Shown here in pieces: positions 1-64,000 of a stretch of 64,000 nt of DNA (the first letter of the stretch is position 1; the number at the start of each line of letters is the position of its first letter). The notes below the pieces were generated by a model. That model did no database searches. It was not told where the DNA came from and worked only from the letters and a program-made list of their open reading frames with translations. Both the position numbers and the translations under genes were made by a program. The stretch is from Nitzschia sp. pyKryTriq1 (Eukaryota > Bacillariophyta > Bacillariophyceae > Bacillariales > Bacillariaceae), in NCBI GenBank assembly GCA_956465555.1, contig OY101115.1:4502120-4566119 (forward strand), read 5' to 3'.

Positions 1-2192
1 AACCGATGGGTCGCCCATATTTTGACTCCTTCGATATTCCCATAGATCATTCGATCATTTACCGGTGCTTGAGCAAAACCAGCCACTACCACGTGGCGGT
101 TCCGACTATCAATGACGCCTTCATCCAACATGGCAATATCAATCGGAGTCATGTATATGACATCCGAACGAAACATTCCCACCCGCGAGTACTGGACCCC
201 CATCTGCCGACCAGTAACTTCCATAAGCCGATACGAAAACTCAATGGAATGCCACTGCCGTACGATATTGTCCACACTGGACTTTTGATACGTCTTGGCA
301 AGGTACGGAAAATACATGGGAAGTCCGTCTTCTGGTTTCGTTGTGTTTTGGTACTTGGCAATGATGGGTCCTCGCTTCTTCCAAAAGTCAGCTTCCTTGT
401 CGTAGGTAAAGGCAACCGTGGGTGTGCGATGGGTCCGGGCTCCTGGAGGTGGGCCGTATTTTGCTTGAACTTCCTTGACGGCCTTTTCCAACAACAAGAC
501 TGCATGCGGGTCAACGGCTCCACCACGATTCTTTCGCCCCGCCGCTTCTTCATATTGTTCAAAGAAATGTACGTAGACATCGCAGTTGTGACGGGCATTG
601 GGGATCAACAGATTCTTCACGATACTTGGCAACACCATGGATTGAAAGGCTCTCGGTAACCCGAAAAAGCAAAAGGCGCATCGCTCCTGGTTGGGATCAC
701 CTTCGTAGGTAGTCCAAGATTTGGGTTGCAACTTCCCGACCCCGTCGAGTAACAGTAGGGAAGTAGTAGATGATCGGTTGTTGTTGTTGTTGTTGTTGTG
801 TTTCTGTTGTTGAGTGATGGTAAGCCGTGGTATAGGAGGATTGTGATGGAATCCTTCGAGCCAGGGTCGAATTTCGTCGTCGTCGGTTTGTTGGGAGGCA
901 CCTGCCGATTGCTTTTCAAATTGATCGCGGGATCGAACTTGATCTTCAATCCGTGCATCATTTTCTCGATACAAATATTGTTCCAAGCTACCCAAATAGT
1001 GATGAATCACTAGTAATGATTGTGATTTTCGCATGTGAAGTCGTTGTTGTTGACATATAGACCGAATGGGCAAATGGATACTATCGACAGGATGAATGTC
1101 ATCCAGTTCAATTCGGGAAAGATCCAAAAGGGCTTTCGAAATCTTGTTGAGCTTGTATTCGTGTGCCAATGTATGGTAACGCCAACGCAGGGTCAAGAAG
1201 TCACTTCCATTGTATCCCGATGGAACCCGTCGTTGGATGTCACTTGTGGGACTGCTCTCCTGGGCTCCAAACCGAATCCGGGGTACTTGTACACACGGCG
1301 AAGATTGCAAGTGGAACAATGGTGGATTGTCTTTCAAAAGTTCCGCATTCGGTTGTACCTCTGCTGCTGTTGATGCTGCTGTTGATGCTGTTGATGCTGC
1401 TGCTGACGCGGAAGGTCGCTGTGGCGCTGAAAAGAACGACATCATCCTCATGCCGGATCCATTATTATTATTACTTCTTGTGGTTGACGGAATCATCATG
1501 GTGGCATGTTCTTGAACAAAATGAGCCACATACCCGGGTTGGCTGGGAGGTTGCAAATACTGATGATCCGTCAGGTTGTATTCTCGCGCGATTTGATAGT
1601 TAATGGTCACGAATTCGTCTGTATCTGTCAAAAGCGTCCAGTGTTGGCCTTGTTGTTTGAGATTCTGAAGACATTTGTAGTAAAAGAGCCTTTGTCTCGC
1701 TCGATGTTGAGCTAACGTGGCGGAAATCGAAGGTCCAAAATAGGATTGGACTTGTCGCAATGCCTCTTGAAATTCCGCTGGATTTCCATAATCACTGTCT
1801 TTCCATTCGGTAATATCCATGTTATAGTCTCGCCACCGATCCAACACAAATCGTGGCGATGTTTGACTCTTGGGATCCACCGCAATGATCAAGTTCCTCA
1901 AATTCACGGCATGATAATGATACGCGATCCACTCCATCAAATAATGTGAATCGTCCATAACCAGCAAACAGGCTGCAAACTCGTCTTCCTTGTTATTCTT
2001 GATGGTATGATAATATTTGTTGTTGTTGCTACCTCCTGCTGATGTTTGCCCCAAATAGCTCCGCCGAAGGTTCGCAGCACCATCACCACTACCCCCACCA
2101 CCACCATGGTCGCTCTGACCCAAATGCCTCGCAGCAATCCACATGGAAAGAACGGAATATCCACACAATAGTATCACAGTAGTGAGAAGCAT
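1..2192 (-). CDS. Golgi-type glycosyltransferase fusion: GT92-like module plus DUF7796-like module (3' end cut by window edge)
   Basis: An uninterrupted frame starts at the ATG at 2192 and is still open at base 3, giving about 730 residues; the C-terminus lies outside the window. The first 20 residues (MLLTTVILLCGYSVLSMWIA) are a signal anchor, so it is probably a type II Golgi/ER protein. Residues about 70-400 look like a family 92/GT2-type glycosyltransferase: FAACLLVMDDSHYLMEW, an acidic DTDEF motif (DxD, metal/nucleotide sugar), TLRWRYHT, SIHLP, HYLGSLEQY and RPWLEGF, which recur in diatom GT92-like proteins. From about residue 500 a second module begins (CAFCFFGLPRAFQSMVLPS, CDVYVHFFEQYEEA, NRGGAVDP, SRVGMFRSDV), matching DUF7796 of unknown function. 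A (TTG)n run at 778-797 encodes polyasparagine between the modules. Both modules share one frame with no intron seen. Donor and acceptor sugars cannot be told. Confidence 0.8.
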   Translation of the reverse strand, partial: MLLTTVILLCGYSVLSMWIAARHLGQSDHGGGGGSGDGAANLRRSYLGQTSAGGSNNNKYYHTIKNNKEDEFAACLLVMDDSHYLMEWIAYHYHAVNLRNLIIAVDPKSQTSPRFVLDRWRDYNMDITEWKDSDYGNPAEFQEALRQVQSYFGPSISATLAQHRARQRLFYYKCLQNLKQQGQHWTLLTDTDEFVTINYQIAREYNLTDHQYLQPPSQPGYVAHFVQEHATMMIPSTTRSNNNNGSGMRMMSFFSAPQRPSASAAASTASTAASTAAEVQPNAELLKDNPPLFHLQSSPCVQVPRIRFGAQESSPTSDIQRRVPSGYNGSDFLTLRWRYHTLAHEYKLNKISKALLDLSRIELDDIHPVDSIHLPIRSICQQQRLHMRKSQSLLVIHHYLGSLEQYLYRENDARIEDQVRSRDQFEKQSAGASQQTDDDEIRPWLEGFHHNPPIPRLTITQQQKHNNNNNNNRSSTTSLLLLDGVGKLQPKSWTTYEGDPNQERCAFCFFGLPRAFQSMVLPSIVKNLLIPNARHNCDVYVHFFEQYEEAAGRKNRGGAVDPHAVLLLEKAVKEVQAKYGPPPGARTHRTPTVAFTYDKEADFWKKRGPIIAKYQNTTKPEDGLPMYFPYLAKTYQKSSVDNIVRQWHSIEFSYRLMEVTGRQMGVQYSRVGMFRSDVIYMTPIDIAMLDEGVIDSRNRHVVVAGFAQAPVNDRMIYGNIEGVKIWATHR

Positions 2193-3262
2193 CCGTTTCC
2201 TTCCTACCCGGAAGATACGCCAGGCAGGGGCCGGGCGCGATGGCGGCGGCATGGTTGGTACTGGTAGGTACTGGTACCGGTGCTGGTACTTTATGGCGTG
2301 CTTTGTTTTGTGCTGATTATGTTGTTCTTGGACGCTGCTGTTATATATTTACTGTCGCCCACAACAACAACAACAACAACAAAAGCAAGAAAGCAAACAA
2401 GCAAGCAATCGTCCTCTGTATAACTCCTCTATCAGCACATGCATTCACTCTGAAGGTTGGTAGTAGAGTAGAGTAGAGTAGAGTATACTTCTATTAGCCC
2501 GCATATCCATCCAACCCACAAACCAGCCAATATTAGGCTTTTGTGTTGTTACTTGTTTCGTATTGGGGGGTCTCATGCCCGCGGTCTTATCTGTATAGCA
2601 TCTTCCAAGTTCCATCATCGTCTAAAAATACCGACATCGCGTCTACCGGTATCTCATCGTCGTCGAGATCGCGATAGTTTAGCACTACAGTACGACCAAC
2701 TACGACTCGATCGATTCATTCGATCATATACGCAAGTTCGTTCAAGCAAGCACGTGCGCATGCAAGCACGTGCGGTGCGTACACGCACTGTATGTAGTGC
2801 GGCCACGTGGCACCGCACGCGCTCATGCACGGCGCACTTGCTCGCATTCCAACGGCTCGAAAACTTCAAAAAATCGAGCCGGCCGAGGCGGAGTCTAACA
2901 TGCACAACTACTGTTCAACTGCACAACGCAACGCCCGCCCTCGCATCGCGTCAGCGAAGCAAGCGAAGGCGAGAAGAAAGGGCCAAAACCACACCAATCA
3001 CAACACAAAACACCCAACGAACGCCAGCCGCCGCCGCCGTCTTCTTCTTCTTCCCAAAAAAATAAAGATAACAACGTCTTTTGGGTCTTGGCTTCCATAG
3101 TCTGATCTGTTGCCAAACGAGAACGAAGAAAGCTTTTTTGTAGTTGTTCCGTTCCACTCCACTACAATACTTTATTGAATAGAATTTTGATTGATAGCCA
3201 CTCCCATTCCCACGCTACGGCACAGTACAGTACAGTACAGTCAGTCAGTAACTCTTACCAAG
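2193..3262. promoter_or_regulatory. Divergent intergenic region with a CACGTG cluster
   Basis: This 1.07-kb gap separates two genes transcribed away from each other and should hold both promoters. It contains a (CAA)n run at about 2361-2381, a GTAGA run at about 2462-2485, and three CACGTG (E/G-box) hexamers at 2751-2756, 2767-2772 and 2804-2809 in a GC-rich stretch. A polypyrimidine/poly-A tract lies at 3041-3068 and a CAGTA run just before the DGDG synthase start. CACGTG is the known core site of bHLH and some bZIP factors; use here is inference. No gene is supported. Confidence 0.4.
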
Positions 3263-3388
3263 ATGGACAGCATTGATTGCAACAATATCTCTATCGATCA
3301 CACTATCGACACGATATGTACTACTTCCACTAGGATATCAACTCGCAGTCTGATGGAAGGTGCCATGGAGCTGATAACATCGCCCAAG

Positions 3389-3419
<31 letters not shown>

Positions 3420-5984
3420 CAGAGAATGACGAAGATGCCACGATCATTGCCCAAGAAGAAGAAGAGCAAGCAGCAGCAGTAGTGAAGAAAGAACCAAGTC
3501 CCATGACTCCCGATTCGGACTTGTCTCGATTGGATCGCAAGATTTGGGTGGTGACGACGGCTGCCTTGCCATGGCGGACGGGGACCAGTGTCAATCCGTT
3601 GGCACGGGCCTTGTATTTGACACGAGGACGACCGAAACATTCCGTGACGCTCATGGTGCCCTTTTTGCCCTCCAAAGAAGAACAAGCACAAGTCTATAAA
3701 GACAAGTGTTTTGAAACGGAAGAGGAACAAGAAGAGTGGATTCGAACGTATTGTATTGAGCGAGTGAATTGTAAAGGTACGTACGACTTGTTTTTTTTTT
3801 GGGGGGGGGAGTTTGTCATCGCTCACCACCAAATTTGATTCACTCACGGGTACTTGCTTATTGTACTGCTGTACCTACTACTGTACCTACTACTGTACGT
3901 TTTATTAGAGGAAGCCGAGAATTTACGGATTCGGTTTTATCATTCCACCTACAATCATTCCTTTGGCTCGATCTTTGCAACCGTCGATGTCTGTGCTCTC
4001 ATTCCAAACGATGAAGCGGATGTTTGTATTTTGGAAGAGCCGGAACATATGAATTGGATGCGAGTAGTCGATGAACCACCATCACCCAAGCCCACCAATG
4101 ATAATAATACCAATGATACTCCTCCTTCTTCTTCTCCTTCTGAGAATGAAAATACGGATACTGGCACCACTACAAGTACCACGACCACCACGATAACGAC
4201 TACATCGGAATCATCAATGACGACTCCCGAACAAGAAGATTTGAATCGAGATCACGAAATTTGGATTGCACATCTCGGCTGGGCGGTCAAATTCAAACAT
4301 GTCGTCGGAATTATTCATACCAACTATGATGCTTATGTCCGAAATTATGGAATGGGGACCGCCTTTTTGGCAGCCTCCGCCCTGCATGCGCTGAGTGCCT
4401 TGGTGACCAGGGCGTATTGTCACAGGGTGATTCGGCTGAGTGATACATTGCCATCGTTGGACAAGACCAAAGAAGTCACGTGCAATGTACATGGAGTGAG
4501 GTCAGAGTTTTTGGAACCCGCTCAACCGTCGGAAGAGAATAACGATACATCCTTGGCGTCGGTGTACTTTATTGGAAAGTTGGTAAGTAACAAACTACGT
4601 ACGGAGACTGCAGGCGACTGCATCATGGTCCAGCCTACGATGATGAGTGGAGTGGAGTGGTTGTTTTGTCATTGTCTCATGCCCATTTTTTCCTTTTCTC
4701 TCACTCTTGTGGTATCGTATTGTGCTGTCTATTTAGATTTGGGCCAAGGGATTTGAAAAACTGCTGGATATTCAAGAACTCTATAAGAAAGAAACAGGAG
4801 AATACTTTACTATTGATGTGTATGGGTCAGGACCCGACGAACGGGCAATTCAACGAGCCTTTTTCGGACGCAAGGGCATTTTGGATACATCCCCCAAGGA
4901 ACATCATGCGAGAGAGTCGACGCCCGATCGGACTGCGGCGGGATTTTTTCAGAAAACGGAAAATCTGAGAGAACAATTGTTTGGAAAACTCTCCTCCGCG
5001 CCGACATCGCCTACTACGACGAATAACAATAATGAGAGCGCCGCTGGTGCCATACCGGTAACGCCATCCTCCCCAAAGACGCCAACGCCCGAACCAGAAG
5101 TGCCTCATCAGCCGATTGAAGTAGTGTGGGATGGACCCGTTATTGTTTCGCCCAAGGAAGCCACCACGACATTGTCCGAGACGGAGTTTCCTAATCCTTT
5201 TGTCATTTTGAGTGACTTGTCGGGGGAATTCATGGAAACTAGTGTCACTACCACCAAGGCGGGAGCCAAAGTGGGCCAAGATATTGTGCAACTGGGGGTT
5301 CATGCCTTTGCATCCGAGGGCTCTTCTGCGTCGTCGGCGGCTTCCTCCAGCAATAATGAAGATAATGCTTCCACTTCTTCCTCCTCGTCGTCCCAAGGAG
5401 AATCCTCGCCTCAAGCCGCCGAAGGATCCACACCCAAATCGGAACACGAGAATAAATCCAAAAAGGAGAAGCATCGACGAAAATTGCGGTTCGATCCTCC
5501 CAAGTCTCGATACGAACTCCGTCGCTATCCGATTCCCGGTCGTTTCTTGGGAATGAAGGATCATGCCGTGGTGCGAGACTTGACGCGCCACAAGATCTTT
5601 TTCAATCCATCCGAGAGTGAAGTCCTGTGTACCACTTCCGCTGAAGCTTTGGCCATGGGAAAATTTGTGATTCTGCCCAAACATCCCTCCAATACCTTCT
5701 TTTTGCAATTTTCCAATTGTTTGGCCTACGAGTCCAAGCAGGATTGTGTCCAAAAAATGAAATGGGCTTTGGAAAATGATCCTAAACCATTGTCGGAAGA
5801 AGAGCACTTTCACTTGACATGGGAAGGAGCCACTGAACGACTTTACAAGTTCAGCTCCATGACAGAGGCGGAAGTGGCCGACTGGAAGGAATCTGGACGA
5901 GAACAGAGTGATCGAGATGCTGCCAAACTTCATTATGAAACTGTCAAACGAGGAAGGGGAGTTCAAAAGCTCCTGCATCGATAG
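3263..5984 (+). CDS. Digalactosyldiacylglycerol synthase (DGDG synthase, GT4 family), three exons
   Basis: Transfers galactose from UDP-galactose to MGDG, making DGDG, a major plastid membrane lipid; the plant enzymes sit at the plastid envelope. Exons 3263-3776, 3909-4582 and 4737-5984 join in frame to 811 residues; introns are 132 and 154 bp with gtacgt and gtaagt donors. The start is the first ATG before the N-terminal motif. Family signatures: IWVVTTAALPWRTGTSVNP near residue 95, HLGWAVKFKHVVGIIHTNYD, VYGSGPDERAI, and the GT-B nucleotide-sugar region FFNPSESEVLCTTSAEALAMGKF with the expected acidic residues. Two low-complexity linkers (Asn/Thr/Ser-rich, about residues 235-280; Ser/Glu-rich, about 535-610) make it longer than the core of plant DGD2. 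No clear plastid leader is visible, so targeting is uncertain. A long frame on the opposite strand of exon 3 is a shadow. Confidence 0.92.
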
Positions 5985-6422
5985 AATAGATGGCTCGAGA
6001 CATTTTAAGATATCAGTAGATATAAAGTATACTTGTCTACACGCTTATAGTTTACTCCTTTCTCTCTCTCTACCCTCTAGCTAGAGTACCTGTAGAGTAT
6101 GCTACCAGTAGATTACTACCGTACTACTCCACGAGTGAGTAGTAGAATACCGGAGGAGTGGCAGATTTTCTGTACTTTCTCACTCGGAGTAGTCGTTTTA
6201 ATGCCACCGCTTTATTTTTGTTGGGGCCGCGATGAGGCGACCCCAAAACAGCAGATCACTGCTGCGCCCGCACACTATAACGCGTGCTTTTACCGCACAG
6301 TTTTGCTCTCTGCAATCATCGCATACTGTGTGATGTGTGATGTGTGCCATCTGCTCTGCCCATTGCCCATATTATTTCCTCAACTGCATGCAGATTGAAG
6401 TGCAATACAAAAAATACTCGAT
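5985..6422. other. Intergenic region
   Basis: Contains the 3' flank of the DGDG synthase gene and the promoter of the next gene. It carries a CT-rich run (6059-6070) and several GTAGA/CTAC strings. No open frame with coding character and no RNA gene was recognised. Confidence 0.5.
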
Positions 6423-7540
6423 ATGATGAAGCTTCAAGATATCCCTCTAGTACTACCGTTGGCCGAATGGGTCTGGCAAGGCGACATGTCGGGGGACGTC
6501 TCCGCCGAGATCTGTGAGTTTTCGCGCTGATGATTGATGATTGGTGATGGGATGGCCCGCCATATGCATCTCTTGAAACATTCCATGCTGCCATATTATG
6601 ATTGTCAATTTTACAGTTGTACTCATGCATCCTTACATTGACACATTACATAGGCTTGTCCCAAGTTCCATTCTTTAGCTCCGGATGTTTCTCCCAGCTG
6701 CTGACCAAGGCCCTAGGAACGGCAATCATTTTGGGTTCTTGCCTGAATAAAACGCCAATCATGATCAACATGATGAGTAACAAGGTATGCATCCGTTCCG
6801 TGCGCATCCATGCATCATGCGGATCAAAAAATTGTATCATTTTCATCTCAGCTGACTGACCAAGTTCCTCGTTGTCGACATGTTAATGCTGTATAGTCTG
6901 CTGCTGGGATCTCGAGGGGCAGTCTTTATGGAGAAGCGATTGTCTACAGCTGTGGAGTCTTTTATGGCTTTTTGTCGGGACATCCATTTACTGCGTAAGC
7001 AACTACTGTCATGTATATTTTGAACTTTGCGGACTCTATATCTTATCGCTGGACTTTTATTCGTTCGTTCTGATTTGGCGCAGCTTTGGAGAGAATTTAA
7101 TGCTACTGATCCAAAATGTGATTCTGGTGCTCATGGCGTGGCAGTTTAGTTCGACTCGTGTCCAACCACAAGAAAAACTATTGGTGGTTCTAGGTTTTGG
7201 GCTCTATGTGGTGGTTGTTATGAACTTTCTTCCAGAGGATATGCGATATCTACTCATGTCGTCGACATGGCCTGTAATGCTCTACGCTCGGGGATCCCAG
7301 GTGCTTGCCACCTTCCAAGTCAAGCACACGGGTCAACTGTCGATTGTCACGACATCTATGAATCTAGTAGGCTCTTTGATCCGGATTGGGACTACTCTCA
7401 AAGAAACGGGGGATATGGTGGTCTTGTCGGGATATCTGTTGTCGGGCGCACTGAGTTGTCTAATGTTCGTGCAGTACTTTTTGTATTTGAGCAATACCAA
7501 GAAGGAAATGGAGAAAAGCCAAGCTAAGAAGAAGGAGTAA
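6423..7540 (+). CDS. MPDU1-like PQ-loop membrane protein (mannose-P-dolichol utilization), four exons
   Basis: MPDU1/Lec35 proteins are ER multi-pass proteins needed for use of dolichol-phosphate mannose and glucose in N-glycan and GPI synthesis. Exons 6423-6513, 6654-6784, 6897-6994 and 7084-7540 join in frame (phases 1, 0, 2) to 258 residues, the usual family size. Features: SQLLTKALGTAIILGSCLNKTP, first PQ-loop region with SNKSAAGIS, second PQ-loop-like region GSLIRIGTTLKETGD, seven or so hydrophobic segments and a Lys-rich C-terminus (KKKE) that could act in ER retrieval. The first loop reads TPIM where PQ is usual, and the second reads IRIGTT. Two in-frame ATGs begin exon 1 (6423 and 6426). 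A 68-bp piece of exon 4 (7361-7428) recurs at 10882-10949. Confidence 0.88.
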
Positions 7541-7923
7541 GATTTATGATAACTTTAAAGAGAGCTTGATGGATAGGAGGAAGGTGTAATGCATCAGACC
7601 ACTAGAGTAGTCGTAGAGAGTTCCGCGTAGACCACTTATTTGCAAGACTGTCCGTTCGTATTTACTGTACGTCTCTACTAGTAGAGAGTAGATGATATCC
7701 AATCGATAATCCAATCTCTAAAATTACTTAACGATTCTATGTCCTACTTAACGATTCTATGTCCTATGCGACTCTGGCACGCTTAAAGGAAAGGGAAGAA
7801 CAAACTTACGCCGCAGACACGACAGACACTATCCATTGGATATATCATAAAAAATATTAGGATATGTATAATCCTGAATGTTCGCCTATCCATTGGATAT
7901 GTAAAACACGCTTCCGTCTATAG

Positions 7924-7994
7924 TAGAGCAGTCGACGAAGTCGCTTTGATCCGTGACCCCGGAGTCCTTTTTCCGGGTACCCACTGACGCACAT
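7924..7994 (+). repeat. Dispersed repeat, copy 1 (second copy near 12408-12486)
   Basis: The stretch from tagagcagtcgacgaagtcg to ccactgacgcacat reappears at about 12408-12486 with small insertions and substitutions (shared gatccgtgacccc, tccgggta, ccactgacgcacat). The second copy is interrupted immediately afterwards by the MITE at 12490. The nature of the parent element is unknown. Confidence 0.6.
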
Positions 7995-8003
7995 GATTGA
8001 GTG

Positions 8004-8048
8004 GACGAATTTTTGGTGAGGATGCTGTATTTATTATGGATGAGAAAC
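8004..8048 (+). repeat. 45-bp direct repeat, first copy (second copy 8225-8269)
   Basis: The segment gacgaatttttggtgagg... through ...ggatgagaaac recurs at 8225-8269 with one visible substitution. It lies beside the longer 8053-8158 repeat, so both probably belong to one repeated family. Confidence 0.7.
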
Positions 8049-8052
8049 GACC

Positions 8053-8158
8053 TAGTTTCTCTAGCATTTAGGATATAGTTTTCGGTTGAGGATTTGCAAC
8101 GGACGGGGGCCAGTCGTGCCTTTGACGTCTCATACGCATCCAATAATTATTGGACCAG
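8053..8158 (+). repeat. 106-bp direct repeat, first copy (second copy 8636-8741)
   Basis: From tagtttctctagcattta to tattggaccag this segment recurs at 8636-8741 with a handful of substitutions, mostly around the middle. Both copies end in the 14-bp palindrome ccaataattattgg. This looks like the end region of an uncharacterised dispersed element, present twice in the same orientation 583 bp apart. Confidence 0.75.
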
Positions 8159-8635
8159 CCACGTCATCGACTGGCTGTGGCTAGGTGCATGCGTGCTCGC
8201 ACGGTGCGCGCTAGCGTGGTGAATGACGAATCTTTGGTGAGGATGCTGTATTTATTATGGATGAGAAACCTCCTATGGCTGTACCAAAAAAGCGGAAACG
8301 CGTAGTAGCGTGTGTAGAACCTGGGAGGAGTCTGTCCTACCACCGAAATTCTGCGCAAAGAAGGGCGTCAAAAGCCCGTGTTAATTTGTTTTATTCGTTA
8401 ACAAACAAATGAAGGCGAGACAGCCGTGGTAATTACTACAGCGTTGATCGGCGTATTTCGCGCTATCGCACTTCACAATTTACCACGGCTGGAACTCATT
8501 TTTTCAAAACTCGATTATCACGAAGAATTATTACGCGGTCTGGCCGCTGCTTCATTTTGTACCGAGTTCTGCGATGAGTTTTGTACCATAGGCCACGCGC
8601 GTCTACGCGAAGGATCCCACAATTTAACACAGTCA

Positions 8636-8741
8636 TAGTTTCTCTAGCATTTAGGATACAGTTTTCGGTTGAGGATTTGCAACGGACGGGGGCCAGTCGT
8701 GCGTTACGTGTCTCACACGCATCCAATAATTATTGGACCAG
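8636..8741 (+). repeat. 106-bp direct repeat, second copy
   Basis: Partner of 8053-8158 in the same orientation. The region between the two copies is not conserved elsewhere in the window as far as I can see, so a solo-type or tandem arrangement of a non-autonomous element is possible. Confidence 0.75.
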
Positions 8742-9033
8742 GCATGACGATGAACAGTCGTGGGCTCACAATGACTCTTGACAAGAAAGGTGACCAATTT
8801 TCCTACGTGGGTTTCTACGGGGGTGATGCGACTCTGACTTGACAAAATAAAAAGCGTTGACCGAGTCTTTTCAACAACTTTCCAATTTATCCCCATCCAA
8901 AACACAACACATAATACTCTGTCTACATCGCATAGCTGAGCTCAAAACCGTGAGCACGGTGGGGCAGAATCTGTTCTCCTCTCCTTGCAACTTGTCGAAG
9001 TAGGCCAAGTTGTACTATTCCAGTTGTCCGTCG

Positions 9034-10496
9034 ATGGACCCCGGGAACCCGGCTTCATTGGAGGTTGCGGGTTTTGGTTCAATCGACGAGGAAACTGGTG
9101 GTGGGCAATCAGATAGGAAGAGAAGGAAGACAATCCCTAATCCTATGGATACCCACTGTAAGTGTAATACGATGTTCAGCTGATTGAAATTCTTGATTGT
9201 AGCGGTACAATGCTGGCGAATCCGCATGCAGGGGTCAATACCGGCGATTGGATTGAAACATAGGCTTCTCGAGTTTTAGAGCTGCCAACTCACATAGTAT
9301 TTCTGTTGCGTCCATATTATCCAGTCCAATTCTTGCAAGAACAAACGGCGCAAACAATGGCATATCAAGGTGCACGTGCCGACCGCACCAGCACTGGTGG
9401 AATGATGATGATGATGGGTCGGCCACCTCCACAGGGCAATCCTTCTGCGGGTGTGGGTTGGGGAACTAGGCAGCATCAAACGCAGAATTTGGGCAACTTG
9501 CAGCAGCCAAGCTCGTTGCAGGACCACGGGGCAAGTCTATCCGGAAGGGTGGATGCAAACAACCTTGTTTCCGAAAATATGCTGGCTTCGAATGAAGAAA
9601 GAGGTGGTGCGGCTAGTAGGCCAAGCCCTAATAATTTGCTGGGAGAAGACAGGGGAGGGCCGATGAATGGGCGTCAAGATGCACAGCACCAGCAGATGAT
9701 GGCCTTTCAGGCGCAACAACTTGTGCAGCAAGCGCAACAACTTCTGCAGCAAGCAGCGTTCATGACGAGGGCGCAGGGATTTAATTTTCAGTCTGGTCTC
9801 TTTCCTCACCAGTCAAACCCTGGATCTCATATCATGAACATGCCTACTTTTTTTAATTTTGTCTCGCCGGCCAATGCAGCCATAAATCCTGATGCGTTTA
9901 CAGCTGACGATGCATCGCAGCGAGATGACATGATGCCATTGGATCTTGGTGCTGGACGAGGCCCGTTTACTGATTTTGAGCCTTTACTATTCCCGGAGGA
10001 CGACGCCAAGAGCCATAGCGACAACGATAACGATACCGTCCTCACCGGTCGGGGGCCGGTAATTCTTGCCATGGAATGTGATACCGCTAACATATCTGAA
10101 TACCAGTGCTTCGTGCGCCGGCAGGTAGAGATATTTGAAGCTGGGTACAAAGACATCGAAGTCAATCCCAAGGGAAGGAACAAACCAATTGTCTTGGGCC
10201 AAGTCGGTATACGCTGTTGTCACTGTTCGAACATCCCTACAAAGGAACGGAAGAAAGGAGCTGTGTACTTTCCCGCAAAGCTCCATGGCCTCTACCAGGC
10301 AGCTCGAAACTTGGCAAGCGAGCACCTATGTACACATTGCGAGCATATTCCTGCTGAAATACGCGAACAACTCTTTGTCTTGAAGGAGAAAAAGTCGTCA
10401 GCCGGTGGGGGGAAAGATTACTGGGGTGACGCAGTTCGGATCCTTGGCATTTTCGAGGATGCCGATGGCCTACGCTTTAAGAAAGAAAAGAAGTAA
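9034..10496 (+). CDS. Diatom-type Cys/His domain protein with Gln-rich N-terminus, two exons
   Basis: Function unknown. Exon 1 (9034-9157) encodes an acidic start followed by a basic, NLS-like DRKRRK; a 140-bp intron (gtaagt...catag, 9158-9297) leads to exon 2 (9298-10496), giving 440 residues in frame. The middle is low complexity: Met/Gly-rich, then Gln/Ala-rich (QAQQLVQQAQQLLQQA near residue 185). The C-terminal 150 residues form a compact conserved block: SEYQCFVRRQVEIFEA, GRNKPIVLGQVGIRCCHCSN, KGAVYFPAKLHGLYQAARNL, EHLCTHCEHIP and KSSAGGGKDYWGDA. The paired cysteines CCHC...HLCTHC suggest metal binding. I have seen this block as a frequent diatom-specific protein family, which is recollection and not a search. 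If the intron is wrong, the first ATG in exon 2 is at 9357. A nuclear role is inference. Confidence 0.75.
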
Positions 10497-10881
10497 GAAC
10501 AATTTTTGAGGGAAACGCCCTCCCATTGACGGCGGGATTTTGCTGGTTGTTCTGTCTGCTATGAGATCATTTTTGTCCATGTTTTTGGAAGATATTTTGA
10601 CAACTATTTTATATAATTTTGACTTTGCGAATCTGAGAATTTCAATCTATTTAGTGGGTCAAATCAGAAAGTCGGATTGTTTCGGTGCAACGATGCTCCG
10701 CATATCGATCTATGCCCACAATGGACGAGCTGTATCGTAGATTGGGATCGTTTCCCCATGTTGTACTTGGGGCTGTAGATTCAGCCCCATAGAAATTGGC
10801 TCCAACCACCGGGTTGTGTCAACATCAACTATTGCCCAAGGTCGACGCCACTCCCGAACTATCCCAGAACTTGTTATTTAT
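10497..10881. other. Intergenic region before transposase remnant
   Basis: No gene is seen. It holds the 3' flank of the preceding gene and a short hairpin-like string, tggggctgtagattcagcccca, near 10769-10790. The open frame that becomes the transposase remnant is already open from about 10816 but has no ATG there. Confidence 0.4.
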
Positions 10882-11752
10882 AATCTAGTAGGCTCTTTGA
10901 TCCGGATTGGGACTACTCTCAAAGAAACGGGGGACATGGTGGTCTTGTCAGTCCGCGGGGGGACAAGGAGCGAGTTACAGGAAAGGTGCCGGGCGAATGG
11001 GATTGCGACCTCGGAACAACGACCCAAGATCTTGGAGGGCTGGGTAGGAAAGCCGAAGGGAGCTTTTCAAATTCTTTTTGAAAGAGGCTTTATAAAGATC
11101 AACGAGGGGCAAAACATGCTGGATGCGTACAAATCCTACACAATGGGTGGAAGGAAAGAGCGGGGTGAGATCATCCAAGGGACAAGCCTGAAGGACATGA
11201 TGGCCGACTTACCGGATTTTGTTGACGAAAAGACGCTTCTGCAGCACCACGCAGAGAGTCGATCCATCGAAGGTGGTCAGCAAATCCTTCTCGTTCGGAG
11301 CCCCAAATGCCACCCCCAAGTAGCAGGCGAAGGGATTGAATACGACTGGGGTGGTGCCAAGAAGTGGTACCGATCAAGACCTGTTGGAGAGAAACGAACA
11401 AGGCACAATTTTTTGAATCTCGTCCGAACCGCCCTTGATCAAGTAACGATCGATTGGCGACGTGCTTTCAGCAAACGCACGAGAGTTTATAATTGCCTAT
11501 GACACGATAGCAAATTGGCATGAGAGGACAAATGGTGGCAACGACGAGACAGAGCCGGAAACATCCGCTTACCTGCTCGACAAGGTTGTACAGCAGCGTC
11601 GCTCTCATCGTGGGGTTGGCCATGATGACGGGTGGCTCAACAAAATTACTGCTGCAATGAAAGAAAGATCATCGCAGCAGGATGTTGGTAAGTTCGATCC
11701 GCAATTTTTTTGCTCGGAGGGACGCTTTTCCAAAAATTGTATTCACGAATGA
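10816..11752 (+). pseudogene. Decayed DDE-type transposase C-terminal region (Tc1/IS630-like), chimeric with MPDU1 fragment
   Basis: An open frame from about 10816 to 11502 continues, after a one-base frame change around 11483, into the frame ending at 11752 (...FSKRTR then EFIIAYDTIANW). It has no ATG start. After the MPDU1 piece come ELQERCRANGIATSEQ, ILEGWVGKPKGAFQILFERGFI, SLKDMMADLPDF, EKTLLQHHAESRS, and SPKCHPQVAGEGIEYDWGGAKKWY. The last block resembles the C-terminal catalytic region of DDE endonucleases (PK.H.E.N.IE..W..AK), where the Glu of GIEYDW would be the third acid. Upstream catalytic acids are absent. I call it the tail of a DNA transposon transposase whose 5' part is lost; the family assignment is moderate. 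Confidence 0.5.
10882..10949 (+). repeat. Duplicated fragment of the MPDU1-like gene exon 4
   Basis: This 68-bp segment matches 7361-7428 of the MPDU1-like gene with one difference (t at 7414, c at 10935). It encodes the second PQ-loop region NLVGSLIRIGTTLKETGDMVVLS in the same frame, and the single difference is synonymous (GAT/GAC, Asp). It runs straight into the transposase-like frame. The match breaks abruptly at both ends. Confidence 0.9.
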
Positions 11753-11956
11753 TATCACGCATGCGCGCGCGAAAATTATGTATACATGTATAAATGTATG
11801 TTCACAATCCGTTCGCGTGCAAAATCAGCTCTTACGGGACACAATATTCTACTAGAACCAGAAAACTACCGGATGCCAGAAGTCGGCACCAACCAACTTT
11901 CAGGAGAAGTTTTGCAGTTCGTACCCAAATATTTTCATGTGCTCTATCGGATAGAG

Positions 11957-12413
11957 GAGTCTATGGCTCCAAGATCCTACCGGGCGTACCTGGCGCGCAG
12001 AATATATAAAAATTATACGAATAATTATGTATAACACAAGTACTTAAGAAACACTTGACTCACTTGACTCCACATTTTGACAACGGCCAGCCGCGATACG
12101 GGCGTGTTGTGAGGCACCCACCACAACTTTGTCAAAAATGCTGATTACTGCAGCCGGTTGGGCGAATCCAGTGTTCATACTATTCGGAAATGTTCTACAA
12201 AACCGGCTGCAGTAATCAGCACTTTTGTCAAAGTTGTGGTGGGTGCCTCACAACACGCCCGTATCGCGGTGGCCGGTGTCAAAATGTGAAGTCGAACGAA
12301 TCAAGTGTTTATATATGTATCCTTTATGTACTTATACAATTATATACATATATATAACATACCCGGCCCGCGCGTGGGTACGTTCTAGCCGTGATCTTGG
12401 AGCCATAGAGTCG
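11957..12413. mobile_element. Large foldback/palindromic element with nested arms
   Basis: The core 12071-12288 is an almost perfect inverted repeat: arm 12071-12159 (cacattttgac ... gcagccggtt) and arm 12201-12288 (aaccggctgc ... gtcaaaatgtg) around a loop of about 41 bp. Less well conserved inversion continues outward: acttgactc/gattcaagt, gtactta/tacttata, and tctatggctccaagatc at 11962 against gatcttggagccatagag at 12393. The whole structure is therefore about 455 bp with arms near 200 bp. No coding capacity and no clear target-site duplication were found. It is best described as a foldback-type MITE. Confidence 0.7.
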
Positions 12414-12489
12414 ACGAAGTCGTTTTGATCCGTGACCCCGCGGAGTCCCATGCGCCATTTCCGGGTATGGTATCCACTGACGCACATAA
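12408..12489 (+). repeat. Dispersed repeat, copy 2 (see 7924-7994)
   Basis: Second copy of the sequence starting tagagtcgacgaagtcg and ending actgacgcacat. The MITE at 12490 has inserted right at its end, with TAA (12487-12489) as the left target duplication. Confidence 0.6.
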
Positions 12490-13337
12490 GGCCGACCCTT
12501 CACGCGCCGATCTGCCCCTGCCCCATTCGGCCCACAATGCATGGGGCAGAATGACTTTTTTTGCACGAGGCTTGCCGACATTCTGCCTCGAGCTCCAAAA
12601 TCGTCTTTTATCAGACGGAGTCGATAACGGTCGTTAACGCACTCGTGCCGTCGCCCATCCAGTGCAAACAACACGTCTTGTTGTTCGTCAACATTCACAA
12701 CTACCTTGGACGCTCTAGAGAGAGCATCTGAAAGCCTCCCAATAACATACAAATATAGATTTAATTTCTTTAGACTATCATATGTGTATTGTAGGCAAAA
12801 TTATTTGCTCTGATCTCTCTGCATCGTTGTTGTCTCTAGTGTGTGGTTTGCTTTGTGATGATATTGTGTTGCCATCGTCGCTTTATTGATTTGTTCACAA
12901 AAATAAATCCGATACACATGTTGAGCCGAGCTATACAATTTAAATGTTTCATGTTTTCAGTTGACTGTTTCCTTTGGTGAGATTCCATTGAGATACCATT
13001 GATTGGGTATTGTCGCGTGCGCCTTGCTGCGCTCCCATGCATGACTTACGCAATCTCGCGCTGCCAGCGCCAAACCACACTCGGACATTCTGAAGGCCCC
13101 TCGTTGTTTTCACTCGATCGGCGACGGAACGAGCGAGTGCGTTAGCGATTAAATCAACTCTTTCAAGTGCGTTACACGACGGTTATCGACTCCCTCCAGC
13201 AGACTGTGTTTTCATTGGACGAGAAGAGATTTACGAAGGTCGGGGGAGAATGACGGTAAGCCCCGTGCGAAAAACGTCATTCTGCCCCGTTGTCGGGCCG
13301 AATGGGGCAGGGGCAGATCGGCGCATAAGGGTCGGCC
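12490..13337. mobile_element. Harbinger-like MITE, 848 bp, with long TIRs and TAA target duplication
   Basis: The ends read GGCCGACCCTT... and ...AAGGGTCGGCC and are flanked by TAA on both sides (12487-12489 and 13338-13340). The terminal inverted repeats extend inward about 160 bp with divergence: both carry cgccgatctgcccctgcccc, a ggggcagaatgac block and a gagtcgataac block. A 3-bp TWA duplication with GGCC-type ends is typical of PIF/Harbinger elements (family knowledge). No transposase is present, so it is non-autonomous. The inner part (12939-13003) shares about 64 bp with the LTR retroelement at 34014-34076. Confidence 0.7.
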
Positions 13338-13466
13338 TAATAGCTGAAGCAAAATCTTTATTCTCGATCTATTTGCTTCTTCGAAAGGTCGACCATAATA
13401 TGGCGGCGGCAGCAAGAAGATGCCGTCGTCGCATAATATCTTCATTTATCTCTAAAAACGTCAAGC

Positions 13467-14190
13467 ATGAAATATTGGCTTCAGTACTGCTTGTCAATTT
13501 TTGTCGCCTTCCTCTTGGCCGGCCACCAACAAGCGGAAGCATTTGCTCCTCTCGGTGCTGCTTCCTTATCCATCGTCTCGTCTCGGATCCATCATCATCG
13601 GAATACCTCTGCCGTGACCCCTTCCGCCTTTAATGATCACGAGAACCACCACTCGAGCCGCACTTCTCTATCGGCGTCATCTGGAAACAATGATGAAAAG
13701 TTTTACACCTTAACTGAATCGGGTCAACTCGCTCTCGGCATTGCTGGTACCCTGGCCGCCTTGATTGTCTTTTATTCGGAATTCACGCTCAAAACGACAG
13801 GATGTGGAGTTCCTGCGGGTCCTTTTGGACTTTTTGGACTTACAGAAGGGTTTAGTTATTTGGGTGTGACGGGAATGGCAGCCTATTCGCTAGTCACCAA
13901 AGTCAAGACGGTACGTCTCCTAGCTACTATGAGTATTATTCAAGAACGTCGTCATAGTATATGCCATGATGCTTGCGTCGTCTGAACACTTTCACTCTTG
14001 CTTGAACCCGATATGTTTTTTTAAATTATAGGGAAGTGGTCTACCAGCTGGTCCCGGCGGTTTGCTGGGGGCTGCCGAGGGTCTTTCTTTCTTGGCTATC
14101 GTCGTGGGGCTAGTGGTTCTGGCTTTGCAGGTCACAGACTACGGGTACATTCCAAACGCGCTTCCGACAGAAGGAGGGATTTGCAGCTAG
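13467..14190 (+). CDS. Plastid-targeted membrane protein with two GxGxPAGPxG repeats, two exons
   Basis: Exons 13467-13910 and 14032-14190 (121-bp intron, gtacgt...tatag, phase 0) encode 200 residues. The N-terminus is a signal peptide followed by AEAFAPLG: the Phe after the cleavage site and the Ser-rich stretch are the bipartite plastid leader of diatoms. The mature part has about four hydrophobic segments and two similar units, GCGVPAGPFGLFGLTEGFSYL and GSGLPAGPGGLLGAAEGLSFL, each followed by a membrane segment. It resembles conserved chloroplast proteins of unknown function; I do not recognise a named family. The gene is convergent with the thioredoxin-like plastid gene, 183 bp away. The signal-peptide Met at 13467 is the only sensible start. 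Confidence 0.8.
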
Positions 14191-14373
14191 TAGATAAAAC
14201 ATTGTAGGGTGCGTGTTAACAAAACTGAATGCTTATCTCTACAGAGTAGGATACGGTTTAAATTGGGAGGACCCTGGGCGGCTTCTATAGTAGGACAAGC
14301 TAGCTGCTGATCCATTTGCTCTACCGCCGGGTCCCATGATTCTCTATCATCTATGTCTATAAGAGGAGGAGTA

Positions 14374-15185
14374 TTACCATTCCTCGTTCAAAAAGTCGGG
14401 CCCATCGAAAAAGTTTTCTTCAATGGCATTTGCTAGAATGCCGTCATCCACCTCTTCGGCATGCGCTTGCCTCTCCTCGATGGACAAGGATTCCAGTGTA
14501 TTCAACTGTTCCTTCAAACCCCGGACCGTGTTGGCTCCATTCTCTTGCCATAACTTATTTACCCCACTATATAGCTGTAACGTCGGGACACCATGGATTT
14601 GTAATATTTGTGTGATGAAGCGAGAGGTTTCTGATCCATATTCAATGGTCGCAAAACGCACAGATCCCTCCACCTTTTGGCGATTCTGGATAGTATCACC
14701 AAGCTCCAAAGCTAATCGATCAAAGTGCAATCCTAATCGCTTGCATGTCTTGCACCAAGGAGCATAAAATCTAAAATAAAACAAAAGGATAGTTGATAGT
14801 TAGTTGAGTGACGACTGCTTTGATTTCATGCATGCTTCGCGTTCATTCGTTCGACTTACTTGATTGCTACAGGCCGTGCATCTTCTTCCAAGAAATATTG
14901 CAATTCATCCAGAGACTTGATCTCCCGCACTTTGGGTTTCGTAACAACTCGTTTCCTTTGAATTTCCACCTTTGCCTTTTGCACTGCAGGAGGCGGTGAC
15001 GATGGATCACCGCGAACGTAATACAAGGCGGAAGAAGAAGAAGAACTGCTTGTAGTACTACTCGTACTTGATGATGATGAGAAGCTTTTGTTATTCTGAG
15101 AATGCTGCGGTGAAAATCCCAGCACCGGACGTTGCGTGGACAGCAATAGAGCCATGAGGACGATGATACTTTGAAGGGATGGCAT
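14374..15185 (-). CDS. Plastid-targeted thioredoxin-like protein (WCKTC), two exons
   Basis: Exons 15185-14860 and 14770-14374 join in phase 2 (89-bp intron, gtaagt...tttag) to 240 residues. The leader MPSLQSIIVLMALLLSTQRPVLG-FSPQHS is a signal peptide ending before Phe, then a Ser-rich transit-like stretch, as in diatom plastid precursors. The thioredoxin fold starts near residue 93; the redox site FYAPWCKTCKRL has both cysteines (C-x2-C) but Lys-Thr in place of Gly-Pro, and the cis-Pro loop is GVPTLQLY. Such WCKTC/WCRTC proteins are seen among plastid atypical thioredoxins. The C-terminus is acidic (EEVDDGILANAIEENFF). Substrate unknown. It probably acts in the stroma; that follows from the leader. 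Confidence 0.85.
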
Positions 15186-16540
15186 TGTTATGATTGTTGT
15201 TTCGATTATTGTGGAAGAGAATTGGTGATGGTAGGAGAATGTTCCATACTAAAAATGTGTGTAGAACAAAAATGATGTCTGCGGCTGTGGATGCGGCGAG
15301 AGCGAGCGAGGACGATAGTAGTGCCGGCGGAACAAAGCGATGAAGAAACAAGTTTTGTTATGGGCCCTTTGTTGTTGATGGCTTCTTCGGTGTCGACGTA
15401 GGACGTGGTAGCGATTCAACGGACGCACAGCGAGGAAAAGTGACATCGAATGTGACACGGCTAATCGACTCCGAGGAGTGAGATGTCGCATGAGATGCTC
15501 TTTGTATGCCAATTTCCTCGCAGGATTGAATAGGGACTTACCGAAGAGATTCTCTTCGGATATTTCACAGCTAATTCCTTCGCTGCCTTCGGATTTCAGC
15601 TTCGTCATCGGATCTGATGCCGACACGGCGCGAACCTGCCATCAAAGCTGTGATCGCAGGATCGATGATCGATGTCGCGTCACAAAATAAACGTGACACC
15701 GGCCATCTCACATTTTGGATGAGCGTGCACCCGTGATGCATACGGTAGAGAGTGGCAATCATTGCCGCCCCCGACCACGTCGTTCTGGATAGATGATAGC
15801 GTAATGAGAGGCGCCAGCAATCAGAAAGAGGTGTCGCGAAATAATCTAGTCGTTGATTCCTTTCCTGCCAATAGCAATATTCATGACACCACCCACCGCT
15901 ATGAGTGGACCGCCCCCCGTTGACGTTGACGACGAGCATCATCATTGGCGGCCATCACCACATCGTCGGTGGCCGATGGAATAAATTTTTTAGGTCAGCC
16001 GAGAAACAAGGGAGGCTCGCGAAATCGACTAGAAGTCGTTGATTTCTTCCTTCAAGGCAGTGTTGTGTCCAAACAAGGAGAGGACTGATTTTCTTTACAT
16101 GTCAAGGATCAAACGGCAGCGGCCGCCCTTCATGAGTGAGTCATGGACGGAATGAATCAAGCAGTTCTCTGGCAGTCGTTTACTTGTCAAAGTGCAAGCG
16201 AAATATCATGGTTGTAGGAGAAAGAGCGGCTATTGCCGGGACGAGCCCCAATGCATCTTCAATTGCATCGAATTAAGCGGTGCCGGGCTAGAGGGTCGGA
16301 GCAATGCCAACATAGCAAATCGTACAAGTTTACTACCATACTCGTATGCAGTATTAGGCAATCGAAATAAAAGCACTCAACATCTAGCACATAACACTAA
16401 CACAGTTTTTATACGTATATAAGGCACCCACCAAGACTATGCACGAGGAGAAGGAAAAATTCGCATCCCCCCTTCAATTCACAATTCATCTTCTCCATTG
16501 GCTTTCCACCATCGACATAAACTATCACACATGTAGCTCT
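15186..16540. other. Intergenic region
   Basis: A 1.35-kb gap holding the promoter of the thioredoxin-like gene and the 3' flank of the Hsp20-fusion gene. Two related short stretches, tcgcgaaataatctagtcgttgatt (15833) and ctcgcgaaatcgactagaag (16017), hint at a degenerate repeat. The open frames present lack coding character. No RNA gene was recognised. Confidence 0.4.
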
Positions 16541-18365
16541 TCACTCGGATACGATGGCAATCTGTTTCATCGCTTTCTTGGTTTTCGGCGCGGCCACGAA
16601 AAGGACACCGTTCTGAAGCGTGGCAGTGATATTGCTCGTGTCTACGGTATCGAGGTCCAATGCGAAGGATTTGGTCATGGTACGGGCAGAAACAGCATCG
16701 TCCGCATTGCGGGTTCCGGATACGATAAGCATGTGGCCGTCGAGCTGCACATCCACATCGCCCATGGTAACTCCTGGCATATCAATAGCAAGCTGGAATT
16801 TATCCTCGGTGCTCACGTCTTCAGCGTACGGTCCGCCAGTACCTTCGTCGAGACCAGCAAAATGTTTGACATTCGAGAGAATGTTGCGATTGAGCCAATC
16901 CACAACCATTTCCAGAAACTGGTCGTTCGCCGCGAAGACACACGTGATCGCAGCACCCCAAGCGGCGAAATAGCCATTTCCAGTTGTCGTCTGTACATAA
17001 TATACCATAGTAGTAGGATGAGTGATGAGCAAAAGTTTCGTGATACAATGTGAGATAATGAGAGTGGATATCAGTATGTATCGATATCCGTAGAATTTAC
17101 AGTACTTACAAAGGGTCCATCAAAGGTCATCAAAGTAGCTGCGGCCACCCACATGACCGCGAAACAGGTGATCACTGCGGATTTGATAGTCGCATCGAAA
17201 TCTCGCAAACGTTCCACAAAAATCAATGTCACAATGGACAAGATCAAGGAGTACATCATATTGACTTTGTAAGTCTTGTCATCCACTAATTCGGAGCTCA
17301 ACGCGATAATTACTGATGCGTAATGCAAGAACAAGAAAAGGGCAAGCAAGCAAGCAAGCAAACAACAGCCGAACTTAGATTCAGTAATTCATTCATATCG
17401 TCATGACGTGTGACAATATCAAGAGTTGAGTCGCCCAGTCGAAAAAAGAACAAAGCACAACTTACAAACGATCGAAAACAATCCCAAACCCAGCAGCGAT
17501 GTTCCGTCGTAAGCCGATTCTTTCATATGCTTGGCAGTGATGCCCTAATTTAAATGAGTATCATGGACGCAGCAGCACAACAGATGCAAATGAGGCGATG
17601 CTCTTCGTTGAACATTGTTTTTCAAGCATAGGATTGAGAATCAATGACGACTTACCATCGTTTGGACACTGAACAAGGCCATCCCCCAAGACGAAAAATA
17701 ACCGTTTCCTGTCTCGACCTGGGATATTGTAATACCAACAACAATAATGATATCATGGTGAGTGACGTCCTCCAAGAAGCCCAACAGATCGTACACCAAC
17801 CACATAACGACAGAGTACTCACAAACGGTCCTCGCCCAAACGTCAAAACTCCGGCAGCGATGAAACTCCAGAGAAAACAAAGGGCGGATATCCATTTGGA
17901 CAGGGAGCCTTGATCCCAGGTAGTTTTCCAACTGAGTAGGAGTCCAACCGACGAAAGAACCATGCCGACCGGCCCTACCGAAACCGCATACTCGTAGTAG
18001 CGATGTGTTGGATCGACAGAAAGACAGGCGGCCATCACATTGACCATGCTAGAAAGGAGCATTCCGAGCATGGGGACTTGCTTTTCGGAAATGTCAATCG
18101 CCACGCCTGCAATCTTCAATTTGACGTCCCCTTCTTCGCCAGTAGTACTAGCTCGTCGGGGGGGAGGCCCAGACCGCCCTCCGATTGATTGCGGTAAGGA
18201 CGAGGCGGAGGTGGTGTAGGGAGCAGGGCTCTCAGCAGCGATTTCTACATCTCCAGTAATGTCGGGCTTGGAAACTGATGGTGTGGCTGCCATAGTTGGA
18301 GCGCCCTCAGGGATTTCTACATCTCCAGTAATGGCGGGCTTGGAAACAGATGATTCGTCTGCCAT
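16541..18365 (-). CDS. Eight-segment membrane protein fused to a C-terminal Hsp20/alpha-crystallin domain, five exons
   Basis: Exons 18365-17823, 17718-17656, 17544-17466, 17312-17110 and 16990-16541 keep frame throughout (introns 104, 111, 153 and 119 bp, all GT-AG) and give 445 residues. The N-terminal 80 residues are polar with two near-identical SKPxITGDVEI units. Then come eight hydrophobic segments in two blocks of four; each block contains the motif F(G/D)..GPF|xxTGNGYFxxWG. Residues about 354-445 are a small heat shock domain: FQLAIDMPGVTMGDVDVQL, LIVSGTRN, the signature TLQNGVLFVAAPK, and an IxI/V-like end QIAIVSE. The last membrane segments and the Hsp20 domain lie in the same exon, so the fusion does not depend on a splice prediction. 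Known Hsp20 proteins hold unfolded clients; here the domain would be tethered to a membrane. Localisation and role are unknown. Confidence 0.85.
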
Positions 18366-18695
18366 GATGGTTGGTGCTGATGCTGATGTTGTAGTAGCCG
18401 AAGTTTAGTTTAGTTTACAATGGTTGCAGCAACGAGCCTCAAACAAAAAGCAAGAGTTTATGCTTCTCTTCTCTTTTGTCAAATGGGAACAGTTCTCTTA
18501 CTACGCGGTATGGTGGCAACTTTCGATTCTCTACTATTGTCGATCTTCGCGATGATTACAACATACCGGCATGTCGATCGCGAAGGGTTGTCAGAAGATC
18601 GCTGATGACATGCAAAATGAACGGAAAATTTGAGATAAATCTTAGGCTTCGCCCGCGCCAGTCGCGCTATTAATGACTCCCGATACTTGCCGCCA
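18366..18695. other. Promoter side of the Hsp20-fusion gene
   Basis: A gap of about 330 bp upstream of the fusion gene. No heat-shock element (nGAAn arrays) is obvious by eye. The short open frames have no recognisable product. Confidence 0.35.
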
Positions 18696-19532
18696 GGAAC
18701 GGTTGACAAACTCACAAAAACGGAATCAGTCACGTCTGTCCGTCGCGCACGTTTCTTCATTGTGGGCATATATATAATTTGATACGACATCATCAGGACA
18801 CACGACGGATTGCAAGCAGTGCGAGGTCTGTCATCCGTCACGAATACATCGCGACGCGTCGCAACGCGTCGCGACGCGTCGCGACGCGCCACGACGCGTC
18901 GCGACGCGTCGCCACCGTACGACTATGTACTACAGTATGCAAAGGTCGAATACCGGTACCAGAATACCGGTACTCCTGTACCGGTACGAACAGTACCCGT
19001 GAGCAAGCCAGCCCTCCATCCACAGTCAGTGCTACAGTATTCGAAGCAGATGTCTTCTCCTCCCTCCACAGACTGGTGCCCTATGCAGAACAATCGGTGG
19101 TGAGGAACAAACTGATGTTCTTTGACTGCTGATTCTTTCTACAACAGTATCTTTCTCTACTACTACTACTACTACTACTGCCTCTCTAGAGTCTGCAGTA
19201 TGGATTAGTCATCTGCTTTTGTAGTATGCTTTACTAGTACTACGATGATACAGTACTAATAGTCCTCGTCCATCGTACCGGTATCGCTTGCCTCGACGTG
19301 TCGCGACGCGTCGTGGCGCGTCGTGGCGCGTCGCAACGCGTCGCTCGCGACGCGTCGCGATGTATTCGCGACGCGTCACAAACCTCGTGACGGACGATAG
19401 ACCTCGCATTGCGTGCAATCCGTCGTGTGTCCTGATGATGTCGTATATGACTATATATATGCCAATAATGAAGAAACGTGCGCGACGGACAGACGTGACA
19501 GATTCCGTTTTTGTGAGTTTGTGAACCGTTCC
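18696..19532. mobile_element. 837-bp inverted-repeat element with internal ACGCGT arrays
   Basis: The ends are ggaacggttgacaaactcac and gtgagtttgtgaaccgttcc. The arms run inward for about 215 bp with moderate divergence: both carry the acgtctgtccgtcgcgcacg block, a ttcttcattgtgggcatata block and a catcaggacacacgacggattg block. Each arm then enters a tandem array of cgacgcgtcg units (18842-18915 and 19295-19378). The central loop has a (CTA)n run at about 19155-19178. There is no coding frame and no obvious target duplication. This is a MITE or foldback of unknown superfamily. Confidence 0.65.
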
Positions 19533-19780
19533 AGTATATTGCACGATAGTCTGTCAGTCTGTACGAATACTAGGAAGAATCGAATCGGAACAGTGTAAAC
19601 GTTCGTAAGGGCAATGGGGGGCATAAATATATTCCATTCGCAACTCAAAATATCCCATACATAACTACTTGAGGTCCTACCGGTATGGTATCTAGCGCCA
19701 TTATTTACGATACGATACAAGTAGGCTTCCTCTTCCGTGCGTGCTTGCCTTCTGTTTTTCTTCCCCTGCACCACCATGAG

Positions 19781-20409
19781 CTATGTATTACAGTAGCTGT
19801 ACGTGGCACACGTAGTTAAAGCGTACTTAGCCTTCTTTCGTGCCATCTTTTTCTCTTCCGTGTCATCTTGACTTTTAGGGGCTTCAAGTGCTCCCCACCA
19901 TTTCTTAAACTCGCCGTAGGCGTGAAACTTATCATAGAAATCCTTCCACGCCTCATCCATTCCGTTGAACGCGATTTTGAACGTACCGTCACGTTCCTTC
20001 TCTTCTTTATCTTCTGAGCTCATCTTACTAGTTTTCAACTTTCGAATCCACTGAAGTAAACGTTTTAAAACGTGTTAAAGTAATCGAAATACTTGTACGT
20101 ACGACTGACAGACTTTATTGTAGAATTGAATCTACGTAGTCAACTGTTCTACACGAGAGTGATCAAATTCCCGTGGCACAACTCAAGATACTACACGTCT
20201 GTATATCTCCTTTTGAATTGTGAGCTAAATAGATTGATTACTCTACTCTATCCGTTTTCTCTTTCAAGATCACAATCTTGATTCCAAGATCAACTTCACG
20301 ATCAATCTATCGCTCCGTCTTGACATCCAACGTTCCATATTTGCCTATTCTAGCTGGGACTGTTCCTCCAGTAGAATACGTCTGACATTCGTCTTGAATG
20401 TCTCCAACA
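19781..20409 (-). mobile_element. Fossil LTR-retroelement fragment: one LTR and start of a gag-like frame
   Basis: On the minus strand a TG...CA sequence of about 337 bp (20409 to 20073, tgttggaga...ctttaaca) is followed by a short leader and then a small frame (20023-19781) whose FNGMDEAWKDFYDKFHAYG resembles the N-terminal part of retroelement gag proteins. No second LTR or pol region is visible. The element is broken and much reduced; family cannot be fixed (Copia- or Ty3-type). Its age is probably old, but without a partner LTR this cannot be estimated. Confidence 0.35.
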
Positions 20410-20913
20410 CATATCGTATGCTCAATCATGGTTCAAGAGACATTTGTAAAGTGTTAGATCTCATCACACCCAAGGTTGTCAACGATCGCAATAGACATTG
20501 TAAGACCTTTTTAGATTCCACGATCGCTGTCAATCATGTGTGTTCGCCTGGGAGTGAATCGTCCTTGATCGAATCACCAGTGTCTGTCCTTCGCTCGGTG
20601 TTAGACTCTTCCGATCGAAGTCCCTCTTCAACACGTATACACATCCACTGCACCACACTGTTCCGTCCCTAGTAGTAGGCGTTTGCAACAATCTCACAAA
20701 ACATCTCCCCCGCGTGCGCCATCGCACACAACATATTCATAGCATCAGGAACCCGCGCATCCCGCATCCCACATCCCGCATCACGAATCAACGACTAAAA
20801 ACAAAAATAATAAAGAAGCCAAACGCCACAAGACGGAACATACAAATAAAGTCAAAAGTTAGTGACGACAGCTTCCTGCTTCCTGCAATAACTCACGATA
20901 GCACGAAGAATTG
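20410..20913. other. Intergenic region upstream of the hydrolase gene
   Basis: Contains short tandem-like strings (catcccgcatcccacatcccgcatc near 20758-20784) and an A-rich stretch at 20797-20820. It is the probable promoter of the hydrolase. No gene is supported. Confidence 0.35.
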
Positions 20914-21939
20914 ATGAGTGCTTGTGAAAGTTGCCTATCGAGTCTGGGGTGTTGCGGCAAAGCAACGCCTTGCGCCAAATGCTCCAAATTGTTATGTTCC
21001 ACTTGCGCTGGAACCAACGCCTTGATCCCTTTCGACCAAGCAAACGCCGAACTTTCCAATGATTTGACAAATAACAGTACTATTGAGTCCTACTGCAAAG
21101 AGTGCTATCACGAAGTTTCTATATTGGACTATTCCAAAGCTTACGATGACTTTGGAGGCGCTGCAGATGAGAGCGCTCCTACCATCACCTTTCTTATGGT
21201 TCATGGTGGTGGAGGCTCTCGGGCGATGTTTCGCCCTCATGCTCAAGAGCTTGTCAAAAGAGGATATCGCTGCGTCTTGATGGATTTACCTGGACACGGG
21301 ACTCTTGTCGACTCACCCTTGACTTTGGACTCTTGCGTCGAAGCGACAGCCAAGGTCTACAAAGCGTGTGGGTTGGCCCCAGAAACAACTGTGTACGTCG
21401 GCGCTTCTCTGGGTGCCTACATTGGTTTCTACATCTTGGACAAACTCCCCAAAAAGAGCTTTTGTGGTGCCATTCTGATGGATTGTGGCCAAAACGTGGG
21501 GCCAGATTGTAGTCTCAAGGCACGGGTGGGGATTTGGTTTCTCAAGATGGCAGCTGGAAATATGTCAAACAAAGCATTAATGGGCGCCATGCTCGGCGTG
21601 ACTAAAAAGTCTCCCGCCAAGTACAAGCTTGTCGAGTCCGTTTTTGGAGCAGGAATGCATTTTCAACAAGGAGTCGAACAAACTATCTGTATGCACACTG
21701 TTGCCCCGGCGGACTACATCCCTAACTACGAGTTCCCTGTCCTCTTTTTCAACGGAACTGAAGACTATCGCGATAGCGAAAACAAGTGGCTGTCATTGTG
21801 TAAGGACCAGAAGCGATCCGCGCTCAAAGTTTATGAGGGTGGCGATCACTTCTTTACTCACGACGAAAAGTTCGTGGACGATCTGCTCGATCGAATGGAC
21901 TCATTTGCGAAACAAGTTGCAAGCCTCAACAAGAAATAA
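20914..21939 (+). CDS. Alpha/beta hydrolase with an N-terminal FYVE-like zinc finger
   Basis: Single exon, 341 residues from the ATG at 20914. Residues 4-65 contain four CxxC pairs (C4/C7, C20/C23, C28/C31, C62/C65), the spacing of FYVE/FYVE-related fingers, but without the RRHHCR lipid-binding motif. Residues about 90-335 are an alpha/beta hydrolase: oxyanion loop HGGGGSRAMF, MDLPGHG, nucleophile elbow VGASLGA (Ser), acid in FFNGTEDYRD and the catalytic His in GGDHFF. The full triad is therefore plausible. A lipase, esterase or other small-ester hydrolase role is possible; substrate cannot be told. The finger could recruit the enzyme to an endomembrane (inference). Its stop lies 46 bp from the stop of the convergent REV1-like gene. 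Confidence 0.85.
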   Translation: MSACESCLSSLGCCGKATPCAKCSKLLCSTCAGTNALIPFDQANAELSNDLTNNSTIESYCKECYHEVSILDYSKAYDDFGGAADESAPTITFLMVHGGGGSRAMFRPHAQELVKRGYRCVLMDLPGHGTLVDSPLTLDSCVEATAKVYKACGLAPETTVYVGASLGAYIGFYILDKLPKKSFCGAILMDCGQNVGPDCSLKARVGIWFLKMAAGNMSNKALMGAMLGVTKKSPAKYKLVESVFGAGMHFQQGVEQTICMHTVAPADYIPNYEFPVLFFNGTEDYRDSENKWLSLCKDQKRSALKVYEGGDHFFTHDEKFVDDLLDRMDSFAKQVASLNKK

Positions 21940-21985
21940 TTGATACATACGTGTTATGTTCAAGTCCTCCTTTGAAATTATGTTT

Positions 21986-23161
21986 TCAGTCTCTAAGTAG
22001 CCAGTCAATGTCTAGCCCACTTCTATACTTCCTCTCGTGCTCGTCGTCTAAACCACGCAAAACCTGTAGCAGGACGCATCGTTTGCCCCATTCATCTGTT
22101 CGCTTTTTTATGCTTCTCACGAGGGGAGGAATCACATTCATACTCCGCTCCTCGAGACAAGTTCGAAGAAAGTCACCAACAGTATGTATTGCCTCAGCAT
22201 TGTACGGAGAGTTACGGTCAAGGAATCGATGAAGCGGTAGAATGTCATCGTCGAACAAGTCCGTGCGGGGCTTGACGCCACGGTCCGCTTCGTCATGCGT
22301 TTGGGCTTGGTTCTCCTCCGCATCATTGGTTTCATCATCTCTTTCATTCGTCAAATCAATCCCGTGGACTCTTCCGGGTGCTTGCTTTCCAGCAGCAGCC
22401 CGTTGCACGCCCGTTTCATGTTTGAAGGCCTGACGCGATCTGGTAAAATTGCCATGAGAGCTGCTGCGTGTTTTTTGTGACAACATGCCAACAGGGTCCG
22501 AATCCTGGTTCGCAATTTGAAGCTGGATTTCCAAAGGCAAATGCTGAAGCTCAGTCAAAGACATTTCCGGTCTTGCTTGTCCTGACTTCACAGCTGCTAG
22601 CTTCATCATCCGCTTTAGACTTGTCTGTCTGAAATGATGCCGTTCGTGACCAAATGTACATTTCGGCAATTGTGATTCTTTGCCAGATGTCGACGGTAAT
22701 TCCATAGTTGCACGATGTATTTCATCCACATCGATGGGCTCGACGGGCGCGGTGCTGGAACTCACAGACTGCTTCCTCTCCTGGCAAGCAAATCGAGAAT
22801 ATATCTCCTCTTGCATTTCTGAGGGTAATTTTAATACTTGGCTCATGCAAATTTGACTCAAAGGAGGAAGTGCGAGACTTCCTTCGGGCACGGCGTCAAC
22901 ACGGGCCTCTTCTGGGATGTCTTCATCAAAGTTACTGCTCTTGACAGGGACGCCTTCGTTGCTCGGCTCCGGGACGTGGCCACTTCGGTCGCCCGTAGAG
23001 TCGCTCTGGACGTCCTCTGTGTTTTTCTTGGAAGACTCATTCTTTCTAGGTTGAGTTGCGTCTGAGTTTTGCTTCGATGCATGCTCGAAAAACGTCGCAA
23101 TACCAGCCCGGGCAACGTCGATATTGTTAGAACAAAAGCTGCAAGTACTAGTCGAAAGCAT
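21986..23161 (-). CDS. REV1-tail-like protein: two UBM motifs and a REV1-C-like end, no polymerase domain
   Basis: Single exon, 391 residues. No Y-family polymerase or BRCT domain is present. LPPLSQICMSQVLKLPSEMQEEI (about residue 98) and SLTELQHLPLEIQLQI (about 203) fit the ubiquitin-binding motif (UBM) with its central Leu-Pro; REV1 and Pol iota carry such pairs. The last 100 residues (DILPLHRFLDRNS to DIDWLLRD, with VGDFLRTCLEE, LVRSIKKR, W, LLQVLRGLDDEHERKY) resemble the four-helix REV1 C-terminal domain that binds Pol zeta and Pol eta-type partners. The N-terminus has CSFC and GIATFF, the latter reminiscent of a PIP-box core. The next gene on this strand ends only 127 bp upstream, leaving no room for a polymerase exon. 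Role in translesion synthesis is inference. Confidence 0.6.
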   Translation of the reverse strand: MLSTSTCSFCSNNIDVARAGIATFFEHASKQNSDATQPRKNESSKKNTEDVQSDSTGDRSGHVPEPSNEGVPVKSSNFDEDIPEEARVDAVPEGSLALPPLSQICMSQVLKLPSEMQEEIYSRFACQERKQSVSSSTAPVEPIDVDEIHRATMELPSTSGKESQLPKCTFGHERHHFRQTSLKRMMKLAAVKSGQARPEMSLTELQHLPLEIQLQIANQDSDPVGMLSQKTRSSSHGNFTRSRQAFKHETGVQRAAAGKQAPGRVHGIDLTNERDDETNDAEENQAQTHDEADRGVKPRTDLFDDDILPLHRFLDRNSPYNAEAIHTVGDFLRTCLEERSMNVIPPLVRSIKKRTDEWGKRCVLLQVLRGLDDEHERKYRSGLDIDWLLRD

Positions 23162-23288
23162 CGCTCAGAAGAATTGCACCAGCTTCCCACCATATAATGA
23201 TTGAATCAATAATGCAGGAAGATCCTGTGTTGATTCATATCGGAGTTATTATTTTAGTATCGTAAGTTGATCATCATGATCATCACGA

Positions 23289-23816
23289 TCATGATGTGGT
23301 GCTTTGACTCCAATCTTCGTCGTCGAGTTCCTCGTCTACCTCGTCAAAAAAGGTGAAAGTTATTTCATGGGTCTTGGTAGCCGCTCGTTCCTCTTCCATT
23401 TCATGATAGTATTTTGTTAAGGATTGTATTTGTATCTTGTAAAGGTCTAACCGATCTTGGAATTCTGCGTCGCCACCCGCCTTTTGAGCTTCCAAATGCA
23501 TTTTCTGAAAGACGACGCGACACCGTGAAAACAACTTGCAAAGAGGAATAATACTTTCATCTGACTTTTCTTGTTCAGAATGATCCTTGGTGCTCACTGA
23601 GGAGTCACCCACAAAGGATCCTTCCGTTGCCGCTGCTGCGTCAAGAGAGTAATCGTACGGGTAGTCGTCATATCGCCTATCTACTACTTGCTGTTCGTCG
23701 TTGGCTAGCTGTAGCTGTAGCTGCCGCTCCTGCTCTTCTTCGGCAAGGGCCTTTTGGACTCGACTCGTCAGAGACTGAAATGCTTCTTCAAGGTATTCAA
23801 AGTATGATTTTCCCAT
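23289..23816 (-). CDS. VTI1 N-terminal-like helical protein, paralogue A
   Basis: 175 residues when started at the ATG at 23816, chosen because MGKSYFEYLEEAFQSLTSRV aligns with the start of the paralogue at 26899; a longer in-frame start at 23927 would add a hydrophobic stretch. The C-terminal half, LFSRCRVVFQKMHLEAQKA and FQDRLDLYKIQIQSLTKYYHEM, resembles the Habc-like N-terminal bundle of VTI1 SNAREs (QM-LEA, R-LY). A Gln-rich stretch and an acidic tail (DEVDEELDDED) are present. There is no SNARE core and no membrane anchor. Function unknown; a free SNARE-like regulator is one idea. Confidence 0.6.
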   Translation of the reverse strand: MGKSYFEYLEEAFQSLTSRVQKALAEEEQERQLQLQLANDEQQVVDRRYDDYPYDYSLDAAAATEGSFVGDSSVSTKDHSEQEKSDESIIPLCKLFSRCRVVFQKMHLEAQKAGGDAEFQDRLDLYKIQIQSLTKYYHEMEEERAATKTHEITFTFFDEVDEELDDEDWSQSTTS

Positions 23817-24533
23817 AATAACGCGGATGCTCCCAATGATGATGGATTCTCCTCTTTGTAGTCCTAGACATTCACCAGCACACTCCACCAAGAAGAATAT
23901 GAATATCGTCTCTGTGATTGCTTTCACTGTCTGTAAAAGCTAGTAGATACAGACAGGCAGACAGTGGTAGAATAGTTTTTCGTTTTTTGTGTCCATCGAT
24001 GAAATAGTGGCGATTGGCCAGATAGATGGGCCACCACCACCATCACCATCATCATCCTCCTCTTCTCGTTTCTTCTCTGTCATTGCGATCGTTCAGTACG
24101 TACTTGTACTATGTATCTCATGGTCGGCGCGCCCTTTTTTTGGCGAACGAAATTTTCGTTCACGGGATCTGACCGTTCGAAGGTTGGACGTTGGAGTTGG
24201 TCGGATGGGTCTTCCGCACGCTCACGCGCATACGGGACCGCAGACGGGACACGGACAGTCATTCTAAACAAAATAATGATATTTTTTGGTGCCAAAAGCT
24301 CGCGCGACGACGACTACGACTCGCCTCGCGCGGCTCTCGGCTCTCGACGATCGACGATGTACAACACACACACCTTTCATCCTCTCCGCACTTACTACTT
24401 TTGCATCTAATACAGACAGTACAGTATACTTCGAGTATCGAAAAGATGCTGCGCTATATCCAGTAGCGAGTAGTCAGTCGTCAAGTAGTAAAGCAGTGCT
24501 GTGCCGCGGCGCCAACACGACCAACACAAGAAG
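23817..24533. other. Divergent intergenic region
   Basis: About 0.7 kb between the paralogue A gene and the GT90 gene, transcribed apart. It contains a (CAC/CAT)n run (24030-24058) and a G/C-rich, CGA-rich stretch around 24300-24355. No gene or RNA recognised. Confidence 0.4.
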
Positions 24534-26372
24534 ATGGCCATCCATAAGAGGAAAATAAGGCAGACACGAGGACGGCCACTGGTTCTGGTTTTCACTGCGT
24601 TCGTGCTTTTACTGGGAATCTGGCAGAATATCAGTCTTTCCGTCAGTGTTTCCTTGTGGAGTGATGGCATGGGCATGGATGAACACATGAACAACGATGC
24701 TCCACAAACATCATCCACAAGAAGAGAGAACGAGGAGAAGAATAGAAACAACTCGGCGTCTTCTACTGCGGCGCCATTTCCAAGATGGAACGACCCCAGA
24801 GGAATTCAGTGGGAAGCGATTGAATCTTACATACGATATGCCGATGAGCATTTGACAAAAGGCCAAGCTCTCTTGGAGTGTCCCAATGGTGGGTGCCCGA
24901 ACGATATGCCTTGTGTTTTGTACATTTTCGGAGCTCGCTTTCATTCTACCGCTATGAGCGTTGGTGCCAACAACAACAACAACAACAACAACAACAACGA
25001 AACAGCAGAGAATAATCCGTTGTCCAATAATGAGCCCATGGTGTGGGTCGAGGGACGACGGCGAAAATTGGTAGGACGAGGTTTTTACAACCGATATCCG
25101 ATTATTGAAGAACTCATGGACCGATCCTTGCAGTACCTCTTGACAAACCAACTCCATATCGCCGCCAAGAAGCGTTATCCTCGACTTTTGCAAACCATTG
25201 CACCCGACAAAAACAACAACAACAACAACAACAATCATAATCATACACTGCTGTTGGGCATTCCATTAATTATGAACTTTGGCGACAATCGACAGTGTCA
25301 CTTTCAGAATTTATTAAAGAAACATAGCGACAATGATCAAGAAGAACGGTACAATGTTCCCGTCTTTACCTTGGCAGTTCCCACGGATTGCTTATTTGCC
25401 TTTCCGATACCACATCCCGCTGCCTTGGATACGGCATCCGTTTACAGAAACCAATGGAAGTCTATTTTGGATCGTCGTCGGCGCATGTATCCGCTATGGA
25501 ATCAAACCCAACAAGCCGTTTGGAGAGGATCACCAACAGGATGGCCCATGATGGAGGATGAGAACATGAATAATAGTGGCTGGAATATGCGACAAAAAAT
25601 GGTATATACAGCGAATCATCTCCCGCAAGACAACGAGACTTTGATGCGAAAACTCGACATGTACCAACACCAGCAACCCCCACTAACACTGATGTTGCCA
25701 CCACCAAATTCGTCTGTCAACGACGATAGCACCAACACAACAGTGTATTCTTTCCTTGATGTCGGCTTTGGTAAACCCTTTCACAAAATTGTTTCTTCGT
25801 ACAAAGGACCGCGAATTCGCGGTCGATCTCGACTTTGGTTTGAGGATTTTGCTCAGTATCGAGTGGTACTGGATGCCGATGGGAGCTCGTGGTCGGAACG
25901 CTTTGGTCCCCTCTTGTGCTTGAATACGGTTGTCGCTAAGCTAGAGCCAGCCTTTGTCGACTGGCTGTGGCCTCAAGTCCAAGCCAATATCCACTATGTG
26001 CCGATTCGAAAGGATTCCTCCAATCTCTGGTCCGCCGTTCTTCCATTTCTGATAGATGAAGAAGAAAAAGACAAGAATTCGACCAACCATCATCGCCGCG
26101 AACAAATGATTGCCAAGGCGCAGGAATGGTGTGTCGAACACATGACCTATGATCGAATGATCCAGGATTTTTTGGGATCGCTGGAACAATATGTCACTTG
26201 GTTGGATCAAGGGGATCAAGAGTGGTCCACGAAATGGCATCGATTGCTCCTCCACGATATGCCACCCAAACACCATCATTGGCAACGTCTACCAGTCAAA
26301 CCGGCCGGAAACTACTTTCCCCTCTGGCGAGATGAGGGCAATGAAGGAAGCCCTAATCCTCGCTCGGACTAA
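24534..26372 (+). CDS. GT90 (CAP10/POGLUT-like) glycosyltransferase, type II membrane protein
   Basis: Single exon, 612 residues from the ATG at 24534. A short basic tail (HKRKIRQTRGR) and a hydrophobic segment PLVLVFTAFVLLLGIW make a signal anchor. The C-terminal 300 residues fit the CAP10/GT90 family, which includes protein O-glucosyltransferases and fungal capsule xylosyltransferases: AVWRGSPTG, FLDVGFGKP, IRGRSRLWFEDFAQYRVVLDADGSSWSERF, KLEPAFVDWLWP and HYVPIRKDSSNL. The spacing of the WRG and DADG blocks is as expected. Two polyasparagine runs ((AAC)n at 24969-25000 and about 25210-25233) interrupt the N-terminal half. Donor is probably a UDP-sugar; acceptor unknown. Confidence 0.85.
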   Translation: MAIHKRKIRQTRGRPLVLVFTAFVLLLGIWQNISLSVSVSLWSDGMGMDEHMNNDAPQTSSTRRENEEKNRNNSASSTAAPFPRWNDPRGIQWEAIESYIRYADEHLTKGQALLECPNGGCPNDMPCVLYIFGARFHSTAMSVGANNNNNNNNNNETAENNPLSNNEPMVWVEGRRRKLVGRGFYNRYPIIEELMDRSLQYLLTNQLHIAAKKRYPRLLQTIAPDKNNNNNNNNHNHTLLLGIPLIMNFGDNRQCHFQNLLKKHSDNDQEERYNVPVFTLAVPTDCLFAFPIPHPAALDTASVYRNQWKSILDRRRRMYPLWNQTQQAVWRGSPTGWPMMEDENMNNSGWNMRQKMVYTANHLPQDNETLMRKLDMYQHQQPPLTLMLPPPNSSVNDDSTNTTVYSFLDVGFGKPFHKIVSSYKGPRIRGRSRLWFEDFAQYRVVLDADGSSWSERFGPLLCLNTVVAKLEPAFVDWLWPQVQANIHYVPIRKDSSNLWSAVLPFLIDEEEKDKNSTNHHRREQMIAKAQEWCVEHMTYDRMIQDFLGSLEQYVTWLDQGDQEWSTKWHRLLLHDMPPKHHHWQRLPVKPAGNYFPLWRDEGNEGSPNPRSD

Positions 26373-26898
26373 TACCATAGTATGCTTCTCTGTCCGACGG
26401 AAACAACAAAATATGACGCACGAAGAAGCAGGCATTCTTCGTTACATACAGTACCAACAGAGTCAACTATGATTTGAAGTACTGAATATCAACTAGCTGC
26501 TACTACTCCAACTCGTACAATACTTCTTTAAGACATCATGATACTGTAGTTTTAGACGCCTACTAGCTAGTACTCGAGGGCAGATGATAAAGGAACATCT
26601 GCTATGACATGGCTGAATTTGACTCAGACGACCCACGTGTGGCGCGCGGCATCACGCGCGTAGCCCCCAAAAACACCAAAAATTTCCCGAAAGCAATTTT
26701 GTCGTGGTTTTGGTTTGGTTGCATCCCGTGGCTTTTGCTTCGTTGCCATTATCATCTGCATGTTGCATGCATTACAGGTACAGGTATCGGTAGTTTCCAT
26801 TCTGTATCAATCAATCAATCAATCAATCACTCAATCAATCAATCGATCAATTGATAGATCTTTTCCGTGTCTTTCGTCAACAATAATAAGAATAAATC
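26373..26898. other. Intergenic region with (AATC)n microsatellite
   Basis: Separates the GT90 gene from VTI1-like paralogue B. It contains a (TCAA/AATC)n tract at about 26808-26850 directly in front of the start region and a GCGCGCG-rich stretch at 26640-26662. No gene is supported. Confidence 0.5.
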
Positions 26899-27315
26899 AT
26901 GGGAAAGGAGTTTTTTGAATTTTTGGAAGAAGAGTTTCAAGGATTGACGAGTCAAATCCAAGAAGCCTTGAAGCAAGAATTGTTGTTGTTGCGCAACGCA
27001 CAATCTTCCACCACAAATGGCAACGAAGACAACACCCCACCGATTGATATCCCCGTCTTGTTTACTCGATGTCATGCTATCTATCAACAAATGAGAGCCG
27101 AAGCCAGACGAGCAATGAAGCGCACACCCGAGTTCAAAGATCGATTGACACTCTACTCGATCCAATTGACAGCCTTGCTGGAACACTACCAGAACTCGCA
27201 ATTCGGAGAGGAGCCAACAGTAGTACCCTCCGAAGCCCCTTCACCGAAACTACGCGAATTGACATTTACATTCACAATCGACGATGAGGATGAAGAAACC
27301 AGCACCATGCTATGA
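26899..27315 (+). CDS. VTI1 N-terminal-like helical protein, paralogue B
   Basis: 138 residues, single exon. It aligns with the gene at 23289-23816: MGKEFFEFLEEEFQGLTSQIQEAL at the start, LFTRCHAIYQQMRAEARRA and FKDRLTLYSIQLTALLEHYQ in the middle, and RELTFTFTIDDEDE at the end against HEITFTFFDEVDE. The middle matches the VTI1 N-terminal helical bundle pattern, but the SNARE motif and anchor are missing. It is shorter than paralogue A because the Gln/Tyr-rich linker is absent. The two copies face away from each other around the GT90 gene, implying an old local inverted duplication. Function unknown. Confidence 0.6.
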   Translation: MGKEFFEFLEEEFQGLTSQIQEALKQELLLLRNAQSSTTNGNEDNTPPIDIPVLFTRCHAIYQQMRAEARRAMKRTPEFKDRLTLYSIQLTALLEHYQNSQFGEEPTVVPSEAPSPKLRELTFTFTIDDEDEETSTML

Positions 27316-28428
27316 TGCCGCGCCGGTTGCTCACAGCAGAGCATCCGTCCTGGAGCTGGATATGGAGCTGGAACTGGAACTGCAATTTTTTTCAATAGCT
27401 AGAGAAGCGACCAGACTGAGTTTCGTGTATCCCCGTGACGTACAGACAGGGAAAATAGGACTTTTTACCGCTATGCGCTGCTTGGGAATGAATGTATTAT
27501 TGTTGGTGCGACTGCTACTATTCCAGGATCAGGTGCTGGCTACTCCTCTAGCTACGAGTAGTAGCTCTTGTTCGATCCTCTTGTCGCCCTCTCCCTTCAA
27601 AACAAAATTGAAAGTTTCGCAACAACTACTACATGTACTAACTAACCAGAACAATACCTATAGCTAGCTAGCCAGCTAGCGTTACCAAAGATATCACCCA
27701 ATATCTTTGGACAATACAGGTAGCAGCCTCGACACTATTTAGTACTTCTTAGCGGTAATTCTTAGAGCAGACGACCACGACGGTAATAGTAGTAGCTGCT
27801 CTCGTTGCCATTGAAGTGCGGGTTGTTGCAACACATCCTTGTCTCTTCACTTACCTACTACCACTACTACTATTACACGTAGCTAGTAGTGGACTTGCGA
27901 GATAGATAGATAGAGAGAGAGAGAGCTACTATGCCCAAAAATAGCCTTCCATGCTAGTACTACTACTAGTAGAAGATATCTTTTTCCATGCATGGCCTAA
28001 AACGGACGCATCCCACCAGCCAAAAGCAAATAGCAGCAAATGGTGCATATGCACACTCTACTATAGTACCGGTACGTACTACTACTATGAAATTTATTAT
28101 GAGAACAACGAGAATCCAAAAATCATCATCGGCTTGCACATGGAAAAAATGGCGCCAAAAAAGAGAATGACATGCATCACTTAGAGGCCAAAGTCTTCGT
28201 ATTTAACGCATCTTCGGCCATTCGACCACGCATGCGTGGACCAATTTTTTTCGTTCGCAGAAAACTCTCACGTCAAAATGATGCACAGAATTCTTCGTGT
28301 CTTGGGAAGCAAAGACGCACTCAAAGCACGAACGAAAGAAAGAACCAAGGCTCCAAAGTCTTTACGTACGAAGCAGAGAAGTGCATTGTAGAAAGGTGTT
28401 CTCGTTGTAGCATATTCATTCATTCACC
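27316..28428. other. Intergenic region
   Basis: A 1.1-kb gap with CTA/TAG-rich strings, a (GATA/GA)n tract at 27900-27923 and no supported gene. The frame at 27284-27667 overlaps the 3' end of paralogue B and has no coding character. The last 200 bp are the likely promoter of the LRR gene. Confidence 0.45.
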
Positions 28429-29355
28429 ATGGCGATGCATCCTTCCTCCGATATCAACGATCTTAACCTCCACGAGGTAGAGGATTACTCTTCGGACGTT
28501 CCTCACGATCAACTGCCTTCGGTCGAAGAAGCGCGCTTCGCCGCCGGTGTGACTCTTCGCAAAGCGTCGTCTCGCCCTCCTTCTCGCAAGAAGGTCTGGT
28601 ACGTTGCCTTTGGTCTCGTGGCCTTGACGCTGTTGATTGTTGCCATTGCAGTTCCCATTTCCAACAGCAAGACGCCCAACGGCGACGAGCAAATTGGAAA
28701 TAGCGTGAAAAAGGCAGTTCATCAGATCGCTCTTAATGGCAGAGCGGACTTTAAGGACAAGAAGAGTTATCAATCGTTTGCCAGGCGATGGCTCACGGAA
28801 GATGATCTAGTGAAAGACTATACTTATGACAAGCTTCAACAACGCTACGCCATGTACTCTCTTTATCATGCCACCAACCCCGAAGAATGGGTCGATGCGA
28901 CGGGATGGAAGCGCAAGGGAGTTCCTGAATGTGACTGGTATGGAGTCTCTTGCAATCCCACCACGGGTATGGTCACTCGTATCAGTTTGCGAAACAATGG
29001 ACTCAGGGGAGAAATTCCTCCGGAAGTGTCGTTGATTCCCGATCTCGGTGAGTACAAGTATTTGGCTGCAAAGCAGTCTCTACTACTAGTAGTGGCGAAT
29101 CAATCATCATGGACTTGCTAACATGCACCCTTCTCCGCTCGTCTTGTGTTTTTTTCAATAAAATTTTTGACAGTTGTGTTCAATGTGAGAAGCAACGAGA
29201 AACTGAAAGGTACCGTTCCTGATCATATTTGCGACTTGCATAGCGAGCGGAATTTGGATGTCAAGGTGGATTGTGACGCTGTGTCTTGTAGCTGCTGCAC
29301 CGGTTGCCCTGCTGCTGGAGCGGAATCCATCGTTTTTGCTGATGGTGAGGACTAA
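28429..29355 (+). CDS. Membrane-anchored LRR protein, two exons
   Basis: Exons 28429-29047 and 29174-29355 (126-bp intron, gtgagt...gacag, phase 1) encode 266 residues. A cytosolic-looking N-terminus of about 60 residues is followed by one membrane segment (VWYVAFGLVALTLLIVAIAVPI) and an outer region. The latter has the LRR N-cap pattern W.....(C)DWYGVSCNP...VTRISLRNNGLRGEIPPEV, about two leucine-rich units, then CSCCTGC at the end. This single-anchor layout with plant-type LRRs and a terminal CxCC motif is common in diatom LRR proteins. It is short: most relatives have more repeats. Ligand binding or cell-surface sensing is inference. Confidence 0.8.
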
Positions 29356-30095
29356 GACGACATACGAATAGTTGTTAGGGGTATGTTGCATGTGAATGCC
29401 ATCTCGATATTGCCATTCCTAGTCATCTTTATTTTTGCGACTTACCAACACTGAACTCCACTACTACTAGTAGTAGTAGAGTAGAGAAAAGAGAAACAAG
29501 AGTACGGAACCACCACATACTGGCACAACCACTATAGTATGGACTGACTGGCGTGGCTACTAATATCGTTCCGGCGGAAGAGAGATTAATTGCTCTCACC
29601 GTCAAGGTAGTAACTAAATCAGACAGTGCACTTTTTCGCTGCTTTGCGATATATTATTAGACTAGTACTAGTGGTCGGCCAGACAGGTACTATATAAGAC
29701 TCAATATAGTACCTATTATAGTACCCATCAATGTCTTTGCATTCCTTTTCTTTTCAAATGACGATGATGCGATTGTCATGCATTCATGAAGCCTACATGA
29801 GCCAAATCATAGGTGCATAGCATGGGATTAAATATTGTGGTCTCTTGTCGTTCGTAAATGACAGGGTATCCACGCATCATCTTTTGGTGCGGGCATGTAG
29901 TAAAGTGCACTCTAAAAAAGGATCTCAGATAGTCCCTTTGGTCAGTCTTGTTTGTCAAATAGGGCTTTCACTCTAACGAATGACGAATATTGTACTTTTC
30001 TTATCAAACTACCAAATCTCACGTTTCGCAGAAAGTACAATACCCGGTATTACCCCACAAGTATGGAATACTGCTCCTCTACTAGTTTAGTGCTA
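29356..30095. other. Intergenic region with a conserved dispersed sequence
   Basis: The 3' flank of the LRR gene, holding the sequence at 29583-29655 listed separately, short CTAC/TAGT runs, and no supported gene. Confidence 0.45.
29583..29655 (-). repeat. Conserved ~73-bp dispersed sequence, copy A
   Basis: The reverse complement of this segment matches 48952-49024 closely: gattaattgctctc, accgtcaaggtag, aactaaa, agacagtgcactttttcgctgcttt and cgatata are shared, with about five substitutions and a one-base gap. Both copies lie downstream of a gene end (LRR gene here, nitroreductase-like gene there). It could be a repeat end, a small RNA or a 3' element; nothing decides between them. Confidence 0.7.
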
Positions 30096-30540
30096 CTACA
30101 TGTTGGTATCCCGTGGATCTTTCCAATTGACGAGCTTTAGCTCGTGCGGAAACACTGTCTTTTTCATTCCAGCATTGCATCTAATAGCATCGTGTGGTGA
30201 CTTGAGATGCTCTTTCCAGCAGGACATAGTCCTCTTCGAATCAGTACTACAACGATTCAAATGGCAAAGTGGCGTCCCGCAGTCACTGCATTCAAAGGCA
30301 GTATCAACTTTCTTCTGGTAGTACCGCCGGCAGACAAAACATGTGCGTTGGATAGCGCTCCCCACCATACGATGCTGCTTCTTTTGCTGCTCTTCCGTCA
30401 ATGCCTTGTGAGTCTCGCTACCAAGATCATCATGACCAATCTCCTTTTGGATACGAACTAGTCTCGGTGGCAGCCGAGAACCATCAGGAAGGCTGGCAAC
30501 TTTTGTGATCTCGGGACGCTTCCGTAGTCTTAGTCCATTC
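30096..30540 (-). pseudogene. PiggyBac-type cysteine-rich zinc ribbon fragment
   Basis: The frame is open from about 30540 to 30096, and the clear domain covers residues translated from 30350 down. CFVCRRYY, FECSDCGTPLC and SCWKEHL give a C-x2-C...C-x2-C-x4-C...H pattern like the C-terminal zinc ribbon of piggyBac transposases (C.VC...C..C...LC). No ATG precedes it at a sensible place and no DDD catalytic domain is present in the 5' direction. It is most likely the tail of a piggyBac-like transposase or a domesticated fragment. Confidence 0.4.
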
Positions 30541-30541
30541 G

Positions 30542-30904
30542 CTATAATGTTCGCCTCTTCTCTTGTTCATTACTACGACGTGTGCTCATGGTCGCAAAAG
30601 AGGAAGTCGTGGCTGATGCTGGGTGCTGACTGCTGGTGGTTGCTTGCGTTTGCTTGCTGCTTTTACCAAGCGTGGATGTAGTTTCGGGTTTCCGCGCGCA
30701 GATCACCGAAACGCCCAGCAGACTAGTTTCGGGTTTCCGCGCGCAGATCACCGAAACGCCCAGCAGACTACTACCGTTTGATACGATGCAAATTGTATTT
30801 TTGTGAGAGTAGGGTCGGTGCGGATGGTGGAAGATGGACGCGACTGGGCGATTGCTACTGGGCAACAGGGATGTCGTAGGGGAATCGTGTGCTGATTGAG
30901 TCAT
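30542..30904 (-). CDS. Small Ser/Thr-rich ORF with an internal 45-bp tandem duplication
   Basis: 120 codons from the ATG at 30904 (MTQSAHDSPTTS) to 30542. No family recognised. It contains a perfect tandem pair of 15 residues, SLLGVSVICARKPET, encoded by 30769-30725 and 30724-30680. The remainder is Ser/Thr/Gln-rich and ends with a basic RRSNEQEKRR. It directly precedes the zinc ribbon fragment on the same strand and might be an upstream exon of it, but I see no convincing splice pair. Whether it is a real gene is uncertain. Confidence 0.3.
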   Translation of the reverse strand: MTQSAHDSPTTSLLPSSNRPVASIFHHPHRPYSHKNTICIVSNGSSLLGVSVICARKPETSLLGVSVICARKPETTSTLGKSSKQTQATTSSQHPASATTSSFATMSTRRSNEQEKRRTL

Positions 30905-31216
30905 GTTGCAGCTTTTGCACCCATAGATGCAGCAGTCCTGGCACGTGCAAAATATTATGCAGGCATATGTAAATTATTTATCCTGCAAAAGTGCTGGTGG
31001 GGTAGGAGTCCGGGGGGGGGGACAGATACTACGGTGGGGGACCACGTTGGAATCCCGAGTGTTGTTCTCTTTTTGTCATTTTTTTGCATCAGCCTCTATC
31101 TCTCGTCTCGCAGTGACGCATATTATTTGTCTAAATTGGCAAAAGCTTGTTGGAATGTTGGAATTTCGAATAATATACACTACGAAGTACAAGTATATAG
31201 TCTATTCTCTACTAGT
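30905..31216. other. Intergenic region
   Basis: 312 bp between the small ORF and the 3' end of the type I membrane protein gene. A G-run (31013-31021) is present. No gene supported. Confidence 0.4.
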
Positions 31217-33232
31217 CTAAACATCGCCACACCAATCCACTCGAGTTTTCAAGGTGCGCTTGCTGTATCTCTTCTCGGAAGTCGAGGTCGACTTACTTCT
31301 TGTACTCTTAGCGGTAGGGGCGAGCGACGGTTGATTTTCAACGTCGTCAGAGTTCGAAGAATCATCTGCTCCGGTGGTCTGCTGGAGAGAAACTGCACTG
31401 GTGGATTGCGACTGTTTCTTCTTCAATGCTTGTTTCCTGAGCTTCGTGTTCTTTGGTTTTCTTTGTTGGAAGTATTGGTACAGCTTCTTCGGTTCGTGGA
31501 AGTAGTGCAACCGAATGATCGCACCAGAAATTCCAACAAGCAACGTCAGGAAGAATACCAAAATAGCGACGAGAATAATTGTTTTCTCCCTGTCGGTCAA
31601 GCTACTGCCGGTAGTAGAATCATCGATTCCCGCTGTGAGGTATTTCTCGGCATCCTCTTTGGTCAATGTTACGAATGCCAACGAGATGCGCCCAACTCCT
31701 TCCCCACTGGGCGCCGGTTGTTCCTCTTCGTCAAGTTGACGACGATTGGCACTGCTGTTACCAAACTGGAGAGTGGCTTTTCCGGTTCCCACAATGGCGC
31801 CACTTTCCCTATAAAAGGAACCCACGAGCATGGTGTCAAACCAACAGATACTGCTTCCACCTTCGCAGTGAACCTCCGTCAAGCCATCCGAGGCAGCCTG
31901 AGCGGTGGGCTCGATCGCCACTTGTCGGACCGAGTCATCACCATCTTTGAAAAACGAAAAGGCATCGATATAGCGCAGGTAGAGTCCATCAGTAGCAGCG
32001 TCGTCATCGGGAACCACACACACTCGAACCATGTCTCCCGGCTGTTTCGGTACCAGCTCAACTGATTCCTGTTCCGTTTCCACAATGGTGTTGGGAATAG
32101 ACACGGTCTTCAATGGCTTCAGTTCATCATCACACAGAAACCCAATGACTCCATACGATGCAGTAGCGTTCTTGTAATTTTTTCCGCCCAAGGTTATTGG
32201 GTTGGTTGGGTTGGTGACAAAACCGTTGACCGGTGTTGGCATGGGAGATACTGTGGGTGCGCTAGGGGCGGGGCTTATGGTCGGAGGAGTACCATCATCA
32301 TTTTGTCCAACCGTGAACACGATTTCAAACCCATCAAAGCATCGGATCAAACGACGACGCCTGGTGGTGATGGTGGTGGTGGTGGAACTGCTGATGAGTG
32401 CTCGATCTTTGCGGTTATTGTCAAAGACAGCTATCTGGTCGGCGTTTCCGTACGCATTATCGAAGCCAACGTTCTCGAGCCTCAGGAAGAGAAAGAACTC
32501 AATATCCCTAAAGTTCACGAGATACTCCTTGCCTGGACTGTAGAGCTTCAGCCGGAGGCAGAAATTGACGTATGGAAGGGTGTCTGAGCCTTCGGGTGTT
32601 GGGAAGTAAATTGGGGAGCTTGGCACGAGGTCAGCATCCCCTTCGAGCGCGACAGCGATTTGACGTATTCCAGTACCGTCGCCGATGGGCGTTTTGTCAA
32701 ATACCAAGCCAGGCGACAGGTAGGGATTGCCAGTGATAAACTCCCCATTGCAACTTTTCCCATCTTCTGCGGGTAACATCATTTCAACCTCCACAACATC
32801 ATTTTGGATGTAATCCTGTCATGTTCGAAAGAGATGTTGACACTAGATAGGTGAGTCTTTCGATCGCAAAACCAACCAACGGTCGATGAATCATCACCAG
32901 CAGGCTTGCTCGAGGAGAGGAAGACGTACACTAAGCTCGAACCTGAATATAAAGTCAGCGCTGTCGTCGCAATAGAAGATATCTGGAGGGGGCATCTGGT
33001 ACATCTTTCCCAAATCGAAACCTTCAGTTTGTAGGACTCGATTATTATATTCATCGCTTGTCGAATAGTTGTTGTCAAACATCCTCATGTCAAAATCACC
33101 TGGCACGTGCTGGCGATTCCCCGCCGGTTCTTGCCAGCTACCATCCATACTAGTAGTACCATCCGCAAATATAATTAGGAAGTAGGCAAATATCGAGAAG
33201 GCGAGAGAAGAAGAGCATTGTTGGACGATCAT
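31217..33232 (-). CDS. Secreted/type I single-pass membrane protein of unknown function, two exons
   Basis: Exons 33232-32930 and 32815-31217 (114-bp intron, gtacgt...gacag, phase 0) encode 633 residues. The start at 33232 gives a signal peptide (SSSLAFSIFAYFLIIFADG). The outer region has a beta-rich repetitive character with paired cysteines (CFDGFEIVF, GFLCDD, CEGGSSICWF). A Pro/Thr-rich linker (PPTISPAPSAPTVSPMPTP) is of the kind seen in diatom surface proteins. One membrane helix (TIILVAILVFFLTLLVGISGAII) precedes a basic, Ser-rich cytosolic tail of about 90 residues. No enzymatic motif is seen. I do not recognise a named family. Confidence 0.75.
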
Positions 33233-33672
33233 GGGGTCGATATGGAGTGCTAGAGATGTTTGAGTGCTGTCGGCTGCTTTCGACTTCGGCTGCTTTCGAC
33301 TTTTTTGGGCTTGCAGCAAAAATGCAATTTTTTAATTGTGAGGTGAAAGAACCAGCTCAAAAATAATGATATCATCCTCTCTATCTACTATGGGTAGTAG
33401 CGACTACTACTGTACTATTAGCTACTCTCTACCGGTACAGTAGTAGTAGAGTAGGTGCGAAGAGGCCCACTTGCATTATAAATAATGCATAAATAATGCA
33501 AAAATGCATGAATGCATATAAAAAGAGATTTATATAATGAGATAGGAAATAGATTCCCCGAAACCCGGGTCAAAAATGCATAGCATTATTTATTTGTATA
33601 TATATTCATTCATTCCAATGGAACAGCAAGCACGGCGACGGCGGTTCGCAGTGGTTAACAGGGAGATGTGTC
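33233..33672. other. Promoter side and AT-rich stretch up to the LTR element
   Basis: Contains the upstream region of the type I protein gene and a low-complexity AT-rich run of ATGCAT/AATAATGC strings at 33470-33530. No gene supported. Confidence 0.4.
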
Positions 33673-33886
33673 TGCGTTATCTCGAACGTGATATAGAAAT
33701 TATGAATTATTTTACTGGTGTTTTCGTCTATTCTCAAACCTTGGTAAAACAGAGGAGAGAACCCAACGCTTCGGTTGAACCGTTCGGAGTATCCCAACGT
33801 ATGTTGGAATCCACAAATTTGTGACGTCACGGCTGATGATGCCTTACGGCGCGTTATCCAAAAAGGGGGACGTGCTGGATAGCGCA
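33673..33886 (-). repeat. 3' LTR of the gypsy-like element
   Basis: 214 bp, TGCG...CGCA ends, the same as 38209-38422 as far as can be read. Preceded by GTGTC. Confidence 0.9.
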
Positions 33887-36800
33887 CTCTGCCTCTCCAA
33901 GGTTGACGTTCGCAGCGAACGCTTGACGTGAGAAATAAAGAGGAAACCTTGAAGAACAAGGAAGAAAACCTCTTTCGTCGGTTACTAGCGTGTCCGAGAT
34001 ATCGCTCGCTGGCTCAATGGTATCTCAATGGAATCTCACCATAGGAAACAGTCAATTGAAAACATGAAACATTTAATGAGCAAAGAGGTAGGATCGCCAG
34101 CGAACGTAGAGTATTTAACGAGTACATTCGCCATTGAATTCGTGCCTCGGACACTCTATTGCCTGTAGGGCTTAATTCGTCGTAGTGAAATTCTTTCAAC
34201 CACGGTGGGGGACAATCGAATTGTCACGGTACCATCGGTATGGACTTGTTCAATAACATGCGGTCCGCTCAAAGCACGAGCTTCAAGTTTGTTGGGCTTA
34301 TACGCCAGTTTGAGTACTGCTTCGCCAACACGATAATCATAAGAGAATCGTTTTTGGTTCGCATTGATGAGGCGTCTATCAATGAGCTGTTGCTTGTGTG
34401 CTCGAATGATTTGCAAATCCGCAAGGAGCGGCAGCGCCACAACCATGTCGTGACCAAACGCTAGACCACCTGGCGTAGTTTGAATAGCGCTATTGTAAGC
34501 GGCACGATGTGCAAACATCGCGTTGGCAATTGCCGTATCAACCAATTGATTTGCCTCTGCGATTCCTTCTGGAGGATTCATGGTAGTTAGCACACGGAGT
34601 GCGTTTCCAATTATTTGGTGCATCATTTCACAAACGGCATCGGCCTGAGGATTGCGAGTAGAGGAGCAATGATATTAAATTTGATCCCAATGGAGCATTT
34701 GCAAAGAATGTGTGTCCAGTGCATTCTCATCCTTGGTCGGGAAGGCAATGAGACATGCTGGGATATTTTTGGGCGAGCCATTCGTTATTTTTGTTGGTTG
34801 CGAGGCAACAGAATGCATGGGCGAGCCAGCTATTTTCGAATAAACGAAAGAATTTAATCGTAAGGACAACGTACTTTTGAGTCCTCGGCCTGTGACATTA
34901 ATAGTCCAGGGACCAACAAGGCGGTCTTGTTGCGACTTCTTGCCATGGAGTGAGCGCTGCCTCTCGTGGTGCAGGCCTTCCATGTCCTCGACAACGAGTT
35001 TCGAAGCGTTGATGCGTATTGCAAGTTGAAACACTGGTTTCAATAGTCGACTTGATTTGTTGTTGTTGTATAAACAATGCATTGACATGATGTCGTGCAG
35101 TCGGTTGGGACCGGTGGCTTCGGAGCCAAGAACCAGTGGACTGAATTATTCTCCAAAAATTCGTCCGATCAGTAGATTCTCGAAGAATCATCTGGTTGCG
35201 CTGTGGAACAGCGATATTATTTATATCGGATGCGAGGTTCCGATCCACATGCTGAAGTGGACGTTCTGCCATAAGTGCAGGTCGGCGTCCCGATCTTGCG
35301 CTTTGGCGATTGTTTGAAAGTCAAGTTCAAACAGTATTCCATTTGATCTGGAAATGAGCAAAACGATGAGCAAAATCATCATTGAGCTCCATGGCCATAA
35401 AAAATAAACGAGTTGGAGATAAGATCCATGGGATCGTACTGTTTTGGAATTGAATTGTTTGGCGTCGCGATTCGTCGCTTTGCGCCATTGAAACTGAAAA
35501 GTTCGGCGTCGCGATATTTTGACATCCTGAGGATTTGTCGCATTGCGCCATCCTGCCTCTTCAAAGAGGACAAGCGAGAAGGCATGTCGGCGAGGGTGTC
35601 CTTTGCACGAAAATAGTGATAGTTCGGCCGTGTTTCTCGAGGAAAGCGTGCCATCTCATAACATGCTGAGCGTGTTTGGACTTGCGGGAAGTATTATTTT
35701 GTTTGTCGAAATAAATGTGAATCCGGCGAGCGCTGTACAACGTGGTACGTACCGGTGCGAGCGGCAATGTATAATTACTCTTTGAGAGCTCTGATTCTTT
35801 TTGCGCGCGGTTATTGCGAGGGCATGATGAGACGGTCATTAGGGACCTTCTGGAGGTGTAATTTCGTCAAGGCGTCCTTTCGAAGAAAGGTTGGACCGTG
35901 CATGAACGAAACATCGTCTTGTGGAGTTTGCACCTGGCCTTGGCAATATGATTGCTGGGCGTTGCTGATGGTCAGCAGCTTCACAATAAATGAAAAGGGG
36001 CTTATCACGGTCAAAATACTTAAGGAAGACTTGTTCCGAAAGTACGAGCAGTAGCTGGTAATGCCTTCTGCCTTTGCTGCGCTTCGAGTGCGCACTGACC
36101 AATATAGAATAATGGAGTGATTTTTGACCCACTCATTTTATGAGTGGTGCCCGAATGTGCGATCGGCGCTGGACCGATGAATGAGTGCAACTCGGTTGCG
36201 TTCTGTTTGGACATTGAAGGTTTTTCCTCAAACCATTTTGGTTGAGATACTCGTAATATTGTCCTCCATTAACTGAGTAACGGTATTCATATCGCTGATG
36301 TACTGAACATCGAACTTGTATTTCGAGGCCATTTTGCTTGAAAGCTTGGGCGACGTCCGGAGACGACTGTTTTCCCATTGGCCGCTGATTGCATCGATAG
36401 ATGCCGCGCGTTATAACCTGTGCCCGGAGCACTTTTGAATTTTAAAGGTAGCTTTTTGGAAAGCGTTTGCTCAACTAACCGAAGGGTGCGTCGGGCGCAC
36501 GAGCGGTAGAAGGCGATGGACGCATTCATCCCTCTGAAGAGCATTGCTATTAGCAGCGACATGCGACGGACGCATGATGATGGAGCTGGGCAGTTGGTTG
36601 TTCATAGGAACACGCCTGTCCGAGGTATGATCTTTGGTAGATCTTTTGTTGTGGTAACAGTCATTGTTGGACGAGTGGTCAACAGATACATTGATCGACG
36701 GTGCGATCGATGCATAAAGAACACGAAGTTCTGTAGACATAATTATGTCTTCTTTTGCAAGTTTGTCAAGACGTCGACAGCGACGGCCGTGAAAAATAAA

Positions 36801-38208
36801 ATAGCGATAGCGAGAACGCTTGCTGAGGAGATGTCGCGAACGAACAACTTGACGATTATAGCGATGATTGAATCGCTCGTTTTGTAAACCTTGAGATTTT
36901 CCGAGAAATCTTTATTTCATCAAAACGGTGTCGTTCTTTGCTCAAGAGGAGCATAAATTCTTGACGGGATGATCGTCATCGTCGTGAAATAATTCGCGAG
37001 GCGGGGAAGCCAGAATTGTTTTCGAAACAGTTGCGGTTCACAGAAGAACTGGAAAAGGATGCCGTTCTCTGGGAACTTGGGCATGCTTTACAAGGTGCAA
37101 TAGTAGCAGCGGTCTGGTAGAGACCCAACGTCGCGAGGACGGTAAACAAACGAGTATTCCGAGTAGCGGAATGAAAAGTCTACTGGAGACCAAACGTCGC
37201 GATGATGATAAGCCTGCGAATGGCGAAATAAGAGATCCCCGAGTAGAGATCGAACGTCGCGAGGACGATAAGCCAAAGAATAGCGGAAAAAGAGATGACG
37301 AGAGATCGTCGAGAAAACATTCCTGTTGAGGGAGCCAATGCAGTAAACATTGGTGCTATTATTAGCAAGAATGGCGAGGCCAAGAATAAAATAATTCTAT
37401 TATTGTTCGATGCGGAATCGAATGATCTTGTAAAGGACAAGATACCTATTTCCTAAGAAGTACGGTCTTCGCAAGAAACAATTCTTGGAGGGCGTTGAGG
37501 CTCATTTGGAGCGCAGCATGAGAGATGCCACGAGTACTGTTCGTCGAGGAACGATACTGCCTCATCTTGGAGACATTTTACTTGCAGAGCGTTGACATCA
37601 AATGTCGAAGTTGAGGGGCTTGATAGTCAAGCGCAAGGCAAGCTCAAAGCTAGGTGGGTTGGGAGAATCAACGGTATGATGATCTTGGACCTCCTTCTTC
37701 AGCACTTCAAGAGACGAGTCCTGTAGCGAAAGCTGTCCTTTATCCATTCGAAATGGGTTTGTGATGATCACTGAGATCGAAGGAAGTTGGCGTTGACATT
37801 ATGTGCAGTAGCGACGATCGGGGTCACTTGTTGCTCATGAGGCGAGCGTCGTTGCGACCACAGGTAGTTGCGACACAGTCGAGTCCACGTGGATGCCAAA
37901 TAACGAGGATCACGAGGATCGGGGTCAATTCAACTGACTCCTGACGATACGAGATCAGTTGTTTTCTTTCGGGGAAAGAGCATTGAATAACTGCAAGGGT
38001 GCGTGTACGAGAATATTCACATCGTCGGCAACAAAAGCTGCGTTTTTGCGAGAGAGCACGCCAAAAGGTGAGATGTTTCCTGTGTCTCGGTCATACTTAC
38101 TCTGTGCCCAAAGCACTGGTTCCGTGGGCACATTTCTTCCGTAGTGTTTCGGCCCTCATGGTGGCCTTGAATGAATCAACGTGTAGAGAGCTGAAGCTCT
38201 GATCAGAA

Positions 38209-38422
38209 TGCGTTATCTCGAACGTGATATAGAAATTATGAATTATTTTACTGGTGTTTTCGTCTATTCTCAAACCTTGGTAAAACAGAGGAGAGAACCC
38301 AACGCTTCGGTTGAACCGTTCGGAGTATCCCAACGTATGTTGGAATCCACAAATTTGTGACGTCACGGCTGATGATGCCTTACGGCGCGTTATCCAAAAA
38401 GGGGGACGTGCTGGATAGCGCA
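38209..38422 (-). repeat. 5' LTR of the gypsy-like element
   Basis: 214 bp copy of the left LTR; followed by the target duplication GTGTC at 38423-38427. Confidence 0.9.
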
Positions 38423-38544
38423 GTGTCAACGTCAGTTTTCTCCCCTCGTTTATCCCCAAATCTATCAGCAGACTGCCATTTCAAATATCCAATAATTAAA
38501 GCGCTCGTTATCCCTCGTGCCTTGCCAATAATTTCCGCGCCAGC

Positions 38545-38712
38545 CGAACCCACAAAGTTGTAGGGTATGGTTCATACCTATGACATAGAACCCACAAAGT
38601 TGTGGGGTCGCGCCGGGCAGTCACCATTTCCCGCAACGCCGACCCACAATGTTGTGGGTATGGTTCATACCTATGACCCAGAACCCACAAAGTTGTGGGG
38701 TCGCGCCGGCCG
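38545..38712 (+). repeat. Two-unit tandem repeat with ACCCACAA/TTGTGGGT palindromes
   Basis: Two units of about 75-80 bp, each with ggtatggttcatacctatgac flanked by imperfect palindromes of the form acccacaa(a/t)gttgtgggg, and ending gtcgcgccgg. Four such palindromes occur in about 160 bp. Nature unknown: satellite-like or the end of a mobile element. Confidence 0.65.
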
Positions 38713-38902
38713 GAAATTCACATATTGACATTCGCGACCATGTGAAATTTCAGCGCGCGGTAAAAAACATGCTCGGAACGCAAAAGACGTGGCCGACTGT
38801 AAAAGGGGAGTTCGAATTATTGGGGGAAGCCAGGTTTGACACATCATCTCCCAGTGGTTCGCAGTGGTTCGCGGCAGCCTTATTTATTGCTTGGATTGTT
38901 AC

Positions 38903-38963
38903 GTTGTTGACAGGGGTCCATGGCGCGGCTCTTCGCGCCGCGCTATGGACCCCTGGTTGTTGA
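38903..38963. mobile_element. 45-bp hairpin flanked by 8-bp direct repeats
   Basis: The segment 38911-38955 (caggggtccatggcgcgg, short loop, ccgcgctatggacccctg) is an inverted repeat with 18-bp arms and one mismatch. GTTGTTGA occurs immediately on each side (38903-38910 and 38956-38963). An 8-bp duplication is characteristic of hAT-type insertion, so this might be a very small non-autonomous insert. The flanking octamer is simple in sequence, so chance is possible. Confidence 0.4.
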
Positions 38964-39395
38964 GTTGCGAGGCTATGGAGGAGGATGGACGTCCATGAGA
39001 ACGTAATGTATTCATACCTGCTGGTACATGCTACAAAAGTAATGTACAGTACCGTAGTTGTTACGTAGCAGTGAGTGGTTCGTTAGTTAGTGACAGTCGT
39101 CGACCCGCACGACCGCTGGCTGCACGCGTCCGTACAGTAAGATCTTTTTCTTTTGCCTATCGCCATACTTTTGTCGCGACGCGCAGGATCTGCATAAACG
39201 CAAGCGCTGAACAAAACAATTATTTTCAAAGCAGCAAGGCGGTAATACTGGTCATAGCAAGTTCGGAACTGCGCGTCGTGATCAAACCACTAAGGACTGG
39301 TATGCGAGATGCTAAAGAATTAAAAAAAAGTACGAGTAGTTCGTCATACACATTGAGATCAAGCAGCCGCGGCTCTAACTTTATTTTTATGTATT

Positions 39396-42300
39396 TTAAC
39401 ATGCATACAGGTCGGAGAGCTCCCTCAATTGCTCCGCCAGGTGTTCTTGTACTTCATTCACGTCGCCTGTTGTCGTTACTTCACTGATGGTGGTATCACA
39501 GGAATACTGGGGCGCGATCTTTCTCACGGAACCATCCATTTGAATCTGAGCCTGGTGTGTGCCCATCTCATCCCTGCAGTGGACTTCAACAAAGTGATCC
39601 TTGTTAGAAGTCGAGAAGGAATGCTGAGAGTGAGAAGAGCCGGTAGAAATGTGCGTGGAGTGGGTGGCATGGCTATTGTTTTCACCCGAGTCTTGTTTTT
39701 CAAGAACGAGTTTGGCAGGACAATCCTTGGTAGTCTTGGTGGGATCATTCTCTGCTAGGTGGTAGTCGTCTGTGGGTGCAGGCGAAACATCATCCTCTTC
39801 TCGCTCGGTCAGCGTAGGATCGTCCTCTTCGCGTTCTGTGACCGGTTCCAAGGATACTTCGTCGGTTGGCATCATGGGAGGAGGAACGGGTCCTTCGACT
39901 AGGTTGTCGTCGCCAACCCAATAGGTCTTCATCTTGCCCTTTCCCTTGACATTGATCATTCCTCGCAACTTCAAAGGAATGTCAGGTGCTTGCTGAATTA
40001 GCAACTGGGCAGTGGAAAACGAACAATGGACTTTGCCGGGCATGGAATTGGATTCCATTCGAGACGCCGTATTGACAGTGTCACCAAACAGACCGTAGCG
40101 AGGATTCAAGGATCCAATAACGTTCGAGACCACTGGACCAGAGTTGATACCGACGCGAATCTGGACGCACCCCAAAGAGGGATCGTCCTCATCGATCAAT
40201 ATTTTGGAGGCAGCTCGAATGGCGTCTTGGGCATACTCGGCGCATTGCTTGGCGTGCGTTTCAAACTCGCTTCCATCAAGATTGGTCACACCCATGTAGG
40301 CATCTCCAATGGTTTCGACCTTGAAGATGTGGTACTTGTTGGCGAGGTTGTCAAACGCTTGGTACAAGCGATCCAGCATCGTCGAAACCTTCATGGGCGA
40401 GAATTTCTGAGAGATTGTGGTGAAACCAACAATGTCGGAGAAGACAATGGTGACAGTCTCATGAGATTCCGCTTCGACCTTCTTGCCAGCATTAAGAGCG
40501 TCAGCAATGTGCTTGGGGAAGACATCATACAACGACGTCGGCTTTCTCTTCATATTCTTCGCGATAGCATCCTTGGCGGTTTCCAATGGCTCGGTATCCT
40601 TGGAGTTCATTTCCACGAGAACGTAATCCATATCCTTGGCTGTCGGGCGGAAAAAGGCGTTGGCGCTCCAGCACTTCTTCATGAGTTCGACCATCTTGGG
40701 GGGCATGCTTTCTGGAATATTTGGTCTCTTGTTGAGTCGAGGATGGCAGACCTTGGGAAGAATCTTGCGCGGGTCTTCGCCGTCAAAAGGACTTTGTCGG
40801 GCATAGATCTCATAGATGATCATGGCCAAGGAATAAATATCGCAAGCTTGAGTGTACTCGCTGCGACGACGCAAGTATTCTGGGGCCATGTAAAAGGGCG
40901 TACCCTGCAGGATGTTGCGTTGTTTGGCGGTCTTGAAGTGAGAGAAGCCAAAGTCGGCCACCTTGGCTCGGAAGCGCGAGTCGACAAGGATATTCTTCGC
41001 CTTGAGATCCCCATGGAGGATCGGTGGCTTGGAAGCGTGCAAGAACTGGATTCCTTGGACGATATCACGGATGACCTGCAGGATGATCTCTCCACCTGGA
41101 GTCATTGTCTCATTGTGAAGGAGATCATAGAGAGAACCATATTCCATGTATTCCATCACCAACATTGGATCAACCTTGTTCGAAACGACTGCTCCCATGA
41201 CGGTTGTGATACATGGGTGGCGGAGCCGTGACAGCATTCTCATTTCAACGACGAATTCATTCACTCGTCTTGAATGTGCATCAAAGCGCGCCCACATCGG
41301 GAGGCAGCGCAGAAGGACGCTCTGAGATTTCGTGACCGACGCCATCAGAGTTCCACTTCCATGGTCGGAAGCGGTAGCACTCTCAAGTATCTTCAAGATG
41401 TCATTATCCGAGTGGTGAGCCATAATCAAGCGTTCCCAGCTCCTGTTTGACGCGCTCATGCTGCCTCTCTTGTCCTGAGAAAACGATTGGGACTCAATGT
41501 CACCAGAATTTTCTCCAAACTTCACGTTCTTGCCTTTTTTCATGGCGCTCTTTTTTGATTCCTTCTTGGTGGTGGTTGTTGTTTTGGGAATCTCGGCACT
41601 GGCTCCCCCAACAACCTGTTCGGCACTGTCGGTGCTGAGTTGTCCCGAAGAAGTGAGGGACGTACTGCCCTTCCTGGCCACCACAGGAGGCAGCACGCGT
41701 TTGACGGCCACCTTGGTACCTCGGTACTGTCCCAGAATGACAACGCCAAAGCCACCTTGTCCAATAATCTCAGGAGGCTCATTGAAATGAAGCTCTTCTG
41801 CGTTGATGTGCCAGATAGAGTCGCTTTGTTGTTTCTTGTATCCCAGGTAAACGAAAACGAGAACTCCGAGGGCGATGAATACTGCGGAGAAAATGATGAG
41901 GAAGAAATAGGCGGACTCCAGACAGCTTCCGCCCAACTCGTACGTGTTCCCAGCACAAACACAGTTGCCTTCTTCATCGGGCACGCGATGGCTTCCGTGA
42001 CCGTATTCTGCTTCACAATCGTAGTCTCTCACGATCACGCGGATGGGCGACTGTGAGATTGGCTCCCCATCGACGATGATGTCAATAACTTGGACTTGAA
42101 CCGTTTTGTCTGTGACTGTGAATTCAAATCCATGCCCTTTCGACCCTGGAACTTCTGTCAGCTCCAAGGTCCTTCGCTGGTCTCCAGCATTGGCAACTAC
42201 TTCAATCTGGGCTCCATTCCTCACCAAGTTGTCGTAGATGCGAAGAGTGATACTTTCGCCCTGCTCGATGGTACCACAGATACTCATCTTTTCGCATCCA

Positions 42301-43742
42301 GGGAGAGAATCACCGTAGTACGTTTCGAGGTGAGGATCTTCTGTACCATCAATGTGATGGTAGACGTCAACTTCAAACGCCTCGACACAAGGCTTGCAGA
42401 AGCAGTCATACTCCTCATTGTCATTGCAGCTCAATCCGATCTCGCTGCACCCCGAATGGAACTCGTCTTCGTGCCTCTTGAAGTGTCCCTCGGGGCATGT
42501 GATACCCTCGTATAGATTTGTAGGGCGTGTACACGCCCAGTTGCCCTTGTGGTCTTGGACCAAGAAGCCAGCTTCTTGCTGCACGGATCGAAGTTCGAAA
42601 TACGAGCGTGCAGTACGAAAGCCCGAAATCTTGCTTATATGTGCAGCCGCTTCAGCGAGGTCAGCAAGGTAATTCGTCACCTCGCAAGCGGCATCTATAT
42701 CGAAATCTTGTGGGGACAAGCTGTCGCAGTACTCTGCCGTGTTGGTTTCGAGACAGATCGATCGAAGTTCGCCAACGTGGGCAAAATGGCTAAACGCAAG
42801 CAAAGCGTTTTGAACTTCTGCTTGAACGTCCCCTGGGACACTGGGAAGGGCCGCAAAGGGCCACTCGGGGAAAATGTCAGTCGAGTGGAGGAAGGGAAAG
42901 AGCTCGCCTGAATCCATGACATAGATCTTCGGTTCGATGATCTTGAACAGGTCAGGATCGACGAGATTACCTTCCTCGTCCCTTGTCAGCTCAATCTGAT
43001 CGGTTCGAATAAAACCAACATCGAATCGACCACTGATCAAACCCTGTACGACATCTTTTTGATCCTTGGTGAACACAACTTGCTTGGGGTCGTTGACATA
43101 GGACATGCCCGCCTTTTCCATCTCGTAGATCTGCATTTGACCTCCCATAAGATCAATGATGGCACCAGCTCCAATAACCTTGTCTTTGAGGTCAGCGATG
43201 GTGTTAATGTCGTCGTTGTCATGGCGAACAGCGATGACACCGCCATAAACGTCGAGATCGAAGGTACGACCTCGGGTCTCGAGCTCCTTGATGACAGTTG
43301 CCAAAGCGCTTGCGCCCACTTGAGTACCAATGCAGGAGTATACTCCGGGATTGGCGTAGAAAAAGTCCATTTCTTCATTTTCAATTGCGGTGAAAATCCC
43401 TTCAAAGAAGTAAGGGATCACATTGAATTCGATCGGAGGATCGAATTTCGTGCCGGCTGTTGCGGTTAGGTAGTCTCCTAAAGCCATCTCCACCTCCTCT
43501 AGGGCAGCATCCAAGCCACGAGTTGCATGAACTCCGATCGTGTAGGAAGCCTTGTGAATATATGGGTCGAATTTGATCTTTTCCGTTCCGCAGGAATCAG
43601 CTCCCGCACTATTGGTGACGAATGCTTGTTCGTCTACACCCTCTGGGATGATGGTTGAATTCTGGAGATTCGCCGCCAGTCCCAAAGTAGCAGCGCTTGG
43701 CAATACTGCGATGCCGAATAGCAAGTGGAATGAGAATGTCAT
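39396..43742 (-). CDS. Receptor guanylyl cyclase with PhnD-like sensor, Cys-rich stalk and protein kinase domain
   Basis: Single exon, 1448 residues. Signal peptide (1-23); a PhnD/phosphonate-type periplasmic-binding domain (about 58-330: YTIGVHATRG, DFFYANPGVYSCI, GGVIAVRHDND, LKDKVIGAG, GRFDVGFIRTD); a Cys-rich stalk (about 405-600); one membrane helix (about 611-634). The kinase (about 655-1040) has GQGGFGVV, VAVK, HGDLKAKN, ADFGF and APEYL, so all catalytic residues are present, unlike the pseudokinase of animal receptor cyclases; it carries a charged insert of about 110 residues after VAVK. The cyclase (about 1090-1275) has both metal aspartates (FSDIVGF, ETIGDAY), the guanine-type Glu in KVETIGD, and NPRYGLFGDTVNTASRME with the transition-state Asn and Arg. 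Gly replaces the usual Cys in RYCLFGD. An acidic/Ser-rich tail follows. Predicted output: cGMP upon ligand binding at the surface. The ligand is unknown. Confidence 0.9.
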   Translation of the reverse strand: MTFSFHLLFGIAVLPSAATLGLAANLQNSTIIPEGVDEQAFVTNSAGADSCGTEKIKFDPYIHKASYTIGVHATRGLDAALEEVEMALGDYLTATAGTKFDPPIEFNVIPYFFEGIFTAIENEEMDFFYANPGVYSCIGTQVGASALATVIKELETRGRTFDLDVYGGVIAVRHDNDDINTIADLKDKVIGAGAIIDLMGGQMQIYEMEKAGMSYVNDPKQVVFTKDQKDVVQGLISGRFDVGFIRTDQIELTRDEEGNLVDPDLFKIIEPKIYVMDSGELFPFLHSTDIFPEWPFAALPSVPGDVQAEVQNALLAFSHFAHVGELRSICLETNTAEYCDSLSPQDFDIDAACEVTNYLADLAEAAAHISKISGFRTARSYFELRSVQQEAGFLVQDHKGNWACTRPTNLYEGITCPEGHFKRHEDEFHSGCSEIGLSCNDNEEYDCFCKPCVEAFEVDVYHHIDGTEDPHLETYYGDSLPGCEKMSICGTIEQGESITLRIYDNLVRNGAQIEVVANAGDQRRTLELTEVPGSKGHGFEFTVTDKTVQVQVIDIIVDGEPISQSPIRVIVRDYDCEAEYGHGSHRVPDEEGNCVCAGNTYELGGSCLESAYFFLIIFSAVFIALGVLVFVYLGYKKQQSDSIWHINAEELHFNEPPEIIGQGGFGVVILGQYRGTKVAVKRVLPPVVARKGSTSLTSSGQLSTDSAEQVVGGASAEIPKTTTTTKKESKKSAMKKGKNVKFGENSGDIESQSFSQDKRGSMSASNRSWERLIMAHHSDNDILKILESATASDHGSGTLMASVTKSQSVLLRCLPMWARFDAHSRRVNEFVVEMRMLSRLRHPCITTVMGAVVSNKVDPMLVMEYMEYGSLYDLLHNETMTPGGEIILQVIRDIVQGIQFLHASKPPILHGDLKAKNILVDSRFRAKVADFGFSHFKTAKQRNILQGTPFYMAPEYLRRRSEYTQACDIYSLAMIIYEIYARQSPFDGEDPRKILPKVCHPRLNKRPNIPESMPPKMVELMKKCWSANAFFRPTAKDMDYVLVEMNSKDTEPLETAKDAIAKNMKRKPTSLYDVFPKHIADALNAGKKVEAESHETVTIVFSDIVGFTTISQKFSPMKVSTMLDRLYQAFDNLANKYHIFKVETIGDAYMGVTNLDGSEFETHAKQCAEYAQDAIRAASKILIDEDDPSLGCVQIRVGINSGPVVSNVIGSLNPRYGLFGDTVNTASRMESNSMPGKVHCSFSTAQLLIQQAPDIPLKLRGMINVKGKGKMKTYWVGDDNLVEGPVPPPMMPTDEVSLEPVTEREEDDPTLTEREEDDVSPAPTDDYHLAENDPTKTTKDCPAKLVLEKQDSGENNSHATHSTHISTGSSHSQHSFSTSNKDHFVEVHCRDEMGTHQAQIQMDGSVRKIAPQYSCDTTISEVTTTGDVNEVQEHLAEQLRELSDLYAC

Positions 43743-44871
43743 TGTCCTCGATTTAGGTTTGAATCTCGGAAGATGATGGCGATCCTTGATTGCTTTTTGG
43801 TTTGATTCTAATTTATTTTATGGCATCCATCGCTCGCTGTTGGGTGCTATCGGCTCTTCGTTAATCTGGTGTGGTTGATGCGATGCGGGATGCTGGGGAG
43901 ACGAGATTTTTGGTGGTCCTTTTCGAGTTCGCAATTACTCCAAAAATAGGCCCAAAACGGGTCGATAAATTCTTCAATAGCCCTTCTGCGTCACAATAAA
44001 TCTGAACCTAAATGTTGGTGCGGCCGGCGGCTTCGCGTTTTTCGAAAGGCAGCGCTATTAGACGAGTCTACCCATGGTTCCAATCAATTCCTCGGTGTTC
44101 GCTTATTGGCATGAGCTCGTGTTGTAGCTTGGTTGTAGCTGATGTTGAAGAGTAGATTGCTTAAGCCCGGTGGTCACATGACCCTCATCGTTAAATGAAT
44201 TGCATCGTTCTTTTGATTGCCTTCGTGTTCCATCCCACCGGACGGGCCCAAACACACACGTACTGTACGCAGCTGCACACCCACCCGCGTTATTGTTATT
44301 GTCTTCTTCTTCTCGCAACAACAAAATGCGAAGGAGGGAAGCCATAGCAGTGCCGGACCGACATGTTGAAATACTACTGCTACTACTACTACTACTACTA
44401 CTACTAGTATTAGTTGCTACTAGTAGTAATAGACTACTGAAACGGTACCGGCACACTTTTGGGGGGGCGAAACAGGAAACCGAAGACTGGCACGAGGGCG
44501 GGAAACCTTTGGCGCTTGCTGCTCAGAGGTTCAGAGCTAATATACGACGAACATAATGACTTCTACTTCTTCTTCTTCGACACACAACACACAGGGCTGA
44601 CGCGAAAAGGTGCCTCGTACGTATCCTTCTACTCGTGCGGGTCGCAATAAGCCGCCCCGATAGATGCAGAGCGATACTAGTGACTGGATACTACTTCGAT
44701 ACCGGTACGGTACTATCATACACACGAAGCTAACAATGGTACTACTAGTAGTAGGACGAAATTCAACTGACGACTCGTCGATCCTTCTACTACATAGTAC
44801 TACTACTAGCTGCTGCTGCTACTAGTAGACTAGTAGACTATAACAAAACTATCATTATTCTTCGGTTATTA
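43743..44871. other. Intergenic region with (CTA)n runs
   Basis: Promoter of the cyclase gene and 3' flank of the kinase gene. A (CTA)n microsatellite lies at about 44370-44406 and more TAC/TAG strings occur near 44740-44840. Short frames have no recognisable product. Confidence 0.45.
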
Positions 44872-46773
44872 TTATTTTTTCTTTTGAAAAAAAAAGCCAA
44901 ACGAATGAGCCCGCTTGGGTATCTTGCGCTGCTGTTGCTGCTGCTGCTGCTGTTCTTTGGAATTGGTGATGGTATTACCATTCGTTGCCGCCGTCATCTT
45001 CACGCTAATATTCGTCGTCGATCTGCTGGCGGGTGGCATGCTATGTACAGACAGTCCCATTCCACTCGATACGGAGGAATCCAAAAAGTCTCTTTCATCT
45101 GCTGCTGCTGCTTCTCCACAAATAATGATTTGTTCCAATTCTTGTTCCATTTCCTTGGCCGTAGGTCGATCGTCCGGTTTCGTCGCCCATCCTCTGGTAA
45201 TGACGGATGATTTATGGTTTCTCAATCGTTTTACTGGAATTCCCGACACGGATGGTCGCCACTGTCCTTTGGCGACACGTTGTTGGATTTGTTCCATCGT
45301 TTGAAACCGTGCCATGGGCAAATCCAAGGTACACAATTCCCACAGGACCATGGCCATGGAATACACGTCACTTTTGAGTTGCGTTCCCTGACTCAGTAGA
45401 ATCTCCGGTGCCATGTAACACACACTTCCTGCAATATCATCCTGGGGGACAGTGTCTACAATGCGGGCCAATCCAAAATCAAAGAGTTTGACCGTATGGT
45501 GGTGGGTGGCATCAAAACCAATATTTTCCGGTTTCAAATCTCGCAAGACGATTCGATGAGAATGTAAATATTCCATGGCACTCAATACGGGCAAGGCAAT
45601 CGTCAAGAGACGTTGCAAGACGGCATCTTTGGAAAGTAAATCACAGTTACGTCGTCGTCGTGCTCGTCGTTCGTGTTGTTGTTGTTGTTGTTGCATTATT
45701 TGACGCCGCCACTCGCCGAGTTTATCCAATAACGTCGTTTCCATAATTTCCAATAACAAAAAGGCTCCATCGGTGGTTTGATACGATTCTCCCAGTGACG
45801 ACGAATTATTATTATTGTGGTGGAACGACGACGACGACGACCATCCCCGCAGTTGAATAATATGTTCATGTCGGACACGGGATAGAATGAGAGCCTCGAC
45901 TTGTAAATCCATGGCATTAAAGAGGAATTCCTGCGTTTCCGAAATCGCCTTGGCCTTGAGACATTTGAGAGCGTAATGTTGTGGTTGTTGTGGTTGTGGT
46001 TGTTGTGGCGTTGCAGTAGTAGTAGTAGTAGTAGTAGTAGTATCAGCAGTAGTAGTAGTAGTATTTTGGCTTTTGCTTTTGCTTGCCACTTGCACTTGAA
46101 ACACAAAGGAAAAAGCGCCTTCGCCCAAGACGGTTTCAATAGAAATATCGGCCCACGACAATAACATGGGCATTGTTGCTGCTGCTGCTGCTGCTGCTGC
46201 TGTTGTTGTTGTTGTTGTCAAAGGGGACGGCGATAATGCGGATGCGGATGCTACTGCGGATGCCGATGCTGATCCTTCTTTCTCATTGCCACCAACGATG
46301 CTGCGCCGGGGTGTAGTATTGATTGGTGGTGGTACCGGTACCGGTACCGGTAGAAGTAGTGGCGGCGGCAAAACCTTGTCGTACTGTTGTTTCATCTCGG
46401 CTTCCCATTGATTCAGTTCTTGGACAATCTCGGGAGTAGCGACATGAGCAAACGGTAATACCGGAACAGCAGAGGCGGTGGATGACGTTGTGGATGTTGA
46501 TGATGATGATTCTACTGCTGCTACCGCTGCTACCGCTTCCATCATATTAGCAGTATTATTAGTATCATCTTCGCACGACGTGTCACTGTAATCCGCATCC
46601 TCCGACGCCAAACAGGGGAGTGATGCGGGGCCTTGTTCTCCTGCTTTGTTTTCGTTTTCGTCTTTGTCTTGTTCTTGTTCTTGTTCTTTTGTTGAAGGAG
46701 GAGGAGAATTCGTCGTGACATTATTGGCGTCCACGCAGGGAAAGAGGTTCGATAACAGTTCGTGTGCCATCAT
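44872..46773 (-). CDS. TKL-like protein kinase with long disordered N-terminus
   Basis: Single exon, 633 residues from the ATG at 46773. The first 210 residues are acidic, Ser/Thr- and Ala-rich with a polyproline/valine stretch (LLLPVPVPVPPP). The kinase domain follows: LGEGAFSFVF (Gly loop), YALKCL (Lys), VLRDLKPENIG (catalytic loop, with Leu where His is usual in HRD), FDFGLAR (DFG), SVCYMAPEILL (APE) and DVYSMAMVLWELC. Inserts rich in Thr and Gln interrupt the N-lobe and the region before the catalytic loop. The C-terminus carries a Gln run and ends in KRAHSFGFFFQKKK. All key residues except the HRD His are kept, so it is probably active. Substrates unknown. This type is expanded in diatoms. 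Confidence 0.85.
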   Translation of the reverse strand: MMAHELLSNLFPCVDANNVTTNSPPPSTKEQEQEQDKDENENKAGEQGPASLPCLASEDADYSDTSCEDDTNNTANMMEAVAAVAAVESSSSTSTTSSTASAVPVLPFAHVATPEIVQELNQWEAEMKQQYDKVLPPPLLLPVPVPVPPPINTTPRRSIVGGNEKEGSASASAVASASALSPSPLTTTTTTAAAAAAAATMPMLLSWADISIETVLGEGAFSFVFQVQVASKSKSQNTTTTTADTTTTTTTTTATPQQPQPQQPQHYALKCLKAKAISETQEFLFNAMDLQVEALILSRVRHEHIIQLRGWSSSSSFHHNNNNSSSLGESYQTTDGAFLLLEIMETTLLDKLGEWRRQIMQQQQQQHERRARRRRNCDLLSKDAVLQRLLTIALPVLSAMEYLHSHRIVLRDLKPENIGFDATHHHTVKLFDFGLARIVDTVPQDDIAGSVCYMAPEILLSQGTQLKSDVYSMAMVLWELCTLDLPMARFQTMEQIQQRVAKGQWRPSVSGIPVKRLRNHKSSVITRGWATKPDDRPTAKEMEQELEQIIICGEAAAADERDFLDSSVSSGMGLSVHSMPPASRSTTNISVKMTAATNGNTITNSKEQQQQQQQQRKIPKRAHSFGFFFQKKK

Positions 46774-47597
46774 GGTGGTCAATATTAGTCTGACGATGAT
46801 GATGATGATGATGATGATGCAATGGCAATGATGTAGCAGACGGAAGTGTTTTGCTTGCGACTACTCTCTATACTCTCACTTTGGAAGAGAGAGATGAGAG
46901 AGACAAAACCAACTTCTTGTGCTTGTGGCGGCACATCCTACCGGTACCTGGTACATACGGCGCGGGTCGCGGTACTGTGCTCCTGCAGTGCGTGGGCGAT
47001 TTTATTGGAGGAAAAAACGAAAACGCGAAAAAAAAACGAAAATGCAGGGTCTTCATGCATGGAGATGGGAATGCATGATGAGGAGGCGAAGCAGAAACCC
47101 ACGATCTTCATTATTTAACACTTCCAGTCAATTCGTTAAGTAACGAAGAGGAAACATGTTAAGTATTTCGTGTCGCATGCATGTGGCTGTCTTGCTTCTT
47201 CCCGGCTCTATTATTATCTGCCCAAAATACTATCAACGCCAGCGGGATGACGAATCTTCGGGCTTCGCCAGCCGCTGGCTCCAGTTGTTTCAGGGGGTGG
47301 AATCTGGAATCATCGAATCAATCATCTGAAAAAGCCGCTCGACAATAGAGATGCGCTTTTCCTGCGCGCGCGAGCGGCACATTCCAAACTCCATCCAAAA
47401 AATCCAAAACTCCAAACGATGATGTTTTTTGCATGATGCGATGATTCTTCCTTTATCTCCGCATCACAGATATATTATATTGACATAGTCCACTACCAGC
47501 ACCTACCGCAAACAACAATAACAATAACAATAACAACAACAACAACAATAACAATAACAATAACAATAACAATAACAACAACAACAACAATAACAAC
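46774..47597. promoter_or_regulatory. Divergent intergenic region with (GAT)n and (AAC/AAT)n tracts
   Basis: Separates the kinase and nitroreductase-like genes, which are transcribed apart. A (GAT)n run lies at 46795-46818. An 86-bp AAC/AAT tract (about 47510-47596) runs right up to the start codon at 47598 and is probably the 5' leader of that gene. No gene supported between. Confidence 0.5.
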
Positions 47598-48854
47598 ATG
47601 ATGAAACATAACCACCACTCGATGATTTGGCTGGCTTCTGCTGCTGCTGTTGTTGCTGCTTCCATCATTACCTTTTCTACTACTACTACTACGGGAGCAG
47701 CAGCTTCCGCTTCAGCAGCAGGCAGCCGATCATTCTTCTTCTTTGTCTTCTTCGCCAACGCGTACGTCACTCCTCCCATCGTCGCTCACAATCCCTATAG
47801 CAAACAGCAGCAGCAGCAGCAACAACAACAACCATCCTCTTCTCTCTTTCTTTCCCAAGAATCATCATCAACATCATCAACATCAACATCACCACCATCA
47901 TCGTCTCCCTTGTTTTTATTATCAGTCGATCAAGCCCTCCAATCACGATATGCTTGTACTCGCTTTCAACGATTCGATGGTATCCGCAACAACACTACCA
48001 CCACGGCATCGATCAGTAATACGACCGTCGTCCAAGCCGCCTTGCAAGCCTTGGATGTGGCGCGTCGGGCACCCAGCGGCTTTAATGCACAACCGTACAA
48101 ATTATTGGTCGTCTCGGATCCTCAACAAAAACAAGCCATGGCCCAGTATTGTATTGGACGCAATGCTCATCGCGTCCGTGATTCGGATTGTACCGTCCTC
48201 TTTCTTGCCGATCGACAATCGATGCGAGAATTAAAGCACTATCGAACAGAACTATTGTTTTCTCCTCGAAGAAAAGAACAAGCCCAAAAATGGAAAGACA
48301 AAAATAGTAAATGGGCCTTGCTCAAAATACAAGTATTGGTCGGAATGTTTTCTCAAGGCTGGCCCTTTCCACATTGTATCAGTGGCCCGATCAGTTGGAC
48401 CTTTCGTCTCGCAATGCGAGTCGCTTCCTGGATGACACGGAGACGACTCGTCCTTCCTACCCTAACCAGTGCCGAAACATGGTCCCAAAAGAATACCATG
48501 CTCGTCGCCATGGCGTACCTGTTGGCATGTACCAGTCGCAATCTAGCCACGTGTCCTATGGAAGGCTACTCGACCTGGGGGATTCGACGCGCCCTTCAAA
48601 TCCCACGACGATATACCATTCCATTGATTGTCGCAACAGGGACGCCGTATCACCACTCTGGACGACCTACTACCACTACAACTACTACCACTGATGACGT
48701 TAATGATATCAAGGCCTCATCGTCGGACGATGCGGGCATGTCCCATGGAACGACTCCAGAGACGGCTACCTTACGCTATCCCACCGATCAAGTCATCTTT
48801 CAAAATCATTTTCGGGGTCCACGAGAAACGGCACAAAATGAAGAACAAGAATGA
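47598..48854 (+). CDS. Nitroreductase-like flavoprotein with N-terminal targeting region
   Basis: Single exon, 418 residues. The first 60 residues hold hydrophobic stretches (IWLASAAAVVAASIITF; FFFFVFFANAYV) that could be a signal anchor or a plastid-type leader. A Gln run and Ser-rich linker follow. The nitroreductase fold (FMN, NAD(P)H-dependent) begins near residue 112: SVDQALQSRYACTRF, ARRAPSGFNAQPYKLLVVSDP and DCTVLFLADR, matching the conserved RR.R.F, APS..N.QPW and V.FVL.D patterns, and ends around residue 365 (IPLIVATGTP). The C-terminal 50 residues are Thr-rich and polar. Substrate unknown. Localisation is uncertain. Confidence 0.8.
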   Translation: MMKHNHHSMIWLASAAAVVAASIITFSTTTTTGAAASASAAGSRSFFFFVFFANAYVTPPIVAHNPYSKQQQQQQQQQPSSSLFLSQESSSTSSTSTSPPSSSPLFLLSVDQALQSRYACTRFQRFDGIRNNTTTTASISNTTVVQAALQALDVARRAPSGFNAQPYKLLVVSDPQQKQAMAQYCIGRNAHRVRDSDCTVLFLADRQSMRELKHYRTELLFSPRRKEQAQKWKDKNSKWALLKIQVLVGMFSQGWPFPHCISGPISWTFRLAMRVASWMTRRRLVLPTLTSAETWSQKNTMLVAMAYLLACTSRNLATCPMEGYSTWGIRRALQIPRRYTIPLIVATGTPYHHSGRPTTTTTTTTDDVNDIKASSSDDAGMSHGTTPETATLRYPTDQVIFQNHFRGPRETAQNEEQE

Positions 48855-48951
48855 ATAAAATAATATTACTTTTGTTTTGTTTTGTTTTTGTTTGTCGTTG
48901 GTGGTACTGTATAGGAGCAGAACCACCATTGGTCGTCGACTACGTACTAGT

Positions 48952-49024
48952 AGTATATCGTAAAGCAGCGAAAAAGTGCACTGTCTATTTTAGTTGCTAC
49001 CTTGACGGTCGAGAGCAATTAATC
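48952..49024 (+). repeat. Conserved ~73-bp dispersed sequence, copy B
   Basis: Matches the reverse complement of 29583-29655 (see there). It begins about 100 bp after the nitroreductase-like stop codon. Confidence 0.7.
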
Positions 49025-49231
49025 TAGTACGTAGTAGTGCGGCCATTTTTGTTTATAGAGTTTGTTGTTGAGGGGCGGATTTGCTGCGGGCACGGTCAAC
49101 GCGCTACTAGTACGACCTATTAAAAACTAGCCCTCGTCCAAGCTAGCTTGCAACAGGAGGAGACCACCACTCACGAATCATCATCCAAAGCACATGGACG
49201 AGCGTTCGTACCGGTACACGACAAAATGAAT

Positions 49232-49660
49232 GTGCGCGAATCCCCCCCCATCTGCCGCCCGCATTCGCGCCCTTCTACTTAACGAAACATTTTAAATCTC
49301 TTTCACCGGGGCGGAACCCTCCGCGGATCACCCCGTGTCACAAAAAATGTCTCAACGGTACTCAAATTCCAAACTTCACCTGTCATTTGCGCACTTTTGC
49401 ACAAATCCCCCCCCATTCGCGCCCCCATACGACACGGAGAGGACAACATGCAATTAACACCACTTTATAATGAAATCCCACTTCTCGCACCGCATTCGCG
49501 CCCCCGCATTCGTTCACCAGAGACGCCACCTCGAAGCTCGCCCCGCACTCTCAACCATCATTCTCTCCTCACATCCTCCACCTCCATTCTCGCCCTTCCC
49601 CCCCACGCCTGCCCGCTCCCGAGTCGGCACCGCTCCTGTCCCACCACCACCCCAGTCACT
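49232..49660 (+). repeat. CATTCGCGCCC / CGAATCCCCCCC motif-rich stretch
   Basis: Short strings of the form gcgaatccccccccat and cattcgcgccc recur at about 49236, 49261, 49401, 49419, 49490 and 49505. The complementary strings gggcgcgaatg and gcgagaatgggg dominate 50336-50606. The two stretches are thus roughly inverted to each other. Confidence 0.5.
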
Positions 49661-49933
49661 AATAATACGCCATCTTCAATCGTAGATTTAACTGTTTTCA
49701 AACGCTCCGATCGCTGAATAATATTTCTCGAATGCTATTAAAATAGTATTTATTATTGTCGCCGGACGTGTAACAGTTGTAGAGCCAGCCCGTCAATGAT
49801 GAAGCGATGCGACGACGATTCATTCACACAACAAGTATATCACCGGTACCTCTACCGACAATACCGGCACACAATGGGCCGAAACGCAAACCCACCAAGA
49901 AAATGAGCAGTGAAATAATGATTAGAGCGAGAC

Positions 49934-50099
49934 TTGCCGACAACAATCATAAGAACCGTTGGGACGATATAGCGGTTTCGGAAACGGGTGGTGCGATAAG
50001 GAATCAAACGGTTTATTTGCCGACAACAATCGTAAGAACCGTTGGGACGATATAGCGGTTTCGGAAACGGGTGATGCGATAAGGAATCAAACGGTTTAT
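49934..50099 (+). repeat. 83-bp tandem duplication
   Basis: Two consecutive units (49934-50016 and 50017-50099), from ttgccgacaacaatc to caaacggtttatt, with only two differences seen. They contain no recognised gene. Confidence 0.85.
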
Positions 50100-50335
50100 T
50101 GTTGGATGCGATATGAGCGGTGATTGGCGTTGTATTTTATTATAGCGCTGTGCGATGAATGTGTCGTCCGTTTGCGATGATTGTAACGGAAAATATTATT
50201 GTTACCGGTAATACGCAAGCGACGCGGTGTTAGAGTAGAGATATAATAATGCGATGTGAATGCAACGGTTGTATTATTATTATAATGAAGAGCATCGCAA
50301 TAATGGAATATGAGAGAGGATCCGGGGCGCGGATG

Positions 50336-50606
50336 GAGGGCGAGAATGAGTGTGAAAACGGGCGAGAATGGGATGGCATTCGCGTACTTTGGTGAGGGCG
50401 AGGATGTGAGGCGAGAATGGTGGGGGATTCGCGACCGGGCGCGAAAGGTTGGCGAGAATGGGGGGGGATTCGCGCCTTCTCAAGAGGGGCGCGAATGAAT
50501 ATAAAAAAGTGCGAGAATGAAGTGCGAGAATGGGATGGCATTTGCGCAGGTGCGCGAATGCGGGCCAAAAAAGGGCGAGAATGGGGGGGTTTTCGCGCAC
50601 ATTCAT
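50336..50606 (+). repeat. GGGCGAGAATGGG / GCGCGAATG motif-rich stretch
   Basis: At least ten copies of gcgagaatg or gcgcgaatg variants spaced 15-40 bp apart. It is the counterpart, in opposite orientation, of 49232-49660. Confidence 0.5.
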
Positions 50607-50832
50607 TTTGTCGTGTATTATAGTAGCTGGGGGTCAGTCAGTAGCAGCTACTACTACTACTGCTGCTACTACTACGTTCAGTGCAGTTCAGTTCAGTTCT
50701 TCCTTTTTGATTCGTCCGGACCACACCATCCAACAATGTCCTAATACTAGTACTAAGTAGATATATCACCAGCTGAAGATGATGATGGAGGAGGCATTAT
50801 AATATAATCTAATCTAATATACTGTGATAGTA

Positions 50833-52332
50833 TTATGTAATACTACTACTAGCAGCAACAGCAGCAGCAGCAGCAGAAGGAGGAGGGATACCTCGTTGGT
50901 TTTCCTTATCCCACTTCCAGCCATTCCGACGTGCGTGCATGTACCGGCAGGTCCGACATTCCGTCGTGACCCAAGTAAAGTTGAATTTGCGTTGAAACCA
51001 TTCGGGAAGGGGTTTCGATCGCCATGCATGATACGAATTGTACAATGTTTCATTCCGCATACAGTCTTGCAAATGTTCTGCCAAGCGCGTTACGTTACGG
51101 TCAAAATCGGCGCCCATGACATCTATAATGGAACCATCCGGAACAAAGTCACGAATATCCGGCGCACCCATATAGACGGGTACCACCCCGGCGGCAAGTG
51201 CCTGATAGACCTTTTCCGTCACATAGTTTTCGACATTGCCATTTTCAAAGGCCAAATTGAACTTGTACGGCCTCATCATTTGAATTTTATCACTTCGGTC
51301 GACGCGGGGAATGGTGGTAGTGTTGTTACTGTTGGTGGTGACAGGAGTTGGCAGACAAGACGACAAGCCATCGACACGAATGTTAGCATTCCTTAGCGCC
51401 ATGACCAAAGATTCTCGATGATTGAGTGAATCACAGTTCCGGGCAATAAAGGAAGCGCCATTGATCGTGTCATGGAAGGATACTGGGGGATTGGAAATGT
51501 TGTAGTAGTCTTGATGATAGTGGACCCATTCAAAGTATGGTTTTAACAGCGGCGAGGTCCATCGATAGGAATTCTCCAAGTGATAATACGAATCATGATC
51601 CTCCGACAATGTTTTTCTGATCGGGTAATAGTGGGTACCCTCCATTTGCAAATAAATCGAGAACTTATCCCCCGCGTATGGTTTCTGCCACCCCCTTCGC
51701 TCATAGACGGATGCGTCGGCATCCTTGCGACGACTATGGTCACTGGTATATTCACAAGGCACATCACAGGGCTCGTGACGGTTAAAGTCCATTGTTGTCC
51801 AAATAAGAATCGGTGTTGATGATGATGATGATGTTGTTGACGATGATGTTGTTGATGATTGATCCGTATCGTTCTTATTGGGCTGTTGATTCTGGTGCTG
51901 TTGGTGAGGGTCAACAACAAGATCAGCAGCAGGTTCTTGATGACGGACCACCGGGGTTTTTGTTTTGGGCGGCACGAGATCCCCTGCAAGATCACGATGA
52001 TCCCGATGACCACGATGACCACGATGATTCTTGCTGTTGGTTGGTAGATTTATTTGTTCATCTTTGTGTTTGTTGTTATTATTCTTTCTAGTATACAACA
52101 ATGATGATGATGACGACGACGACGACGACGACGACGATTCTGATGATGTTGATTCTGATGCTGATGATTCGCTGCTGTCCATCAAACTTTGCATCTGAAA
52201 AACAACAACGGACAGTTTCGAAAAGCACAGGATTGCGAATAAAATCATCAACGAAGAAGCAGCAGTGGCTCGTCGTCGTTTCGTAGTAGTACGTGTACCG
52301 GTACGACACAACATAATTATTTTAGATTCCAT
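50833..52332 (-). CDS. GT10 alpha-1,3-fucosyltransferase-like type II membrane protein
   Basis: Single exon, 499 residues from the ATG at 52332, chosen because it precedes a short basic tail and a signal anchor (ASSLMILFAILCFSKLSVVVF); a longer non-ATG frame upstream is His/Ser microsatellite sequence. A disordered Ser/Asp/Gln-rich stem follows to about residue 165. The catalytic region has the GT10 hallmark RPYKFNLAFENGNVENYVTEKVYQALAAGVVPVYMGAPDI, of which FNLAFENG and EKVYQAL bind the GDP-fucose donor, and C-terminal CRTC. Expected role: fucose transfer to N-glycans or surface glycans in the Golgi. Acceptor not deducible. Confidence 0.9.
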   Translation of the reverse strand: MESKIIMLCRTGTRTTTKRRRATAASSLMILFAILCFSKLSVVVFQMQSLMDSSESSASESTSSESSSSSSSSSSSSLLYTRKNNNNKHKDEQINLPTNSKNHRGHRGHRDHRDLAGDLVPPKTKTPVVRHQEPAADLVVDPHQQHQNQQPNKNDTDQSSTTSSSTTSSSSSTPILIWTTMDFNRHEPCDVPCEYTSDHSRRKDADASVYERRGWQKPYAGDKFSIYLQMEGTHYYPIRKTLSEDHDSYYHLENSYRWTSPLLKPYFEWVHYHQDYYNISNPPVSFHDTINGASFIARNCDSLNHRESLVMALRNANIRVDGLSSCLPTPVTTNSNNTTTIPRVDRSDKIQMMRPYKFNLAFENGNVENYVTEKVYQALAAGVVPVYMGAPDIRDFVPDGSIIDVMGADFDRNVTRLAEHLQDCMRNETLYNSYHAWRSKPLPEWFQRKFNFTWVTTECRTCRYMHARRNGWKWDKENQRGIPPPSAAAAAVAASSSIT

Positions 52333-53335
52333 GATAGATGAGTTATGATAATGAATGAATGAATGAATGAATGAATGATAATGATAATGATAATGAGAAT
52401 GAGAATGATGAGAAGGATAATGAGAATGAGAATGAGAAGGATCACTGTCTATGTCGTGCTGTAGTGTACACTGCCGGTACAAGTAGTACGATAGTACATT
52501 AGGAATGGAATAGAGGAGTGTCGATCTCAAGCTATGAGTACGAAATATAGTTATACCCAGTCTCTACTGAGCTACGCATCGACAGAAAGTAGTCGTCAAA
52601 GATAATTAATTGTGAAACTAAGACAAAGAGACACGTTACAAGTGAAGGTAGGTATGTATTACCCGTCGCCAATGAGGTACGTATCGCCAAATGCTTACGT
52701 CACCTCCCACTCGTCTGAACATGTGTATCGGACGACGGGCAGAACGGTCCTTTCGGACAGGGTATTGCATCTAGGTACCGGTACCAGGTACCGCGGTACA
52801 AGTACCACTTGTATCATATCATACTTACTCGTACCGAGAGATTTGAAAAATACGTTGGACTCGTTGGATTCGACTCCTCGACTTTTTGTCGCTGGCGTCC
52901 TCATCCCGCCCCCGGCCCTTTGAGCTTTGCAATTTCAATTTCGCTCGTGACACACTTTCTACCGCTAAATCTATCGTTTTGTTGTTGCCCGCCCGCTCAT
53001 TATTATTTTTATCATCGTATCATCATGCATCATCTTCAACCAAGACGGCAAGAAGAAATATTAGAGCCCTAATGCTCCGAAAGTTCCGACGTGGGTGGAG
53101 ATGCCTTAAATAAAGTTGATGATTCTTCGGCGGTCGGGCCTTTTCACGACTGGCGCGAACGCGTTCTAAATAATTACGCCGAATTCCAGCTCACATTTTA
53201 TTTTTCGGAACGGAAATGTAGTAGGTGCTTGTACAATAACAAGTGCTACACACAAAAACAAAACACACAATCGAACAAAAAGAGTTGGTGGAGGCTAACA
53301 AACCAAACTGGCGAAAATAATAATACCATACGACC
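52333..53335. other. Divergent intergenic region with (GAAT)n/(ATGAGA)n tracts
   Basis: About 1 kb between the fucosyltransferase and the disordered-protein gene. A (GAAT)n microsatellite at 52350-52376 and an ATGATA/ATGAGA tract to about 52440 lie in the leader of the fucosyltransferase. Several ggtaccggtacc strings occur near 52770-52805. No gene supported. Confidence 0.5.
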
Positions 53336-54751
53336 ATGGCGCAACAACAAAACCACAGCCATGCCGCCCTTCTTCCTTCATTTTTATTTCAACTGATGGC
53401 GGATCGAAACATTGATCCCGTCAACGTCGGCCTGGTCGTTGACAATGCCGCGGCGAGTCCGTATCCGCTAATGAAAGAGACGTTTTCAGCGCCCTCCCTT
53501 TTCACAGCAGGTCCAGCAGCAGCCCAGCATCCCATCACGCCTCTTTCCTCCAATCGTCACTACAATTCGGCATCTCTCGTGCTGGCATCGTCTCCTCAAA
53601 GTACTACTAATAATATGAGTATCATGATGGCAAAGGGGAATGCCCGATGGTCGCCGATTGGGAGCTCGCCAAGAAGAGCAGGAGCAGCAGGGAGTCCAAG
53701 CCCTGTCTCGGTTCGATCTCAAACAATCAAAGATCTCCTCAGGCGTAAATCATCGTCAAAGAGGGCGACCAAAACGGGGAAACAGTTTCCTCTTACCGGC
53801 GGTAGTATGAGCAAGTCCAAAAACAACAAGCTGCCACCAGTTGCGCCCCAACAACGCGGCGACGGATCCGAAGTCTCTCCCCCGGCTTTTAGTAGTACTC
53901 CCTTCTCGATGATGCCGCGGCTTTGTGCTGATGAAAGAACGAGCCCTGCTTCTTCGTCTGCTGGTGGTGGCGATGCTTCTACGTTGGGCGGCAATCGCTC
54001 CTTTTCCATGGACTCCTTGTTAATTAAGCCCAGTCGACGAGGATCTCCCAACCTACTAACAACGCTGAAAGAAAAATCCCTTTCGTCCTCCTCCGATGAT
54101 GCATCCTCCGCCAGCACCCCCAACCAAACGCTGCGAAAATCCGCATCCTCGTCATCACTACCTTCAGGTGGTGTGAGCAAGAACGCCAGTTTACTGCCGT
54201 CAGCGCTACTACCAGTACGACTACAACATGCTCAGCAGGACAAAGAAGATGATTTGTTGCGAACCATTCCCGAGGAACGTCAACTGAAGACGACGACGAC
54301 GACGACGGGTTGCAGCAAGAAGAACAAGAACAAAAAAGAACAAGGAGGCAGCAGTACGACTACTACCAGTGAAGGACGCAATCATCATCATCATCATCAT
54401 CGAAGTTTCAATTACAAAGTCAAACGAGTCGACATTAGAAATATGGAAACCCAACTGAGAAAGAGCCAGAGCTTGGAAGACGTAATACTACAAAAGGACA
54501 AGAAGAAAGAAAACAGTCACCAGGACCGCCGCACCGCGCACAGTTTTGATGGGCAAATCTTGTTGCTCCAGAGAGGTACTACTAGTAGTAGTAGTAGTAC
54601 CGGAACTGGAACCACGACGACATCATCTTTTCGAAACTTTGATTGGAGGAACAACGCTAGTAGTACCAAGCCGACATGTCGAAGTGCTACTAATAGAAGA
54701 AGCAGAGCTGACTTGACGGGGGAAATCAAGAAGGCCATGATGATTCGCTGA
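53336..54751 (+). CDS. Disordered Ser-rich basic protein of unknown function
   Basis: Single exon, 471 residues, no recognised domain, signal or membrane segment. It is dominated by Ser, Lys, Arg and Thr with many SP and RxxS contexts (SSPRRAG, RRKSSSKR, KPSRRGSPN, LRKSQSLEDV), suggesting kinase or 14-3-3 type sites. A His run (HHHHHH, about residue 350) precedes FNYKVKRVDIRNME. The repeated pattern K/R-S-x-S-L/M-(E/D) (FSMDSLL, LRKSQSLEDV, AHSFDGQILL) is the most ordered-looking feature. The frame of more than 1.4 kb with stable base use supports a real gene. Confidence 0.65.
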   Translation: MAQQQNHSHAALLPSFLFQLMADRNIDPVNVGLVVDNAAASPYPLMKETFSAPSLFTAGPAAAQHPITPLSSNRHYNSASLVLASSPQSTTNNMSIMMAKGNARWSPIGSSPRRAGAAGSPSPVSVRSQTIKDLLRRKSSSKRATKTGKQFPLTGGSMSKSKNNKLPPVAPQQRGDGSEVSPPAFSSTPFSMMPRLCADERTSPASSSAGGGDASTLGGNRSFSMDSLLIKPSRRGSPNLLTTLKEKSLSSSSDDASSASTPNQTLRKSASSSSLPSGGVSKNASLLPSALLPVRLQHAQQDKEDDLLRTIPEERQLKTTTTTTGCSKKNKNKKEQGGSSTTTTSEGRNHHHHHHRSFNYKVKRVDIRNMETQLRKSQSLEDVILQKDKKKENSHQDRRTAHSFDGQILLLQRGTTSSSSSTGTGTTTTSSFRNFDWRNNASSTKPTCRSATNRRSRADLTGEIKKAMMIR

Positions 54752-55382
54752 TTATTGCTGTTCTTCCTCCTCTTTCATGGTGGTGCTGAGGTTGGTGGCG
54801 TGACAGCAGCAGCAGTTCTTGTTGATACTGCTGCTACTACTACGACTCTAGTAGTAAAGTGATAAACAATAATAATACTAGTAGGAGCATATCTTGTTAG
54901 AACATGGAATTTCCTACCTGTTCCTACCCTTTCATCATCGCACATTTTAGAAGCAAGCGTAGTAGAACTAACACGAGCTCAATCATGAATACACGCCAGT
55001 GTTCGTAGTCTACTTTGACGAGTGAGGCCGCCGCCACGACGAACGACAACGCGACGCGACGCGACGCACGACGATCTCCTCATCGTGTCCGACAAATTTG
55101 TCCGACAACACGTCGATGATGACGTCCTACTACTATAACTAACTATCCGAATGACTGATGCGTACATTTTCTAGTCTTTTTTGGACATTATATTCTGGGG
55201 CATTTTTTGTCCAACAACGCGACTAAAGACACACGATCGAGGAGATCGAGATCCGCAAAACCCCAACATCGCAATGACCCGCACATTATAATCTCATGCA
55301 TTCGTAATTCGTAATATCACAGTCTCCATTCCAATCCAAAACAACTCATGCCAAGGCGCAGCAGCATGTAAGGCAGTAAGAA
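54752..55382. other. Intergenic region
   Basis: Contains CTAC/TAGT strings and a CGACGCGACGCGACGC stretch at about 55045-55072 that recalls the arrays at 18842. It includes the promoter of the next gene. No gene supported. Confidence 0.4.
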
Positions 55383-58300
55383 ATGTTCATAAAAATAATA
55401 ATCATGAAGCCTCTTCTATTGCATCTTTGCTGGAGCTTCTTGATCATCGTTCCTTCTTCTCTGGCGTCTGGGCCGCTAAAAGTCCTGGAGGATGCTGCTG
55501 CTGCTCCTCGATATCTTCAAGAGGATCTTGCGTGCCCCGATGCCAATGGATTCGAACGCATTATTGCGCTTGAAGAATACTTTATCATTGATCTTTTGGG
55601 TGCCCCTGGCCAAGTCGAACGAGATGATTTGGAGGAGTTGGAGTCGAGCTTTATCAGTAGCTGGAACTTCACCATTTCGAATGGTGGTGCGGATGAACAA
55701 GCCTGTCAGTGGGATTCTTTGCAAGCCACCATTCTCGCCGATGATTCCGTAATTGATGGCTACAGCAACATCGACAATCCGACTGGTTTTTCTACTGAGA
55801 GGCAATTCTCATACGTCTTGATGGTCCAAGCACAAAAGTGTCAGCCCGTTGGGTGCGAGGCCCCGGCTTCTATATTTTCTTCCTCCGACAGTCCTCCTTC
55901 TTCTCCAGCTAATACTCGTCGAAATCTGATGCTGTTAGCAAACGCCGAGGAGCCAAAGCAGTCATCGCTCCGCTCTAGTAGTCGTGCGAAAGGTTCACTC
56001 TCGAAGAAGCGCAATTTACAGCAACAAGGTGAAGATGAAGATGAGTGTTTTGCCTCGACTTGCAATTCAGCGCCGACGCTCTCCCGATTTCTCGCGGGTT
56101 GGCGGAAACAACTACTCGAAGGATCCTTATTCGAGCTCCAAGGAGTGACTCCTCTCATTATTACAGAGGGTTGCCCATTGACTCCTTTTGGCAAGTTTGC
56201 CTCTCAAGTCTACGTGACTGTAAAGAACAATAATGAAACAGCAGCAGCATCCGAGTGGTGGAGCGACCAAATGTTGGACAACGTCGCACAACTCTTTGCC
56301 GAATCGTATAACCAGCTCAATATCTTGAATACCGAAATGTGTGATCCTCTCAAGAGACAAGTGACGTATTTCTCGGCAAAAGTCGTCGAGCTGACCGCCA
56401 ATACAACCACTTTGGAACTGTACTTGTCGGGAAGTTGTCAAAACTGCAATACTACGACCAATCTTTTTGACTCAGCACAACCACAAGGCAATAACACCGA
56501 TGATGATGCAATGAGATTTCTCCAAGAAGAAGAAGAAGAAGAAGAAGAGTTGTTCGATCCAGCGGTAGTGGCCTGCGCATGTCCCAATAACGGTACCGAT
56601 ACTATTGTTCGCCGAGGGCCTACTCTTGCCGAATTCGTTTCAGAATTCCAACCGGCAATCGAGGGCGATCAAAGTGCGATCCTACAAGAGCTATCCAAAG
56701 TCCAAGAAGTCAATCCTATGTGGTGCCAAGATCCGGCGACTCCCTTTGAAGCGACTGTGTTTATCGACTATAATAATTATCAACAAGAAGCTAATACTTC
56801 TTCCTCCTGCATCAGCTTTTTGGACGACAACCACACTGCGATCCTCGGGGCGGGTATTTTGGAAAGCTACAACACGTTGCAAGGCAACGACTATTGCGAT
56901 CCTCTCTTCCGATCCTTGTCGACCGTCACCCACATTGCGACCAGTCCTCGTACTGATGACGGACGCTCATGGACTTTGGAATTCTTGGTCCAAGGAATGT
57001 GTCGCGGGTGTGGAAGGATTTCTACCTTGTTCTCTGATGATGATTATCATACTACCAGCTCGACTGCTTCCAGTGCCAGTAGTGGTAGTGGTAGTAGTAA
57101 CGGAAGACTACTACTGGTGCAGCAGGATGACTTGTTCGGTCGGGTTCCGACACGAAGCCGAAGCTTGTCGGAAGCCTGTTCATGTCCGACGCAAATCTTG
57201 GCCGAACGAGCCCCTACCGAAGCCGAGTTTCGGGAGGTCTACGAGGAGGTACTGGCGGGGCTCTCGGACGAGCTGGCATGTACCGACTCAGCTTTAACCG
57301 TGGCTCCCACGGAAGCCCCAACTACCATGGCTCCCACTGAGGCTCAAGTGAACTGTACCATTGATCTCTCGTCTACAAGTACGTTGCAATCGAAAGTGCT
57401 TGTGATGACAAATATAAATGCAGCCCAGGCATCGATAGAAGCCTTGGGGCAATCGTTAATCGATACATACAACACTCTCATCAACGAGACGTACAGTATC
57501 TGCCAAGCGTCCCCTCGACAAATGACAAGTTTTTCCTTCGAGGGACAAAATGATCAAAAGGAGACTGACATCAAAGGGTTTTCTGAAATCGACTTTCTGT
57601 TCGAAGGTACATGTGTCGGCGATTGTGACGAGCCGTTGTTTTTCTTTGATCCGGATGTCTTGAGTCAAGAAGAGTTTTTCATGTACTACTCCGAAGCGGT
57701 CGATACCGGCTTGGACTTTTTCAGTGAACGAGAGTCCATTGAGTGTCCCAGTACCGATGATACAATCATCTTTGAAGACTTTGTCGTGATTGAATTTGAA
57801 GTGGATTGTTTGGATGGTACTTCCTTGTTGGAGGATGCATCACTTCTCGAGGAACTCCAAGACGCATACGTCACGACCTACAATGATCTGAGTCGTCGAG
57901 AGTACTGCGATCCCTACTCTCGGCAACTGACATCGGCCAAGATTGCCTTGGTTGGAGCGAACAATACGTTTGGCAATATTCCTGTGGAAATGGCGCTCAG
58001 TGGGACGTGTGTCAATTGCACTGGTCTTGGTCTCAGCGTTTACGATATCCCTAACTTGCTCATGACAGAAGCGACGAGTCGTCGTCGCGTTCTGGAGGAT
58101 TCTTCATGGATGATGACTACTATTCCAACAAGGACACTCCAAGAGGAGTGCTTTTGTCCCGCTCACCCAATCGGCAGTCGGGCTCCCTATGAAGCCGCGT
58201 TTATCGATGCTTATCAAGAGACGGTCAAAAATCTCAATTTGGAATGCATCTCCAATGTCGCTGAATGCGAGTTTGGAACGATTTTCAGTGCCGGGATCCT

Positions 58301-59273
58301 AGTGGAATTCGAAGGCACTGCGGAAAACATTACTGACGATGTCATTCGAGGAATCGAGGAGGCATTGCTGGAATCGATCAATCAGGAGTATGCTAACAAT
58401 GAGACGAAATGCAATCCCGAATTTCGATTGGTGGAATCCGTCGATGGCACCATTATAACAGACGAAGAGAGTCGGCGAACGCTTCGACAGTATCACACGC
58501 GGAATTTGCAAGCTCAAGACCCGAGTGCTGCCCCCTCATCGTCTCTGATGCCGAGTCTACCTCCGACATTATTTTTCATCGCAGGCCCTACCACTACGGA
58601 TGATGTGGTCCCAAGTACAGTGGATATTTTCCTTTACGTCTCGGGTATCTGTAATGGCTGTGAGGCGGATGGAACTTTGACAAATGAAGTTTCCAGTCGC
58701 CGTCGTCGTTTGCAAGAAGATGGAACTACCCCCAAGAGCTTGTCGAACTCCAACTGCTACTGTGAGATTGGAGCAGTGATCGATTTTACCGCGCCTCCAC
58801 CGGAATTTTTGCAAGCATCGTTTTCAGAGAAATTATCAAACAAGGGCATTTCCAACGAAGTCAAAGATTTTGGAGAATTGCCCGAAGTCGATTGCTCGAA
58901 GATTCAATGCGGACCTCAGGGTCCGGGTCCACCGCCTCCGCCTCCAGGTCAGGCTCCAGGTCAGGGTCCACCGCCTCCGCCTCCAGGTCAGGCTCCAGGT
59001 CAGGGTCCACCGCCTCCGCCTCCAGGTCAGGCTCCAGGTCAGGGTCCACCGCCTCCGCCTCCAGGTCAGGCTCCAGGTCAGGGTCCACCGCCTCCGCCTC
59101 CAGGTCAGGCTCCAGGTCCATCTCCTGGTCCACCGCCTCCACCCCCACCGCCTGGTCCGGGTCCATCTCCTGGTCCACGGCCTCCACCACCGCCACCTGG
59201 TCCGGGTCCATCTCCTGGTCCACCGCCACCTCCTCCACCGCCACCACCACCTCCCCCTCCACCACCTCCGCCA

Positions 59274-59305
<32 letters not shown>

Positions 59306-59345
59306 GCCGCCACCACCTCCACCTCCACCACCACCGCCACCATAG
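55383..59345 (+). CDS. Large secreted repeat protein with polyproline C-terminus (cell-wall-type)
   Basis: Single exon, 1320 residues; a second in-frame ATG at 55404 gives the tighter signal peptide (MKPLLLHLCWSFLIIVPSSLA). The body has about five related units. Each contains an E..L...YN.L....CDP..R....F motif, a closing S/G-x-C-x-x-C, a polar linker often with RR/R cleavage-like sites, and a CxCP-type segment before the next unit (EACSCPTQILAERAPTEAEF; EECFCPAHPIGSRAPYEAAF). From residue about 1180 the sequence turns into five 13-residue units GPPPPPPGQAPGQ, then GPSPGP-type units, and ends in roughly 45 almost uninterrupted prolines before the stop. Pro-rich tails of this sort occur in diatom wall and girdle-band proteins. 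Function unknown. Confidence 0.85.
58926..59120 (+). repeat. 39-bp tandem repeat (five units) inside the polyproline gene
   Basis: Units begin at 58926, 58965, 59004, 59043 and 59082 and read ggtccaccgcctccgcctcc followed by aggtcaggctccaggtcag. The units are nearly identical at DNA level, implying recent expansion by unequal exchange or slippage. Confidence 0.9.
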
Positions 59346-59576
59346 GTTTCAATTCATAGTGTCTTGTGGCAGAAGCGGGCGATGTATGTAGCTGAGAGAT
59401 AATCATATTGCAGTACTATAGATCATGTGCAGTACACACAACGCCGAAAACGAAAATCCCTCGCCGCTACACTACTACAGGTACAAAGTAGTTTTAGAAC
59501 ATGATGTGAAATAATCCGTCCTACATAATAATATATAGTCAGCACTGTTGTTCTCTATTCTTTTATTATTATAATA

Positions 59577-60884
59577 TTAGGCACCTCCCTCGCTGGAAAT
59601 CACCAAAACCCCCTCGTAAAATACTGGTTGCGGTGGACGGCTCCAAAGAGGCGGCTGCGGCGGTGGAGTAGTCCTTGTATTATTATTGGGCGGCTGATGC
59701 TCTGCCTTATCCGAAGATTGTTCCACTTTGTCACTACCGGTACCACCACCACCCTCCTCCTCCTTTTTCTTGTTCTTGTTCTTGGTGCCACTACTACCAC
59801 CAGTAGTAGTAGTAGTACTGTGGGCTTGTTGGAAGGCTCTTCCATTCTTCCATGCATCAAAACTCGCTCGATCTTTCCAGATGGTAGTTGACATGTACGT
59901 GGGTTCGCTGCTCGTGTCCATTTCAACAGTTCCATGTCCCTTGGCTTGACCATCTCGACGCAGCATGGTAAATGCCACAAACCCATCGCATTCTGCAAGC
60001 CTACTTTCGCGATTCGCCCATTGTTGTTCAAAGGCAACGGCATTTTCTCGCGGCACATAAAATTGATTGCACGCAATAAAACATTCCGTCGGCAATGTAT
60101 TGACACCATCGGCTTGTACATTCTTTCGCCATCCATCGACCGTTTCGGGAACCGATTCTGGCACAATCGATTGGACCAACAATCCGTCGTAAAAGGCGGG
60201 TCGAGGGGCGCCTCGCAATACGAGCGCCGAATTGACCATGGTGCTCAAAAAGGCACCAATAGAGGTCCCTCCATGCGCTTCCTTGAAGGCTTCTCCCGAT
60301 CGCCAGGCACTAAAATCCGATTTCTTGTCCCAAATGGTAAAGCTGACCATATTTCCCTGGGCCGTGGCATCATCCGTTCCTTCGTCGTAGGTAGTAGTAG
60401 TAGCACTAGTGCTAGCACCGCTGCTGCTGTCGCCTGCGTTCAAAGTCACACGTCGCATCAAATGAAAATATTTGAATCCTGGAAGAGTCGCCAGTTTGGA
60501 CTTTCGAGTCGCCCAACGTTGTTCAAATTTGGCAGCCTTGCCTTGACGGACGGCAAAACGATTCGTAGCGACATAACGATCTCGTTTCAACAAGCCATTA
60601 GGGGCGGCGGCCGCCATTGCTGTTTCTTCATCCTCTTCGGTAGTTGCTGTTTCAGCTGTGGTAGCAAATAGGGGCGAAGCCGCAGCAGCACCACCGGTAT
60701 TACGTGGACTACACGTGCTACTACGGGCAGTAGTCGTCGTCGCCACAGCAGCAGGAGCCACCACCACGCCACGATTAATACTAAACCCATGAACAACGAC
60801 CAATAAGAACGAAGTCATCACCCAGCACATCATGGCGAGGATGCCCCAGCAGGAGCGAAACAAGAAGTACCGCTGTCGTGTCAT
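59577..60884 (-). CDS. Plastid-targeted tandem ABM-domain protein (heme-degrading monooxygenase-like)
   Basis: Single exon, 435 residues from the ATG at 60884. The leader (FRSCWGILAMMCWVMTSFLLVVVHG-FSINRG) is a signal peptide ending before Phe, then a Ser/Thr/Ala-rich stretch, a diatom plastid presequence. Two ABM (antibiotic biosynthesis monooxygenase) domains follow: domain 1 with NRFAVRQGKAAKFEQRWATRKSKLATLPGFKYFHLMRR and FTIWDKKSDFSAWRSGEAFKEAH; domain 2 with NQFYVPRENAVAFEQQWANRESRL, FVAFTMLRRD and TTIWKDRASFDAWKNGRAFQQAH. Such two-domain ABM proteins of plastids, like Chlamydomonas LFO1, degrade heme under low iron (family knowledge). The second domain carries a charged Gly/Lys insert. 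A role in heme or pigment turnover is inference. Confidence 0.85.
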   Translation of the reverse strand: MTRQRYFLFRSCWGILAMMCWVMTSFLLVVVHGFSINRGVVVAPAAVATTTTARSSTCSPRNTGGAAAASPLFATTAETATTEEDEETAMAAAAPNGLLKRDRYVATNRFAVRQGKAAKFEQRWATRKSKLATLPGFKYFHLMRRVTLNAGDSSSGASTSATTTTYDEGTDDATAQGNMVSFTIWDKKSDFSAWRSGEAFKEAHGGTSIGAFLSTMVNSALVLRGAPRPAFYDGLLVQSIVPESVPETVDGWRKNVQADGVNTLPTECFIACNQFYVPRENAVAFEQQWANRESRLAECDGFVAFTMLRRDGQAKGHGTVEMDTSSEPTYMSTTIWKDRASFDAWKNGRAFQQAHSTTTTTGGSSGTKNKNKKKEEEGGGGTGSDKVEQSSDKAEHQPPNNNTRTTPPPQPPLWSRPPQPVFYEGVLVISSEGGA

Positions 60885-61565
60885 GATGATTCCTTTTGCT
60901 TTTTTAATGACAATGATGGGCACTAGTACTAGTAGTAGTAGTAGTAGTCTTATACTTCTTTGGGATACTGTAGTACTTGCAATGAATCATCAAGCATAGG
61001 GAGTATCATGAAATATGGGAAACATACAGCAGCTGCTTCGTTTCTGGGACGCATCACAATATGCTGATGCGAGATCTCGAAAGAAAGATCGTGACGATAA
61101 TAATAGGAAGCGGGTAATCGTCAGCGAAGTAGAGTGTAGAGTCCAGTACTATTTCCACAGAGGGCGAGGATGGCGGAGGGCGAGCGCCTGAGTGAGTACG
61201 TAGGAGTGAGTCAGATGTGTCGGAATGATAGAAAGCAAAACGGGAGCGGGAAGATTTTTTGAGGGGACGGCGGGGGCGATAAAGCGAGCGCGCACAGGGC
61301 ATACCGAAAAGCGCCAAAAACTCGCCCGATCGAAATGATTGATTGATTGATGAGAACTCACAGGTCTCATCCCATCAGAAATTATCATCCATCAATCAAC
61401 GCATCTCTCATCTCATCGATTATCGCACACACAACGCCTCACAAAAGGTACAAAACCACATCTTTCCCAGCATTCAACATACATTGTCCACACATAAACA
61501 CAACACAACAACACACGAATAACGACACCAGCATACATACAGTAGAGACAATAGTATACAGTACG
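60885..61565. other. Divergent intergenic region
   Basis: Separates the ABM gene and the type I membrane protein gene. A (TAG)n run lies at 60930-60950 and an (ATTG)n run at 61337-61350. A string shared with 63394-63411 (agtcagatgtgtcggaa) lies at 61207-61223. An in-frame ATG at 61350 exists but would put the signal peptide of the next gene at residue 73. Confidence 0.45.
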
Positions 61566-62930
61566 ATGACTCGACCTCCTCGTGTTCTTCAAATCGCCAT
61601 GGTTCTACTGGTAGCAGCCAGTATGGAGGATACCAGCAGTAGTACTTTCAAGACGAGTACTACTACTAGGGGGAGCAGCATGATGGCCGTGGCTCAAGAA
61701 CAAGCTGCTTTTCCTTGCGGAAACCCAGACGATGAGACCACCCGCGTTATTTCCAACACGGACTTTACTACCATTCGGCCTGTCCTTACAGACTACAAGA
61801 ACAATTGGCTCATGCCCGAACGAACCCACTGGCATATGTACGCTATTCCCGATGGTGAAATGCCGCGATATTCTTCCGAACCAGAAGGTTTGATCAAAGA
61901 ACCCAAAGTTTCGGGGTCCATTCTGACCTTTCCCGTCCAAGAAGGCATTCTCAAGGACCTCGGGTACTCCAAGGGCGACAAGATCGATACAGCTGTCAAT
62001 CTATTTATCCCCATCAGTCGACTTCGAGACATCCGAATCGATAGTGTCAATGATTACGTGGAAGTGATTGTTGCTTCAGACGAGCCACAATTCGATGCTC
62101 TTGTCGTTAACTCATCGTCAGCAGCACTACTACCTACCATCAACATTCGTTCTTCGGGGGTGGACAGTGTCTTGTACGTCAACGCTCCCTATTCCAAGGT
62201 CCAGTACAAGGGGGAAGGTATAGATACTACAGCCATTATCCGAGCTGGCAATCAATCTTCTGTCCATCTTTCGGGAGTCGATCAACAAGTTCGAATCAAA
62301 TCAGAATATTATTTGTCCAGTGTCCTGTTGGAGGGGGTGGATATAAAAGTGTTGATTGAGGGAAACGACTATGGTCTAATCAAATTGTCCGGAGTGGATT
62401 GTGAGGTGAAGGTCAATGGAGAGACGGGATGCAATGGCAACGTCGAAAATTCAGGGGTCAGTAATAACTGTCGCGCTACACAAGACACAGTGACCGTTCC
62501 AACTTTGGCCTGTCTTTCGCAATCCAAAGTCATCAAAGGATCATCGTCAGGAGACTTGTCCACCGGAGCGATAGTAGGAATCTGTCTTGCGATTCTGATC
62601 GTGGTGGCATTTTATTTTGTATTTTGTGGATACTGCCGTGGTGCTGCTCCTACTACTACTGCTAGTAGTACTGGGCAAGAAAAAACTGGCCCAGCAAAGA
62701 GTGCTACTACCACGGAGGCAGCACCTGCTGGTTCTGTCCTCGCCGAAGCTCAAGTGATTGAAGTCGTCGTCGAGGACGATCCAGAGCAACCAGCATTACC
62801 ATCAAAGAACAGTGGCAACAACAACAACCAAGGGAAGGGTGGTGCAGGTCCCGGTGTCAACAGGCCTACTACTAGTACCGGCGGTGCGACGAATAGAACC
62901 ATGAGGAGCCTGCAGCATGGGTTGTTTTAG
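61566..62930 (+). CDS. Type I membrane protein with repetitive SGVD beta domain
   Basis: Single exon, 454 residues from the ATG at 61566, chosen because it opens directly into a signal peptide (VLQIAMVLLVAAS). The outer domain (about residues 130-310) is strongly beta-like with repeats spaced about 25 residues: RSSGVDSVLYV, KGEGIDTTAII, HLSGVDQQVRI, LLEGVDIKVLI, KLSGVDCEVKV, and ending ENSGVSNNC. This pattern resembles GIN/DUF2807-type adhesin heads or a small beta-solenoid. One membrane helix (GAIVGICLAILIVVAFYFVF) precedes a Thr/Ala/Gly-rich tail. Adhesion or matrix binding is inference. No enzyme motif. Confidence 0.8.
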   Translation: MTRPPRVLQIAMVLLVAASMEDTSSSTFKTSTTTRGSSMMAVAQEQAAFPCGNPDDETTRVISNTDFTTIRPVLTDYKNNWLMPERTHWHMYAIPDGEMPRYSSEPEGLIKEPKVSGSILTFPVQEGILKDLGYSKGDKIDTAVNLFIPISRLRDIRIDSVNDYVEVIVASDEPQFDALVVNSSSAALLPTINIRSSGVDSVLYVNAPYSKVQYKGEGIDTTAIIRAGNQSSVHLSGVDQQVRIKSEYYLSSVLLEGVDIKVLIEGNDYGLIKLSGVDCEVKVNGETGCNGNVENSGVSNNCRATQDTVTVPTLACLSQSKVIKGSSSGDLSTGAIVGICLAILIVVAFYFVFCGYCRGAAPTTTASSTGQEKTGPAKSATTTEAAPAGSVLAEAQVIEVVVEDDPEQPALPSKNSGNNNNQGKGGAGPGVNRPTTSTGGATNRTMRSLQHGLF

Positions 62931-64000
62931 TAGTAGTAGTAGTAGTGGTGGTAGTGGACGACGTGGTTGGGTGCGCTCTAGGATGACGACGAAGACACGG
63001 TGATGATACATACTATATAATATCTTATAATGGCCACAGAACCTGGTAGTACTAGTCTCTGCTGATACTACGAGTACAGTATTGGCGTGTTGGTGGATTT
63101 ACTCCGTAGTTTTTTAAGAAGAACTGATGTTCTTGGCACCATGCACCATGTTATGCTGTATTCTCCCTCGAGTCGTCGTGAATAACGATGGAGCGAGAGG
63201 AGGCCATCGACTGGATGTCTGTCTCTCGTATCACTTCTTGTCATCCTTGTAAGGTTAACTTTATTGTTACTACTCTGAACTACCACTAGCTATTAATAGC
63301 ATGTCCCGTCACCAGCTGCATATCCGGTATGAGAGGATTAACACGGTTGAGAGGAGTCCCGTCACCACCCAGTCATGCCGTAAGCAGTACTGTAGTCAGA
63401 TGTGTCGGAACGAACAAAAAACGGGGAAGGATTTGAGGGACCACCAATCGGCGGGGGCGGGAAGTTTTTGATGCCGACCTTGGAGCACAGAAAACTAAAA
63501 ATGTATTCATTAGAAGCCGTTGAATGACAGTTCGTAGTTCATTTTGATATGCCTTCAGTCACCATGCGCATACGCCGCATCGTGAATTTTTTATGCCCGA
63601 TGTCGGAACACGGAGAGTTATGCAAAACTACGTCGACGGATATCGAGCAATGATATGTGCACGAAGTTGCTTGTTGTGGGCGCCACAATAATATTGCATC
63701 CGACGATGAGCAACGCACATACCGCCGGTATGAAATTTTGAAAACATCATGCTAGGTGTTCCTCTCCGCATGCAGATGATCGGTTGAGGGTTGAGAATCG
63801 CCGAAGTGCACCATCACACCAACTGCAACTGAATTCAATCCATACCACAACATTTTTTGCGTTTGGGAAACTGCATACGGGTACAAGACCACTGCGGCTC
63901 CATTATTTTTATCACGAGCATCACATCGCTACTCTTGTCCGCCTCCGTCCCAGCATCCATTGCGAAGACGATGAAGCCCGTTACGAGTATTCCAAGTACT
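62931..64000. other. Intergenic region to window end
   Basis: About 1.07 kb without a supported gene. It starts with a (TAG)n run, contains a string shared with 61207-61223, and the rest shows no coding frame of note. A gene may begin beyond the right edge. Confidence 0.45.

Follow-up and report, generated by a model that had tools for sequence, protein, structure and literature searches.

Does the minus strand of a 64-kb stretch of DNA (C1:4502120-4566119, here called 'the window') encode a multi-pass membrane protein that ends in an Hsp20 (alpha-crystallin) domain, and, if so, what might such a domain do when it is tied to a membrane? The original prediction placed a gene of this kind at 16541-18365. 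Three issues follow: whether the two halves truly belong to one gene, what each half resembles, and which of several roles best accounts for their union.

The gene, its transcript and its diverged relatives

Rebuilding the gene model gave five exons, with a start codon at 18365 and a stop ending at 16541, in agreement with the extent first proposed (Table 1). The four introns (104, 111, 153 and 119 nt) are all GT-AG, and the 1338-nt coding sequence is translated into 445 residues (47.3 kDa). A database protein, P0001, is identical to that translation at 445 of 445 residues and sits on a contig of 1577 nt, the source tag of which ('lgn') we take to denote the Logan SRA assemblies. Because the unspliced gene measures 1825 nt from start to stop, that contig corresponds to a spliced transcript; it is full-length, and no transcript that ended before 16760 or started inside exon 5 was encountered.

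Table 1. Window positions of the exons and protein features of the fusion gene
Feature	Positions	Strand	Details
Exon 1	17823..18365	-	N-terminus, beta hairpin, TM1-TM3; last residues ...GRGPF (aa 181)
Exon 2	17656..17718	-	repeat 1 motif VETGNGYFSSW and TM4
Exon 3	17466..17544	-	loop 4-5, beginning of TM5 (= beginning of repeat 2)
Exon 4	17110..17312	-	remaining TM5, TM6, TM7; last residues ...FDGPF (aa 296)
Exon 5	16541..16990	-	repeat 2 motif TTTGNGYFAAW, TM8, linker helix, Hsp20 domain, stop
TM8	16925..16978	-	about aa 301-318; border to linker helix set by eye (one helix, 301-340, in the model)
Linker helix	16859..16924	-	about aa 319-340; in the model it runs on from TM8 without a break
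Alpha-crystallin (Hsp20) domain	16562..16816	-	aa 355-439
I-A-I tail motif	16553..16561	-	aa 440-442

Contig C3 carries a second copy of the gene, with all five exons and an intact frame; of the codons at which it differs from the window gene, six are synonymous and four non-synonymous (NG86 dN 0.0039, dS 0.0190). It could represent the alternative haplotype or a segmental duplicate, and as independent evidence for the gene model it is weak. No retrocopy that might have been the source of the intronless sequence was present among the 14 own-genome matches listed (the best candidates).

A search of 5.8 billion proteins, in which about 8000 candidates were scored per query, yielded at least five fusions. 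Of the 128 distinct proteins among the matches listed, 113 are without a Pfam label, one carries PF00397 and 14 carry PF00011, the last group consisting of five fusions (P0001-P0004 and P0051) and nine proteins with Hsp20 only. Four relatives thus share the join between TM6-TM8 and Hsp20, for which a search of other proteomes had been proposed; across TM6-TM8 plus Hsp20 their identity to the window protein is 41-59%, and only that half of the membrane part is visible in them. P0003 and P0051 lie on contigs of up to 53,145 and 28,669 nt, respectively, and each runs in one open frame, with no break, from TM6 through Hsp20, so that in these two relatives the join is genomic.

A transcribed gene with diverged relatives therefore joins a tandem four-TM module to a C-terminal alpha-crystallin domain. 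The contrary view, that a membrane protein gene and an sHsp gene were wrongly joined by the gene model or by the assembly, has nothing in its favour beyond the a priori oddity of the join; it is at odds with the identical spliced transcript, the intact copy on C3 and the four diverged fusions, of which two lie on 53- and 29-kb contigs, and, the five-exon model being sound, we reject it as almost certainly wrong. The assertion that the junction is not a splicing guess was likewise upheld by P0001 and by the unbroken frames of P0003 and P0051. The related assertion that the last membrane segments share an exon with the Hsp20 domain held in part, in that TM8 lies with the domain in exon 5, whereas TM5-TM7 are encoded by exons 3 and 4.

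The five fusions come together in a single clade whichever half is compared, and for this reason a single fusion event is the simplest reading of the sequences. In a tree of TM6-TM8 (58 rows and 88 columns, few according to the program) the five form a clade (100/99) adjoining the membrane-only protein P0052 (96/80), and in a tree of the Hsp20 domain (22 rows: the five fusions, eight other own-genome sHsps and nine Hsp20-only database proteins), which has several long branches, they again form a clade (92/88, below the line of 95). Matches listed from named diatom transcriptomes (mmetsp, eukprot) included no fusion, and membrane-only members were found there instead; the fusion may accordingly be rare or patchy in its distribution.

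The Hsp20 domain and the membrane module

The profile search that had been proposed for the C-terminal region gave a clear answer, as PF00011 matched the domain at 52.3 bits (E 6.7e-14) against a curated cut-off of 20.8; a six-frame search with the same profile scored it at 56.1 bits. Small heat shock proteins carry the motif A-x-x-x-n-G-V-L and a C-terminal I-x-I/V. The predicted signature TLQNGVLFVAAPK and the IxI/V-like tail are both present in the translated window protein, as ATLQNGVL and IAI, and GVL and I-x-I/V are kept in all five fusions. When the whole AlphaFold2 model was submitted to Foldseek, the best 50 of 665 matches were all sHsps or crystallins. Another architecture that places a domain beside membrane helices is that of HACD3, a p23/CS-domain membrane protein, and a Pfam search of the fusion protein returned no match to the CS domain. 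Typical sHsp monomers are 12-43 kDa; at 47.3 kDa the fusion protein falls outside that range, owing to its membrane module, and it is therefore described here as a membrane protein that bears an sHsp domain and not as a typical sHsp.

One element of the domain, the beta-6 strand, is missing from the model. The spacing between G.R (after beta-5) and GVL is 36-40 in five of five fusions and in six of the eight other own-genome sHsps (one has 49 and one was not measured), and 45-53 in five of nine Hsp20-only database proteins (three were not measured and one was misread as 25). Beta-6 serves the strand-swapped dimer in sHsps of the plant and bacterial type, and dimers of the metazoan type do without it. 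With no beta-6 in the model, the strand-swapped dimer is an unlikely route of assembly for the fusion protein.

Within its own genome PF00011 has 11 matches, two of which are the C1 and C3 copies of the fusion gene. Hydropathy peaks range from 0.43 to 1.41 in the open frames that hold the other nine domains (the value of 1.98 tabulated for the fusion comes from intron-derived sequence and was left out). The highest, on contig C7, lies at residue 53 of a 424-residue stop-to-stop frame, far ahead of the alpha-crystallin domain; although it exceeds the threshold of 1.3 applied to the fusion, it is possibly a non-coding stretch.

The claim of eight membrane segments preceding a full alpha-crystallin domain was borne out by that profile match and by the AlphaFold2 model (pLDDT 79.9, pTM 0.59), in which eight membrane helices occupy residues 96-116, 124-147, 154-175, 186-201, 206-239, 244-266, 269-293 and 301-340. 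Residues 1-74 are of low confidence, and a short beta hairpin is formed by residues 81-92. A Kyte-Doolittle scan at >1.3 gave only six separate peaks, the TM4 and TM8 segments being under the threshold. From the distribution of charge we infer that both termini are in the cytosol, which would put the Hsp20 domain on the cytosolic side of the membrane; in P0001 only, the borders used leave loop 2-3 with neither K nor R. The linker helix that follows TM8 is weakly amphipathic in three of the five fusions and not clearly so in the other two, and a hand count on their alignment puts 7 (P0001), 46 (P0002), 25 (P0003), 56 (P0004) and 45 (P0051) residues between that helix and the alpha-crystallin domain.

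The membrane module consists of two four-TM repeats, each with the motif TF.GPF..TGNGYF..W, and belongs to an algal family that has no Pfam model and whose members are mostly without Hsp20. Introns 1 and 4 are both of phase 0 and fall directly after GPF in either copy of the motif (GPF|VETGNGYFSSW and GPF|TTTGNGYFAAW); this identity of phase and place suggests a duplication of the four-TM unit that took its intron along. The named relatives, from the diatoms Skeletonema, Thalassiosira and Attheya, are all membrane-only, and it is on their account that the window probably stems from a diatom. The same genome holds a remote paralogue of the membrane family on contig C15 and a membrane-only paralogue on contig C17, which ends soon after its last TGNGYF motif and whose contig has no PF00011 match. 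Two other members, P0045 (587 aa) and P0122 (717 aa), contain about four copies of the motif, and so appear to have multiplied the four-TM unit further. In a third, P0086 (410 aa), Hsp20 is replaced by PF00397, which we take to be the WW domain; the module has thus been joined to another cytosolic domain as well.

By its predicted fold the module resembles synaptogyrin, which, like synaptophysin, we take to be a MARVEL tetraspan. Proteins of that kind are four-TM bundles with cytosolic N- and C-termini. The likeness, which is drawn from the model, is no more than suggestive. None of the 295 Foldseek matches to the module alone reached E <= 0.001, PF01284 matched one of 22 membrane-only members (best E 0.099), and PF01284 was absent from the Pfam matches of the fusion protein at E <= 1. 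Viral relatives of the family or of the fusion were sought in IMG/VR, where 88 and 39 pattern matches, respectively, included none that was confirmed. When the whole model was compared with predicted viral structures, sixth place went to a 159-residue Tetraselmis virus 1 protein annotated as 'Transmembrane protein', at 25% identity and a TMt of 0.59 (the part matched was not shown).

What a membrane-anchored Hsp20 domain may do

The solved sequence nearest to the alpha-crystallin domain is that of Hsp21, a soluble sHsp of chloroplasts (E 3e-10), and none of HSP17, Lo18 and HSPB1 is known to have transmembrane segments. Hsp21 is a dodecamer (title of 5nms). Synechocystis HSP17, Oenococcus Lo18 and HSPB1 are sHsps that work at membranes, and HSP17 is described as amphitropic (PMC12564747). 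The premise that sHsps are normally soluble stands with a caveat, as single-TM Hsp20-like proteins (RTM2, SLI1 and Tom36/Tom46) have been published. Arabidopsis RTM2 and SLI1 are TM-containing Hsp20-like proteins with specialised roles (PMC7077274). Like the fusion, they combine an Hsp20-like domain and a membrane anchor in one polypeptide; they are described with a predicted transmembrane domain, in contrast to a tandem four-TM module, with a family of its own, lying N-terminal to the domain. The anchor of RTM2 is reportedly C-terminal. Tom36 and Tom46 of Trichomonas and ATOM69 of trypanosomes are protein-import receptors of Hsp20-TPR-TMD type; Tom36 and Tom46 both bind preproteins through their cytosolic parts (PMC6334971). 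The Hsp20-like domains of membrane receptors have been proposed as interaction modules. The import receptors too tether an Hsp20-like domain to a membrane, but by a single C-terminal anchor and with TPR-like domains and an N-terminal Hsp20-like domain, whereas the fusion has no TPR match. Hsp20-like domains on TM anchors are therefore already known. A polytopic anchor of the tandem four-TM type appears to be new: no polytopic membrane protein fused to Hsp20 was met among the listed titles and opening lines of abstracts in the open-licence PMC literature on membrane or diatom Hsp20, RTM2, SLI1, HACD3 and membrane sHsps.

The explanation that we favour as a whole, with a probability of about one half, is that of a membrane-tethered holdase or recruiter. 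The helix continuing from TM8 and a flexible linker would keep the Hsp20 domain close to one membrane, on its cytosolic side; there the domain could act as an ATP-independent holdase, binding clients that unfold at that membrane, or as a docking site. The I-x-I tail and the beta4/beta8 groove mediate assembly in sHsps, and here might permit self-assembly or the recruitment of soluble sHsps; the membrane module, MARVEL-like by predicted fold, would pick the membrane domain. Several points count against this proposal, namely the missing beta-6 strand, the linker that is not clearly amphipathic in two of five fusions, the loop 2-3 of P0001 with its lack of K and R, the view of no more than the TM6-TM8 half in the other four fusions, the possibly rare or patchy spread of the fusion, and the lack, from 12697 to 21106, of any heat-shock element match allowing one mismatch at most; overall, 24 such matches were found against about 23 expected, the two reverse-complement patterns counting as one test. 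Heat induction is accordingly not suggested. The suggestion that the protein senses lipid stress gained no support either.

The same lack of a heat-shock element upstream of the gene, and the same missing strand, would suit a domain that serves as a fixed protein-protein interaction module and recruits one partner to the membrane (for example a soluble sHsp, Hsp90 or a precursor protein), as would the specialised roles ascribed to membrane-tethered Hsp20-like proteins (PMC7077274, PMC6334971). Such a role is possible, if somewhat unlikely, given that the I-x-I/V tail and GVL motif persist in all five fusions and that the domain scores well over the PF00011 cut-off. Action in cis, in which the domain would fold back upon and stabilise its own membrane module or a neighbouring oligomer, possibly as a sensor of stress or lipid state, could exploit the continuous TM8-linker helix of the model for transmitting a conformational change; the variation of the helix-domain stretch from 7 to 56 residues argues against rigid coupling and makes this quite improbable.

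Returning to the tethered holdase or recruiter, a bolder extension would hold that diatom-type algae evolved a dedicated class of membrane-integral sHsps, whose tandem MARVEL-like tetraspan would direct a holdase to particular membrane domains and link the state of the membrane to the capture of clients; we regard that extension as tentative and, on balance, unlikely. Soluble sHsps are described as binding to membranes and thereby protecting them (PMC12564747). A polytopic anchor for such a domain would offer a natural test of whether holdase action at a membrane surface has a use of its own, and the fusion would also provide a handle on the algal membrane family itself.

Surroundings of the gene

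The window appears colinear with about 3.36-3.42 Mb of C3: positions 1-32016 align piecewise to 30 kb of that contig, and the matches of outlying probes keep their order across about 160 kb. The block appears to be a retained haplotype or a segmental duplication. Some 330 bp upstream of the fusion gene start lies a foldback element (18696-19532) with 148-nt arms that are 92% complementary and with CGCGACGCGT-type repeats; the C3 copy is without roughly 18885-19320. No RNA family reached the gathering threshold within the 64 kb. Near the fusion gene is an alpha/beta hydrolase open frame (20902-21936, plus strand). Farther along, an open frame of 1473 residues (39399-43817, minus strand) carries phosphonate-binding (PF12974), protein kinase and guanylate cyclase domains, the layout of a receptor-type guanylyl cyclase whose ectodomain is unusual, and a 2-kb probe from it (40000-42000) has further matches on C1, C3 and C15 at 75-100% identity.
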